From contig CM055098.1 in NCBI GenBank assembly GCA_029204225.1, forward strand, positions 2,169,106 through 2,233,105: a stretch of 64,000 bases of DNA. The letters are read 5' to 3'. Below are positions 1-64,000 of the stretch, in pieces. The stretch's first letter is position 1, and the number at the start of each line of letters is the position of its first letter. The stretch comes from Diphasiastrum complanatum. Lineage: Eukaryota > Streptophyta > Lycopodiopsida > Lycopodiales > Lycopodiaceae. The notes below the pieces were generated by a model that saw only the letters and a program-made list of their open reading frames with translations, was not told the DNA's origin and ran no database searches. The position numbers and the translations under genes were made by a program.

Positions 1-470
1 TAGACATCAAAAGAGATGCCTCTCCACAACTTGTATGTGAGTCTTCTATGATACAACTGGTTTGAACTTCTTGTGTCTTCTTCTTGAAGTTAGAAGGATG
101 AGCTGACTCATCTTCTACTCCACCATAGTCTTTGTTCTTTGCTTTTTTCTTGGTGAAGGCACGAGAGTACTGGTTCTTAATCCTCTTTCTTGACTTGATC
201 TCGGCTCCTTGAAGGTTCTTCAGAGTCTCCCAAGTCTCCTTTGCTGAGGTGCATGAACTAATCTCTCTCAACATCTCATCAGAGATGTTCAATTTGATGA
301 TATGTAGAGCAATTCTTGCCCTCTTCTTGAATCTCTGAGCCTCATCAAAAGCTGTAGGTTCAACTTCAGTTCCAGTTACAATATCCATTACACCATAGAG
401 AATCAACAAGGATTCTATCCTATCCTTCCAAACTGAATAGTTAAAGTGTATAGTCTTTCACTAGCTTGAA
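1..470 (-). pseudogene. Ty1/copia gag fragment (UBN2-type), runs off the window edge
   Basis: The minus strand reads open from about 470 to position 1. It gives a typical Copia Gag start, with YSVWKDRIESLL and GVMDIVTG, then RARIALHIIKLNISDEMLRE and CTSAKETWETLKNL. These are the hallmarks of the UBN2/retrotran_gag_2 domain that forms the virus-like particle shell. A basic Lys-rich stretch follows and the frame continues past the window start. No ATG in good context was found at the upstream end, so the 5' end is probably lost. Nearby Copia Gags at 31.4-32.0 kb and 19.6 kb have the same architecture. Confidence 0.75.
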
Positions 471-693
471 AGAGACAATCTCCTACAGATGCCATGAATG
501 TGAAGACTCTTGTAATTGGACTGCAATATGTTTGAGCTTGTTCCTATCTGACTTAGAGTTGTTGCTCTCTTTCACTATAGGTATGTTCAAAAATTGTACT
601 ACCTTCCTATGTGAAACACATGCAACTGTATTTGAGACAGATCTCAAATATTCCACAAGACAAGCTAACTAGATCAGATACACAAAGTGCTTT

Positions 694-1003
694 ACGAAAG
701 CAGCAAATTTAATCCAGTCTACAATCCACAACCACACACAAAAGGAGGGAAGGGCAAGATCATAAATGCATCACTCAAGAAACAAACATGATCAAAGAGC
801 TCAATGGATGCACCAAACTCGTGAAGGTTCTTCTCATTTCAGCATGGAGTTGATACAATTCACAAAAAGCTCCTCTTCATAAAGAGGGAGTCCCTTAAAT
901 AAGCAAGAGAGCTCCTTAGGTGGCATCCTAGTGGAATTTTCACATTTCACAAATTACAAGTGGAATAATGCTCTCCACTAGAGGTCACCATCAAAAGGTG
1001 GCT
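694..1003. repeat. Dispersed direct repeat, copy 1 (about 310 bp)
   Basis: This stretch matches 11478-11788 with scattered substitutions, in the same orientation. Both run from GAAAGCAG(C/T)AAATTTAATCC to GGTCACCATCAAAAGGTGGC. Each copy sits beside a minus-strand Copia relic, so it is probably an LTR or leader fragment of one family. That assignment is inferred, because neither copy shows a complete TG...CA unit with a primer binding site. Confidence 0.7.
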
Positions 1004-3540
1004 CACTCTACTTTCTTTGAGAGGGGTCTACTTGCATATAATACGTTTGCCCAAAAATACTAGTTCCTACATGGTCATTCCATCTTCCGGGATTCACCAC
1101 AAGGCTTACACAGTTCTTGCTTGCCATTCCTAACTAGCATTTCTCGGCTCTCATACTCAGCTCTCAGTCTTCATTCATCTCGTCTTCTCAGAGACCTCCT
1201 CGGTCTAAGGAGAGAGGTGCTCTTGAGTTGCTCTGTCCGAGTATCTTGAGAATTCGTTAGAATTAGCCAATATCATCCCACCCCTAATGTGTTGCAGGGG
1301 CCACTACAACTCATATTGGACGATGTTGCTCCACTTTGTATTGGCATCTTCGATCATCACTTGGAAAAGCGTAGATCCTTGTTCGCTTACATAAAACCAA
1401 GTGCTTATTGTCGCCAGTCTTTATCACAAAAACTATTTTTTCCGAATTGCTGTAGTTTAACCAGAATGTCTTATTGTTGCAATTGGTTGACATTCTCAAA
1501 ATTGGAGAGCTCTCGACCGACAGCTTCACAACTTGCATGCTTGAGTGCTTTCCATGTGTCTCTTTGTTTTGTCACTTGTATCTGCCATTGACAGTTTCAT
1601 CTTTGGTTTCTTTGTAGATTCTATCTTCTGGGAGGTCTGTATCCTCCATTTGTCTCTGGGTGTTTCCGTGGTTCTTCTCCCAGTTGAAGTTCTAGTCTCA
1701 AGGAAAACCTTTGATCTACAGGTTGCACAAACTTTGATTATCAGTCTCAAGGGGATGGAATCATAAAAAATTGGTGGTAGGAACAGTTTTGGATGGACGG
1801 TTTGATAACGATAAGAAAACATGATGAAGGCTTGGTGAAAGGATGAAGGAACTGATAGTTCTACAGTTGTAGGCTTGGACCCTTGCAATGTCAAGCTTTG
1901 ACCACCACTTGCTGGGTGAGGAGCTTGCTTTATTTGTAGGTTCACGGTTGTCTTCATCTGTCATTTTCTACAGCTCTTTCTTTTGATCTGTTACTTTTGG
2001 ATCTCTTTGGGCTTCATAAGGGGGGATTCAATTATCATTACTCCAGAGAGTTTCTTTTGATCAAGATTGATCTGGCTCATCTGTTGCTTAAGTTTTGTCC
2101 TTTCCTCCTCAGCTTCTTTGCTTGATTTTTTATGTCTTCTAGCTGCTTCGCTTGCTTTTGTAGGTCTTCTTTTGGATGATCAACCATTGTAGGTGGCAAT
2201 TGGTCTCGGCAAGACATTTGCAATGATCTTTCAATTGCTTCGGTAGGACTATAAAAATTAGGGATTTCTCAGAAGAACAGTAAACTGATGATAAAAAAAT
2301 AGATGGAGGGAAGTGTGGTAGTGACAACGGTAGATGGTGTGGGCGATAGGCATGAGAATGGGCGCATGGTAAGAGGCCAGTTGAAGAAGGAGACTGATTT
2401 TCCAATGCTTGTGTTTTCTTTTTCTAAAGGATCTTCGTTGTGACTGGGATACTTCTTCTGATCGAGTCGCTTTGGATTGCCCATCTATCTTCTTAGTCTT
2501 GTCGTTGTCGAATTTGGGTTTGTGACCTTGGCTGTCGATCTTGCTGGTGTTGTTGTTGGCAGCGTAACTGCTCCAGTGGGTCCAAGCAGGTCCACTCTCC
2601 CCCCCCCTAAAATCGGTGGGGATGTTGGTACTGATAAACTGGTCATGCTCATGTTTGGATCGGCGTGTGGAACATGTAGTTGAAAACGTGTTGAACATGT
2701 GACTGGTCTAACTATGGAACAAATTTTAACTAAATTTGTTTCAATCTTGCTGTAGTTGACTCAAAAAATAATATGACAATGAGATGCAGTAATCAACTCT
2801 AATTTGACATGGACTTCTCATATGTCTCAAAAATCCTAAATTGTTGTACAAGGGAATCTGAAGATGGATAGATAAATGAAAATGTATTCTGGAGATGCTC
2901 TACAGAAGACTCTCGTGCAATAGCTATTCCTCAAGCAAAAATCAATCACACAAAATAGGTGAAGAGAAACAAGAAAATAAACAAACGTTACAGAGAGTGA
3001 GAACTGTATAGCACTTGTGGAACAAAACTTGCATTCATCAATTGATAATGTACCTTGATAGTTGCAATATTTTAGTTATTTTGTAGAGTAATGCGATTTA
3101 CTCTGACATGCCCTTGTCAAAACAAGGCAGGGTTGGTTACACTAAATCTACCATCATTGATAGTAGATGTTGTAAGATATAGCTTGAGATGCAGGTATGG
3201 ATGAGGTACTATGTCATGAGGACCTCTCTGAACAAGAGATTCAGAACCAAATCTCTATCTGGATTTCTGAATCCTAGATTTATTATGTATTGGCACATTG
3301 GAAATCATATTAACATATGGAAAGACAAATAGATTTGAGGTTGTAGAAGGGGGGAAAAACTGTCAATTCCTTGTGGAGGTTGCTCTTGGTTGGACATTGT
3401 AGCAGATGACGGAATATCGGTTTCACTTTCTTTCGACAAGGACTCATTTCATATTGTCTTTTTTCATTATGGAGCTGGCGTATTGTGTCGTATTGTAGAA
3501 GTTTTCTAGAAACTTCTCGAGTGAGCAGCAGGTTGAGCGG
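1004..3540. other. No recognisable gene
   Basis: Short open frames occur on both strands (for example 1311-1538, 1526-1957 and 2258-2698, minus). None shows a domain I recognise and they overlap one another. Position and strand suggest decayed 3' flank of the gypsy gag at 3.5-4.9 kb, but no protease or reverse transcriptase motif is visible. Confidence 0.4.
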
Positions 3541-3547
3541 GAGGGTG

Positions 3548-4890
3548 CTATAGTGCTCGTGTTGTTGTCGTGAAGATCCTATTGTGATTCATAACTGATG
3601 TGACGGGAAGGTAGGACCTTAGTTGGTTGTTTTGGACAATCTTTGAAACTGTGTTTTCTGATACAGTCAGGACACTCAGCATGGTACTTGGTCTTGACTG
3701 GACAATCAACCATGAAGTGGCCAATCTCACCACAGATGAAACATCTGGTGTGCAATGGCCCTTGTATAACGGCATAGCCATCTTGTATGGCTAATGGTTC
3801 TGGACTTTCTGGTGGGTAATCATGATAAGTCAAGGAATGTCCAGAATGTGATGGTTGTGCTTCATATTGTTGGACCGTATGTGCTTGGATAGGCGGATAT
3901 GAAGAACAAGCATCAACAAGATGCGTAGCCCGGCAGTGTGGGCACCATATTGTTTTTCATCTATAAGGTACCTGTGCAGGGTTTGACTGACCAGGCATAC
4001 TGCTTCGAATAGACTTCAGGGTAGCTTGAAACTCATTGGTGAGTTTCTCCATCTGTAACTGATGTTGTTTATTAAGCAACTCCAACTGGAATTTCCAAAG
4101 CTGATCTCAGGTGTTCTCGATCAGTTTTGACTCATGGACAGGAGCACGTGTGCTCGTCTTTCCCTGGATTCGTCAACATATGATCCTTCGTCTTCTTCCT
4201 TGATGGCATCAGACATAGCTAATTTGAGGCTCATATATTCATCATTGGATTTAAGCTCACGTCTAATCCATCTTTGAAGGCCGACTAAAAACCAAATGAT
4301 GAGCATCTGTTCGGAGGGTTGTTCTTGTACTTGACTTTTGAGGTGTTTGAAATGCTCGATATAGTCTCGTACACGCTCATCCTTTGCCATCTTGATGTTA
4401 CTCAATTTGAGAAAAGAGCTCTCTATCAAACGAAAGGGCTTAAAATGCTTGATAAAAGACTCTTTCAAAATTGACCAGTCTATCTTTTCGTCATGATCAA
4501 GGTTGAAAAACTAATCACGTGCTTTGGCGATCATGGTCATCGAAAACAGCTGGACCATAGCATTGGGAGATGTTTCACCATACACATCACATGCATTCTC
4601 AAAGATTTGCAAAAATCTTTGAGGTTCCGAACTATCGTCAAACTTTGGTAGATCTAGCTTGGGTGTACGTCTTTTAAAATGAGCTCCGTGGATAGCAAGA
4701 ACTCCATTAGGGTTGGTTCTGACCTGTGAGGGCTCAGCACCAAAAAAATGAGGTCATGCACGTGAAGACTCAACTCTATCAAATTCTTGTCCTTCGAACA
4801 GGTTTGTGGATGGCTCTTGGAGTTCGGCCCGCATTTGATAGAACCTATGACGTCTGATTTGTTCAGCGACAGGGGACCTGACTTCATATG
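3548..4890 (-). pseudogene. Ty3/gypsy gag relic with three Cys-His knuckles
   Basis: Reading the minus strand from about 4650, a Retrotrans_gag-type domain is seen: PKFDDSSEPQRFLQIFENAC, then an in-frame TAG in KARD-stop-FFNLD, then DEKIDWSILKESFIKHF and AKDERVRDYIEHFKHLKSQV. A helical linker follows, then three small zinc-binding patterns: CPHCRATHLVDAC, CFICGEIGHFMVDC and CPDCIRKHSFKDC. The capsid-like domain followed by knuckles is the normal Gag order; three knuckles in a row is more than the usual one or two. Stops and frame changes show it is dead. No gypsy pol follows directly, so the element is truncated. Confidence 0.75.
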
Positions 4891-4939
4891 GATAATCGTC
4901 TGGAATTTCCAGATCTTGTTGTTGGTCCATTGGGTATTG

Positions 4940-6219
4940 GTGTTTTTGAATTTGTTTGTTTTTTTTTTTGTGGTCCCTACGGTTTATGGTTTACGGTCTG
5001 GTGTGGTTTACGGTTACGGTGGGTTGCTGTTATTTGCAGGTGTTTGTGGTTAGTGGTGATTTGTGGTCTGGTGCGGTCAATTGCGGGTTTACGGTGTCCG
5101 TGTGTTGCGGTGAAGGTTGCCGATGGTAGTCGTAGGGCGAATAAGTGCGGTTGGATGCGGGGGCACTATGTCTTAGTGGTGACTATGTTGGTGACGGTTG
5201 ACTACGGTGGCGACGGTGGACGGGTGGTGTTGAATGTAGTGATTGCGGTTGAGTGCGTTCTGTGGCGGCTGGATTCGTTTGGGACAGATGTATGTGTTCT
5301 GTGACAACTAAATGCAGTGGGGCGATTGAATGTAGGTTAATGTGGTGGCTACAGTTCTTGGCAATCAGTCTGTTTAGTGTGGTCTAGGTGGATGTTTACG
5401 GTTTGATTGTGGGTTGGTGCTGGTGAATGTAGGTGCTTGTTTGCTGTTGAAGGTGGCTGGTGTTGTTCAATGTTAATACTACGGTGTAAGGGTTGGGGAC
5501 GGTTAATTGTGATACTACGATTCAAGGGATGTCACTAGGGATCACTGCGGTTGCTACGGATGTAAGGTGGTGGCAATGGCTGTAGTGCGGGTCAGTGCGG
5601 GTGAATGCGTTCGGTTACGTTTGTGGACGAATGGGTGTTGGTTGCGATTCCATGCGGAGGTAATGAGGTGAGTTATGCTCGGTGGGTTATAGTGGATGTG
5701 GTGATTACGATATACGAGGAGCAGTTGTTTCAATTGCGATTTCAACGACTTGTGGCGGTTTCAATGGCTGGGTGCAGTTTCAACGACGCTATGCGGATGT
5801 GGGTAGAGGGTGGTCTGTTGGCGGTTGAAGGTGGCCGAGGGTAGTCGTAGGGGCCATATGATTGCAGTCTGTTGCGACTGTGATGGGCGAATGTGGTTGG
5901 GTGGAGAGCTATTGTGATGGTATGCGATGGAGGTGGAAGGTTGGATTTCTTTGATGCAATGCAGCCAGTTGCGGTGTAATGTGTGAAGGCAGAGTGCATC
6001 AGATTCAAACGGGGATAGACAAAGTCAGATGTAAACAAAGGTAGAGGGCGGTAGATGCAAAGAAAATGCGAAAGCAATGCTGTGTGTGGTATCTGATGGC
6101 TGGTGTGCTCGTTGTTTGGCATGCATGTGGTCCGGCTAAGATGGTGATAGATTGTAGTGGAAGGGTCTGTGGGCCGTCGCAAGGTGGTGAGAGGGTAGTC
6201 AGTTGTGGTGGGCCTAATT
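4940..6219. repeat. G/T-rich strand-asymmetric degenerate repeat region
   Basis: For about 1.3 kb the plus strand is poor in C and built from loosely repeated words such as GGTTTACGG, TGCGGTTGA and GTGGCGG. Long open frames on both strands (4888-5304 plus, 5742-6182 minus) arise from this composition and look like no protein. It grades directly into the 24-bp minisatellite, so both may belong to one satellite-like block. Confidence 0.6.
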
Positions 6220-6690
6220 GCTTTGATTGAGATCTGATAGAATTTCTTTGGTCGAGATTTAATAGGGACCCGTCAGTCAAGATCTATCTGAAAATTGTTG
6301 GTCGAGATCTAACATAGGAGGCGTCGATCGAGAGCTGACTGATAGCGTCGGTCAAGATCTAACTGAGGGCGTCGGTCAAGATCTGACTGGTAGCATCGGT
6401 CGAGATCTAACTGAGGGCGTCGGTTGAGATTTGACAGATAGCATTGGGCGAGATCTAACTGAAAACGTCAGTCAAGATCTGACTGATAGTGTTGGTCGAG
6501 AGCTAACTGATGACGTCGATCAAGATCTAACTGAGGGTGTCGGTCAAGATCTGACTGATAGCGTCGGTCGAGATCTGACATAGGAGGCGTCGGACGAGAT
6601 CTGATTGATGGCGTCGGTCAAGATCTAACTGAGGACGTCGGTCGAGATCTGACTGATAGCGTCGATCGACATCTAACTGAGGGCATCGGT
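6220..6690 (+). repeat. 24-bp minisatellite array, left arm
   Basis: From about 6296 there are some 16 consecutive units close to GTCGGTCGAGATCTGACTGA plus four more bases, with less regular units before. Two unit types alternate: one ends GACTGATAGC, the other AACTGAGGGC, making a 48-bp higher-order unit. Two 26-bp variants carry ACATAGGAGGC. The array breaks at 6690/6691 where a Copia LTR starts, and resumes after 9914. Confidence 0.9.
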
Positions 6691-7302
6691 TGTAAAATTC
6701 ACACGTGTGGGATGCCCTACACATGTACTTTTGATCTCCTAAGCCCAATAATACCATAAAGATCAAACTAGCATTGATTGACAATAGGAAAGCTGATCAT
6801 ACAAGAAATATTATTGTGTTACAAACAATATCTATCAACAAAATATGAAACTAAGTACAATAAATGTCTCAACTCGCCTAGAGAGAGAATATGAATGTAC
6901 AAACTCGAGTAGAGAGAGAGGGCACAAAGAGCTTGTCTCCAAATTTGCATTACACACAGATTTCATCATCTTCTCAATGAGAGTACATCACATATATATA
7001 GATCCATGGACTCTTCTCCTACTTTGAGTTGAATTGGAGTTATGAATCCACCTCTCAAGCTATCTAGACTTATTCAAGCCACGTCAATATGTCTAATTGT
7101 GCCACCTAGTATTTTCATGCATTAAATGTGGCATGCAAAGTACAAATGGCAATTCCTATGGTAGCTCGAGTTTCTACTTCTACCTACCTTGAATATTTTA
7201 TTCTAAGATGAGTCTTTACTAAGCCAAAAGAGCTCAATTCATCTTTGGCATTTTTAGGACCCCTACTTACAACATTAGATAGATTTTTCCAATATTTCAA
7301 CA
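6691..7302 (-). repeat. 3' LTR of family B element
   Basis: In plus orientation it starts TGTAAAATTCACACGTGTGG and ends ATTTCAACA, next to CTCCTCCTAAAAAT, the complement of a polypurine tract. A TATATATA stretch near 6992-7000 is the likely promoter TATA box, read on the minus strand. Its length is 612 bp, close to the 605 bp of the family copy at 43313-43917. Confidence 0.9.
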
Positions 7303-9369
7303 CTCCTCCTAAAAATGTATCTAATGTGGATCAAGCATCGATCTTGAGATAAGACCAAGATTAGATCTATGCTTTGAGAAGACACTTTTGCAAAGTGGCT
7401 TTGTGAGAAGATCAGCAATACATGAAGATGTGTCGACATGTTCCAAGTTGATTTCACCTCCAATGAGCTTTTCTCTTACAAAATGGTGTGCCACTTCTAT
7501 ATGCTTGCTTGTTGCATGAAAAATCGGATTGTTTGCAAGAGCTTGGGCCGATATGTTGTCACACTTGATTAAGGGAAGATCATCCTCTTTGATGCACTTT
7601 AGCTCCATGATTAACCTCTTGATCCAAAACACCTCTTTAGTTGCTGTAATGAGTGCTTTGTACTCGGCCTCACAAGAAGATAGAGATATGGTATCTTGCT
7701 TCTTTGAAAGCCAAGACACAAGATTGCCTCCAAGAAAGATAGTATATGCATTAATGGACTTTTGATCCATTTTATCACTTGCAAAATCGAAATCCGAATA
7801 GCCAACAATGGTTAGATCTTCATTCTTGTACAATAAACCATAATCTTGAGTAGAAGATACATATCTTAGAACTCTCTTGGCCATCTTCCAATGTTGGATG
7901 TTAGGATCTTGCATAAATTGACTCAATTTGTGCACACAATAGCTCAAATCGGGTCTAATGATAGTAAGCCAAATTAAGGAGCCTATAAGACTCCTATAAA
8001 GTGTGATGTCCTCGAAGGATCTTTCATCACCTTTAATAGGGTCTTTTACATGTTGCTCCATGGGAGTATCTATGCCTTTACAATTTTGCATAATGAATTT
8101 TCTCAACATAGAAAAGACATATCTAGATTGACAAATAAAAGCATACTCTTCATGAAAATCAATCTCAAGGCCTAAAATGTAATGGATCTCTCCTAGATCT
8201 TGCATTTTAAATTCTCCTCCTAATGCATCCTTAGTTTCTTGAACTAGCATCAAACAAATTCCACTAAGAATAATGTCATCTACATAGATTAGAAGAATGA
8301 CAATATTACTACCATCAAACTTTAAGTACATAGAAGGATCATAGTCACTAAGCCATAAAGACTTCTAAATAGCAAACATAGCTTAGATTTATCCTTGATG
8401 AATCCTTGAGGTTGTTCCATGTATATCTCCTCCTCAAGATAGCCATTCAAAAAAGCGTTGGAGACATCAAGTTGATACAATTGCCACTTAAAAAATAGGG
8501 CAAGAGAGATTATGATTCTTATTGTCGCCATCTTTGCTACAGGAGCAAAGGTTTCTTCATAGTCAAGGCCATATATTTGTGCAAAGCTTTTAGCACATAA
8601 TCTTGTCTTGTACTTGTTGATGGAGGCATCATGATTGTACTTGATCTTGAACACCTACTTGCATCCAATGATGTGCATGTTAGGTGGTGGATCCACTAGC
8701 TCCCATGTGTGGTTGGTGATCAAGGCATCATATTCAATCTTCATGGCCTCATGCCACTCCTTCGTATTGAGGGCTTCTTGGACATCTTTGGGCTCCTCAT
8801 GAGAAACAAAATAAGCATAAGTGGAATCAAGATCCACTTGTTTTCCTTTGTCATCATAAGTGAGCCTCTTAGGCTCGGATCTCTCCCTCATGGATCTTCT
8901 AGGAGTGAAAATCCGAGGACTTCCATCTTCAAATCTTGACTCCTCCATAAGTTGATTGTCTTCAATAGCAATAGGTGATAGATTTTAAGGTTGCTTGATT
9001 TCGGCCCCTCCAAGATTGGACTTTTCTTTTTCATGAAAAACTACATCTCTACTTTCAATTACTTTAGAAGTAGAGAGCATGTAGATTCGATAGGCTTTCT
9101 TGTTGGATGAATATCCAACCATTACTCCTTTGGCTTGCACAAGGATCATCCTTCTTTCTTGTTTCCAAGGGAATATGGACAAAGCATATGCATCCAAATA
9201 CTCTAAGGTGATCAACCTTAGATTTATTCAAATAGAGTGCTTCATATGGTGACTTTCCTCCAAGTGCAACATGGGGGAGTTGATTGCAAAGATAGTTTGA
9301 ACAATTGATGGCCTCACCCCAAAAGTCTTTTGGCAAGGATGCCTCAATTCTGATTTTAGACAAGTTCAT
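7303..9369 (-). pseudogene. Copia pol remnant: integrase C-terminus, RT, RNase H
   Basis: From the right, the minus strand encodes an integrase tail (EASLPKDFWGEAINC, HLRVFGCICFVHIPLETRK). A linker follows, then the RT start (EEPKDVQEALNTKEWHEAMK, NHTWELVDPP). A TAG interrupts GCK-stop-VFKIK. Next come DYEETFAPVAKMATIR and FLNGYLEEEIYMEQPQGF, a short deletion that removes the QAPRSWY segment, and IVILLIYVDDII with the catalytic YVDD intact. RNase H follows with SLSSCEAEYKAL, CDNISAQALANNPIFHA and KHIEVAHHFVREKL. At least one nonsense codon and frame changes at 8331, 8654 and 8948 make it inactive. Confidence 0.9.
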
Positions 9370-9439
9370 TTTGGTTAATGGAGTCTCCTATGCATGACAA
9401 TTCTCTATGGAGGTCTTTAACTCTTATTACATAAGCTGA

Positions 9440-9634
9440 GGCACATTCATCACTTCTCTGTTAGAAGTCTAGAAGTATTCTTTGCCTCATAGATGGACTT
9501 GAAAGTATCCCAAGCATCTTTGGCATTAGTACAGGCACCAATTTCTCTTAAGATGTCATTTGAGACATTCATTTTAATATAATGTAGAGCCATCCTAGCT
9601 CTCTTTTTGTACTTTGAAATTTCTTGAAGAATTT
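9440..9634 (-). pseudogene. Copia gag remnant of the family B element
   Basis: The minus strand gives YKKRARMALHYIKMNVSND, then ILREIGACTNAKDAWDTFKS, and ends at a stop after SRLLTEK. This is the middle of a UBN2-type Gag. It is fused on one side to a truncated LTR and on the other to integrase-tail sequence, so deletions removed both ends. Confidence 0.8.
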
Positions 9635-9914
9635 GTGTTTTGAGTTGAATTGGAGTTATGAATCCACCTCTCAAGCTAGATTTATTCAAGCCACCTCAAT
9701 ATGTCTAATTGTGCCACCTAGTATTTTCATGCATTAAATGTGGCATGCAAAGTACAAATGGCAATTCCTATGGTATCTCAAGTTTCTACTTCTACCTACC
9801 TTGAATATTTTATTCTAAGATGAGTCTTTACTAAGCCAAAAGAGCTCAATTCATCTTTGGCATTTTTAGGACCCCTACTTACAACATTAGATAGATTTTT
9901 CCTATATTTCGACA
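9635..9914 (-). repeat. Truncated 5' LTR of the family B element
   Basis: Matches 7029-7302 of the 3' LTR, from TTTGAGTTGAATTGGAG to the terminal ACA. It keeps only the U3-side portion and lacks the TATA-like stretch and everything downstream, so it cannot drive transcription of the element. Confidence 0.85.
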
Positions 9915-10800
9915 GGTCGAGATCTGAGTGATGGTGTCAGGCGAGAGCTGACTGATGGCATCGGTCGAGATCTAACTGAGGGGGTCGGTCAAGATCTAAC
10001 TGATAGTGTCGATCGAGATTTGACACAGGAGGCGTCGGCCGAGATCTGACTGATGGTGTCGGTCGAGATCTAACATAGGAGGCGTTGGTCGAGAGTTGAC
10101 TGATAGCGTCGATCGAGATCTTACTGAGGGCGCCGGTTGAGATCTGGCTGATGGACGTCGGTTGAGATTTGACTGATGGCGTCGGTTGAGATCCAACTCA
10201 GGGCCGTCAGTTGACATCTGACTTATGACGTCGGTTAAAATTTTCCTGAGGGCCGTCGGTCAAGATTTCACAAGGCACCATCGGTTGAGATTTGATTGAG
10301 GGCCGTCGGTCGAGATTTCACAGGGCACCGTCAGCTGAGATTCGATTGAGGTCCATCGATCGAGATTTCATAGGGCACCGTCGGTTGAGATTTGATTGAG
10401 GGCCGTCGATTGAGATCTGACACTAGTTGTCGGTTGAGATTGGAAGCGGATCCCGTCAGTTGAGATCTGAGCGACTTCCATTCGTTTAGATCTGACTGAT
10501 GGGCGTCGGTCGAGGTTCCAGAAAAAAGGCTTCGGTTGAGATCTAAAGCATGGCCATCGGTCGAGATTGGAATGAGGCCGTCAGTTGAGATTTGATGGAG
10601 TACCGTCGGTTGAGATCTGAGTAGAAACCGTCGGTTGAGATTTCAATAGATTACCATGGGTCAAGATGTAACGGATGACCGTCGTTTGAGATCTGAGAGA
10701 GTGTGTCGGTTGAGATTCAATAGAATGCGTCGGTTGAGATTGGACACGAGCTCTCTGGTTGAGATTTCAACACAGAAGGGGCTCCGGTTGAGATGTGATT
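9915..10800 (+). repeat. 24-26 bp minisatellite array, right arm
   Basis: Continues the 6220-6690 array: first units such as GGTCGAGATCTGAGTGATGG. It drifts after about 10130 into a longer variant family with GGGCCGTCGGTTGAGATTTG and CACAGGGCACCGTC. Units become irregular past about 10650. The left and right arms were one block before the Copia insertion. Confidence 0.85.
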
Positions 10801-11477
10801 GTGAGGGGATGGGTGGAGCATGGACAAGGTTGCGGGTTTCTGATGTAGAAGGTGTTGGAGTTCAATGGGCAACGGCGTCAAATGTTTACAGATCTCCTGA
10901 TCCAGAGGATTTGTTTACTACGGTTCTTTTTCTTCTTGTTTACAGCTTATACGGCTTGGTATTTTGCTTGTTACCAGGCTTCAAGGCATTCGTTATGTGT
11001 GCTCTTGATCTTACAATGCCAAACCAGACAGAAGGGACAGATTCTCATTGTAGTATAGCTTTTTGTCCTGCCTGTCAGAGGACTACTCAGGGTCGAACTC
11101 TCTTGAACACACTTACATTCATACATAGATGCAAGCCAAGAATGCTTATTCACATATTAGAGTGCAGCCCAAATGAAGATTCGACAGATTCTACAGCTAT
11201 CTACTCTTAAAAACAAACTGAATCAGAGCCTAAGCATTACTAAACTGAGTTACACTTGCATGAATTGACAAAACAAGAAACAAGAACTAATCTACAGCAT
11301 TTTAGGAGTCCAAGAATCAAGAAACCAACTAGCATTTTGATTCTTGGAACCCCAAGAACATCAAGAACTGGACTGTAAGAGATATGCAAGAACTACACCA
11401 CAGATCTAGCCTATTTAGTTTACCTGAATGCTGGTTTCTACATTAATCCACAAACAAGAAAAGAAGCTAATCCACTC
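10801..11477. other. No recognisable gene
   Basis: The 184-codon plus frame starting at 10656 begins inside the degenerate minisatellite and runs into sequence with no domain that I recognise. Nothing else is visible up to the dispersed repeat at 11478. Confidence 0.4.
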
Positions 11478-11788
11478 TACGAAAGCAGTAAATTTAATCC
11501 ACTCTACAATCCACAACCACACACAAAAGGAGGGAAGGGAAAGATCATAAATGCATCACTCAAGAAACAAGCATGATCAAGGAGCTCAATGGATGCATCA
11601 AACTCTTGAAGGCTCTTCTCATTTTAGCATGGAGTTGATACAATTCACAAAAAGCTCCTCTTCACAAAGAGAGAGTCCCTTAAATAAACAAGAGAGCTCC
11701 TTAGGTGGCATCCTAGTGGAATTTCCACATTTCACAAATTACAAATAGAATAATGCTCTCCACTAGAGGTCACCATCAAAAGGTGGCT
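11478..11788. repeat. Dispersed direct repeat, copy 2 (about 310 bp)
   Basis: Near-identical partner of 694-1003, ending GGTCACCATCAAAAGGTGGC. It abuts the truncated integrase end of the minus-strand Copia fragment that starts at 11789. Confidence 0.7.
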
Positions 11789-13745
11789 CAAATGCATCTA
11801 GCTGCTTCCATTAGGGTCCTGTTCTTTCATTCAGCAACACCATTATGCTGCGGTGTGTAGGCTATAGTTCTTCTGTAAATGATACCATGATCATTGCAGA
11901 AGTCAGTGAAGTGATTCGAGATATATTTGCCACCTCGGTCTATTTTGATCTGCTTCACCTTGCTACCTGTACATCTCTCTGCCTAATTCACATATTTTGT
12001 GAATTTATCAAGCACTTCAGATTTATTCTGAATAAAGTACACTCTCGCAAATTTGCTACAGTCATCAATGAAGGTTATATAATATTTTGAACCTCCTATT
12101 GAGATCACGTTGAATGGTCCACAGATGTCAGACACTAGCTCCAGAATCTTTGTCGTTCTATAGGATTCTTTGACGAATGGAGTGTGCGACATCTTGTCTT
12201 TTAAACATGCATCATAGGTGGTCGAACTGGTTGCATTCAAGATGTTGACCCCTATTATCGCTCCATGATGACCTGCTTGGTAAAGTGCCATTGAGTTCAT
12301 GTGGCAGAGTCTTATGTGCCACAGAGTGTCTGGCGAGTCGTCATGAGTCTGATGCACCTGACCTTCAGGTAGGCATATCTTCAGATGATATAGGTTACCT
12401 TTCCTTCTGCCTTGAGCGATGAGAGTACTGATACTGACGTTAATCACGTTGCATGCTTCGTTAGAAAATGTCACATGCATCCCTGCATCCGCTATTCTTG
12501 CTACAGAGAGCAAGTCTTATTGCAGAGTCGACACGAACTGAACATCTTCGAGTCGTCTGTCTCTATTGTTGGTGTTGAGCCATAGTGAACCAATGTCGTT
12601 CACTTGATATTTAGATCCATCTCCAAGAACTATGAATCTTGAAGGATCTGCACTTCTGAAATCAAACATTATCCGTCTTGATGTCACGAAGTGTGAGGTG
12701 GATCCTGAATCTAGGATCACCTCGTGTGTGTCAGACGTTGATGCTGTATCTTCACAGATGTAGGCGGTCGAACAACTTCTGTTCATTCTTTCTTCGCCCA
12801 TCTTTGAGCTCTCGGGCTCCTCAATATAGGACAAACTATTTTTGTTCTCATGTCTGTTCTGTGCTGATTTGTTCCTTGAGTTCTGGCGGCAATCCACGGC
12901 TGCGTGACCTTTCTTATGGCAATGGATACACTCAATCTTGGGATTGAGCCAACAGGTATCTGCTGTATGCCTGTTTCTTTTGCATCTCACACAAGTCTTC
13001 TTGTCTGCACCTTGTTGTTTTGACCTCTCTTTGGTCTTCTAGTTGCCCTTGCTTGTTCCCTCTGCTTGCTAGTCACGATTCTGCCTCTGATTGGACTCCC
13101 TCTTAGGCCTAAATTGCTTCTTTGATTTTTCTTTGTTGTCGCAGAGGGCCTGGTCAGAACCATCTTTGTGATCTAGATGTTCTCTAGCCTCGACTTCCTC
13201 TCGAATATCGACAATCGCCTTTTTGAGGTTCATGGCGGGATCTTTCGCGAGTAGGATTCTTGTCGTCTGGAACGATTTGAATAAGGCTCTCTACAGGTAC
13301 GTGAGTTGCTTCTCAGCTAACACTGCATTCTCTGCTCCAGAGTTATGTAGTGATTGAAACAGATCCTTCATCTTTCTTACGAAAGAGGTGAGGTCTTTTC
13401 CATTCCACTGCAAATTCGTCAACTGATCTTCCAGCATTATGCTCTGACTTCTTGATTTCATCTGAAATCTGGTGAGCAATGCATTCCACATCTCCTTAGC
13501 CTTGGAGAGTGTAGCCAGGTCAAGTGTGAGGCTATCTTTGATGGAAGATAATAGCAAGGCTACTGCCTTGTTGTTTTTCTCCCTCCATTCGCGTAGCTCC
13601 TTGCCTGTTGTCGTAGGCATTTCTTTTGTGCCATCCACCCAGGGGAAGAGTCCTTCGCCCTTGAGTATCAAAGATGTCTTAACTTTCCAGGCTAGAAAGT
13701 TAGATCTTGAAGAATCAAGTATCGTGCAGATCTTGCTCTAATAGA
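11789..13745 (-). pseudogene. Copia gag-protease-integrase fragment (family C2, copy 1)
   Basis: Read on the minus strand. Gag: FLAWKVKTSLILKGEGLFPW, then EMWNALLTRFQMKSRSQSIM and LQWNGKDLTSFVRKMKDL. The knuckle region is CIHCHKKGHAAVDC, the protease active site is LDSGSTSHFV, and the pre-integrase region has DTLWHIRLCHMNSMAL. The integrase core start is KYYITFIDDCSKFARVYF. The frame then continues brokenly through KVKQIRTDRG to TPQHNG and stops at 11789. RT and RNase H are absent. Sequence differs clearly from families B, H and I, so this is a separate Copia lineage; a second fragment lies at 44655-45462. Confidence 0.85.
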
Positions 13746-14140
13746 CTTGGGCCCTTTGTAATTAGAATAAAACTTGAGGCCCAGAGTCAATTTTAAACTT
13801 AGAGTTTATTTTTAAGAGTTGGGTCCAATTTTGGACTCACATGAATCTTGTGATTTCCAATGTACTTTTTGTGGGCCCTTGGATCAAGTTGGGTCCAAGA
13901 CGAATGGATAGGATCAATGTGAATATTAGCCAATAGGATTGAGGGGCAAGGGCCTTTCCCATTTTATAAAAAGGCACCTTTTGTACACTATTTGGATGCT
14001 TAATAGAGAGGAGGAGACTCTATCATTTTGATAGCTCAAGCATCCTCATTTGCTAATCACTCTTGCTTATGCTATTGTTGTGATTGCTAGTTATTTCCAT
14101 TTCTTCCATGCTTTTTGTTTGTGGTTAGTTAAAGTTTCTC
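13746..14140. other. LTR-like AT-rich stretch, unassigned
   Basis: About 400 bp with no gene. It has a TATA-like TTTTATAAAAAGG near 13965-13980 and wording similar in style to the miniature LTRs at 52-53.9 kb (AACTCACATGAATCTTGTGA against AACTCACATGAATCATGTGA). Probably a solo or partial LTR, but no clean ends were found. Confidence 0.35.
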
Positions 14141-14663
14141 CATAAGCAAAGAAGGAGGAGACACACAAGAAAATGTTGATTACTCACATTTATTGTTTGT
14201 TTGCTGTATTTTTCCAGAGAGTTCAGAGTCGGAAGCATGGTGAAATCATCTCATTTACATTCTATGTGATTCTTCATGTTCTAGTCACATTTTTACATGT
14301 AAAATTGATGTAAGAAATAGTGAGCATCCCAAGTGGACACTATTCTCTATATCAATTATGGTTGTTTCTATTTTGAGCATTACATGACCATTGAAAGAAG
14401 ATCTATTCTTGGGAAGAAGATCATTCTTATGATGGATCAAAGTTCTATGGTCAAAAACTATGCTAGGAGTTAGCATATTGAGGTGCAATATCACTTTGTG
14501 AGGGAGCAACTCATTGCAAAGGAGGTGGAGCTTCAACATGTGTCTTCAAGGGAATATGTAGCTGATATCTTCACCAAAGCATTGGGAAAGGACTTGTTCA
14601 TGAAGCATAGGACTTCACTTGGAGTGCTATCAAAGTTTATGCTGAAACTAGTTGAAGAGGGAG
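14141..14663 (+). pseudogene. 3' internal end of an I-family Copia element
   Basis: From GTTGATTACTCACATTTATT to about 14420 it matches the end of the accessory module in elements I1 and I2. A piece of RNase H tail follows, in frame at 14483-14668: QYHFVREQLIAKEVELQHVS, then YVADIFTKALGKDLFMKHRT and ending KLVEEGV-stop with the stop inside the LTR. It is an internally deleted relative of I2 with the module-to-RNase H order. Confidence 0.8.
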
Positions 14664-16171
14664 TGTGAAAGATTCAACTAGTTTTGATCATTTTGTCAAT
14701 ATTTCCATATTTAGCATATTGAGGCCAAAACTTGTTTTCGATTTAGAGATTGACTTTTCAAAGTTCATTAGTCTAAATTTCATTTGAGTAAACACTTTTT
14801 GAAAGTGTGGGAAAGTTTGGAGGCGAGTTTTAGGAGATTCAAATTTGAATAGTTGGGTACATTGAATCTAGACCCAAACATAGTAGGGTTAGCATTTTGG
14901 AGGGAAAGCCAAGTGGGCAAATGTTAAAATTGGCAAAAGCTAACTTGGTTAAATCTTGTAAATACCATAATGACTTGTACCTATCATCATAAGACATGTG
15001 TGGAGCCTGTTCCCACGTGTGAAATCTATGCCTAAGTCATTTAGATAGATCATAAAGGTTGTACATATCATTTAATTCGGAAACTAGTGGCTAAATTGGC
15101 CAAAAACTAGTTTAGTAGTATTATGACACTTGGCACCATTCTAGTGGTAGAAACTACTATATCACATGGGTAGGAGTGGTCTCCCACGTGTGAAATATCA
15201 TATAGAAAGTTCAGATCCATTATATATAGTCTTCATACATGTCAAAAGTCAAATTTCCTAGATTGTAGGACCTATCTCCTAATTTGTAAGAATCTAGAAG
15301 GTCAACACTAGCCACCAATGATGATGTGGCAATTAATAAAATCTTAGCCAAAGTGGATATTGATAAGCACTATGACCCGTCTCACACGTGCTGGAAGTGG
15401 TTTAGAGAGAGAGTATGATGATTTTTGTATTTAATCCATGATGGATCCACTTTGTGAGGCAAGATCTTGGTTTTGGAGGCATATCTTGAGTATTCTCATA
15501 TTTGTGTTGTGATTTTATGGTTCTATTGCTTTCTAACACTTGTGTACTTCACTCTCTACTATAAGTTCGTACAGGTACTGTTCTTCACACGTGTGAAGGC
15601 AGTAGGTCTCAAGTTTAATCATTTGCTTGTTGTTCTTGCTAGATTTTTGATGGGGAATTGATCTGATTCTAGATTAAATCATTGGTTGATTAGTAGATCA
15701 TGTAATCTAGCTTCCAACACCTCTTGAGGATCTGATCTAGATCCATTCTTGGTCTTTTTTTCTCTGAAATTTCACAACAAATAGGGTTTGGACCTGTTAT
15801 AAATGGATGTAACTCATGGAGAGAGTGATCTTCTCTCTTCTCTATCTCATTTCATGCTTATACATGGTTCTCTTGGTTTCTACTATCCATTGGTCACTAT
15901 ATTGGTGATTGCATGCAATTTTATGTGTAGAATGATAAATAAATGTTATTTTCGATTTCAACGTGTGAATGATAGTAGCTTGCTGGTTTTGAATGGACAG
16001 CAACAGTACATAATCATGTCATTCAAGTTTGATCAAGTTCTACTGGTGTTTGCATCTCATTTTGTGTGTAGATGCTAATTTTTCTACATTGGTGAGATTG
16101 GTAGTGTATTTCTCTTTCTAACCAAAGATCTTTCAAGTGGATTGGATCATAATGATCTGAAATCTTTCATA
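14664..16171 (+). repeat. I-family LTR split by a nested solo LTR
   Basis: Starts TGTGAAAGATTCAACTAG right after the purine tract GTTGAAGAGGGAG and ends GATCTGAAATCTTTCATA. It follows the I2 LTR (28819-29468) closely up to about 14921 and again from 15777. Removing the nested 855-bp insert leaves about 650 bp, the normal I-family LTR length. The last dinucleotide is TA instead of CA. Confidence 0.85.
14922..15776 (+). repeat. Nested solo LTR (F-like family)
   Basis: Begins TGTTAAAATTGGCAAAAGC and ends AAATTTCACA. It resembles the 50087-50918 LTR through shared stretches such as TGTTCCCACGTGTGAAA and GGCCAAAAACTAGTTT. Flanks are GCAAA on the left and ACAAA on the right, an imperfect 5-bp duplication of host CCAAA. 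There is no internal region, so it is a solo LTR left by recombination. Confidence 0.75.
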
Positions 16172-16665
16172 GAGAAGCCAGATGTTATCTAGGCTTGCAA
16201 ATTGACCGCAACTATGATGAAGAAAAGTTATACCTCCATCAGTCAAGGTACATCTAGAAAATCCTTGATGATTTTGGGAAGATAGATTGCAAAGAGAAAA
16301 GTACTCCAATGCTTGTAGAAACAATCCTGACGAATGAAGATAGTTCGAGGAGTGAAGAAGAGAAAGAGATCATGCAACACATGCCCTACAGGAGGCTGAT
16401 TAGATCTTTGATGTATCTAGCAGACAACACATGCCCTGACATAGCTTATGCCATGTCCAGAATGTGCCAATTCAACAAGAATCCAGGCTTAGCACACTGG
16501 AAGATCGCGAAGCGAATCTTACAGTACCTTCATCAAATGAAGGATTGCGGGCTGTGTTATTCTCATGATGCAGGGTTCCAGGTGCACTCCTACAGTGACG
16601 CAAGTTGTGATGAACAGTTGATGCGCGAAAGAAACGTGAAACAAAAACAATTCAGATGGATTTCA
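16172..16665 (+). pseudogene. Copia RT/RNase H fragment
   Basis: The plus strand reads CYLGLQIDRNYDEEKLYLHQ, a TAG, KILDDFGKIDCKEKSTPM, PYRRLIRSLMYLADNTCPDI, AHWKIAKRILQYLH and HSYSDASCDEQ. This is the RT thumb/connection and the start of RNase H of a Copia Pol. It lacks the YVDD region upstream and the RNase H end downstream, and does not match families B, H or I closely. Confidence 0.8.
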
Positions 16666-17507
16666 GATATGATTGTTGGTCACTGCCAACTGTATCATTC
16701 CTATAGTCCTCCAGACTATACATAGGCTCTCTTACTGCCTTGGCTTCGACCCACTTGGTGAGGTAGTCTATGGCTACGACTATGTATCGAGCCTGGGAAC
16801 TCCTTGCTGCAGGGTTAATTGGACCGATGTAATCCAATACCCACTTTTCAAATGGTGCTTGGGCTAAGACCGGGTGCAGTAGGTCATAATTCAATCTCGT
16901 TGATCTTCTAGCCCTTTGGCACACATCACACTTTTTCAAGTATTCATCCGTATCCTTATGAATCTTTGGCCACCAACATCCTGATTGTAGGATCTTACGA
17001 ACTATAATGTCGGATGCAAAATGGCCTCCACCCATGCCTTCATGTGAAAGCGAAATGATCTGGGTGGCCTCATGAGGAAGAATACACCGCCGAAGAATTC
17101 TGTTTGGTCCTCTTTGATACAACTGGTTGGCAATCAACTGATAAGGTCTAGCCTTCAAGATCAATTTCCGTTGTTCCGCCTTTGGTAGTGAATTGTCTCG
17201 TTGGCCCCGCATTAGATATTCAACAATGTCGGTAGCCCATTCGGGTACCGTGTCCACGTAAAATAAGGCAGTATCTGCCAGCTCATCATCGGGTTGGGTT
17301 GCAATCTGCTTCTCCTTGATTTGTGACACATGATCTACCATGTACTGTTGTTTTCCCTTGCGAACTACTATTCGAAAATCAAATTCCAACAACAGAAGTA
17401 GCCATCTGGTGATTCTTCCGGTGTTGCAAGTTTTATTAACGAGATAGAACAAGGGTTGATGGTCCGTATAAAAAGCAAAATGTGTGGCCATCAGGTAGTG
17501 TTGAAAT
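16666..17507 (-). pseudogene. Ty3/gypsy RNase H and integrase, downstream half (element G)
   Basis: Continues on the minus strand from the piece at 33552-33848, across element H. It reads YTDHQPLFYLVNKTCNTGRI and FDFRIVVRKGKQQYMVDHVS (RNase H end). Next comes the integrase zinc finger (HEGMGGGHFASD, CDVCQRAR). The catalytic core opens with WVLDYIGPINPAA and IVVAIDYLTKWVEAKAV. The core breaks off near 16720, so the second catalytic residues are missing. The large open frame 16652-17524 shows the part was still readable when H inserted. Confidence 0.9.
17503..17507 (+). other. Target site duplication GAAAT of element H, left
   Basis: GAAAT stands directly before the LTR start TGTGAAGTTTTTAG at 17508. 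The same five bases directly follow the far LTR end at 33547-33551. Confidence 0.9.
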
Positions 17508-18225
17508 TGTGAAGTTTTTAGCACATGTGAACTTCACCAGACCCCCTACAGGATCTTACTGAGGTGTTGTGATTGCAGAAGATTGATCAAAGAACAGTAT
17601 GCTTGAAAAATCTAAGGCAAGAGCACTTTGGCATACATCTGATGAAAAAATATAACTCTTCACTATGAGAAATGAATGTCAGAAATAATTCTAAGTGTTC
17701 AGTATGGGAAAAAGAGGCTGCTCTTGGGTAGAGAGAGAAAATCATACATAGAAAACTTGGGTAGAGAGAGAATGAGTCCAAAACACCAAAATCTCAATAT
17801 TCACAATATGGCAAAACATGCCCAGCTTTCCCTACATGAGAGAGACTCGCATTCCTACAGTGGAGTTGCATGGAAAGTCCACTTAACTGAACTAATTCAC
17901 CTACCAGAGATCCACATGTGTAACTGCATGCATGTATGGTGCATATACTGCATGTCAACTCATAAAATTGCCTAGACATGTGTAGATCACAAAAACTACT
18001 TTGCATGTTGCATGTGGATTGCATGCATACAGTAAGACTTTGCATGCTATCTAAACATCTGCATGTCATCATAATTGAACCTATCTAACTCAACTCCGAG
18101 CTACACTAGAAGGATATGTGCTCAATTCACACTCCTTATATGTACAACATGAAATCTAGTGGAAATTATCATGGACATGACCCCAAACTCGAGATAGGAA
18201 AGAGAATATTTTAATAATCTTCACA
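17508..18225 (-). repeat. 3' LTR of element H (718 bp)
   Basis: Starts TGTGAAGTTTTTAGCACATG and ends TTAATAATCTTCACA. The adjacent CTCCTTAAAAATT is the complement of the polypurine tract. The partner LTR at 32818 has scattered substitutions and a small insertion near 33328, so H is clearly older than I1. Confidence 0.9.
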
Positions 18226-18356
18226 CTCCTTAAAAATTATGTTCCTATCAACATAGATTTTGAAACTAGGCCAAGGTTAGACCTCATCTTCATAAAGACA
18301 TTTTTGAGTAGAGGCTTGGTGAGAAGATCTGCAACACAATCTGAAGATGAAACATG
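18226..18356 (-). pseudogene. RNase H tail of element H, cut off by I1
   Basis: The minus strand reads CVADLLTKPLLKNVFMKMRS, then NLGLVSKSMLIGT-stop: the end of a Copia polyprotein. Upstream sequence resumes at 23684 after the I1 insertion, where the frame reaches EISLEHV. Confidence 0.85.
18352..18356 (+). other. Target site duplication ACATG of element I1, left
   Basis: ACATG immediately precedes the I1 LTR at 18357 and is repeated at 23684-23688 immediately after the second LTR. Confidence 0.92.
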
Positions 18357-19010
18357 TGTGAGAGATTTCAACTAGTTTAGTCTAGTTTAGTCACATTTTG
18401 GTAAATTGTTAATAAGAGGCCAAAACTCATTTTAGACTTAGAGATAAACTTTTTGAAGTTATATTAGTTTAAACTACATTCAATAAACACTTTTGGAAAG
18501 TGTGGGAAAGTTGGTAGTCGAGTTTGAGAGAGATTCAAATTTGAACTTTGGGTACATTGAATCTAGACCCAAAAATAGTAGGGTTTACATTTTGGAGGGA
18601 AAGCCAAGTGGCCAAATAGGGTTTGGAAACTCTATAAAAGGATGTAACTATTGGAGAGACACATCTTCTCTCTTCTCTCTCTCATTTCATCATTATACAT
18701 GGTTCTCTTTGGGTTCTACTACTCATTGGTGCACTATCTTGGTGTTATCTTGCAATCTTGTGTGTAGAATGATCATTTATTGCTATTTTCGGTTCCACAC
18801 GTGTGAAATACAGTAGGGTATTGTAATTGTACGAACAGCAAACATATTTTATGTTTTGGTTCATGTTTGATCAATATCTCTTAGAGTTTGCATCTCATTT
18901 TGTATGTAGATGCTGATTTTTCTACATTGGCAGGATTGTTGGTTTGCTCCTTATTGTAACCAAAGATTTGGGACTTGGATTGGATCTTGAATGATCTGAA
19001 ATCCTTCACA
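18357..19010 (+). repeat. 5' LTR of I1 (654 bp)
   Basis: TGTGAGAGATTTCAACTAG to GATCTGAAATCCTTCACA. A TATAAAAG box lies at 18633-18640 and a perfect palindromic CACACGTGTG at 18796-18805. Sequence appears the same as 23030-23683, offset by 4673. Confidence 0.95.
18633..18640 (+). promoter_or_regulatory. TATA box of the I1 LTR promoter
   Basis: TATAAAAG in the context CTCTATAAAAGGATG, 277 bases into the LTR. An equivalent GTTATAAAAGG exists in the I2 LTR near 29091-29101. Transcription is expected to start some 30 bases downstream. Confidence 0.7.
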
Positions 19011-19022
19011 TGGTATCAGAGC
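19011..19022 (+). other. Primer binding site of I1
   Basis: TGGTATCAGAGC directly after the LTR end CA. This is the standard initiator-methionine tRNA complement used by many plant LTR elements. Confidence 0.9.
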
Positions 19023-19611
19023 TATTGTGTCTCAGGTTATGAAAGGATCAGCCATCTTTAGCAAGAAGTTTGAGGAGTTACCAATGCTAGAGCATGCTAG
19101 ATTGATCTCTACTCAAAAATCAGCATTTTTGCATGTGTAGAATTGATCTTTTGTAGGTCAAAACTCAATATAGGGTTATATACTTGATCAATTCCGATTT
19201 AACACTTGGCTTACTGGAATTAGATGATTTTTGGTGCATTAGGAAGGTCTCATTGGAGTCTACAAGAAGATATACCAAGTTTCTAGAAATTGCATGTAGA
19301 ATTTGAGATATTCAATTTTTTGTGATTTTGTCAAAACCCTAATTTTGATTGGATCTCTAGTTTGTGAGGTTACTGAACTTTATTTGAGTGTGTTTCAATC
19401 TTAGGAAGTGGCAAGAATCATTAGATTGAGGATAGATCATAGGTTGATCAAGATTTCACTATTCTATGTGTTGATTTTCTAGTTAGAAGTGCTAGAAGAG
19501 ATTTGAGAGGTTCCATATCTTTGTGATTTCTTCTTGAGTTCATTTTTTGACATTCAAGAGAGTGCTTTGTGCATTGGAACAGGTTGAAAGAGAAGATCAG
19601 GTCACTTCAAC
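19023..19611 (+). other. Untranslated leader of I1
   Basis: About 590 bases between primer binding site and ATG with no long frame. A packaging signal would be expected here; the end, AGGTTGAAAGAGAAGATC, is shared with I2 at about 24670, which fits a conserved function. Confidence 0.6.
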
Positions 19612-22600
19612 ATGGCTACAAGTGGTGGATTTATGTTGGAGAGCAATGATAGGCTTACCTCAATCAACTATTCTACTTGGAAGGTGAGGATGGAGTCCTT
19701 ATTGGAGATGAATGAGTTGATGGAGATTGTTGCAGGTGTGGAGGAGAGACCTCAAGCACCTCAAGATCAAGTGAGGTATGACAAGAGAGCAAAGAAAGCT
19801 CTACACATGATTAAGATGAATGTTACCAATGAACTTCTCAAGGAAGTTGGTAAGTGCACATCATCTTTGGAGGCTTGGGAAATTTTGAAAAAGCTTTATG
19901 AATCCAAGTCTACATCAAGAGTGCTTACTCTTAGGAGGCAAATCTTTCAAAGTTTGCAAAAGAGGGAAGAGAGTACTCATGCTTTTGTTTTGAGGGTTAA
20001 GGCATTCAATGATGAGTTAGCATGTATTGATGAAAGCATTAAGGAGGTAGAGCTTGTTCAAGTTATACTTAATGGCTTGTTGGATGATCATGCTAATCTT
20101 GTTCAAAGTTTTGCTATTCAAAAGACTTTGCCAAGTATTGTGGATTTGCAAGAGATCTTGGTGAATGAGGAGTATAGGCTTCAATCAAGAGGAGGTGGAT
20201 CTACATCGACATCTCATTATGAAGAGGATGCTATGTTCATCAAAGGCAAGTTCAAGGGCAAAGGCAAAGGCAAGTGGTCTAAAGGGCAAGATCAAGGTGA
20301 GACTTCTTCTTTTGGAAAAAAGAAAGATAAGTCTAAGTTGAAATGCTTTTATTGTGGAATCAAAGGGCATTTTGCAAATGAATGTTTGAAGAAGCAAAGA
20401 GATGAAGGTAGCAAGCAAATCAACTTTACTACTAATGATGAGGGTCTAGGTGGTGGTGATTCTCTTTTGATGTGTTCATCAAGTCCAATATCAAGTGAAG
20501 GTGACAAAGATTCATGGTGGATTGATAGTGGAGCTAGCTCACACATGACTAGTCACAAGGAGTTCTTTACTTCTTTGGTCACTTATGATGGAGCCAAGAA
20601 AGCAATTCACATGGCCAATGGTGGTGAGTGTGTGATTGAAGGTATTGGTTCAATTCCTATTTGTCTCTCTACTAATAGGAAAGCAAGACTTGATGGTGTT
20701 CTTTACATTCCTTCACTTTCAAAGAATTTGCTAAGTGTTGGTCAAATGATAAAGAAAGGATACATGGTAAAGTTTGGTGGTGATGCTTGTTTCATTACAA
20801 AGGAAGAAATCTTGGTTGCTAGGGGCAATAGACAAGGTAGACTTTTAAAGCTTGATGCTTTTGTTATGGCTAACAAAAAGGATGGAATGGAAAAGGAGAT
20901 TGGTCTCAACTTTCCAAAGTTATCTTTTAGCATCAATAAGATTGTTGGATCTTATGCAAAGTCTAACAAGCTTCCTTATGCTAGATCTAGGTCAAGATCT
21001 AATATGCTTCTTGGAGATGTTCATCTTTGTGCTAACTTGGCTAGTCTTGAGGATAATGATGGTGTTTCAATGGTTCTTCATGGCAAGTGCAAGCATGCAA
21101 AAGATAAGGAAAGAGCTAACTTCATCAATGGAGGTGAAGGTTCTTCCTTGGAAAAGATTGTTGTTAATGATTTCTTTGATCATATGTCAAAAGATGTTGC
21201 TAGGTGCATTCATGAAGGAGGTGGTTCTTCTACATTTTTTAGTGATAAGTCCAAGAAAGTCATTTTTGCAGCAAGTGGAGTCACATTTCCTCATAAAGAG
21301 AGTAGATCAAATGGTTCTATCAAGAGACTTGGTGAGGGAGATAGTCACAAGTCAAGAAGAAGAGAAGTATGTGAAGAGTTCAAAGTAGGATGTACTTTGA
21401 ATGATGTCATTTTGAATGATAGTGAGGAGGAATCATTATCATGTGAGTCATTACCTAAAACATTGAGTAGAAGTTCTTGTTTGAAAAAAGAGAGTACTTC
21501 AATCATTCTTATGTTGAATGTACTAATCATTTTTTTCATGGCTTCTAATGTTTTTGAGGTTTCTACTTCTTATGATGCAATCATTAAGAGGGAGTCTTAT
21601 GAAGGAAAGAGCAATGAAAGATTGGTTCTTGGGAAGATCCAAGGCATGGATCTCACATCTCTTCATCAACTCAAAGGATTCTATGATTATGAATTGATCA
21701 CTCATGATCAAGATGGCAAAAAGTTGGTTGGAGAAGACTACATGGAACAAATCGAGAGGCAATTTCTTCAAGGCAAGGGAGATCTCATTGGTGAGCTTAT
21801 TGAGGTTTGTTATGGACTCAAGAGGGCTGGATTTATTAGGTTTGATACTCATCTTCACCTACTCTACTTCATGTTGGATGGAAAATTTGGAATCTATCTT
21901 TTGATTTATGATGGTGACATTGGTGACATTGTTTTCACTAACCTTTGTGGGAGATCGAGATCAAGCATTGATGAGATCTTGTTGAATCTAGATCATATGT
22001 TTGAGAGGGAGTATTTCCAGAGGTTCAGGTCTGAAGATATTCATATCTTTGATATCTTTGATGATCAAGAGAAAGAGGAAGATCAAGAGGTTGGCCTTAA
22101 AGGGCTTCAACAACACAAAAGGAAAGGTGGCAATTTGGAGCTAGTCAAGAGTATCAAAGGAAGGTTATTTGGCAAAGATGTTATGGATCTATTTTTGCAG
22201 CTTATTGAAGACTCAAGTAAGGTCAAAGGAGCAGCAAGGAAGTGTTGTTCAAGTTTACTTTACTTGTTCTATCTCATGTTTGAGCTATTTCATGTGGATG
22301 TGTGCAAATTGTCAAGATATGGACAAACTAGCTACATTGTCTTGCAATATCTTATTGTTGGAGTTGTACTAGCATTCTTGGCTGGTTTTGCTGATGGAAA
22401 TGAAGTTATTGGAGGTTCATTATGTCACTCATCCATGGCTAAGTTCTCAAGTGTTGAGCTACTTGGTGCCAATACTTGGGGATTGTCAATTTTTGGTGAA
22501 TTCATGGTCATTTTCTTGTGTCAAGTAGATCTTGAAGATGGACTAGTGCAAATTACTTGGTTTATGGAGTCATGTGGTGCTAGATTTGCATCATGTATAT

Positions 22601-23034
22601 ACTCACCTACTCATGGATTTCCAAGGTTTGATGGTGTCTTGTGGCAAGATGGAGATGGAGGCACATTCATGGAGTTTTATGGTGAAGACATATCAAGAAA
22701 GGACAAAGTTGGAGGAGACAAGCAAGCAAATGGTCATCACTCACATTTATTGTTTGGTTGCTGTAATTTTCCAGAGAGTTCAAAGTTTGAAACATGGAGG
22801 AATCATTTCATTTACATTCTATTTGGTTCTTCATGTTCTAGTTATATCTTGATGTGTAAAATTGATGTAAGAAATAGTGAAGCATCCAATTTGGACACTA
22901 TTCTCTATATCAATTATGAAAGATACTTTAGAACCTTAGAAAAGAGATCTATACTTAGGATGGAGATCATTCTAAAGTTGGATCAAAGTTCTATTGTCAA
23001 AACTATGCCAAAACTAGTTGAAGAGGGAGTGTGA
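19612..23034 (+). CDS. 1140-aa Gag-protease-accessory polyprotein of I1
   Basis: ATG in ACATGGCT context. Residues 1-200 form a UBN2-type Gag (STWKVRMESLLEMN, ALHMIKMNVTNELLKEVGKC). The CCHC knuckle CFYCGIKGHFANEC is at 245-258 and the aspartic protease site DSGASSHMT starts at 305. From about 430 a worn integrase N-terminus can be traced (SNKLPYARSRSRS), but the HHCC and DDE residues are not recognisable. Residues 480-700 are novel, acidic and basic, with a hydrophobic run at 630-645. Residues 705-800 resemble an RT palm (EDYMEQIERQF, EVCYGLKRAG, GIYLLIYDGD), with YVDD changed to YDGD at 766-769. Residues 830-1140 are the unassigned module shared with I2. The stop codon lies inside the 3' LTR. 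Expected product: a Gag-like particle protein with extra domains and no polymerase activity. Confidence 0.9.
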   Translation: MATSGGFMLESNDRLTSINYSTWKVRMESLLEMNELMEIVAGVEERPQAPQDQVRYDKRAKKALHMIKMNVTNELLKEVGKCTSSLEAWEILKKLYESKSTSRVLTLRRQIFQSLQKREESTHAFVLRVKAFNDELACIDESIKEVELVQVILNGLLDDHANLVQSFAIQKTLPSIVDLQEILVNEEYRLQSRGGGSTSTSHYEEDAMFIKGKFKGKGKGKWSKGQDQGETSSFGKKKDKSKLKCFYCGIKGHFANECLKKQRDEGSKQINFTTNDEGLGGGDSLLMCSSSPISSEGDKDSWWIDSGASSHMTSHKEFFTSLVTYDGAKKAIHMANGGECVIEGIGSIPICLSTNRKARLDGVLYIPSLSKNLLSVGQMIKKGYMVKFGGDACFITKEEILVARGNRQGRLLKLDAFVMANKKDGMEKEIGLNFPKLSFSINKIVGSYAKSNKLPYARSRSRSNMLLGDVHLCANLASLEDNDGVSMVLHGKCKHAKDKERANFINGGEGSSLEKIVVNDFFDHMSKDVARCIHEGGGSSTFFSDKSKKVIFAASGVTFPHKESRSNGSIKRLGEGDSHKSRRREVCEEFKVGCTLNDVILNDSEEESLSCESLPKTLSRSSCLKKESTSIILMLNVLIIFFMASNVFEVSTSYDAIIKRESYEGKSNERLVLGKIQGMDLTSLHQLKGFYDYELITHDQDGKKLVGEDYMEQIERQFLQGKGDLIGELIEVCYGLKRAGFIRFDTHLHLLYFMLDGKFGIYLLIYDGDIGDIVFTNLCGRSRSSIDEILLNLDHMFEREYFQRFRSEDIHIFDIFDDQEKEEDQEVGLKGLQQHKRKGGNLELVKSIKGRLFGKDVMDLFLQLIEDSSKVKGAARKCCSSLLYLFYLMFELFHVDVCKLSRYGQTSYIVLQYLIVGVVLAFLAGFADGNEVIGGSLCHSSMAKFSSVELLGANTWGLSIFGEFMVIFLCQVDLEDGLVQITWFMESCGARFASCIYSPTHGFPRFDGVLWQDGDGGTFMEFYGEDISRKDKVGGDKQANGHHSHLLFGCCNFPESSKFETWRNHFIYILFGSSCSSYILMCKIDVRNSEASNLDTILYINYERYFRTLEKRSILRMEIILKLDQSSIVKTMPKLVEEGV
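23017..23029 (+). other. Polypurine tract of I1
   Basis: GTTGAAGAGGGAG immediately before the 3' LTR. It also encodes the last residues VEEG of the polyprotein, so the ORF runs through the priming site; the same overlap exists in I2 and in the 14.6 kb fragment. Confidence 0.8.
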
Positions 23035-23683
23035 GAGATTTCAACTAGTTTAGTCTAGTTTAGTCACATTTTGGTAAATTGTTAATAAGAGGCCAAAACT
23101 CATTTTAGACTTAGAGATAAACTTTTTGAAGTTATATTAGTTTAAACTACATTCAATAAACACTTTTGGAAAGTGTGGGAAAGTTGGTAGTCGAGTTTGA
23201 GAGAGATTCAAATTTGAACTTTGGGTACATTGAATCTAGACCCAAAAATAGTAGGGTTTACATTTTGGAGGGAAAGCCAAGTGGCCAAATAGGGTTTGGA
23301 AACTCTATAAAAGGATGTAACTATTGGAGAGACACATCTTCTCTCTTCTCTCTCTCATTTCATCATTATACATGGTTCTCTTTGGGTTCTACTACTCATT
23401 GGTGCACTATCTTGGTGTTATCTTGCAATCTTGTGTGTAGAATGATCATTTATTGCTATTTTCGGTTCCACACGTGTGAAATACAGTAGGGTATTGTAAT
23501 TGTACGAACAGCAAACATATTTTATGTTTTGGTTCATGTTTGATCAATATCTCTTAGAGTTTGCATCTCATTTTGTATGTAGATGCTGATTTTTCTACAT
23601 TGGCAGGATTGTTGGTTTGCTCCTTATTGTAACCAAAGATTTGGGACTTGGATTGGATCTTGAATGATCTGAAATCCTTCACA
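23030..23683 (+). repeat. 3' LTR of I1 (654 bp)
   Basis: Same as 18357-19010 as far as I can compare by eye. Followed by the ACATG duplication and then the RNase H sequence of element H. Confidence 0.95.
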
Positions 23684-24404
23684 ACATGCTCCAATGAGAT
23701 CTCTCTTCCAATGACTTTTTCTCTTACAAAATGATGAGCCACTTCAATATGCTTGTTCCTTGCATGAAAGACTAGATTATTTGCAAGAGCTTGAGAAGAA
23801 ATGTTATCATTCTTGATAATTGGTAAATCTTCATCTGCATAACACTTAAGCTCCAAAAATAGCCTTTTGATCCATAAAACCTCCTTTGTTGTGGTTGTAA
23901 GAGATTTGTATTCAGCTTCACAGGATGATAAAGAAATAGTTGCCTGCTTCTTTGACAGCCAAGAAACCAAATATCCTCCAAGAAATATAGTGTAAGCACT
24001 TGTTGATTTCCTATCCAACCTGTCTCCTGCAAAATCTGAATTTGAAAAAGCAATCAAAGTCAGATCTTCTCCTTCATAGTATAGTCCATAATCCAAGGTA
24101 GAAGATATATACCTCAAGACTCTTTTAGCCAACTTTCAATGATATAACTTTGGATCCTGCATGTGTTGACTTAGCTTATGAACACAAAAGCTTAGATCAG
24201 GCCTAGTCACTGTTAACGAAATAAGTGAGCCAATAAGACTCCTATAAAGAGTGATGTCCTCAAAGGATTTTTCATCATCTAATAGGAACTTTTAAAGTGT
24301 GCTCCATAGGTGTATCTATGCCTGTACAGTTCTCCATATGAAATTTCCTAAGCATGGAAAGTGCATATCTACTTTGGCTTATAAATGCATGACACTTTCA
24401 AACA
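23684..24404 (-). pseudogene. RT end and RNase H of element H
   Basis: The minus strand reads AFISQSRYALSMLRKFHMEN, CTGIDTPMEHTL, DITLYRSLIGSLI, MAKRVLRYISSTLDYGLYYE, SLSSCEAEYKSLTTTTKEVL, KHIEVAHHFVREKVIGREIS. These are the RT C-terminus and RNase H of a Copia Pol. The RT palm with YVDD is missing because about 0.75 kb was deleted at the I2 boundary. Frame breaks at about 24135 and 24290 confirm decay. Confidence 0.85.
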
Positions 24405-24483
24405 TGAAATTGGTAGTGTATTTCTCTTTCTAACCAAAGATCATTCAAGTAGATTGGATCTTAAGGATCTGAAATCTTTCACA
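24405..24483 (+). repeat. Truncated 5' LTR of I2
   Basis: TGAAATTGGTAGTGTATTTC to AAATCTTTCACA matches the last 79 bases of 28819-29468 with one or two differences. About 570 bp of the LTR are missing. Confidence 0.88.
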
Positions 24484-24495
24484 TGGTATCCGAGC
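24484..24495 (+). other. Primer binding site of I2 (one mismatch)
   Basis: TGGTATCCGAGC follows the LTR remnant; it differs from the I1 site TGGTATCAGAGC at one base. Confidence 0.8.
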
Positions 24496-24700
24496 TTGTG
24501 TTTCAAGTTATGAAGGAGGAAATCAGATCTATCAATGATTTGGTGAAGATATCAAGTCTAGAGCACGCAACCAAATGCTAGAAGAGAATTTGTGAGATAG
24601 TTTCAAATCTTGGTGATTTCTTTTGAAAGCGTTTGTTGTTGTTCAAAGGAGTGCTTTGTGCATTGAAGCAGGTTGAAAGAGAAGATCGGTTCATTGCTAC

Positions 24701-27700
24701 ATGGCAATCTCAATTGGAGTCATGTTGGAAACCAATGATAGGCTTACCTCAAGTAACTATTCATTATGGAAAGTGAGGATGGAGTCACTTCTTGAGATGA
24801 ATGATGTTTTGGATATTGTTGTAGGTTTGGTGGAGGAGAGACCAGCAACACAACAAGATCAATTGAGGTATGATAAGAGGGCCAAGAAGGCTCTACACAT
24901 GATAAAGATGAATGTTACCAATGAACTTCTCAAGGAAGTTGGTAAGTGCACATCATCTTTGGAAGCTTGAAATTCATTGAAGAAGCTTTATGAATCCAAG
25001 TCTACTTCTAGAGTATTGATTCTAAGAAGGCAAATTTTTTCTTGTTTGCAAAAGAATGAAGAAAGTCCAAGTACTTTTGTTTTGAGAATGAAAGCGTTGA
25101 ATGATGAGTTAGCTTGCATAGATGAAAGCATTAAGGAAGAAGAGCTTATTCAAGTGATTCTTAATGGCTTGTTGGATGCTCATGCTAACATTGTTCAAAG
25201 TATTGCTATTCAAAAGACTTTGCCAAGTTTGATGGATCTTCAAGAGATCTTGATCAATGAGGAATATAGGCTTCAAGCAAGAGGTGGATCTACATCGACA
25301 CTTCAAGAGGATGCTATGTTCACAAAGGGCAAAACCAAAAGCAAGTGGTCTAAAGGGCAAGATCAAGTGGATGCTTCTTCAAGTGGAAAAAAGAAGGATA
25401 GATCAAAGCTCAAGTGCTTCTATTGTGGCATCAAAGGACACTTTGCAAGTGAGTGCTACAAGAAGAAGAGAGATCAAGGAGACAAGCAAGGTAATCTTAC
25501 TCTTGATGAGGATGGTTTGGATGTGCAAGATGCAAATGATGATGCTTTTGTGATGTCTTCATGTATGCTTGCTAATGATGGAGATCTAGATCCTTGGTGG
25601 ATTGATAGTGGAGCAAGTTCACACATGACCTTTCACAAAGAGTACTTCACTTCTTTGTTGGCATATGGAGATGACAAGAGGGTGATCTACACGGCCAATG
25701 ATGGTGAGTGTGCAATCAAAGGGATTGGCACAATTCCTATTTCTCTCTCTACAAATAGGAATGTTCATTTGGAGGATGTCTTGTTTATTCCATCTATTAC
25801 CAAGAATTTTCTTAGTGTGAGTCAAATGCTAAGTAAGGGCATCAAGGTGGAGTTTGATGGAGATGCTTGTTTGATCAAAAGGAAGGATGTCTTGATTGGA
25901 AAAGGTAAAAGGCAAGGGAAGTTGTTCAAACTTGATGCTTGTGTTATTGCTAACCAAGTTGGATGTGTTGCAAGGGAGCAAATTTCTATTCAAGAGGTTT
26001 GGCACAAAAGGATGGGACACCTCAATTTCAAGTCATTGGAGGTAATGGCAAGGAAGAAGGTTGTGATTGGTCTTCCAAGTTCCTTAAGTAATGACAAGCA
26101 TGTTTGTGAGTCTTGTGCTTTGTCTAAGTCACATAGACTACCTTATACTAGATCTATTTCTAGATCTACAAAGCCTTTTCAACTTGTACATTCGGATATT
26201 CATGGATTTACTACAATTAGCAATAGTGGAGCTAAGATGTGTGTAACATTCATTGATGATTTTAGTAGATTTTGTTGGATCTATCTACTAAAGAGCAAGG
26301 ATGAAGTATATGATGTCTTTGTCAAGTTCAAGAATGCAAGGGAGAACCAATTTTCCACAAAGATCAAGTGCTTGAGAGGTGACAATGGTGGTGAGTACAT
26401 ATCTAACAAGTTCAAGGCCTTTTGTGATGAGCATGGGATCAAGAGGGAGTATACAACATCAAGGACCCCACAACAAAATGGAGTGGCTGAAAGGAAGAAT
26501 AGAACTTTATGTGAAAGTGCTAAAGCTATGAGGTTAAGTGCTAATCTTGACAAACCATTTTGGGATCAAGCTTTGTTGTGTGCCAATTTCTTGTGCAATA
26601 GGTGGTCGAGTGCTATTTTGGATGGAAGCACACCTTTTGAGATGCTATTCAAGAGGAGGCCGAGTGTCAACTTTCTAAGAACCTTTGGATGCACATGCTA
26701 TGTCAACATTACTCTTGATGATAGGACCAAGGAGGATCCATCTTCAAGAAGAGGTATTTTTGTTGGATATAGTGAGGTGAGTAAAGCCTACAAGGTTTAC
26801 ATTCTTCTACTAACAAAGTGATTGTTGGTAGAGATGTCATTTTTTATGAGGGAAACATTACAAAGGTGTCTTCAAGCATGATTGATGGTAAAGTAGATGG
26901 TTCTAACATTCTTGATATTGATGAGAAGGATCCTACTTTGGATGGTGGTGATGATGGACCTTCATCAAGTCAAAAGCCAAGGAAAACATCAAGAGAAAGA
27001 CAAGTACCTTCAAGGCTCACATATGATCAAAAGGGTAAGCAAGTAGTTTCTGGAAATTATGTTGCTTTCCTAACCTCTTTGGATGAGCCTACAAGTGTAG
27101 ATCAATCAAGGAAAGAAGAGGAGTGGATCCAAGCAATGGATCTCGAGTATCAAGCTCTTATAAAGAGTGGAACATCTTTTGGAGGATCTTCTTGTGTACA
27201 TGGAGCTATGCAAGTGGATGGATGTTATCTTGCTGTAAAAGCAAGTAATGGATCTGGAAAACAAATTTTGCTCAATGACTTTGATGGTCAAGTTGAAGAT
27301 CAAGATGTTGATCTCAAAGCGCTTCAACTAGTCAAAAGGGAAGTTGGCAATTTGGAGCTAGTCAAGAGCATCAAAGGAGAGGTAATTGGCAAAGGTGTTA
27401 TGGATCTATTTTTGCAGCATATTGAAGACTCAAGTAAGGTCAGAGGAGCAGCAAGGAAGTGTTGTTCAAGTTTACTTTACTTGTTCTATCTCATGTTTGA
27501 CCAATTTCATGTGGATGTGTGCAAATTGTCAAGATATGGTAAAACTAGCTACATTGGTGAGCATTGTTTTGATGTTTGATTTGTACTAGCATTCTTGGCT
27601 GATTTTGCTGATGGAAATGAAGCTATTGGAGGTTCATCATTTAACTCATCCATGGCTAAGTTCTCAAGTGTTGAGCTACTTGGTGCCAATACTTGGAGAT

Positions 27701-28823
27701 TGTCAATTTTTGGTGAATTCATGGTCATTTTCTTGTGTCAAGTAGATTTTGAAGATGGACTAGTGCAAACTACTTGGTTTATGGAGTCATGTGGTGCTGG
27801 ATTTGCATCATTAATGTACTCACCTACTCATGGATTTCCAAGGTTTGATGGTTTCTTGTGGCAAGATGAAGATGGAGGCTCATTCATGGAGTATCATGGT
27901 GGATACAGGGCAACAAAGGACAAAGGAGGAGAAGACATGCAAGCAAAAGTTGATCACTCACATTTATTGTTTCTTTGCTATATTTTTCCAGAGAGTTCAG
28001 AGTTGGAAGCATGGTGGAATCATTTCATTTACATTCTATTTGATTCTTCATGTTCTAGTCACATTTTTACATGTAAAATTGATGTAAGAAATAGTGAAGC
28101 ATCCCAAGTGGACACTATTCTCTATATCAATTATGGTTGTTTCTAGTTTGAGCATTACATGATCATTGAAAGGAGATCTATTCTTAGAAAGAATATCATT
28201 CTTATGATGGTTCTATTGGCAAAAACTATGCTAGGAGCATTGGACCGCTAGGAAAGCGAGTTCTGAGGTACTTCATTGGAACTCGAGATTTTGGCATATT
28301 GTATGAGGGATCATCACCTAATCTTTTTGGATTTTTAGATTCGGACTATGCTAGAGATGTAATGGATAGGAAATCCATTAGTTCTTATTGTATTTTCATA
28401 GGTGATGGAGCTATATCATGGATGTCAAAGAAACAAGCCACTATCTCATTGTCATCTAGTGAGGCCGAGTACAAAGCTCTTACACATTGCACAAAGGAGA
28501 TGGTATGGATCAAAAGGATGATCAAGGATCTTCACTTGCTGGATTTTTCAGAGAGCCCAATCATCTTTTGTGACAATCAATCAGCCCAAAGAATGGCATC
28601 CAATCCTATCTTTCATGCTAGGAGCAAGCCTAGCGAGATACAATATCATTTTGTGAGGGAGCGAGTCATTGCAAAGGAGGTGGAGCTTCAACATGTGTCT
28701 TCAAGGGAATGTGTAGCTGATATCTTCACCAAATCATTGGGAAAAGACTTGTTCATGAAGCATAGGACTTAACTTGGAGTATTATCAAAGTCTATGCTAA
28801 AACTAGTTGAAGAGGGAGTGTGA
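24701..28823 (+). pseudogene. Gag-Pol of I2 with accessory module replacing the RT core
   Basis: Gag starts at 24701 (ATG) and matches I1. A TGA at 24968 replaces Trp (LEA-stop). The frame then runs 614 codons: knuckle CFYCGIKGHFASEC; protease DSGASSHMT; integrase with WHKRMGHLNFKSL, C-x2-C, VHSDIHGF, RGDNGGEYIS and TPQQNGVAERKNRTL. A one-base slip at about 26795 shifts frame into VGRDVIFYEG and the RT lead-in EEWIQAMDLEYQAL. Instead of the RT palm, module sequence runs from about 27170 to 28145, with a TGA at 27577. RNase H follows: LDSDYARDVMDRKS, SLSSSEAEYKALT, FCDNQSAQRMASNP, and a TAA after MKHRT. I see no YVDD or QAPR motif anywhere in it. Confidence 0.88.
27170..28145 (+). other. Accessory module, I2 copy
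   Basis: Codes for ELVKSIKGEVIGKGVMDLFL, ARKCCSSLLYLFYLMF, FHVDVCKLSRYG, ANTWRLSIFGEFMVIFLCQV, YSPTHGFPRFDGFLWQD and CKIDVRNSEAS. The I1 copy (about residues 830-1115) aligns nearly throughout, and fragments at 43918-44430 and 14141-14420 align in part. Hydrophobic runs suggest membrane association or a hydrophobic core. I do not recognise a family. An opening part (SFGGSSCVHGAMQVDGCYLA) is shared by I2 and the 44 kb copy but absent in I1. Confidence 0.8.
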
Positions 28824-29468
28824 AAGATTCAACTAGTTTCATCACATTTTGCAATATTTTCATATTTGGCATATTGAGGCCAAAACTTGTTTTAGACTTA
28901 GAGGTTGACTTTTCAAAGTTCATTAGTCTATATTTCATTTGAATAAACACTTTTTGAAAGTGTGGGAAAGATAGAATACGAGTTTGAGTAGATTCAATTT
29001 GAATAAGTTGGGTACATTGAATCTAGACCCAAAATTGGTAGGGTTAGCATTTTGGTGGGAAAGCCAAGTGGCCAAATAGGGTTTGGACCTGTTATAAAAG
29101 GATGTAACTCGTGGAGAGAGTCATCTTCTCTCTTCTCTATCTCATTTCATGCTTATACATGGTTCTCTTGGGTTCTACTATCCATTGGTGCACTATCTTG
29201 GTGATTGCTTGCAATTTTATGTGTAGAATGATCTATATTTGTTATTTTTGGATCCACACGTGTGAAATATAGTAGCTTGCTAGTTTTGTATGGACAGCAA
29301 CAGTACATACTCATTTCATTCAAGTTTGATCAAGTTCTATTAGTGTTTGCATCTCAAATTGTGTGTAGATGCTGATTTTTCTACATTGGTGAAATTGGTA
29401 GTGTATTTCTCTTTCTAACCAAAGATCATTCAAGTAGACTGGATCTTAAGGATCTGAAATCTTTCACA
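28819..29468 (+). repeat. 3' LTR of I2 (650 bp)
   Basis: TGTGAAAGATTCAACTAG to GATCTGAAATCTTTCACA, with GTTATAAAAGG at about 29091 and CACACGTGTG at 29255-29264. Similar to but clearly diverged from the I1 LTR, so I1 and I2 are separate subfamilies. Confidence 0.9.
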
Positions 29469-31160
29469 CTTACATCCGATCACATGCATGTTGTTTGGTG
29501 GCTCCACAAGCTCCCATGTGTTATTTGACATCAAGGCTTCAAATTCTTGGGTCATTGCTTCAACCCACTCCTTGGATTGAAAAGCTTCTTGGACATCCTT
29601 AGGCTCTTCATCTGATATAAAATTTGGATGGTAGGAAGTTTCACCTTCCACTTGACTTCCTTCTTCATCATATGTGAGCCTCCTTGGCTCAGATCTTGCT
29701 CGTGTAGATCTTCTTGGTGTGGTAGCTTGAATCTGCTCCTCCTCAAGCCTTGGCCTCGCCTCTTCTTGAATAGCATCAAGGTTGATGATTGATCTTGCAT
29801 GAGTCTCTTTGATCTGAACATCATCCAAGTTAAATTTCTAATCTTCATGGAAGACCACATCTCTACTAGCAACATTTTTGTCAGTAGAGGGCAAATAAAT
29901 CTTGTATGCTTTTTTAGTAGATGCATAACCTACAAAAATTCCTTTTACTGCACTAGGATCTTCCTTCTTCCTAGTTTCTAGAGGTACATGCACAAAGCAT
30001 ACACAACCAAAAACCCTAAGATGATCTACCTTAGGCTTTTTCTTATACAACATCTCAAATGGTGTCTTTCCTCCTATTGCAAGATTCGGAGGCCTATTAC
30101 AAAGATAGTTTGCACATGCAACTGCCTCTCCCCAAAATTCTTTAGGCAGAGAAGCTACCAGCCTAATGGCTTTTGCACATTCACACAAAGTTCTACTTTT
30201 TCTCTCAGCAACTCCATTTTGTTGAGGAGTATATGAACAAGAGAACTCTCTTTGAATACTCTCTCTCTCTCACAAAAGTCTTTAAACTTATCGGAAGTGT
30301 ATTCCCCTCCACTATCAATTCTTAAAGCTTTTATTTTGAAAGGAAACTGCTTCTCTACATAAGCTTTAGAAATAAGAAAAACATCATAAACCATGGCTTT
30401 TGAAGACAGCATATAGATCCAAGAATGTCTTGTATAATCATCTACAAAAGAGACAAAGCAGTTGGCTCTTCCTTTGCTCTTAGTTGATGAGAAATGAACA
30501 TCTGAGTGTACAAGTTCAAATGGTTGCTTTGTCTTGATACTTGATCTAGGAAAAGGCCTTCTGTGCAACTTTGCTAGCACACAGGCTTTACAAGGTAGAA
30601 GCTCCTTTGACAATGTCTTTGGTAAACCAACAACTTTTCCTTCTTTGACCATAGATTGCATGGCTTTGATATTGGGATGACCCAATCTCTTATGCCACAG
30701 ATCCTCCTATAGAACGTTGGTCTCATAAGCAATATCTGAAATGTTAGCGCTCTCCCTAGAATCTAGTTTGTACAACTTTGCAATTCTAGATCCTCTAGCA
30801 ATAACTTCATTTTCTCTTGAGATTATACACTTGTCAACTTGAAACTTGACATCCAATCCAATATCAAACAACTGTCCTACACTAATGAGATTCTTAGTCA
30901 ATCTAGGTACATACAGTACATCATGTAAGCAAAAAGATTTTGATGATGATGCATGTAATGGAATGCTACCTATTCCTTCAATCCTACACTCTACATCATT
31001 AGCAGTATAGATTGACCTTTTTGCACCTAGATATGGCATGAGATTAGTGAAAGAGTTCCTAGAACTAGACATGTGGGAACTAGCCCCACTATCTATCCAC
31101 CAGACTTCTTCATTCTTAAAGGAAAAGATGAAAAAGTAGACATCATTAATTAATCCTTTC
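29469..31160 (-). pseudogene. Protease, integrase and RT start of element H
   Basis: The minus strand reads WWIDSGASSHMSSS (protease), then GAKRSIYTANDVECRIEGIG. Integrase has MGHPNIKAMQSM, CKACVLAKLHRRPF, ELVHSDVHFSS, RIDSGGEYTSDKF and a frame-shifted piece before the NKMEL region. The C-terminal part is SLPKEFWGEAVACANYLCNR and HLRVFGCVCFVHVPLE. RT lead-in: EEPKDVQEAFQSKEWVEAMT and NTWELVEPPNNMHVIGC, broken by the I2 LTR at 29468. Frames change at about 30170 and 30700. Gene order and motifs are those of a normal Copia Pol. Confidence 0.88.
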
Positions 31161-32043
31161 TTTCACTCTCTACACCCTCACACTCATCCTCATTAGTAAG
31201 GTTAGCTTGCTTAGAATGGTTCTTCTTCTTGAAATAGTTTGATGCATAATGTCCTTTCTTTCCATAGAAAAAACACTTGATCTTTGACAGCTTCTTCTTG
31301 CCATTGGATGTTGCACCTTGTGAGGACTGATCCTCACCACATTCTTTGGCTTTGTCCTTCTTGAAGTGTTGTTGTCATTTGCCCTTGCCTCTTGACTTGT
31401 CTCTGATGAAGAGTGCTTTGTCATCTCCACCATCTTTCAATGAAAGTCTGTTGATCCTCAGCATCTTGTTCTCTTGCCTTCTTTTTTCAGCAATGAGAAC
31501 ACCTTGCAATGTCTCCAAGGATGGAAGATCCTCTATGACAGCATAAGTCTGCACAATATTGCCATACTCATCTCTAAGTCCATTTTGGACTTCTTGAACA
31601 AGTTCAATGTTCTTAAGAGCATCACTAATACCAGCTAACTCTTGATGAAGATCCTTAACTCTCATGACATATGATGAAGCACTCTCATCTACTCTCTGAT
31701 AACTTAGAAATATTTGATTTCTAAGTGTAAGTAATCTAGAAGTATCTTTGATTTCATAGATTGTTTTTAGAGTAACCCAAGCTTCCTTGGCAGTGGTGCA
31801 TGTACTGATCTGTCTTAACACTTCATTGGTAACATTCATTTTTATAAAATGAAGAGAAATTTTGGTTCTTTTGTGGAATGTTGCAGCTTCATCAGGTGCA
31901 GCAGGTTCTTCTTCAACTCCACTCACAATATCCATTACATCCTGTAGAATCAACAATGATTCCAGTCTGATCTTCCACATTGCATAATTGGAAGATGTTA
32001 ATCTCTCACTGTGCTCTAAGAAATGTGAACCAGATGAAGACAT
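31161..32043 (-). pseudogene. Gag of element H with damaged zinc knuckle
   Basis: ATG at 32043. The Gag domain is intact over 222 codons: NYAMWKIRLESLL, ISLHFIKMNVTNEVLRQIST, CTTAKEAWVTLKTIYE and ELVQEVQNGLRDEYGNIVQT. A TGA ends it after SRGKGK. The continuing frame reads through to CFFYGKKGHYASNY, where two of the knuckle cysteines have become tyrosine, so RNA binding by this motif would be lost. Confidence 0.88.
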
Positions 32044-32805
32044 CTTCTTGGTGAGAAATTATAGTAATGATAAAAAAATGGAGTTGAAAGGATGTTGCTT
32101 GCTATTTCAATCTAGGATCTAACACAGATGTTGATCCACCCTATGAAATCTAGCAATAGATGTGAGAACAAATTCTCAATACAGGAAATCAATCTATCTT
32201 GAATTTGGACCTTGCTTCAATCACAAAAGAAGAAGCACATGCAAGCAAGAAGTCTATCTCTCCCACAAGTTTCAATGTACTGATAAATCTCTAGGAACTT
32301 ACTTTCAACTCAAACATAGTAATATGTGTGAAAGAAAAAGTCTAAGACCTCTAAACACTCACTTCTATCCAATCCTACTTGATTGACAATGAAAATTGAT
32401 GAAAATGGTGAAAAAGACAGATGTGTGCTCACTTTGGTATATCCCACGAGTTGAGCACCCTCTCAAACTCTCTGATTGCCTAAAACTCTTCTAAAAACAA
32501 ATCAAATTGATTTAGAAACAAGAGCAACACATTTTACTCTCCAATACCTATCCAACAAGCTATAGAACATCAAATTTGGATCATTCCTTGAGAAGTAGCA
32601 CTCATTAATGAGGGCTCATTTCACACGTGTGAGCTCTCTGTCCATACAAAGCTCCATTGGATTAGATCAGCCTTGATTTGATCCCCTTATGATCCACAGA
32701 TTGCTTGTTTCTCAGCGAGTTTGAATCCTTCTCCAAAATCCGAGTTCCTGCAAGCAAAAACACTGATGATCTGATGTATACACCCTCATCTCTTCAAAGC
32801 ATGAA
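32044..32805 (-). other. Leader of element H
   Basis: Some 760 bp between the gag ATG and the primer binding site with no coding potential that I can support. It carries a CACACGTGTG palindrome at 32622-32631. Confidence 0.6.
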
Positions 32806-32817
32806 GCTCTGATACCA
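32806..32817 (-). other. Primer binding site of element H
   Basis: GCTCTGATACCA on the plus strand is the complement of TGGTATCAGAGC and directly adjoins the LTR start at 32818. Confidence 0.9.
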
Positions 32818-33546
32818 TGTGAAGTTTTTAGCACGTGTGAACTTCACCTTACACCCTACAAGACCTTACTGAGGTGTTGTGATTGCAGAAGATTGATCAA
32901 AGAACAGTATGCTTGAAAAATCTAAGGCAAGAGCACAATGGCATACATCTGATGAAAAAATCTAACTCTTCACTATGAGAAATGAATGTCAGAAATAATT
33001 CTAAGTGTTCAGTATGGGAAAAAGAGGCTGTTCTTGGGTAGAGAGAGAAATTCATACATAGAAAACTCGGGTAGAGAGAGAATGAGTCCAAAACACCAAA
33101 ATCTCAATATTCACAATATGGCAAAACATGCCCAGCTTTCCCTACATGAGAGAGACTCGAATTCCTCCTGTGGAGTTGCATGGAAAGTTTACTTAACTGA
33201 ACTAATTCACCTACCAAAGATCCACACGTGTAACTGCATGCATGTATGGTGCATGTACTGCATGTCAACTCATAAAATTGCCTAGACATGTGTAGATCAC
33301 AAAAACTACTTTGCATGTTGCATGCACTGATTGCATGGGGCTTGCATGCATACATTAAGACTTTGCATGCTATCTAAACATCTGCATGTCATCATAATTG
33401 AATTTATCTAACTCAAATCCGAACTACACTAGAAGTATATGTGCTCAATTCACACTCCTTATATGTACAACATGAAATCTAGTGGAAATTATCATGGACA
33501 TGACCCCAAATTTGAGATAGGAAGATAATATTTAATAATCTTAACA
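32818..33546 (-). repeat. 5' LTR of element H (729 bp)
   Basis: TGTGAAGTTTTTAGCACGTG to TTTAATAATCTTAACA. Pairs with 17508-18225. Differences include substitutions in the first 60 bases and an extra stretch near 33328-33340. It is followed by the GAAAT duplication. Confidence 0.9.
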
Positions 33547-33551
33547 GAAAT
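33547..33551 (+). other. Target site duplication GAAAT of element H, right
   Basis: GAAAT directly after the H LTR, matching 17503-17507. Confidence 0.9.
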
Positions 33552-33848
33552 TTCTTAACCACATAGATCATCGCCAATGCTTCCTGCTCTGTGGTTGAAT
33601 AATTCATTTCGGCATCACTGAGCTGTCGTCTTGCAAATCGGATTTGGAAAATCCTTTTTGTGTTCACCTGGCTGGGTTAAGATTGCTCCAACTGCATGCT
33701 TCGATGCGTTCGTATGCACGTGAAACTCAATGGACCAATTGGGTGGACGTAAGATTGGTGCTGAAACCTATGCATCCTTGCTTTTGGAAGGCCTTTAAGG
33801 CTTCCTCATTCCAATGTGGATCCGTTGTGAGTTTGTAAACATTAGAGA
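33552..33848 (-). pseudogene. Ty3/gypsy RT/RNase H piece, upstream half (element G)
   Basis: The minus strand, in more than one frame, gives LTTDPHWNEEALKAFQK, a worn stretch, and FARRQLSDAEMNYSTTEQEA then LAMIYVVKKF. These are the RT-RNase H connection of a gypsy Pol. Joined conceptually with 17507-16720 across H it continues into the rest of RNase H and integrase. The RT palm is absent; unrelated DNA starts near 33849. Confidence 0.85.
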
Positions 33849-34098
33849 AAATATGAGCCCAAAGAGGGCCCTATAAGAAATGCCATGTAGGAGAGAGAAA
33901 AATAACTTTAAAGTAATTATAATATCATTTTCTAACCTCTTTATGCATCTGCCCGCACTACTTTCCATGTAAATGAATGCCCCTTAGTTTAGTCACATCA
34001 AACTTCACCGGTGTTTAACCACAATTAAAATATAATTTTTCAAACTGCTAAGATATTCCCTCCTAATAGTTGGGAACACTCAAAAATTTAAATTAGGA
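33849..34098. other. AT-rich stretch upstream of the region E gene
   Basis: No coding sequence. It contains ACTCAAAAATTTAAATTAGG with a facing ATTTTTGAG, giving a short inverted repeat near 34077-34118. It may hold the left end or promoter of the region E unit, but no terminal repeat could be matched to the right end. Confidence 0.35.
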
Positions 34099-36967
34099 GT
34101 GACATTTTTGAGAAAAGCCTACGCCATCTCTATCTCCAACAGAGTCGTTAGCGCCATCTCCAGCTTTGTTATTGTCATTGTGTTGTTTGTTACCGTTACT
34201 ATTGTACTGATGACAAAGCTTTATCATCTTCATGTGGATCTGTCACCAAAATATGCTCCGCTCAGGACGAGAAATTCAAAGCAACCCAGATTGTCAACTT
34301 CTGATATGGTCCGATATAGGGAGGAAAAGCTAAAACATGTAGATTTATGGTCATCAGGAACATTGTATCCTATTGATCCATGTTCATTGCAACATCCAAA
34401 TTTTCATTCGGTGAGTCAGTTAATAATCTATATGTGTCATGGCAAAAATGGCCTTTTGAGAATTTGATTCTCTATGGGAATGCACATTCAATCCAAAGAA
34501 TACATTATTTGGAAGAGGAATCAAGAAAAATATCAAAGGATGCGAAGAAAAATCTACAAAGATGAAAACTTGTTTGGATGAAAATGAGATGCTCAAGGAG
34601 GAGATCCAAAGGTTGAAATCTTCTTTGCATCATTATACAACTAGTAATGATGAGATAAAAATTGCATTTCAATCCATGTGTATCTCATATTTGTCTCTTG
34701 TTGAAGATATGGATGTGCTCAACAGAAAGGTCCAAAGCAACAAGAGGAAAAGACTAGTAAACAAGGATATATGTGATCTATCATCCAGAGGAGGTCATAG
34801 AAAAAGACAAATCCGTGCATTCAAGTAAGTTATAGCTTATTTGGTACTGAAAATTGCTTGAACTTTTTGATTTATTCATAATCACTAATTTTGTTATTTA
34901 TTCATTTCAACTTTCTGTTGATTTGCTTATTATATACTGTTGTGAATACTATGAGTGTCCTAATTTCTACTGACATTTTCATGAACTTTATGTTTGCAAT
35001 GCAAATCAACATTGGTTGTTCAAGACCATTTGGTCGATAAGATTTCAATTGGAAACTCACTAGGCTCTATCTTGACTTCTAAATCTATGAAATCAACGTT
35101 AAATAATAACAAAATGAAAAAGATTAAGACGTCAGTTACTGATAGCATTATGGATGAAGTTGGAAAAATATTAGACACCACATTGCTTCAGGGGGCATAT
35201 GACTTTTCTAGCATCAGTAGGGAAGCATATGCAACAATGTTTAAGATGATAAAGGAGGCATTTGCACAGGTAAATATTAAAAAGTTTCCAATCCCATGAC
35301 CATTTCATCTTTAAAAAAAAAAAGACATGTTAGACCATGGTATGCAGACAATAGCTGGTAATTCATCTCATATCAATGAAGTGTATTGCTCGAAAGGAAA
35401 AAGTCTAGCATATAACAATTTCAACAATTTATTTATTGACATTAATCAGATATTCACATTCATCATAAATTTTTACGAAATGAGAATGTCAATAACAAGT
35501 TGATAGTTGCTCTCAAGTTAGATGAGTTTGAAATTATAATAGGACAAAAAATGGAAAGAGTCAGTCTCACAATCATAAATGAAGCACTTTCGAATTCAAA
35601 AGATTCAGAAGGCCTCAATTTCAGTGTTCAATCAAAAAATGATATCTGGTGGTTAGCAGCATTTCAGGTATAGCAGTTCCTTCGCATAATAAATAGGGAT
35701 AATCATTTGAATATGGATTTCATATCTAAAATCTTTTCCATGTTAATATTATGAGGCTAATCACGTTTTTGTATTCTCTTATAGGTGCTAAAAGAAGACC
35801 ATAACATTCTCTCATGGATATTTAATAGAACATCATATCCTGCCACCATAAAAAATCACATGGAGGGAGTTCCACTCAATATTCTTGGAATTGGCACTTT
35901 CAACATTGAATGGCATTTAGCAGGAGATCTGAAGACATTAAAATGTATGTTCAATGTATCTCATGGCACTAACTCTAAACACCCTTGTTTGTACTTCATA
36001 AAGACAGCAAAAGACATGACAAGGAATACACGAATATCAAGAGATCGAGAAGATCCTAATTGGAAACCTGTACTACCGATTCCTCTACGAAATGTTCATA
36101 TATGTACATTGCATGCGGAGGTGCGTATTATAGAAAAAATAATATATCTTTACATCTTGTTTGCATGGCATACCGAGCCAGAGGCCTCTGCAAAGGAAGC
36201 TATTTCCAGATTAGAGGATGTGTTGTCCAAAGTAGGCTTACATAAAGGCCACATTAAAATAAAAAAAGATGACAAGTTATCAAGTAAAACAGAAAATATT
36301 CCATGCAAGCCGAACATTGGAGGATCTAAAGCTCGAAGATTTTTATCAAATTATTCTGGCAAACAATCTAAGGTTCAATACACGGTTTGGAAAGAAATTA
36401 TTGCAGCAACTCAAGATTTCGAAGAAGAAGGTTCTACTCGTATACACAAGGTAGAAGTTTGAAAAAAGTTAGACAACATGGTGAAATACTTGAGAAAAGA
36501 TAAATTTTCAAATACTGATGTTCAAATGATACAGAAAACAACCAACGAATTTGTGGATGCAGTTCAGAGTGCATGGGGTGTTGATCATATAACACATTAT
36601 ATGGTAAGATTTTGATTTTACACTACGATAGACAAATATGTGCAACTAAATTAGATACTTTTGATACTGATTTAGATTATATTTTTATGACATGCGGCAC
36701 ATATTACGACATCATTCGACATTCTTTGCAAGAAATAGTGGAAGTCTTAGCATATGGTCATCGCAAGGAATGAAAAAATCTCATTGGCAAGCAAGAGCGG
36801 CATTTCATAAAAGTACACAACATGGCGGGACTAGCACAAAAAACAACTATATACTACAACTTTTTCAATGGTTTTACAGAAGAATCCAAACTTGTCATCA
36901 TACAAAATCGACGGAGTATAAAAAATTTCAAAAAGCATGCAAATTTATACAAGCCAGAAGGCTATAG
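34099..36967 (+). pseudogene. Region E plus-strand gene: multi-exon, unknown family, decayed
   Basis: At least five exon-like blocks follow in order. 34099-34408 opens with a hydrophobic segment (FVIVIVLFVTVTIVLM) and ends at GTGAGT. About 34520-34816 encodes a coiled-coil-like stretch (DENEMLKEEIQRLKSSL) and ends CAA/GTAAGT. About 35010-35270 ends TTTGCACAG/GTAAAT. About 35480-35669 ends GCATTTCAG/GTATAG. 35785-36609 opens after TTATAG and ends CATTATATG/GTAAGA. A last block at about 36690-36967 encodes GSLSIWSSQGMKKSHWQARA. The long exon has CTLHAEVRIIEKIIYLYILF. A TGA at 36460-36462 interrupts it and some splice phases do not match. From memory, the C-terminal pattern resembles uncharacterised proteins of repeat-rich animal and plant genomes; I cannot confirm this. 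Function unknown, possibly of a mobile element. Confidence 0.5.
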
Positions 36968-37027
36968 ACACACAATAAAATTTTGTATACTAAATAAAAA
37001 TATTTACAAAGTAAAATTCAGCAGTAT

Positions 37028-38387
37028 CTAATCTACTTTCGATATTTTTTCCAATGAAAGTTGCAACTTAGAATCATGCAACAATTTTCTTCTTTCATAT
37101 GGATCCAATAGCTCGTAGTTTTCATGCTTACTCAGATCAACGTAAGCAGCATACACTGCAAAATGAGATGATCTGAGCATGAAATTCACTGATCCAACCG
37201 CAATAGTTTTCTTTACAAAAATAATTTTATGCGCCTTATTAAAATTATGTCCTCCAAGAAAATGAGACAGTGCCTTGATTGCCATAATCATAGTTTCACC
37301 ATGTTGATGAAACTTTGAATGGGCAACACTTATCTCATTATTCTTGAAGGACTTTAGATAGTGCCTGAGTGCATGACCTCTTGAAAATTCTCCCGCAGAA
37401 GATCTCTGCCCTCTTCGACGAATTGCGAAGTCATCAAGGAGAATTATTTTCTGAAATGATAAAAAAACAAAGTAAGCTCCAGTATATAATCTAACATAAC
37501 AAATCTACTAGGACTTGATAAGAGACAAAAACTTACGCATTCGGCTTTGTCTTTTCTGATTACTGTCTCTCCATCAAATTATGTCCACCTTTCGATGTCA
37601 ATATTGTTGGTGAATAGACAATTGGCTGTGGAAAACCAAGTTGACTTTGGATTCTAAGAAACTCCTCCTCAGAAGGTAGATCATCTTCTTTGTTGCGCAT
37701 TTCCTCCACAACCATTTTCAAGCAATCTTTCCCTAAATAAAACTTATCATTATGTACATCGTCAACACTAGGGAGAAGATCATCAGCATCAAAATCAATT
37801 ATATTCGAAAATTTATCAAGCTCTTTGCTCAAATTGCAAAGAGTCTCAGCTTCAGTGAAGTCAAAAAGATTCGATATATCCGATATTGTCAAAAAAAAAT
37901 TATTATTTATATTATAAGTAGGCAAAGTGATCAAAGATTTATCAGAAGGAGAAAGGGTAGTGGGTGTTCTAGGGCCTATAAAAGTAGCCCTATTTCGAGC
38001 AGGATCAAAATCAGAACAATCACCTAAATTAACACTCGCATCAATAAAAAAGGTATCTATATCTACAATCTTTGACTTTTCAGACTTTGTACCACTAGAA
38101 GAAGCTGCTTCAGAAGTGGAGGGCACAGAGTCCAAATCGTCAAAAATATTTAACAAAATGAAAAAAAAACAAAAAGCAGACTGAAAATCAACAAATCTAC
38201 ATTTTTCATCTACAAACTTGAAATTATTATGTAACTTGGTAAACATTCTGTCAAGCTTAGCTTTGTAGATATGCTTGTCGAGTGCCACCAGGTCTTGATA
38301 ATGAATCATGTCTTCATTCTGAGACCTGAATAACGAAGTACTGAGCAGGGACTTAAATTTGAGATATATCTCTAAAAATACTTCCAC
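37028..38387 (-). pseudogene. Region E minus-strand gene: two exons, unknown family
   Basis: Exon 1 runs 38387 to 37537. It opens MEVFLEIYLKFKSLL and has a Ser/Asp-rich middle (SVPSTSEAASSSGTKSEKS). After a one-base shift and a TAA near 37580 it ends GETVIRKDKAEC/GTAAGT. The intron 37536-37451 (86 bp) ends TTTCAG. Exon 2 (37450-37028) reads KIILLDDFAIRRRGQ, SSAGEFSRGHALRHYLKS, FHQHGETMIMAIKALSHFLG and YAAYVDLSKHENYELLDPYE, with a stop at 37028. Splice phase is 0 at both sides, which supports a real intron. It faces the plus-strand gene with about 60 bp between stops. I do not recognise the family. Convergent pairing suggests a two-gene mobile element. Confidence 0.5.
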
Positions 38388-38429
38388 ACCTGGGCTGGGG
38401 ATTGAATCCAGTTTGCTTTTTTTTTTTAA

Positions 38430-38705
38430 TGAATTTTAACAAATTTTTGCACGTGTGAAAAACCGGCCGAGACACGTGTCGTCAGATGATTAGACCACGT
38501 GGAATGTCCGTACCGACAAATGATGACCCAATTATGAGGACATGTGGGCTAAGACACGTGCCCGAATCCCATATCGACGCATGTCATTGTCGCACGTGGC
38601 AGATGTCAGATCAATCATTCAATGTACGACGCATTTACTTTGGCCAATCGCTATCGACGTGTGTTCCTTCGCCTCTCTTCCACACGTGCAAATTTTTTTA
38701 AATAA
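38430..38705. mobile_element. Candidate miniature inverted-repeat element with G-boxes
   Basis: AAATTTTTGCACGTGTG near 38441-38457 faces CACACGTGCAAATTTTTTT near 38681-38699, an imperfect inverted terminal repeat. Between them are several CACGTG or ACGTG cores (GACACGTGTC, CCACGTGG, GACACGTGCC, GCACGTGGC). It may be a MITE, or the G-box promoter of the minus-strand region E gene, which starts just to its left. Confidence 0.45.
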
Positions 38706-38988
38706 ATAGGTCTTTTTCGGCTTGGATTTATACGCAAATTTACGATTACTTTGCCGGATATCAATTTCAAGCGCGCCGCTTGCTCTCATTACGTCTCGTT
38801 GACTATTATGCACTTGGATCCGATACTGCATCCTCCGGTATGGCATTCAAGCATGTTTCATAACTCTTTTCTTTCCTGCTCTTTGTCCTTGCGCTCGGAT
38901 CCGATACTCCAGCATCCAATATCTCTCTCAAGCGCACGTTGCCTAGACGTGCTTGTCTAACCTGGGCTTTGCGCCTGAGAGTGATATT
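38706..38988. other. No recognisable gene
   Basis: A word of about 15 bases repeats (CTTGGATCCGATACTGCATC near 38814 and CTCGGATCCGATACTCCAGC near 38893), each followed by similar sequence (CATTCAAGC, TCTCAAGCG). Open frames here are short and without domains. Confidence 0.35.
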
Positions 38989-39028
38989 TGGATCCATGGA
39001 CTCTCCTTCTACGTTGAGTTGAATTGTT
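38989..39028 (-). repeat. Short LTR fragment of family B, inverted
   Basis: GGATCCATGGACTCTCCTTC through GAGTTGAATT matches 43611-43648 of the family B LTR, in the orientation opposite to the coding element that starts at 39029. The break falls at the same GAGTTGAATT word as the truncated LTR at 9635. Confidence 0.6.
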
Positions 39029-42000
39029 GGCAAGAAGAGGCATTATGCCACCAATTGCTTCAAGAAGAAGAGTCACTTCAAGCAAGCCAACATTTCCAAT
39101 GAAGAGAAGGAAGATGCTCATGCAAGTGATGGAGAGGGATCTCTTATGGTCTCAAGTTTTTCTTCATCACCTTTCAAGAAGGATGGTTCGTGGTACATCG
39201 ACAGTGGAGCTTCCTCACATATGTGTAGCTCCAAGCATACTTTTTCATCCATGACACCTTATGAAGGAGCCAAGAAGTCCATCTACATAGCAAATGATCA
39301 TGAGTGTGCTATTGAAGGCATAGGGACCATTCCCTTAGAACTTTCATCATCAAAAGTTCTTTCTCTGTCTAAAGTACTTTTTGTTCCTAAGTTAACAAAA
39401 GATCTTATTAGTGTTGGGCAATTGCTTGATTGTGGACTAGATGTGAATTTCAATGTTGATACATGTACAATCAAAAAGCATGATGAGATCCTTGCATTTG
39501 GGTCTAGATATGGTGGAATCTACAAGCTTGATCCCAAAGAGTATGCTAACTCTTGTGATGGTGCTTTTGCTTCTCATATTTCTTTGGAGGAACTATGGCA
39601 TAGAAGGTTGGGACATCCTAACTATAGTTCTATGGTGTCCATGGTCAAGAAAGCCAAAGCTATTGGCTTGCCTAATCTTATCTCCAAGAATTTCAAGCCA
39701 TGTGAGGCTTGTGCCATATCTAAGTCCCATAAGAAGCCTTTTTCAAAGTCATCTATCAAGACTACACATCCATTAGAGCTCATACGCTCGGATGTGCACT
39801 TCTCATCTTCAAAGAGCAAGGGTGGTGCTATTTGCTTTGTAACTTTCATTGATGATTTCACAAGATTTACTTGGTTATATCTTCTAGCTTCAAAGTCTAT
39901 GGTGTTTGACTATTTCCTAAAGTTCAAAGCTCTAGTTTAAAAGCAATTTTCATACAAAATCAAGATTCTTAGAAGTGATGGATGTGGTGAGTACACTTCT
40001 AATAAATTTCATGATTATTGTGAGCTTGAAGACATTAAATGAGAGTTTTCTTGTGCCTATACACCATCTCAATATGGGATGGCTGAAAGAAAGAATAGAA
40101 CCTTGTGTAAATGTGCCAAAACCATTTTCTATTGAGGCATCCTTGCCAAAAGACTTTAGGGGTGAGGCCATCAATTGCTCAAACTATCTTTGCAATCGAC
40201 TCCCTCATGTTGCACTTGGAGGAAAGTCACCATATGAAGCACTTTATTTGAAGAAACCTAAGGTTGCTCACCTTACAATATTTGGATGCATATGCTTTGT
40301 CCATATTCCCTTGGAAACGAGAAAGAAGGATGATCCTTGTGCAAGCAAAGGAGTAATGGTTGGATATTCATCCAACAAGAAAGCCTATCAAATCTACATG
40401 CTCTCTACTTCTAAAGTAATTGAAAGTAGAGATGTAGTTTTTCATGAAGAAGAAAAGTCCAATCTAGGAGGGGCCGAGATCAAGCAACCTCAAAATCTAT
40501 CACCTTTTGTTATTGAAGACAATCAACATATGGAGGGGTCGAGATTGGAAGATGGAAGTCCTCAGATTTTCACTCCTAGAAGATTCATGAGGGAGAGATT
40601 TGAGCCTAAGAGTCTCACTTATGATGACAAAGGAGAACAAGTGGATCTTGATTCCACTTATGCTTATTTTGTTTCTCATGAGGAGCCCAAAGATGTCCAA
40701 GAAGCCCTCAATACCAAGGAGTGGTATGAGGCCATGAAGATTGAATATGATGCCTTGATCACCAACCACACATGGGAGCTAGTGGATCCACCACCTAACA
40801 TGCACATCATTGGATGCAAGTGGGTGTTCAAGACTCAAGTACAATCATGATGGCTCCATCACCAAGTACAAGGCAAGAATATGTGCTAAAGGCTTTGCAC
40901 AAATATATGGCCTTGACTATGAAGAAACCTTTGCTCTTGTAGCAAAGATGGTGACAATAAGAATTATAATCTCTCTTATTTTTTAAGTGGAAATCATATC
41001 AACTTGATGTCTCCAACGCTTTTTTGAATGGCTATCTTGAGGAGGAGATATACATGGAACAACCTCAAGGATTCATCAAGGATAAATCTAAGGTGTGTTT
41101 GCTATTTAGAAGTCTTTATGGCTTGAAGCAAGCACCTAGATCATGGTATTCAAGACTCAACAACTTTCTACTTTCATTAGGATTTGTGCTTAGTGACTAT
41201 GATCCTTCTATGTACTTAAAGTTTGATGGTACTAATATTGTCATTCTTCTAATCTATGTAGACGACATTATTCTTAGTGGAAGTTGATTGATTCTAGTTC
41301 AAGAAACTAATGATGCATTATGAGGAGTATTTAAAATGCAAGATCTAGGAGAGATCCATTACATTTTAGGCCTTGAGATTGATTTTCATGAAGAGTATGC
41401 TTTTATTTGTCAATCTAGATATGTCTTTTCTATGTTGAGAAAACTCAATATGAAAAATTGTAAAGGCATAGATACTCCCATGGAGCACCATGTAAAAGAC
41501 CCTATTAAAGGTGATGAAAGATCCTTCGAGGACATCACACTTTATAGGAGTCTTATAGGCTCCTTAATTTGGCTTACTATCACTAGACCCGATTTGAGCT
41601 ATTGTGTGCACAAATTGAGTCAATTTATGCAAGATCCTAACATCCAACATTGGAAGATGGCCAAGAGAGTTCTAAGATATGTATCTTTTACTCAAGATTA
41701 TGGTTTATTGTACAAGAATGAAGATCTAACCATTGTTGGCTATTCGGATTCTGATTTTGCAAGTGATAAAATGGATCGAAAGTCCATTAATGCATATACT
41801 ATCTTTCTTAAAGGCCATCTTGTGTCTTGGCTTTCAAAAAAGCAAGATACCATATCTCTATCTTCTTGTGAGGCCGAGTACAAAGCACTCATTACAACAA
41901 CTAAAGAGGTGCTTTGGATCAAGAGGTTAATCATGGAGCTAAAGTGCATCAAAGAGGATGATCTTCCCTTGATCAAGTGTGACAACATATCGGCCCAAGC

Positions 42001-42236
42001 TCTTGCAAACAATCCTATTTTTCATGCAAGAAGCAAGCATATAGAAGTGGCACGCCATTTTGTAAGGAAAAGCTTATTTGAGGTGAAATCAACTTGGAAC
42101 ATGTCAACACATCTTCATGTATTGCTGATCTTCTCACAAAGCCACTTTGCAAAAGTGCCTTCTCAAAGCATAGATCTAATCTTGGTCTTATCTCAAGATC
42201 GATGCTTGATCCACATTAGATACTTTTTAGGAGGAC
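39029..42236 (+). pseudogene. Gag end, protease, integrase, RT and RNase H (family B)
   Basis: It begins GKKRHYATNCFKKKSHFKQA (end of a CCHC knuckle), then protease WYIDSGASSHMC. Integrase: LWHRRLGHPNYSSM, CEACAISKSHKKPF, LIRSDVHFSSS and a TAA near 39940. Past it, broken frames give GGCGEYTSNKF-like sequence with the glycine pair altered (SDGCGEYTS), then ASLPKDFRGEAINCSNYLCN. RT: EEPKDVQEALNTKEWYEAMK, a frame slip near 40835, NGYLEEEIYMEQPQGF, SLYGLKQAPRSWYSRLNNFL and IVILLIYVDDIILSGS. RNase H: CDNISAQALANNPIFHARSK. Several stops (40040, 40984, 41285, 41322) mean it is inactive. Confidence 0.88.
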
Positions 42237-42491
42237 TGTTGAAATATTGGGAAAATCTATCTAATGTTGTAAGTAGGGGTCCTAAAAATACCAAAGATGA
42301 ATTGATCTCTTTTGGCTTAGTAAAGACCCATCTTAGAATAAAATATTCAAGGTAGGTAGAAGTAGAAACTTGAGCTTCCATAGGAATTGCCATTTGTACT
42401 TTGCATGCCACATTTAATGAATGAAAATACTAGGTGGCACAATTAAACATATTGAGGTGGCTTGAATAAGTCTGGATAGCTTGAGAGGTGG
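42237..42491 (+). repeat. Truncated 3' LTR of the 39 kb element
   Basis: TGTTGAAATATTGGGAAAATC follows the purine tract TTTTTAGGAGGAC. It matches the reverse complement of the family B LTR for 255 bases, then breaks into a minus-strand gag fragment. Confidence 0.85.
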
Positions 42492-42795
42492 AGCACATTC
42501 ATCACTTCTCTGTACACTTTGAAAAATTTGGTTTCTTAGTGTTAGAAGTCTAGAAGTATTCTTTGCCACCAATTTCTCTTAAGATGTCATTTGAGACATT
42601 CATTTCATGTAGAGCCATCCTAGCTCTCTTTTTGTACTTTAGAATTTCTTGAGGAATTTGTGGTTCTTCTTCAATACCAAGTACAATATCCATCACATCT
42701 TGTAGAATTAAGACAGATTCCATCCTAACCTTCCAAATTGAGTAATTGGAGGTTGACAATCTTTCACTTGATTCTAATAGAAAGACACCCATTGA
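42492..42795 (-). pseudogene. Gag N-terminus of a family B element
   Basis: ATG at 42792; MGVFLLESSERLSTSNYSIW, KVRMESVLILQDVMDIVLGI, YKKRARMALHEMNVSNDILR. Compared with 9450-9600 it has lost the CTNAKDAWDTFKSIYE segment and part of LHYIKM, but keeps extra sequence near 42520. Confidence 0.8.
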
Positions 42796-43300
42796 AGTTA
42801 TAAAGAATGTTGGAAATCAAAAAAGATGGATGAAAAAATTGTTTATCTTCTCACTATAGGAACCAATCAAGGGTAAAAAACAAAATCCTATGTAAGACTA
42901 AGCAAAAAACTGTGAGATAGATCTTGCTAGTTTGACAATCTCTCTAAAACAAGATTTGAATCATCAAAAAAGATGAAGTATGGCAAAAGTTATGGTTCTC
43001 TGAATTTTCCACGTGTGAAATACTCCAAAAATGTCAAATCGGCTCAGATACAATCTATTTGTGTGAAACAATTTGCCTAGATCCTCTAAATTCTGCCTAA
43101 ATCACATATAGATGAGATTGGTCAACTTCTGGATGATTTTTGTGATCATTCAGGCATAAACGACATGTACTCACGATTTGCCACAGGTTTAGACACCCTA
43201 CCTACGACTCTTCAAAAGCTTATAACTCAAAGTAGCTAGAAAGTAGAATCTAGACAATTCCTAGCTTGAAATCTGATTTTTGCTTGTAAATCTTAGGTAG

Positions 43301-43312
43301 GCTCTGATACCA
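43301..43312 (-). other. Primer binding site (family B)
   Basis: GCTCTGATACCA on the plus strand, complement of TGGTATCAGAGC, directly left of the LTR. Confidence 0.9.
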
Positions 43313-43917
43313 TGTTGAATTCACACGTGTATATGTACTTTTGATCTCCTAAGCCCAATAATACCATAAAGATCAAACTAGCATTGATTAACAATAGGAA
43401 AGCTGATCATACAAGAAATATTATTGTGTTACAAGCAATATCTATCAACAAAACATGAAACTAAACACAATAAATGCCTCAATTCGGCTAGAGAGAGAAT
43501 ATGAAAGTACAAACTCGAGTAGAGAGAGAGAGAGAGCACAAAGAGCTTAGTCTCCAAATTTGCATTACACACAAAAATCATCATCATCTCAATTAGAGTA
43601 CATCACATATATATAGATCCATGGACTCTCCTCCTACTTTGAGTTGAATTGGAGTTATGAATCCACCTCTCAAGCTATCTAGACTTATTCAAGCCACCTC
43701 AATATGTTTAATTGTGCCACCTAGTATTTTCATGCATTAAATGTGGCATGCAAAGTACAAATGGCAATTTTTATGGTAGCTCGAGTTTCTGCCTCTACCT
43801 ACCGTGAATATTTTATTCTAAGATGGGCATTTACTAAGCCAAAAGAGCTCAATTCATCTTTGGCATTTTTAGGACCCCTACTTACAACATTAGATAGATT
43901 TTTCCAATATCTCAACA
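43313..43917 (-). repeat. 5' LTR of family B (605 bp)
   Basis: TGTTGAATTCACACGTGTAT to CCAATATCTCAACA. Partner of 6691-7302 by sequence; TATATATAG near 43609 is the likely minus-strand TATA region. Confidence 0.9.
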
Positions 43918-44654
43918 AAACTAGCCAAGAATGCTAGTACAAATCCAACATCAAAACAACGCTCACCAATGTAACTAGTTTTACCATATCTTGACAATTT
44001 GCACACATCCACATGAAATTGCTCAAACATGAGATAGAACAAGTAAAGTAGACTTGAACAACACTTCCTTGCTACTCCTTTGCCAATTATCTCTCCTTTG
44101 ATGATCTTGACTAGCTCCAAATTGCCACCTTCCCTTTTGACTACTTGAAGCACTTTGAGATCAACCTCTTGATCATCAACTTGACCATCAAAGTCATTGA
44201 ACAAACTTTGTTTTTCAGATCCATTACTTGATTTTATAGCAAGATAACATCCATCAACTTGCATAGCTCCATGTACACAACAAGATCCACCAAAAGATGT
44301 TTCACTCTTCATAAGAATTTGATACTCAAGATCCATTGCTTGGATCCACTCCTCTTCTTTCTTTGCTTGATCTACACTTGTAGGCTCATCCAAAGAGGTT
44401 AGGAAAGCAACATAGTTTTCAAAAAGTACTTACTTATCCTTTTGATCATATGTTCTCCTTGGCTTTTGACTTGACGAAGGTCCATCATCATCACCATCCA
44501 AAGTAGGATCCTTTTCATCAACATGAAGAATGTTAGATCCATCCACACTACCATCAATCATGTTGAAGACACTTTTGGAATGTTCCCCTCATCAAAAATC
44601 ACATCTCTACCAACAATCACTTTGTTAGTAGAAGGAATGTAAACCTTGTAGTCT
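43918..44654 (-). pseudogene. I-family fragment with accessory module
   Basis: The minus strand reads YKVYIPSTNKVIVGRDVIF, DPTLDGDDDGPSSSQKPRR, then 44393-43918 open: EEEWIQAMDLEYQILMKSET, SFGGSCCVHGAMQVDGCYLA, GNLELVKIIKGEIIGKGVAR, KCCSSLLYLFYLMFEQFHVD and VGFVLAFLASF. It has a 10-residue deletion where I2 reads MDLFLQHIEDSSKVR and reads Gly where I2 has a TGA (CFDVGFVLAF). It ends abruptly at the family B LTR. Confidence 0.85.
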
Positions 44655-45462
44655 TTCTCTGGTTGATCTCCTGGGAGATTCTTCAGGTACTGCAATGCTC
44701 TTGTCTTTGTCTCTTTGGCTAGGTCCGAACCCATCTCGGTTCATAGGAGTTGTAGCTGCAGACAGGCTTGCAGTCCTTTCCTCATCTGATTCATCGCTCA
44801 ACTGTCGTAAAGTTCGAACATCTTTGTCTGAGTGTTCGGGTTCTCCTCCCTTTGTCATGGTTGGCAGCTCATAGTACTGCTTTCCTAGCACTTCGTATTT
44901 GGCATAATCATTGTCGGCTATTGTTCTGGACTCATCAAACTTGACGTCTTTGAAAGTCTTCACTAGATTCATTTCTGGCATGTAGATCATGTAGTATGAC
45001 GAATGATTGTCATACTCGACGAGATATCCTAATTTGACTTTCTCATCAAGCTTCTTTCGAAGCTTATCAGGAATATGTGCATAAGCTGCACAACCAAAAA
45101 TGCGAACATGTGTCTGATTGGAATTTCTACCCCACCATAGTTCATGTGGTGTCATGTGAGAAACATCTGATTTGCCTATCCTATTCTAGATATAGGCAGC
45201 TGCAGCTGCTGCTTCAACCCATAGCACTCTTGGTGCCTTCGAATAGGCCATCATGCACCTTGCGGATTCCATGAGTTACTGTTCTCTCTCTTAGCCATGC
45301 CATTGTGTTGTGGTGTGTAGGATGCAGTCCTTCTGTGAAGGATTCCTCAATCATTGCAAAAGTCAGTGAATCAGTTTCAGATGTATTCTCAACCACGATC
45401 AGTTCTGATCTGCTTCACCTTGCTTCCTGTGCATCTTTCTGCCAAACCAGAGGTGAAGCTTG
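44655..45462 (-). pseudogene. Family C2 Copia integrase fragment, copy 2
   Basis: The minus strand reads AERCTGSKVKQIRTDRG, then broken frames with YTPQHNGMAKRE. The open frame 45155-44625 follows: MTPHELWWGRNSNQTHVRIF, GCAAYAHIPDKLRKKLDEKV, DVKFDESRTIADND and ESPRRSTRERLQG. This is the integrase core end and C-terminus of the same family as 11789-13745. At 44655 it passes directly into I-family sequence. Confidence 0.8.
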
Positions 45463-45916
45463 TCAAATCAAAGTTAGAAATAGATTGACTTTGACAACAT
45501 GGGATTGTGCAAGTAGAAATGAAAACCGTGGCATAAGTGCAACAAAGCTAAATTGGTGGTATGTTGTTCAAATTAGGCCATGCTCAAGACATGTATTCGA
45601 AAATGCATATGTTGAGAATGAAATAGAAGATCTAAATTTGGAAAATACAAGTATATCTAATGAAGATGTACATATATCTTCAAGTTTTATAAATCTTGAA
45701 AACTCGAGAATTGATTCTCATGATTCCGATGACTTAGATGATGAAGAAGACAACAATGATTCTTTGCATGAGGACAATATTGAGAGAGGTTTTGATTTCG
45801 ATAGTGATGATGAAAATCATTTTAGCGGAGATGAATTGCAAAATGTATTGGCTAATGAATTTGAATCTTGCGATGATGAACAAAATTTGTACATGTCACA
45901 AATAATTTTGTTATAA
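45463..45916 (+). pseudogene. Acidic C-terminal ORF fragment, unassigned
   Basis: Open frame with RNRLTLTTWDCASRNENRGI and TKLNWWYVVQIRPCSRHVFE, followed by a strongly acidic tail (DSDDLDDEEDNNDSL, DFDSDDENHFSGDEL) and a stop at 45916. The WWYVV-x-IRP word followed by an acid tail is reminiscent of C-termini of CACTA-type plant transposon proteins, but I cannot confirm that. The upstream part is missing; C2 sequence adjoins it. Confidence 0.35.
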
Positions 45917-46590
45917 AATGATACATTGTGGTCAATATATATTGTTTTCAAATTAAAATTATTACATTTTTCTACGATGTTGCATTTCTAAAGTTTCATT
46001 TCAAATGCATCACGCAATCACTTAGAATTGAAAAAACTTATCAATATTTATAGATGTGTGAACTAATTAAGAGAACAATTAGAAAATGTAAAACAATGAT
46101 TATTTATATATTATAATAAAAAAGCATCTTCTTTGAGATAATAATACACTTTGCCACAATGTTCGACTATTCATTTATCTTTGCAAACACACAAACGTGT
46201 ATAACATTGCAATTTTTTTATCAACAAATTAACTTAACAAGCTACCACATGGCTCTCAATTGCAAATTTAGCTCTCACTTATATTTTTACCTATTAATAC
46301 CATATTTAGATTAATGTCAAATTTTGATTATGGAATTTTCTCAATATAGAAACACATCATAATGTTCATAAATACATAAGATAGCATGTTATATTCAACC
46401 GATAATAACTTCAATTCGTCAGAGCATAATAATTTGACATAATGATCATTTGATTTTTAGTTTACATATTATAGGTATGCACTTATTCAAAACCTCAAAA
46501 AAAATCTTATTTGCTTCTAAATTAATCATAAAGTTGTTGTTTATCAGCATATTATTCATAATAGTTGAAAAAAAAAATTACTACAATTTA
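45917..46590. other. AT-rich, no gene
   Basis: Very AT-rich sequence without supported coding or repeat features. It may be the 3' flank of the acidic ORF. Confidence 0.4.
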
Positions 46591-46995
46591 ATTTTGCCAC
46601 GTGTGGCATTGCCACGCATGGCAAATTTCCAAAGCAAAATCTCTTTAAGTATTGTGTTTTGATATTGCCACGCATGGCAAATTTTGCCACGTGTGGCAAT
46701 AAAAAAAGCCACCTCCCTGGAATTTTCTCTGGAGATTTGCCATGCGTGGCAAATCTCCAAAGGTACATATCACACGACAAGTGGTTAAATAACAACCGTA
46801 CGTGGCACTTCCACATGTGGTTGTGCCACGCCGACACAATTTGGCGCTCATATTTTGAATTTTGAGTTTAAAAAAATTTGCATGGTAGTGCCATGCAAAA
46901 TTAAAAATTTGTTGTCAGACCCCACCTCTAGCCTGAATTTCACCAGTAGGGTCCCCGGAATAGTTTTGTCATGGATGTGCCACGCGTGGCAGTGC
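46591..46995. repeat. Cluster of GCCAC-type palindromes
   Basis: Twelve-base self-complementary or near-palindromic words occur at 46596-46607 (GCCACGTGTGGC), 46611-46622, 46667-46678 (GCCACGCATGGC), 46686-46697, 46739-46750 (GCCATGCGTGGC) and 46979-46990 (GCCACGCGTGGC). A larger near-perfect palindrome spans 46731-46758 (GGAGATTTGCCA facing TGGCAAATCTCC) and another 46801-46830 around CCACATGTGG. Confidence 0.8.
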
Positions 46996-48051
46996 CACAT
47001 AGAAGAAAAATGTCAAAATTTTGGCTAAGTATCGGGTTCGCGTGGCAAAACGAACATATGTGTAGTTGTGTTTCCTTGATTATTGAAGATGATAAAGATG
47101 AAGATAGTACAATACAAGAGAATGTTGCTGATACTGAACCATCGCGAAGTAATGAAAATAATGAAGATACTTCATTCGGTGAGGAATTATCGCATAATTA
47201 GTCAAACCATGGATAGCAAACGAATCTATTAGAAGGTCCTTTGTAGAGGGCAAGATCTAGAAGCTCACTATGTGTTGTTATTGATGAAGAATTTGTCTTC
47301 TCCTATGTGATCAAATCTCTTTAAGTGGCATTAGCCCTTTGAAGCACAATATCTTAGTGAGAAAAATCACAACTTTTGATTTTCAATTTCATTCCAAGTC
47401 TTAAAAGGTAGAGTACTTGATGGACTCCAATAGGAGTGATTGAATTCAATTTGTTGAGCAAAAATTGACATAATATGTATGAAACTCAAATTAGTTCCAT
47501 TCAACTTTCTTTGTGAGAGTGTGAGGGTCAATTCGTGATCCCATTTGATGTCTAGAATGAGGAGGAGTCCATATTTGAGTATTCATGCATGGTTGAGATC
47601 TTTGTGAATCTCTAGTTGTCTAATTTTTAAGCTTTGTGAAAAATTGGTGGTATAGTTTGTTTTCAAATCAAATCAAATCCATTCTAAATATCAAGAGTGA
47701 GATTATTTGGGTCAAGAGTGAGTCCAAGAAAAGTGATTAAGTTTGATTTTCATGTGTTTGAAACAAAACCCATCTTTTGTTCAAGACTCTCAAGTGTTGA
47801 GAGATCTAGTCAAGTGAAAAGGAAAATCTAGGTGTCAAATCTTTTCATATCCATTTCAACTTTCAAAAGAAAGAGTCATTGGTATTTGATGAGTCCAATA
47901 GGAGATTGGATCTGGTTTCTTTTGTGATTTGATTCAAAGATTATGTGTTTTTTCTTAGTGATCAAAGCAAAGTTTCCAATCGACTAGTCATTAGTGTGAA
48001 GATTGATTCTTAGGTTTGTGAGCTAGATCTTTTGTAGATCCTTCTAGATTA
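46996..48051. other. Leader-like DNA upstream of the F element ORFs
   Basis: A short acidic frame to 47198 (DDKDEDSTIQENVADTEPSR) ends the previous block. From about 47220 to 48050 there is non-coding sequence that could be the leader of element F. No 5' LTR or primer binding site was found. Confidence 0.4.
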
Positions 48052-50086
48052 TTGAATATGTTCAAATCTAGTCTCTTGAGAGTCACAAATTACATTTGTA
48101 GAATCATATCACAGGTTTTTATTCACATGGCATCAATAGGTGGCATCTTATTGAAGGAAAGAAAGGATCCTAAGTGCAACCTTTGTGGCAAGGGAGGATA
48201 TATTTTCTCAAGATGCTACAAAAAGAAGACCAATTCATCCAAGGAGAACCAAAGCAAGGGGGCCGAGGTGAAGGATGGAGCTTCAAGTTTGAAATACAAA
48301 TACAAGAAGGACAAATCCAAGGAAAGGTATTTCCTTTGTGGAAAGGTGAATGAGGCTTGGAGTCTCACAAGGACTTGCAAGATTTGTCATCAAGAGTCCA
48401 TCAGAACACAAGTCAAACATTTTGAAAATTTATTTGGAAGTGCATTGTTTGGTTCAAGATGCAAAGATAGATGTCACTTTCATGAAAGTAAATTGGATTT
48501 ATTTCATGTCCTTGAAAAGTATTTTGCCTGGAACTTTAGATAAGTTCAAACTTATTGTTATGATCCAAGAGCAATCAATCAAGAATAAGGAGGAGCAATC
48601 ACAAAAAGAAAATAGTTTCATTTATGCTCTCATGTCAACTTCTGAAGATCTATTTTGCTTTGAAGGGATTTTTGTATCTCAAAGGTGGATTAAGGCAATA
48701 CTAGTTGAGTGTGATGCCTTAAAAGATGGCAAAACATGTTTTCCTTGTAAACTTACATTACATATGAAGTCAAGGAAATGGAAATGTCTTCATAATGTAG
48801 ATTCCTCTGATTTCAATAAGATCATGAATGATATGTTCATTAATAAAGATGAAAATTGTAAGTTTTCAATCTTAAAGGCAAGTTGTAAACTTCTTATGAG
48901 AATAAGTGAAGCATCCAAAGTGGACACTTATATCCATAAGCAAGTAGTTAGCCTTATTGAGATGGAAATACCTTTTGATTTCAATACTAGAAAAATCATG
49001 GCAAGTTGTGGTGATTTTTGGACTTATGTTTCTAGCATAAGTAATCTTGATAATAATAGGAACTGCATATTATATGGTCATGGATGTTGTGATCATCATG
49101 AGACATGGAGGTCTCGGATTTCCATCAAGAAGGAGCATCATGAAGAGGATCTTAAGGAGGCATCTCAAGGTTCAAGTGTGCCAAGGATTGAGGAGGAGAG
49201 ACCTTCTCAAATCGTGATTCCAAAAAGAAACTCAAGAAATATGGTTGAGTCCATGTGGCTCACATTTCAAGGGAAAGAGGAGCATATCTCATGTGGTATA
49301 CATCACATACTTACTTCTCTTATGTCATTTGATAAATCGATTTGCTTTAGTGAGATCATTGCATCTCAAAATTGGAGTAAAGCCATACTAGTTAAGTATG
49401 AAGTCTCTCTTGAGAACATAGATGAAGTTCTTAAAAGGTTGAAATTGATTTTAAAGCAAATGGTTATTTCATCAAATGTATGCTCTTAAGTCACGTAAGA
49501 GCAAAAGTGATTTGTTCACTCATAGTTTGAAAATTTGTATTGAGGCAAATTGTAAACTCTTTATGAGAGTAAGTGAATCATCTTCTAAAGACACTTATCT
49601 CCATAATGAAGCATTTAGCCTCATTGGATCTGATATTAGCATGGTAAACAAGCATGAAGATATGATGCAAACACTTTGTTATTATAGCATGCATAGTCTT
49701 GCCAATTTGGATGAGTCTAATTCTCTAGATCGTGGTAACATGATGTTAGATCTTTGTGATCCTAATAAATCAAGAAGAAATCTTTATTTTCTCATGAAGG
49801 AGCATGCACATGAAGAAGGATCAACCCTCAAGGTCAAGCATCTACATGAAAATTGGAAGGAATCAATTTTGGAGGTGCTAGGATGGTGCAAAGCTCTCAA
49901 GCTCATCAAAGATGTCAACATCAAAGAAGCACTATCATGGATATGGTGATTTCAGATCAACATCAAGCTCATTGGCTGATCTTCACACCTTTTGATCCAG
50001 CAAAGACCAATTCAGCCCATGGAGTCAAGTTCAAGATCATCATGTTTTCCATCAAGCTAGATTTACCAAGCTAGATTTTTGAGGAG
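48052..50086 (+). pseudogene. Element F: degenerate Copia-derived ORFs with internal duplication
   Basis: A knuckle-like CNLCGKGGYIFSRC and Lys-rich tail lie at 48170-48330. A second frame (48350-49489) contains the lead-in to a Copia RT: IEEERPSQIVIPKRNSRNMV, WLTFQGKEEHISCGIHHIL, SQNWSKAILVKYE. Related wording appears earlier (SQRWIKAILVECDAL). A further pair, ASCKLLMRISEASKVDTYIH and ANCKLFMRVSESSSKDTYLH, shows an internal duplication of about 0.7 kb. No protease, integrase, YVDD or RNase H motif is seen. It ends at a purine tract and the 50087 LTR. Probably another non-autonomous Copia derivative. Confidence 0.6.
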
Positions 50087-50918
50087 TGTGAAAAATGCAA
50101 AAATAAGCTTGGTAGAGGCCAAAAATCTTGTATATAGATAAACACACATGTGTGGATCCTGTTCCCACGTGTGAAACTAGTGTACTTGTCATGTACCATA
50201 ATCATATATGTTGTACATATGATTTAATTCAAGTTCTAGTGGCTAAAATGGCCAAAAACTAGTTTTCTAGATATATGACACATGGCATCAATCTATTGAT
50301 TGCATGAGCCAAATATTTTGGTTAGGTGTCATATCCCATGTGTAGAGGACATCTCACACATGTGGAATAAGCTGAAGTAGACGAATTTTGACTTCTAGAA
50401 GATTTCCAAGTAGATCTCCATATAGAAGAAAAATGGACCAAAAGTGCTCAAAATAGAAGGTTTTGTCCAAGTGTCAGTTTTGCATGATGAATCATCATAT
50501 GACAAAGCACCTTCACACATGTGGGATCAGAGGGATGATCAGTACCACGAGCTCTCACTTATTGTATATATAGAGCCACATTTGGCCATAATCATTGTGA
50601 GACACCAATCTTGGTTTTGGAAGCAATTTTGAGTGATTCTCTCCATTTGTCTACATTTGTTTTGATTGTTTTGAGGTTCTATCAATGTATACTTGATTTT
50701 CAGGTTGGAGTCCATACTCAGACAGTGTTTCACACGTGTGAAACCATAAAGTACGCTTACCTTCAATTAATGATTGTTTTTGTTAGGATTTTGTGTCTAG
50801 AATTGATCTAGATTGATCTTAATCTGAAGTAGATTGATAGATCAAGTAATCTGACAACCAATCCCTCTTGAGGATCAGGTTAGGATCCACTCTTGGTCCT
50901 TTTTGTACTTTTTGCACA
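50087..50918 (+). repeat. LTR of element F (832 bp)
   Basis: Starts TGTGAAAAATGCAAAAATAAG after the purine tract TTTTTGAGGAG and ends ACTTTTTGCACA, so the ends are inverted repeats. It has TTTCACACGTGTGAAAC around 50731-50740 and TATATATAG near 50564. A related solo LTR is at 14922-15776. Confidence 0.8.
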
Positions 50919-51645
50919 ATGATCCAACAAGAATGGAACCATGTACAAGGCAACTAAGTGCAGCAAAGACAAGCAGATCAAGTGCAGCGGAAGACCAAGA
51001 ACCTTGCACTTCAAGTTCAGGCTGTCCTCAAGCATATGCTTGCATGGTCAATTTTCTTGAAAAGGACAAATGTACATACTTCTTTAGAAATCATCCGAGT
51101 GCAAGATGTCCAATCAAGAATCCTCGAGATGGACCAAAGGTGGAGCAGAAGGCGCAGCAGCCAGATCCAGCGGTTCAACGGTCCGAAGCAGAATCAAGTC
51201 AACAAGGAGCTCACTAGAAGGATGGATGTCAAATTGATCCATCTAAATCATGAGTTTCTTCAACAACCAATGGCAAGCTAGAAAGTTTGCCTATCAACTT
51301 AGAGGCAATGGTGTATTGCACTCAGTAAGATGCTATGGATGCGGAGGAAAACACCGCCGTGCTGAATGTCCACATCGAGGGGATCCATCAACTGTATTGA
51401 TCCCTCGTGTTCACAATGCGGAGTTAATCATCCATGTCGAGATTGCCGATGAGAAATTCACAAATAGCCAAGAGGCATTTGGCCTATGTACACCGACATG
51501 CACCTGGGGTGACCTTCAACCTCGAACGTACTACAAAAGAAAAATCTTACGACCACCGGGTTATGAAACGAGTGAGGAAGAAGACAATCTAGCAAAAGTT
51601 CCAAAGTACGCAAAGATACCCTCGGCAACCAAGTAAAACCATCAC
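50919..51645 (+). pseudogene. Gypsy-like gag fragment with zinc knuckle
   Basis: Two frames carry related remains. One has KCTYFFRNHPSARCPIKNPR, a worn knuckle. The clearer one (51250-51636) has VRCYGCGGKHRRAECPHRG, then RTYYKRKILRPPGYETSEEE and a stop. Gag ends with Cys-His knuckles and Lys/Glu-rich tails like this are typical of Ty3/gypsy. No capsid domain or pol is attached. Confidence 0.5.
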
Positions 51646-52078
51646 AGAAGATAGAGATGGTAGAATCCATCATGCCAATGGTAACTAAGGAAGTCAAGAA
51701 ATTGGCAACCGATGAAGTCCAACGGATTTTACCAAGTCTCTTGGCGCAATCAATGCAAAGAATTCTTATTGATGAATTACAAAAGGGACTATCATCAACG
51801 GAGTGACGAGAAGGCAATTCAGCACAAGATCCAAAGAAAAGTGCAATCACACAGCCTTCAACGGGAAAGTGCAATGACCAAGGGAAGACTAAGATTAATG
51901 ATTGCCCCTCACACTAGACTCTTATGGGTATTATTGAAAATCTGACAAGTCCAGGTTCTTGCTGATCATCCACCAAAAAAGCCTCAAGTTTTATGTAAGC
52001 GAATTCTATCCATGATTTTCTTGAAGCACCCATGTCCCAGCAATAAAAGAACCGACAACAGTGCCCCTTCATGACAGT
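51646..52078. other. No recognisable gene
   Basis: Continuation of the gag fragment's 3' side; short frames only. It ends where the miniature LTR array begins. Confidence 0.35.
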
Positions 52079-52592
52079 TGCAGCCTAGTGCCGAGGGACC
52101 GACACTACTTTGGGCCATGGACCCTGTTGTGGGTATTTCCTGCACAATAATAAACAAGTGGTCCCACCACTTTAAATACTATTGGCCAAGTCTTACCTAG
52201 TGGGCCCCGCCACGGTACAATGTACAGTTAGAATAATAAGTGTGAGTTGGGCACTGGTGTCCTGCGTGTGTAAGCCCAACCCAATGAGCACAAGTAACAA
52301 GTTGTAATTCCTAGGAATAAGAGACTAGGGGTTTAAAACTCTAAACTGACATTAGAGGCCCTAAGTCAAGTTCCAAATAAAAAAGCTAAAAGGGCCCAAA
52401 TTAGAACTCACATGAATCATGTGAGTGCCCTTGTGCTTTCTTAGAACCATTAGATTTAAGTTGTGTATATTTGAAGGGCTTGGCCCCAATGAAGTGGCCA
52501 ATGAGAGTGAAGGAGGCTCACCTCTAAAATCTATAAGAGAGAGCCATTTCCTTTGTATTGTATCACCTTCCATTCTCTTCTTAATAAAACTC

Positions 52593-52599
<7 letters not shown>

Positions 52600-52664
<65 letters not shown>
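52600..52664 (+). repeat. CT microsatellite
   Basis: About 32 CT units within the first miniature LTR, followed by CCATTGGGATAAAATAG. Confidence 0.95.
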
Positions 52665-52668
<4 letters not shown>

Positions 52669-53472
52669 GGGATAAAATAGCTTTGGGTAGGCGCTTGAGC
52701 CCCCAAAGCCTTTCTCAACCTAGGCGTTCTCTCTCTCCCTCTCTCCACTCTCTTTCTCCTCTCTCTCCTCTCTCTCTCTCTTCTTGCTATGCAGGTTAAG
52801 GCAAGGTTGCCGCTCCCTACGACGGGCCCCTATGCTACATCGACAATATAACAGTGGTAGCCTAGTGCCGAGGGACCGACACTACTTTGGGCCGAGGACC
52901 CTGTTGTGGGTATTTCTTGTACATAAATAAAGAAGTGGGTCCCACCACTTAAAATATTGTTGGCCAAGCCTTGCCTAGTGGGCCCCGCCATAGTACCTTG
53001 TATAGTTAGAATAACAAGTGTGAGGGCATTGGCGTCCTGCGTGTGTAAGCCCAACCCAATGAGCACGCAAAATGGCTAGGTAGAACTTGAATAAAAGACT
53101 TGGGGCCTAAATAGAATAAAATAATAAAAAACTCCAAAGTCAAGTTACATGATTCTAAGTTGAGGGAATCTCACATGAATCATGTGAGTTTGGACCTCTT
53201 CTTATTGAACCATTAGATTGCAATCATTTTAGTTTGAATGGCTAAGATTAGGATTCTAGCCAATTAGAAAGGGCCAACGAGAGCCAAGATGGCCTCCTCT
53301 CTAAACTATATAAGGAGGCCATTTTCCATTGTAAAGCATCATCTCTATTCTTAACAAAGCTCCAGCTCTTTCTATTTGTAACTCCATCCCTAGCTATCTC
53401 TCTCCTTCCTTGGTTGGGACTAAATAGTTTGGGGAAGGTGCTCGGGCCTCCCAAGCCTTTCCTAACCAAGGG

Positions 53473-53579
<107 letters not shown>

Positions 53580-53631
53580 GTTGAAATAGAATACCTTTGG
53601 GTAGGCGCTCGAGCAGCCTTTCTCAACCTAG

Positions 53632-53762
<131 letters not shown>

Positions 53763-53929
53763 CTCTCTGTAAGTAGCAACCGAATAGTTTGGGGAAGGTG
53801 CTCGGGCCTCCCAAACCTCTCGCTACTTGGAACTTTTCTCTCGCTCTTCTTGCTATGCAGGTGAAGGCGAGGTCGCCGCTCCTAGCGACGAACCTCTATG
53901 CTACATTGACAACACAATAGCCAATAATT

Positions 53930-54480
53930 TTGCCTCATCCATATTTCAACCCAACATAGATCTTGCACTCAACTGTTTTAAAGTAGGGCAAGTCTAGATA
54001 TTCTTGCACTAGTTGCCTTCTAGCTTCGGCATAATGGCATCCTTCAATGACATAGTAATCATATTCATTTACCTTACTCATTCTGAAAGCTTTTTTATCA
54101 GGACATTGATTACTATCCACCATGACAAGAAAAGGTAGCACGTTAGCTAGAGGATTAATTTTTATTTTTGACTTCAAGTTGTAAACATGAAGTTCACGTA
54201 GCTCCCTTATCTCTAGAGGTCTCTTACCAATTGATGGTTCTAGTGGAGGACGATGGATTTTTCTAATTGATATCTCCATTGTTCTAATATCAACAAGTTT
54301 GTGTTTTCTAATTTGGTCTCTCATTACATTTTGTTGGGTCTCAAGCACCAAGTTCTACTCCAAGCACTTCAATTTCATCGTCATCCGAAGGTAATGGCTC
54401 GCGAGTATCTTCCTCTAGATTTATTTCCAATTCAGCCAATTGTTTTCCCTTTGAAACTAGTTTATTTTAACCTTTTGTGG
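53930..54480 (-). pseudogene. ParB-like (sulfiredoxin-fold) domain gene, broken
   Basis: The minus-strand frame 54351-53935 encodes 138 residues. INPLANVLPFLVMVDSN at 65-81 is followed by YYVIEGCHYAEARRQLVQEY at 99-118 and VECKIYVGL at 127-135. An Asn-Pro entry, a GxH box and a final beta strand are the pattern of the ParB/sulfiredoxin-like nucleotide- or DNA-binding fold. An acidic stretch in another frame upstream (EINLEEDTREPLPSDDDEIE) suggests a longer N-terminus with a one-base shift at about 54345. The C-terminus is cut off by the miniature LTR at 53916. Role unknown; ParB-like domains in eukaryotes are often linked to mobile elements. The family assignment is by eye. Confidence 0.5.
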
Positions 54481-55429
54481 AGAAGCTACCTCAGATTCAA
54501 ATTTTGTTGCAGCAACAATGGAAACACCTTTTGTAGAAGCAGGTTAAAAAACATCTTTTGATGGAACTAAATTTTATGCGGATGCCTATTTGGAAGCTTG
54601 CTTTCTTCCAAACAAATAACCAGACAATGTATGAATCAAATTTAGACTCTTCTCAAAGCACTCCCTCATTTCATTTTGTAAATGAGACGAGTTATGTGCT
54701 GAATTACACAAAGGATTTTGCTGACACACTGAATAACCTGGTTTGTCCTTATGTTTTCAGTTATGAAAACCACAACATTTGAATCATCCTCATCATAATA
54801 CAAATCCTTGATTCTCCTAACATCCTTCACTCTTTAAAGGAGTCACCCCCCTTCAATGTAGCCATAGTTAGATTTAGCCTATCAGTCGATGACAAGGAAA
54901 TGTAGCAAGGAAAGTTTGGAAACGAATAACTTGCTACTCCTTTTGTTGTAGGATCCGTATTTGAATCGTTACGGCCTTCATTCATAGTTCTAGTTTTTTT
55001 TTTTATACTTTTCTCTCTCTCCCCACATTACTAGATTGATGGTCTAGTACCTAATCAAAGCCCTAATCATTATTCAGCTTGTAGTTATGACTTTACTTTA
55101 TATAGCTGGTTATGAGGCTTGTATGGAGAGTTGCTCCCATGCCTTTCTTTCTACAATCATGTTAATCCATGAAAATTACCAATTTTGTTATTGGTTTTTT
55201 TTACTTCTATATCAATGTTACTCTTTCAAACCTGGGATAAATTTGTGACAGCTTCAACATCTCAAAATGAACACATGCTACAAGATTTTTGGAACAAACC
55301 TCGATAAAGAAAACAGGTAGCAATTGAACCAACGTAACTTGAAAAAAGACCTAAAGAATAGAAATGATCAATATCAAGATAAGGGTTCAACAAATCGACA
55401 CCCATTGATGCTTAAAAACACGAGCATCT
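54481..55429. other. No recognisable gene
   Basis: AT-rich. Fragments on the minus strand near 54540 (ASTKGVSIVAATKFESEVAS) could be more N-terminus of the ParB-like gene. Nothing further is supported. Confidence 0.3.
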
Positions 55430-57250
55430 ACAGCTACACTATTACAGTATAAAGTTGAGATGAAAAATACAAGTTTAAAAATAGAACGCTACAACACTTT
55501 CTTGCTAATGTTATGAAATATATGTCTATATTCAACTGATGTAGCCCAAGAACAAATAGCAGCAAAAAAATCAATGGATCAACACTTCTCTCAATGGAAA
55601 TATGCAGTAAGTCATCCATTAATTCGAGATTATTTGTTTTTCTTTCCTTGATGAAATTCAATTTGTTGAAGCCTTATTCACCAGCAATTGCTTTTATGCA
55701 TTGCATAAGAGCACTGCATGATAATGTATGCAAACTCCTATACTTTCACCTTCATTGTTTGTTGGACACAATGTATCTCAAAAGGATCTTCTAGCCCAAC
55801 TATCGCTGCTTGAATTTTGAATGTTTTACAGTCTACCCTTACATCCTGTAAATCAATTATTGAAAGTTCTGACATTATCGACTTCGATGTTGAATAGAAC
55901 TCACTAAGTTTATTTATTCACTATATCTAAAGTCCTTCATGTCTCACATGCACTTTAGAATGTTGATAGAGGATAATATTTTGAAAGAGCATAGATGGGC
56001 CATGTCTTTAAATTGTCATGACCAACTATCTGTTTTAGCATGAAAAAGTATTCTAAAATGTGATTGCCTTTGTCCAAATAAGATCCTACACATCTTTTAA
56101 CTTCAATATAATCACTTGATACATCACACAATAACCATGTCGACTTAGTCATCTAGTAATATTTACTCTTGTCAACTTTAGGACATCATTGGCCAATTTT
56201 ATTTGTGATGATCATAGAAGTGCTAGTCTTTTACAAATATGGGCCAAAAATGATATGGTTGCATTAACAAGTGCATCAAGAAACTTAGCATAGGAAAATT
56301 TAAATGTGGAGCTAGCACCAGTGAGAATATATCTATGAGCAAGACAATGTATACTTGATAAAAAAACTACAAACTACTTTAAGCATAGTTGCAACTCCAT
56401 ATATTGAACCTACGACGACTGTAGTTCCATTCAAGCCAAATTACCCAACAAAATTTTCAATGTCAAGATTAGAATTATTAATAATACCAATTATGTCATC
56501 ATACAAATGCTTCACCATTTTCAATAGCTACAAAAGTGATAGAAAAGCAAGAAGTTGTATGCACACACAATCATCGAGGTAAGTTACATAGAATACTAAT
56601 AACTTGGTATTACATATATCGATGGATTCATCTACCATAATGACTACAAGTACTAGACTCTGTTTACTCTTTCCAATATGGACTACGTTAGTTTTGCACA
56701 TGCATGATCATGTTCATAAAGGCTTCTAGTCATTGCTTTTGCCCTATAGACTCTATATCATTGAAACAAAGATTGGAACTTTACATATGCAAGATCCTCT
56801 CTCACAATGTAATATGCAACTTTGAAAAGAGTCCAAAGTGCCTCTTCTTGGCCACATATATCTATAGATGGCTTTATGTTGCATGTGGTCTAGTCATGCA
56901 CTAGCACAGATATTTATTTGGATGATGCATACACACTTTGCATAATACTTTTCGTAGTTCTTATTTGAATTTTAGCCAAGGGTTTTGAATGCTTCTTTTA
57001 ATTTGAGTAGATTCAAGACTCCCCTTGTCATTGGGAGGGCCAATTTGTTCTTTCTCAATGCTAGTTTCACTTACAACGTTGCATTCATCATAGCGATGCA
57101 TATTTGTATGGCTTTGTTTTGAAAACCAAACATATTGAAGATATTAAACCATTTGTATCTTACTTGATTCTCGCTTATGCTCTCCTTAGGAGCATAATGA
57201 TGATTCTAATTTGTGCTCTTCTTGGAAGCATTTTGTAACATGATTTTCAC
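55430..57250 (-). pseudogene. hAT-superfamily transposase relic (DUF4371/ZMYM1-like)
   Basis: The minus strand, with many stops, retains the family landmarks in order. A TTF-type start comes first (RYKWFNIFNMFGFQNKAI, WLKFK then CKVC). The DUF4371 region follows: VLVVIMVDESIDICNTKLLV at about 56640, a worn GLNGTTVVVGSIYGVATMLK near 56400, and SIHCLAHRYILTGASS near 56340. Near 55660 is the C-terminal dimerisation region (LNFIKERKTNN, LELMDDLLHISIE). The order matches plant zinc-finger MYM-like hAT transposases. No terminal inverted repeats or 8-bp duplication could be found by eye. Confidence 0.6.
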
Positions 57251-60200
57251 ATCTATTAGCCAAAAAGATTAATTATCAAGCACAAAACTTTGCCAAGGTG
57301 TGATTTACATGAACTAATTTTAGCTACTTGGAGTATAATAATAGCATAGTTGTGAATAGTCATAGTTGCACATCAAAATGTTGAGTGTAAATGATCTTAG
57401 TTTGAACTTATGACATGATTATTCAATTCACCAATTAACACATTATAGATAGATTCTTCATTACACTAGATGATATAGTTCTAGGCAAACTTAAAAAATA
57501 TGTGGGCATACATGACACCAATAAAACAAATTAAGTTCAAATTTCTTGTCTCGCCAAAAGTTAAGTTTGAAAATAATATGTATTTTTGACATGTCAAGGA
57601 TAGATCTACAAGTGATTATAATAATAAAAATCTTTACAATTCTATCATATTTTCTTGTTGTTTAGACTTCAAGCTCTGTACGTATAACAAGACAGTTCAA
57701 TGACTCAGACTCCAAATTCTCATTTACGACTTTGAAAAGTCAAACTCTAAGTCTAATATGAAAATTGGCCTCAATTGTTAAATATACAAATATGACCAAA
57801 ATAGCAAACTAGTTGAAATTTCTCACAGAGGGCACCCATAGGGAGGGACAATTCTTGTGTTGTTGCTTGCTTCTATTCACTAGTGGAAGGCTAGAGTGTA
57901 GATTGTGATTAAGTAAGGGGGTGCAGGTCACACTGAATATAGCTAAACTAAACTGGTTAGCAGTTTACAAGAAGTCCAATAAATTTATCTTGAAACCTCT
58001 CTTTGAGGCTCAATTTGGAAATGCTACAAAATCTAGTAACATGATTGACCATTAAGCTACTAGCAAGTAGAAACTAATCAACAATGCTAAGATACTTCAA
58101 TGTTTTATTATGTCACATTCCATTCGATAATTACTTGTTTTACACAAACCAATTAAGTGCAAAAAACATCACAACTTCCATTCAATAACTAGTTGTTTTA
58201 CACAAACCAAATAATTCTCAAAGTATAACTGAGCTAAGTAGCAGCCTACTTTCTATAGCTAGCTTAGCTTTATTGCATGTACAAGCTATTGGAAACTTGA
58301 AAAAGTAAGAATAAAAGTTGAGTCAAGCAATGACACAAGCAAAGTAGAACAACAAAGATCACATCAAATACATTAACATTTGTTAAGAAATATTTCTCAC
58401 CTATTCTATTTGATCTTTGCATTAAAAAAAAAATAGCAAAACATAACGAAAGGTGAGACACATTCAATAACATATGTTGTCAACATATTAAAAGAATCAA
58501 ACAAAACTTGAGGAATGTCCTCTTAGTAGCAAAAAATATCTTAAAAGTTAAAAGTGAACAATGATAGATGTGTATGTTTGTCATAGTTGAAAAACATACA
58601 AGGAAGGTGGGACCAATGACAAATGGCACTTATTGATAAAACTCCACAACCAAAAAAATCCAAATGCTTTACTAGAAAACAAAATAGACATGTATCAACA
58701 CTTGGAACATGTGATCATAGCAAAGGAGGAGCAAGAAAAACAACAAGGAAAAACAAAGAAGAATTTTGAAAGCTGAAGTTTGAAGCTTCAGGCCTATCAC
58801 ATTAGGTTAAGGTTTGAGCATCCTTACTTTCATCTGTTCATTGGTGAGTGACATTGTAGCAGGTAGCTCATGTTCATCATGAGCTCACTTCAATTAAGCT
58901 CAAACCTTTTGTGATATATCCAACAAAAACAAAATGAAAATTGTGCTCCTTCCAATGTTTAAAAATTGTTCTACAATTTAACATTATATATCAAGTTCAT
59001 TTGGTTAGATATTAAGCTACCTAAATCATTGGCAAAATCCTAAACTGTGCTCTATTACCAAAGCTTCTTTGAAAGAGTTACATGCAAATATTCTATCCAT
59101 AATCCAATTGTTGTTGCTTCTTAAACCATGGCAAAAGCTCACCTACATGTGTAGGTAATGACTTCTAAGGGAAAGTTGAAACACGACAAGCAACTAGTCA
59201 TATTCATATATATATAAAAAAAAGAAGCTCAAACAATGGCAAAGCTCACCCACATGTGTAGGAGCTAACTTCTAATGGAAACTTGAAAGCATGACAAGTG
59301 ACCCAACACATAAGTTTAAACTTACAGAAATGAAATCACAAATCTTGCACAATGCATAGTGCACACTACACATTGTTGTAAAAAATGGATATGGCATTCA
59401 ACATAGAGATACATAGTAAAACTCACACGCTGTTAACAACCATTAATATTAATGGTATTCAGGAAGTAGAGGTACTCACACTTCTTACTGTAGTAAAGCA
59501 CAAATACTTTTACCATATATAGTAGCTAGAGAGTTGCAAATTTGCTTGGATGCTCTCATCCAGATCTTAGCCTTAGAAACTTAGTGGCCACTACCCATTG
59601 ACCATTGCACACACTCACCAACGATAAGAGAATGGCCAAGCTCTAGCAATAGTGTTGATAAAGCATGATAAGTGTTACCAAACCCTGACAAGTCAAGACT
59701 CACAAGTAGGCTTATAGCTCTTAGCTTCAAAATTGCAGCGCCCACTACCCACTACTTTGACTCACCACTAAGTTCTAATGATGGTGATTTGCTAATGTCT
59801 GCACAAATAGGTATATAAAATGTGCCTCCTCCTTGGTAGCAAAATTTCAACTCTTTGCTCCAGCCACCCTCTCACTGATGATCATTGAAGGTGATCAATC
59901 ATGATAGTAGACTGAAGTTCGAATGAACTTCTAAGAATAGCCAAGCTCCAAGCTCTCCGCTCTAGCCTCTTGAATCGAACGATGGCAAGGGACACCTGAT
60001 GGTGATGGATTATAGGCTAATGGTGAGATTGATCAAGAAGTATAATGGTCAAGTGATGAACAAAAGACCGCAAGGTGCAGCTAGTCTATGTCATTGTGCG
60101 ATCATCGAGATCGAACTCCAAAGTGGTTAAATGTTGCCCTGAGTTGAGTGGCAGTGAAAAGACCTAGGCCGTCCCAACCCTTCAACCTATGTGTGAACTA

Positions 60201-61590
60201 TGCGGAGGGTGTGCTTGGAAGGTCTTACCATGTGAGTTTGAGGCTGCCAAGAGGCTTGGCTATTAGCTCCAACATGCATTTAGCTCAACCCCAATTCGAA
60301 GTTGCTTGATGCTTGGATTAAAGGTTGAAGGTTGCGTTTTAGAGTCATTGGTAGTTGGACAAAAATCGAGGTCCATTCTAGAGAAAGTTTGAAGACATCA
60401 CTTAGAAGTTGTCCCTTGTCCTTCGAGTATGATCTACGAGGCCTTGAGGCCTTATTTGGAAATGATTATAGATGTTGTCCATTTGTTGCTGATTTTGGAT
60501 TACTCCTATCTCATATGTCATCCTTGTCCCAATTAGGTTGTCTAAAAGTTTTTTTTTTTCATGTTGTATATGGTGTGGCTAGAGAGAAGATGACATCACC
60601 ACATCATGATATAAACTAGACATTTCATCATGTGGATCTTGAGTTAAAGTAGAGAACTAAACTAGGAGTGTTCAAGAAAGTCTAATTCAAAATAGACCAT
60701 ATTGATATTGATTGTTATCAATCTACATATAAACTGGTATGAGGAACTTAAAGTAATTAAAGACTAGATCTCATGAGAGTCTCAAAGAACCTTGGAGGTT
60801 CTAAGTTGCAATTCTATAGTCTATGGCCATATTCATATAGGCAAGTTTGGGGCCAATATCACAAGAACATGTGACTCTCATGGCTATGGGGGGGCTTGTC
60901 TAAAACTAAGGGTAGCTATTACTTAGAGAGCTCTGAAGCACAATCTTTTCAGTATCCACTACCTTTGGATGAAGGTGGCCCCACAAGTGGAGTGCAATTC
61001 AGGTTGTTGTTGCATGTAGGGCCATCATTGTGTATTCTCAAGGGCCCAACTATGTAGTATGGGAGAAGCAACATGCATGATACATTGAATATTATCATAT
61101 TTTTTTGCTCTGGTTAAAGGCATCGGAGCTGTCATCTCAGAGGAGCAGTTATAAATTAGGAGTTAGGAATACTCCGTTCAAAGTTTCCAGACTTCGTAGT
61201 AAGCCTTCAGTACGCCTGTTTACACACACCATCTTGTTTCAGTCGCGCCAATGGCCGGCCGGGGTAGCTCGTGACTGTCACGGACCGATACTCACGGGCT
61301 CGTCGGCGTACCTTTGGCAGCTTTGCCTTCCAGCAGAGCTTTTATTTTTGAGAAGGAGACTAAAAAATACAAACGAGAGTGAGCGAGTGAGTCTCAGTGA
61401 GATCTCACGTCCAATTTGCTAGCTGTAGAGCATTCCTCAATAACAGGTTCTACAAAGCTCGCAAGTCTTCTACGATGACTTCTCATGCTGTCTTATGATT
61501 CAAATATATACCTGTAGATCGCAGAATGCAGAAACAAGCTTAGCAACAAAACCAGGTACCTCGGGAGTCTGAAATAGCTTCGTTTTGCAC
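57251..61590. other. 4.3 kb with no supported gene
   Basis: AT-rich DNA with short frames only (for example 60332-60619 plus, 61105-61422 plus, no domains). The last part, near 61240-61310, is GC-rich with CGCGCCAATGGCCGGCCGG and probably belongs to the promoter of the downstream gene. A two-copy repeat lies at 59103-59300. Confidence 0.5.
59103..59300. repeat. Two-copy tandem repeat
   Basis: GGCAAAAGCTCACCTACATG and following bases at about 59129 recurs as GGCAAAGCTCACCCACATG at about 59238. Both continue TGTAGG...ACTTCTAA...GAAA.TTGAAA with about 80% similarity by eye. Confidence 0.5.
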
Positions 61591-61628
61591 GAGTGTGCCC
61601 GACAAGCAGGAGGAAGATTTGCTTGGAG

Positions 61629-62482
61629 ATGTGCAAAACTATGGGGAAGGGTCAAGTTCTGCAGAAGGCAATAATGTTGCTGTGTCTGTTCTTATTAACA
61701 ATGAAAGTGAACGGGGATACCGATACCGATACCGATACTGATACCTTCACTACAAGCAAGACTACAAGCTACAAACCTGGAGAACCAAAGCAGAAACACT
61801 GCAAGGCAGATTCTTACAGTGATGATGGATGGTGGTCACACTGCAAGGGGATTATAAAGTGCCCAGCCTATTGCCCTGAATGCCATCTTTCTTGCAAGTT
61901 CTGTGGCATGAGCTATTGCCGTAAGTCTCAATCCCCTTTTTTGGATTTTACTTATCATACTAAACTGTTCTATCTTTAGTAAAGTTATTGGTCGGAAACT
62001 CTCATTTTACTTATTTGTTCACATTTTTCGTACTCCTCTCCTAACTAATATACCAGTTTCCTTGCATTTTCAAGCTACCCAGGATATGTAGAGCTTCTTT
62101 AATAGATTTATGAATGCCGAATTGCTATATCACTTGAGCTTGAGAACATCTGAACTCCAAACGCTGTGCACTACCAAGCAAATACTTAATGCTTTTTTTA
62201 TCAACCCATGGGATCAAATAGAATTGAACCTGGTTGGGGGATCCCAACTTAAGCACGATAAAAAGTACTAAATGATGAAAGAGAAACGGGAACGCCTATA
62301 GTAAGAAAACTTAAAAAAGCCTCAAAAGAGCAGAGAATGCACTGTTCAGATTTTCATAAGCATTATTCTCGTCTCAGTAACGTCTAAGCAGTACCGACTC
62401 CTAAGTTAAGGCCAATGCATTGTCATTTCAGATCATAAAACAATTTTCTGCTTTGTTCCAGTGGCTGAGTGCATTATTATGT

Positions 62483-62541
<59 letters not shown>

Positions 62542-63365
62542 GGTGTTACTAATGTTCCATAAGGGGTGATTTTGCAGCCAAATGTAATAAGGTTGGTTCC
62601 ATATGCCAAGACCCACGCTTCATCGGAGGCGACGGTGTGATGTTCTACTTTCACGGCAGTAAAGACGCCGACTACTGCATCGTCTCAGACACCAACCTCC
62701 ACATCAATGCACACTTCATAGGAAGAAGGCCCGCAGGCAGGCCACGAGACTTCACATGGGTGCAGTCACTGGGGATACTGTTCGACACACACAAGCTCTA
62801 CGTAGGAGCCAGACAGACAGCTACCTGGAACCCCACCTCAGATCGCTTCCTTATCTATCTGGACGGCAAATCGGTTCAAATCCCACAGGCAAAGGGAGCA
62901 AACTGGGCACTAGATCATCCACAGAAAGTGAAATTTACAAGGCTTGAGGCTGCCAATTCCATCAATGTACTAGTGGAGGGAGTGCTGAATGCCACCATAG
63001 CTATTGTGCCCATCACTAGAGAGGAATCAAGAGCTCATAAGTATGAGATTCCTGCAGATGATTGCTTCGCCCATCTGGAGGTGAGCTTGGAGTTCCCTCA
63101 GGTGAGCGAGAGAGTGAGCGGCGTGCTGGGGCAGACATACAGGCCACAATGGGAGACTCCCATCAAGCACAACGTGCCCATGCCAACCATGGGCGGCGAA
63201 GATAAATATGTGGCTTCCGCTATTTTGACTCCCGACTGTCCTGTATCCCAGTTCAGGGGCGTTCGGTTACCGGCCTCCTTGGCTTTATCTAAGAATAGCG
63301 GAGCTATGCCCTCCGTTAAATGTGGCGACGGCCCCGATGGGTTCGGGTTTGCTTGCAAAAAATGA
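61629..63365 (+). CDS. Secreted Root cap/LEA-related protein (two exons)
   Basis: CDS join 61629-61920 and 62578-63365, 359 aa. The start chosen is the first ATG (MCKTMGKGQ; an inner ATG is at 61641). A signal peptide (AIMLLCLFLL) is followed by a short Asp-Thr repeat. Next comes a Cys-rich stretch (CPAYCPECHLSCKFCGMSYC) continuing after the intron as KCNKVGSICQDPRFIGGDGV. Then MFYFHGSKDADYCIVSDTNL and HINAHFIGRR, and the Root cap domain hallmark GVLGQTYRP at about residue 279. The 657-bp intron is GTAAGT...TTTGCAG, phase 1. Family members are extracellular plant proteins linked to root caps, seeds or wall functions; their biochemical role is not established. No break is seen; this is the one apparently working host gene here. 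Confidence 0.92.
61718..61747 (+). repeat. Coding hexanucleotide repeat (GATACC)
   Basis: Four or more GATACC/GATACT units encode the Asp-Thr run just after the predicted signal peptide cleavage region. Length could vary between alleles without changing frame. Confidence 0.8.
62484..62539 (+). repeat. CT microsatellite in the intron
   Basis: About 28 CT units ending 38 bases before the acceptor TTTTGCAG. It provides a long pyrimidine-rich stretch upstream of the splice site. Confidence 0.9.
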
Positions 63366-63477
63366 CGAACTAATAATATAGATGATGCTAGTACCTAATA
63401 TTTTATGTAGGAACCGGGTTGCCATTAAAACTGTCCAACCTGTTCATTAGTATTGACATCCTGTACTCGCAAATGTG

Positions 63478-63483
63478 AATAAA
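63478..63483 (+). terminator. Polyadenylation signal AATAAA
   Basis: AATAAA in GTGAATAAAATTC, 113 bases after the stop codon of the Root cap gene; a plausible 3' end for its mRNA. Confidence 0.65.
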
Positions 63484-63499
63484 ATTCTAGCATACCATT

Positions 63500-64000
63500 A
63501 TTTCTAAGTAGCCATGTTGATGTGGACTTTTGTGTTCCTGTGCATTGCAATGGTGAGATTGCCCACCTTCATTTGGTTAAGTGTATGGCATGAAAGCAAT
63601 GGCTCTCAAACACCCACCACCATTTAATAAACAATGACTCATGATTAATTAAGTATATTTTCCTTGAATACAAGAATGATGAGTGCTTGAGACCATGTGA
63701 AAATCATCACTCTTGGGAATACCATTCATTTGAAGTTTGTATCTACATGCCACATGGTTTTGAAGCATGAGCGAGTGCTCGGTAAACCCTTTTTGAGTTA
63801 TCCTCGAAGAACCTATAACTTTTAAGGCTTCATCAATTTTTTTGAAAACTATTACTCATAAAAGGGTTTATATATGCCTATATAAAAAATAGTCTAAACT
63901 TTCAATTTTTAAGAAATAACGTTAACTCCATTCATGTACTTTGTTGATTTTCATGGGCTCTAACATCATCCATTTGATGGACATAGCTTAAGATTAAGAA
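63500..64000. other. No recognisable gene
   Basis: AT-rich 3' flank of the Root cap gene; no frame or repeat I can support. Confidence 0.4.

What the first reader, a model, noticed from the sequence alone, without database searches (positions are those of the whole stretch)
18357..23683. A young, structurally complete Copia element without a working polymerase, integrase or RNase H but with an intact 1140-codon ORF
Seen directly: two 654-bp LTRs with no difference found by eye, ACATG duplication, primer binding site, purine tract and an unbroken ORF. Family knowledge: Gag, knuckle and protease are normal, but the HHCC/DDE integrase residues and RNase H are missing and the RT motif YVDD reads YDGD. 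Inference: it was copied recently in trans by another Copia element. An ORF this long kept open without catalytic function suggests the product matters, for example in particle formation or in sequestering the helper enzymes.
Basis: partly seen in the sequence, partly recalled or inferred. Interest (0 to 1): 0.9.

Follow-up and report, generated by a model that had tools for sequence, protein, structure and literature searches.

The report
Parasitic Copia element with chimeric ORF
This is a recently copied clubmoss retrotransposon that keeps its own shell protein and protease but has lost its copying enzymes, carries a stretch of unknown origin that it shares with a second parasitic family, and must borrow the enzymes of other elements to spread.

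Summary
The element at 18357-23683 has two identical 654-bp LTRs, an ACATG duplication, PBS, purine tract and an open 1140-codon frame. Removing it restores the frame of the older Copia RNase H that it hit. It is not single-copy: a search with 125 residues returned 50 places with a 100% identical protease region, 45 of them in one of three long frames. The genome is Diphasiastrum complanatum (inferred).

Gag and protease are under purifying selection. Integrase survives as a short remnant. An RT remnant exists but has lost the YVDD box. The C-terminal quarter is not recognisable RNase H: it is a module of about 1 kb, of unknown origin, shared with a second family (B) in which it replaces RT. 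A complete relative (L052) shows the replaced region. The module is less diverged between the two families than LTRs, leader or gag, so it was exchanged, most simply by template switching in shared particles.

Behind the protease dN/dS is about 1, yet the stops and frameshifts seen are private to single insertions. I read this as a trans-mobilised, Gag-protease-coding parasite with a passive tail. Selection only for an open frame is possible but unproven.

The parts
18357..19010 (+). 5' LTR, 654 bp
   Evidence: 0 differences to 3' LTR
23030..23683 (+). 3' LTR, 654 bp
18352..18356 (.). target-site duplication ACATG, left copy
   Evidence: empty-site join restores host Copia RNase H frame
23684..23688 (.). 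target-site duplication ACATG, right copy
19011..19022 (+). primer binding site TGGTATCAGAGC
   Evidence: same in L048, one base off in L052
23020..23029 (+). polypurine tract; the 20 nt before the LTR are the same in A, L048 and L052
19612..23034 (+). single ORF, 1140 aa, stop at bases 3-5 of the 3' LTR
19690..20190 (+). Gag (PF14223, residues 27-193)
   Evidence: E 9e-22; also Copia VLP protein 8vvw (E 2e-5)
20341..20385 (+). CCHC zinc knuckle (residues 244-258)
20515..20763 (+). protease region with DSG motif / Pol_BBD (PF22936, residues 302-384)
   Evidence: E 2e-24; that DSG is the protease motif is recalled
20953..21072 (+). integrase remnant (residues about 448-487); catalytic core not recognisable
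   Evidence: 5 of 500 shuffles reach the score for residues 425-640; residues 470-640 alone not above shuffles
21550..22005 (+). reverse transcriptase remnant (residues about 647-798), YVDD box lost
   Evidence: 50 of 139 aligned residues identical to L052 RT, 0 of 500 shuffles; weak by profile
22078..23008 (+). orphan module shared with family B (window copy lacks its first 55 codons, present in the 1195-aa type)
24405..29468 (+). related family-B element, broken frames, most of 5' LTR missing: gag-protease-integrase, then module at 27172-28231, RNase H 28299-28772, 3' LTR 28819-29468
43911..44300 (-). fragment of another family-B element with the module's 5' end
14147..14463 (+). fragment with the module's 3' end

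Best explanation
The element (type A) is a recently mobile, non-autonomous Copia retrotransposon. It makes its own Gag and protease, which natural selection still preserves. It takes reverse transcriptase, RNase H and integrase from another Copia element in the same cell; the nearest complete one seen is the L052 family. Its ORF is a chimera: Gag-protease, a remnant of integrase, a remnant of RT, then a module of about 1 kb that in family B sits in place of RT. The module moved between the A and B lineages after they had diverged, most simply by template switching between co-packaged RNAs. The tail is mainly passive cargo. Shown: anatomy, copy number, young age, loss of enzymes, sharing and lower divergence of the module, selection contrast. 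Inferred: particle sharing, template switching, identity of the helper, that A's Gag builds the particle.
For: LTR identity and distinct TSDs in 21 young copies. 50 places with 100% identical protease region, 45 in frames of 1203, 1145-1148 or 1086-1090 aa. No Pfam match behind residue 384. gag-BBD dN/dS 0.30 (type-2 copy L019 vs window B) and 0.27/0.29 (window A vs L052). Among five older A copies synonymous:nonsynonymous is 29:46 in gag-BBD (binomial P 0.005 against neutral) against 28:75 and 19:70 in the two later sections. L048 (family B) matches L052 at 97-98% on both sides of a 1059-nt module that replaces 1260 nt of RT-RNase H. Divergence A vs B: module 85 of 912 nt; against L052, LTR 124 and leader 121 mismatches in about 650 and 600 aligned columns; gag-BBD dS 0.68 against module dS 0.09. 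Module dS within family B resembles that of gag, so it is not specially constrained.
Against: No helper was shown to be active; L052's own LTRs differ at 11 sites, it has no matching TSD and a changed PBS base. A shares only about 80% of its LTR with L052 and no closer complete element appeared in the 150 protease matches scored, so the helper may be another family. The gag dN/dS against L052 includes time before A lost its enzymes; the in-family test rests on few shared changes (9:8). Within family B, gag was not consistently more constrained than the module (one of four comparisons gave gag dN/dS 1.10, two gave module dN/dS below 0.5). No expression data were available.
Confidence: 0.75

Rival explanations
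1. Open-frame-only selection: behind the protease the amino-acid sequence is free, but copies whose frame is closed do not propagate, for example because a very long 3' untranslated region exposes the RNA to nonsense-mediated decay, or because Gag must carry a long tail.
For: The four indels found in more than one A copy are multiples of three (3, 6, 165, 174 nt; chance 0.012), while the out-of-frame indels seen (1 and 2 nt) and the stops are private to single insertions. Net gaps between A and B in the module are also in frame. 85 module differences between A and the B majority should have made 4.7 stops (P of none 0.003); L048-L051 read in their own frames have none between two anchors of the module, the window's B copy has one of its own. 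A neutral walk of RT to 50% identity leaves no stop in 139 codons in 2.7% of runs (to 80%: 12%).
Against: The frame was chosen because it is open. The nucleotide alignment is faulty around residues 1161-1165, where B has 12 more bases, so its count is slightly off. In L049 and L051 the frame ends soon after the module with RNase H sequence following, and a 195-aa RNase H frame in about 84 of the 150 matches (hand count, query of this very type) suggests that this form is common, so a frame open to the LTR is not needed there. In older copies private stops occur at about the neutral rate.
Confidence: 0.25
2. Chance and youth: the family is so young that the open tail merely reflects one master sequence; nothing selects the tail.
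For: Within-family changes fit neutrality (14 synonymous, 37 nonsynonymous variable codons); older copies are broken.
Against: Lineage-level indels and stops, and the length of the open RT remnant plus module, as in the previous row.
Confidence: 0.4
3. The tail is a functional protein, for instance an inhibitor that sequesters helper enzymes or an adapter for packaging.
For: A-B module dN/dS is above 1 in all five comparisons (1.34-1.79), which could mean adaptive change.
Against: Not significantly above 1 (P 0.27); no confident fold from a five-row alignment (pLDDT 35), which proves little; no Pfam family.
Confidence: 0.08
4. The module is an eroded RT-C/RNase H rather than foreign sequence.
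For: It sits where RT-RNase H belongs; a weak collinear alignment to one Copia RT-RNase H stretch exists (score -1.8).
Against: Profile score -3.3, where shuffled controls reach 2.2; spacing to the flanking Copia parts does not fit (my reading by eye, no call); clean borders against L052.
Confidence: 0.08

Closest known systems
TR-GAG elements (e.g. Arabidopsis AT5TE33540, ATCOPIA63; PMC8704663, passages read)
   Same: Copia LTRs, one ORF with Gag, no enzymes, recent transposition, potentially autonomous relative in the same genome
   Different: There the ORF codes Gag only (562 aa). Here protease, remnants of integrase and RT and a foreign module follow in frame (1082-1195 aa)
Maize Bs1 (PMC13317346, passages read; original papers recalled)
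   Same: LTR element with transduced foreign sequence in a hybrid ORF
   Different: Bs1's segments come from named host genes; here no source was found, and the module occurs in two element families with many copies
BARE-2 and Tos17 (BARE-2 named in PMC10552921 passages, its details recalled; Tos17 from the PMC3977881 abstract)
   Same: Active or spread non-autonomous Copia elements that depend on others
   Different: They lack Gag; A keeps Gag and lacks the enzymes
Additional ORFs of plant LTR elements (PMC7264820, first of three parts read)
   Same: Unexplained coding sequence between pol and 3' LTR without known source
   Different: Those lie beside gag-pol; here the module replaces pol sequence and is fused to the gag frame

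Membership tests
Ty1/Copia LTR retrotransposon | LTRs, PBS, PPT, 5-bp TSD | tested here: met
Ty1/Copia LTR retrotransposon | Copia-type Gag and protease, order PR-INT-RT-RH | tested here: met
   Gag/BBD by Pfam; order seen in the complete relative L052
Ty1/Copia LTR retrotransposon | working INT, RT and RNase H (autonomy) | tested here: not met
TR-GAG | LTR element with a single ORF that carries Gag and no enzyme domain behind the protease | tested here: met
TR-GAG | ORF codes for Gag only (as in AT5TE33540) | tested here: not met
   protease region plus a tail of about 750 residues
TR-GAG | transposition observed directly | not testable with these tools
   only LTR identity and TSDs
Bs1-type transduction | identifiable host gene as source | tested here: not met
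   only hit P0092, itself a copy of the A tail; unannotated sources not excluded
BARE-2 | pol kept, gag lost (recalled) | tested here: not met
LARD/TRIM | no coding capacity (recalled) | tested here: not met

The most novel reading that the evidence does not exclude
A retrotransposon family whose post-protease reading frame is selected to stay open while its amino-acid sequence is not selected at all, so that eroded enzymes and a swapped foreign module serve as 'frame filler' (to protect the genomic RNA or lengthen Gag).
Probability: 0.22. Interest if true: 0.7.

Novelty: new variant of a known kind. Interest (0 to 1): 0.5.

Why it matters
It shows a Gag-protease parasite thriving next to a second, integrase-keeping and RT-less family and a complete-looking lineage in one genome, with a module exchanged between the two defective families. 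That makes it a natural case for asking what a parasite must keep (Gag-protease), what it may lose (the enzymes), and whether an open frame as such has value for a retrotransposon RNA.

Tried and rejected
Reading the C-terminal quarter as eroded RNase H: rejected after the module was found in family B and L052 showed the replaced region. Host source gene: two protein searches with the tail (residues 590-1140 of A; the 356-residue module) gave only P0092, an annotated D. complanatum protein that is a copy of the A tail; Gag as a control found 91 proteins. Rfam on the element: no match at E 1. Structure of the module: pLDDT 35, no fold search made. Close autonomous partner of A: not among the 150 protease matches scored. 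Function as inhibitor: no evidence. NMD literature: one usable search, no paper opened from it.

Dropped before counts: ORFs of 1000 aa or less were left out (6 of the 40 loci that hold the ORF start: L026, L036-L040); seven loci, L041-L047, are 3' parts only. One search scored 40 of 162169 candidates, searches scored 150 of 11046, 99696, 93061 and 105132, so all copy numbers are lower bounds. In one search four of five B copies show a stop in the aligned codon 1162; one search shows that this is where the aligner split a 12-base difference, and that L048-L051 are open in their own frame between two anchors of the module. A few of the 85 differences may come from the same place.

Full report
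Check of the observation. The two LTRs (18357-19010, 23030-23683) are identical over 654 bp, flanked by ACATG, followed by TGGTATCAGAGC and preceded by a purine tract. The ORF runs 19612-23034 (1140 aa) and stops at bases 3-5 of the 3' LTR. When the element and one ACATG are removed the minus-strand frame of an older Copia RNase H becomes continuous, so this is a clean insertion. Pfam recognises Gag, the knuckle and the protease-side beta-barrel domain, and nothing in residues 430-1140 even at E 10. The best solved relative is the Copia VLP protein.

Where it is. The window is part of a 1.74-Gb genome. The only protein found in a 5.8-billion set that resembles the module is from Diphasiastrum complanatum on a contig of 83,909,787 bases, the length of contig C2 here; I infer that the genome is that clubmoss.

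It is a family. The first search scored 40 candidates. I hold 40 loci of this type with the ORF start (and seven 3' parts): 34 of 40 have an ORF longer than 1000 aa, 27 distinct, with lengths 1195, 1137-1140 and 1082; the other six are L026 (a single stop) and the older L036-L040. Of 21 young copies with two complete LTRs, 18 have 0 and 3 have 1 difference; 19 of 21 have exact TSDs and all 21 left flanks differ. Four older copies (L036, L038, L039, L040) have 10-13 LTR substitutions; L038 and L039 share a TSD and are probably one insertion assembled twice. A search with 125 protease residues only, which does not look at the tail, gave 50 places with 100% identity: 16 in frames of 1203, 16 of 1145-1148, 13 of 1086-1090 aa, and five others (1061, 1010, 991, 976, 867; lengths are stop to stop). 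Of those five I read four: L053 and L054 have deletions of 2 and 1 nt in the module, seen in no other copy read; L055 is open to the LTR, so its break lies upstream; L056 has three in-frame deletions (81, 171, 174 nt). The fifth is L026.

What the tail is. Against the complete relative L052, residues about 647-798 align to RT with 50 of 139 identical; 0 of 500 shuffles reach the score; the YVDD box is gone. A profile of 46 Copia proteins gives only 0.8 bits, hardly above its best shuffle of 0.6, so the remnant is much worn. The integrase remnant is convincing only around residues 448-487. From 22078 on, the sequence matches family B at 87-88%. In L048, a complete family-B element with an open 1248-codon frame, integrase is present (PF00665) and the module stands where L052 has RT-RNase H: the two are 97-98% identical on both sides of a 1059-nt module that replaces 1260 nt, in frame at both joints, with short identical stretches at the joints. 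Other B copies (L049, L051) keep RNase H sequence behind the module in another frame after a stop. The window's type-1 copy lacks the module's first 55 codons, which the 1195-aa type keeps. The module has no Pfam family, no confident fold and no known source. An open frame of about 350 codons points to a coding origin (inference).

Exchange between families. A (type-2 copy L019) and the window's B differ by dS 0.68 in gag-protease but 0.09 in the module; LTR and leader of A differ from L052 by about 19-20%, the module core from the B majority by 85 of 912 nt. Within B, module dS (0.022-0.047) resembles gag dS (0.023-0.064), so strong synonymous constraint is not the reason. The simplest account is that the module crossed between lineages, which needs both RNAs in one particle (inference).

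Selection. A against L052: gag 0.27, rest to BBD 0.29; A against window B: 0.30. Among five older A copies, synonymous:nonsynonymous changes are 29:46 in residues 1-430, 28:75 in 431-822 and 19:70 in 823-1195; for changes shared by two or more insertions 9:8, 9:29, 4:19. Only the first section departs from the neutral 24:76 (P 0.005 and 0.011). The module between A and B gives 1.34-1.79 in five comparisons, 1.41 for the majority and not different from 1 (P 0.27). Against a simple picture: within B (four copies against L048), gag was 0.36, 1.10, 0.47, 0.55 and the module 1.04, 0.42, 1.10, 0.48, so B does not show the contrast, perhaps because these are old, decaying copies.

Open frame. Four indels found in more than one A copy are 3, 6, 165 and 174 nt; the out-of-frame indels seen (1 and 2 nt) and the stops seen are private to one insertion. 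4.7 stops were expected in the module between A and B; L048-L051 have none in their own frame between two anchors of the module and the window's B copy has one. This fits selection for openness, but the frame came to notice because it is open, and the frames of L049 and L051 do not reach the LTR.

Helper. A RT search scored 150 relatives at 96-100% identity to L052; 12 of 150 lie in stop-free frames of 1240 aa or more. None was tested for activity. No close complete relative of A appeared. PBS (one base off in L052) and the 20 nt before the LTR agree between A and the L052/B lineage, and LTR ends nearly so.

Verdict. A real, young, multi-copy, non-autonomous Copia element. It works like TR-GAG parasites but is more than Gag-only, and like Bs1 in carrying foreign sequence but without a known source. 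New variant of a known kind. Papers: passages of PMC8704663, PMC13317346 and PMC10552921, the abstract of PMC3977881 and the first of three parts of PMC7264820 were read; others only as search listings. The one paper search naming the species together with LTR elements gave a single fern paper, not opened.

Noticed in passing
window 24405-29468 and L048, L049, L050, L051: Family B: Copia elements that keep gag, protease and integrase but have RT replaced by a module of unknown origin; 150 module matches scored of 11046 candidates in this genome.
   Followed up: partly
L052: Complete autonomous-looking Copia polyprotein (1317 aa) that shows what family B lost.
   Followed up: partly
P0092 (Diphasiastrum complanatum O6H91_02G086300): An annotated 'hypothetical protein' is a piece of the type-A tail and should not count as a host gene.
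   Followed up: yes
window 62637-63365: Root cap domain gene (PF06830, E 5e-21), a host-like gene in a window otherwise rich in retroelements.
   Followed up: no
window 16652-17524 (-): Fragment with integrase zinc-binding (PF17921) and RT-RNase H (PF17917) matches, i.e. a different, probably Gypsy-type element (type recalled).
   Followed up: no
L048 against L049/L051: The two family-B tails look related by a deletion between two copies of ATGCTAGGAGC (module end and RNase H), which put the frame through to the LTR.
   Followed up: partly
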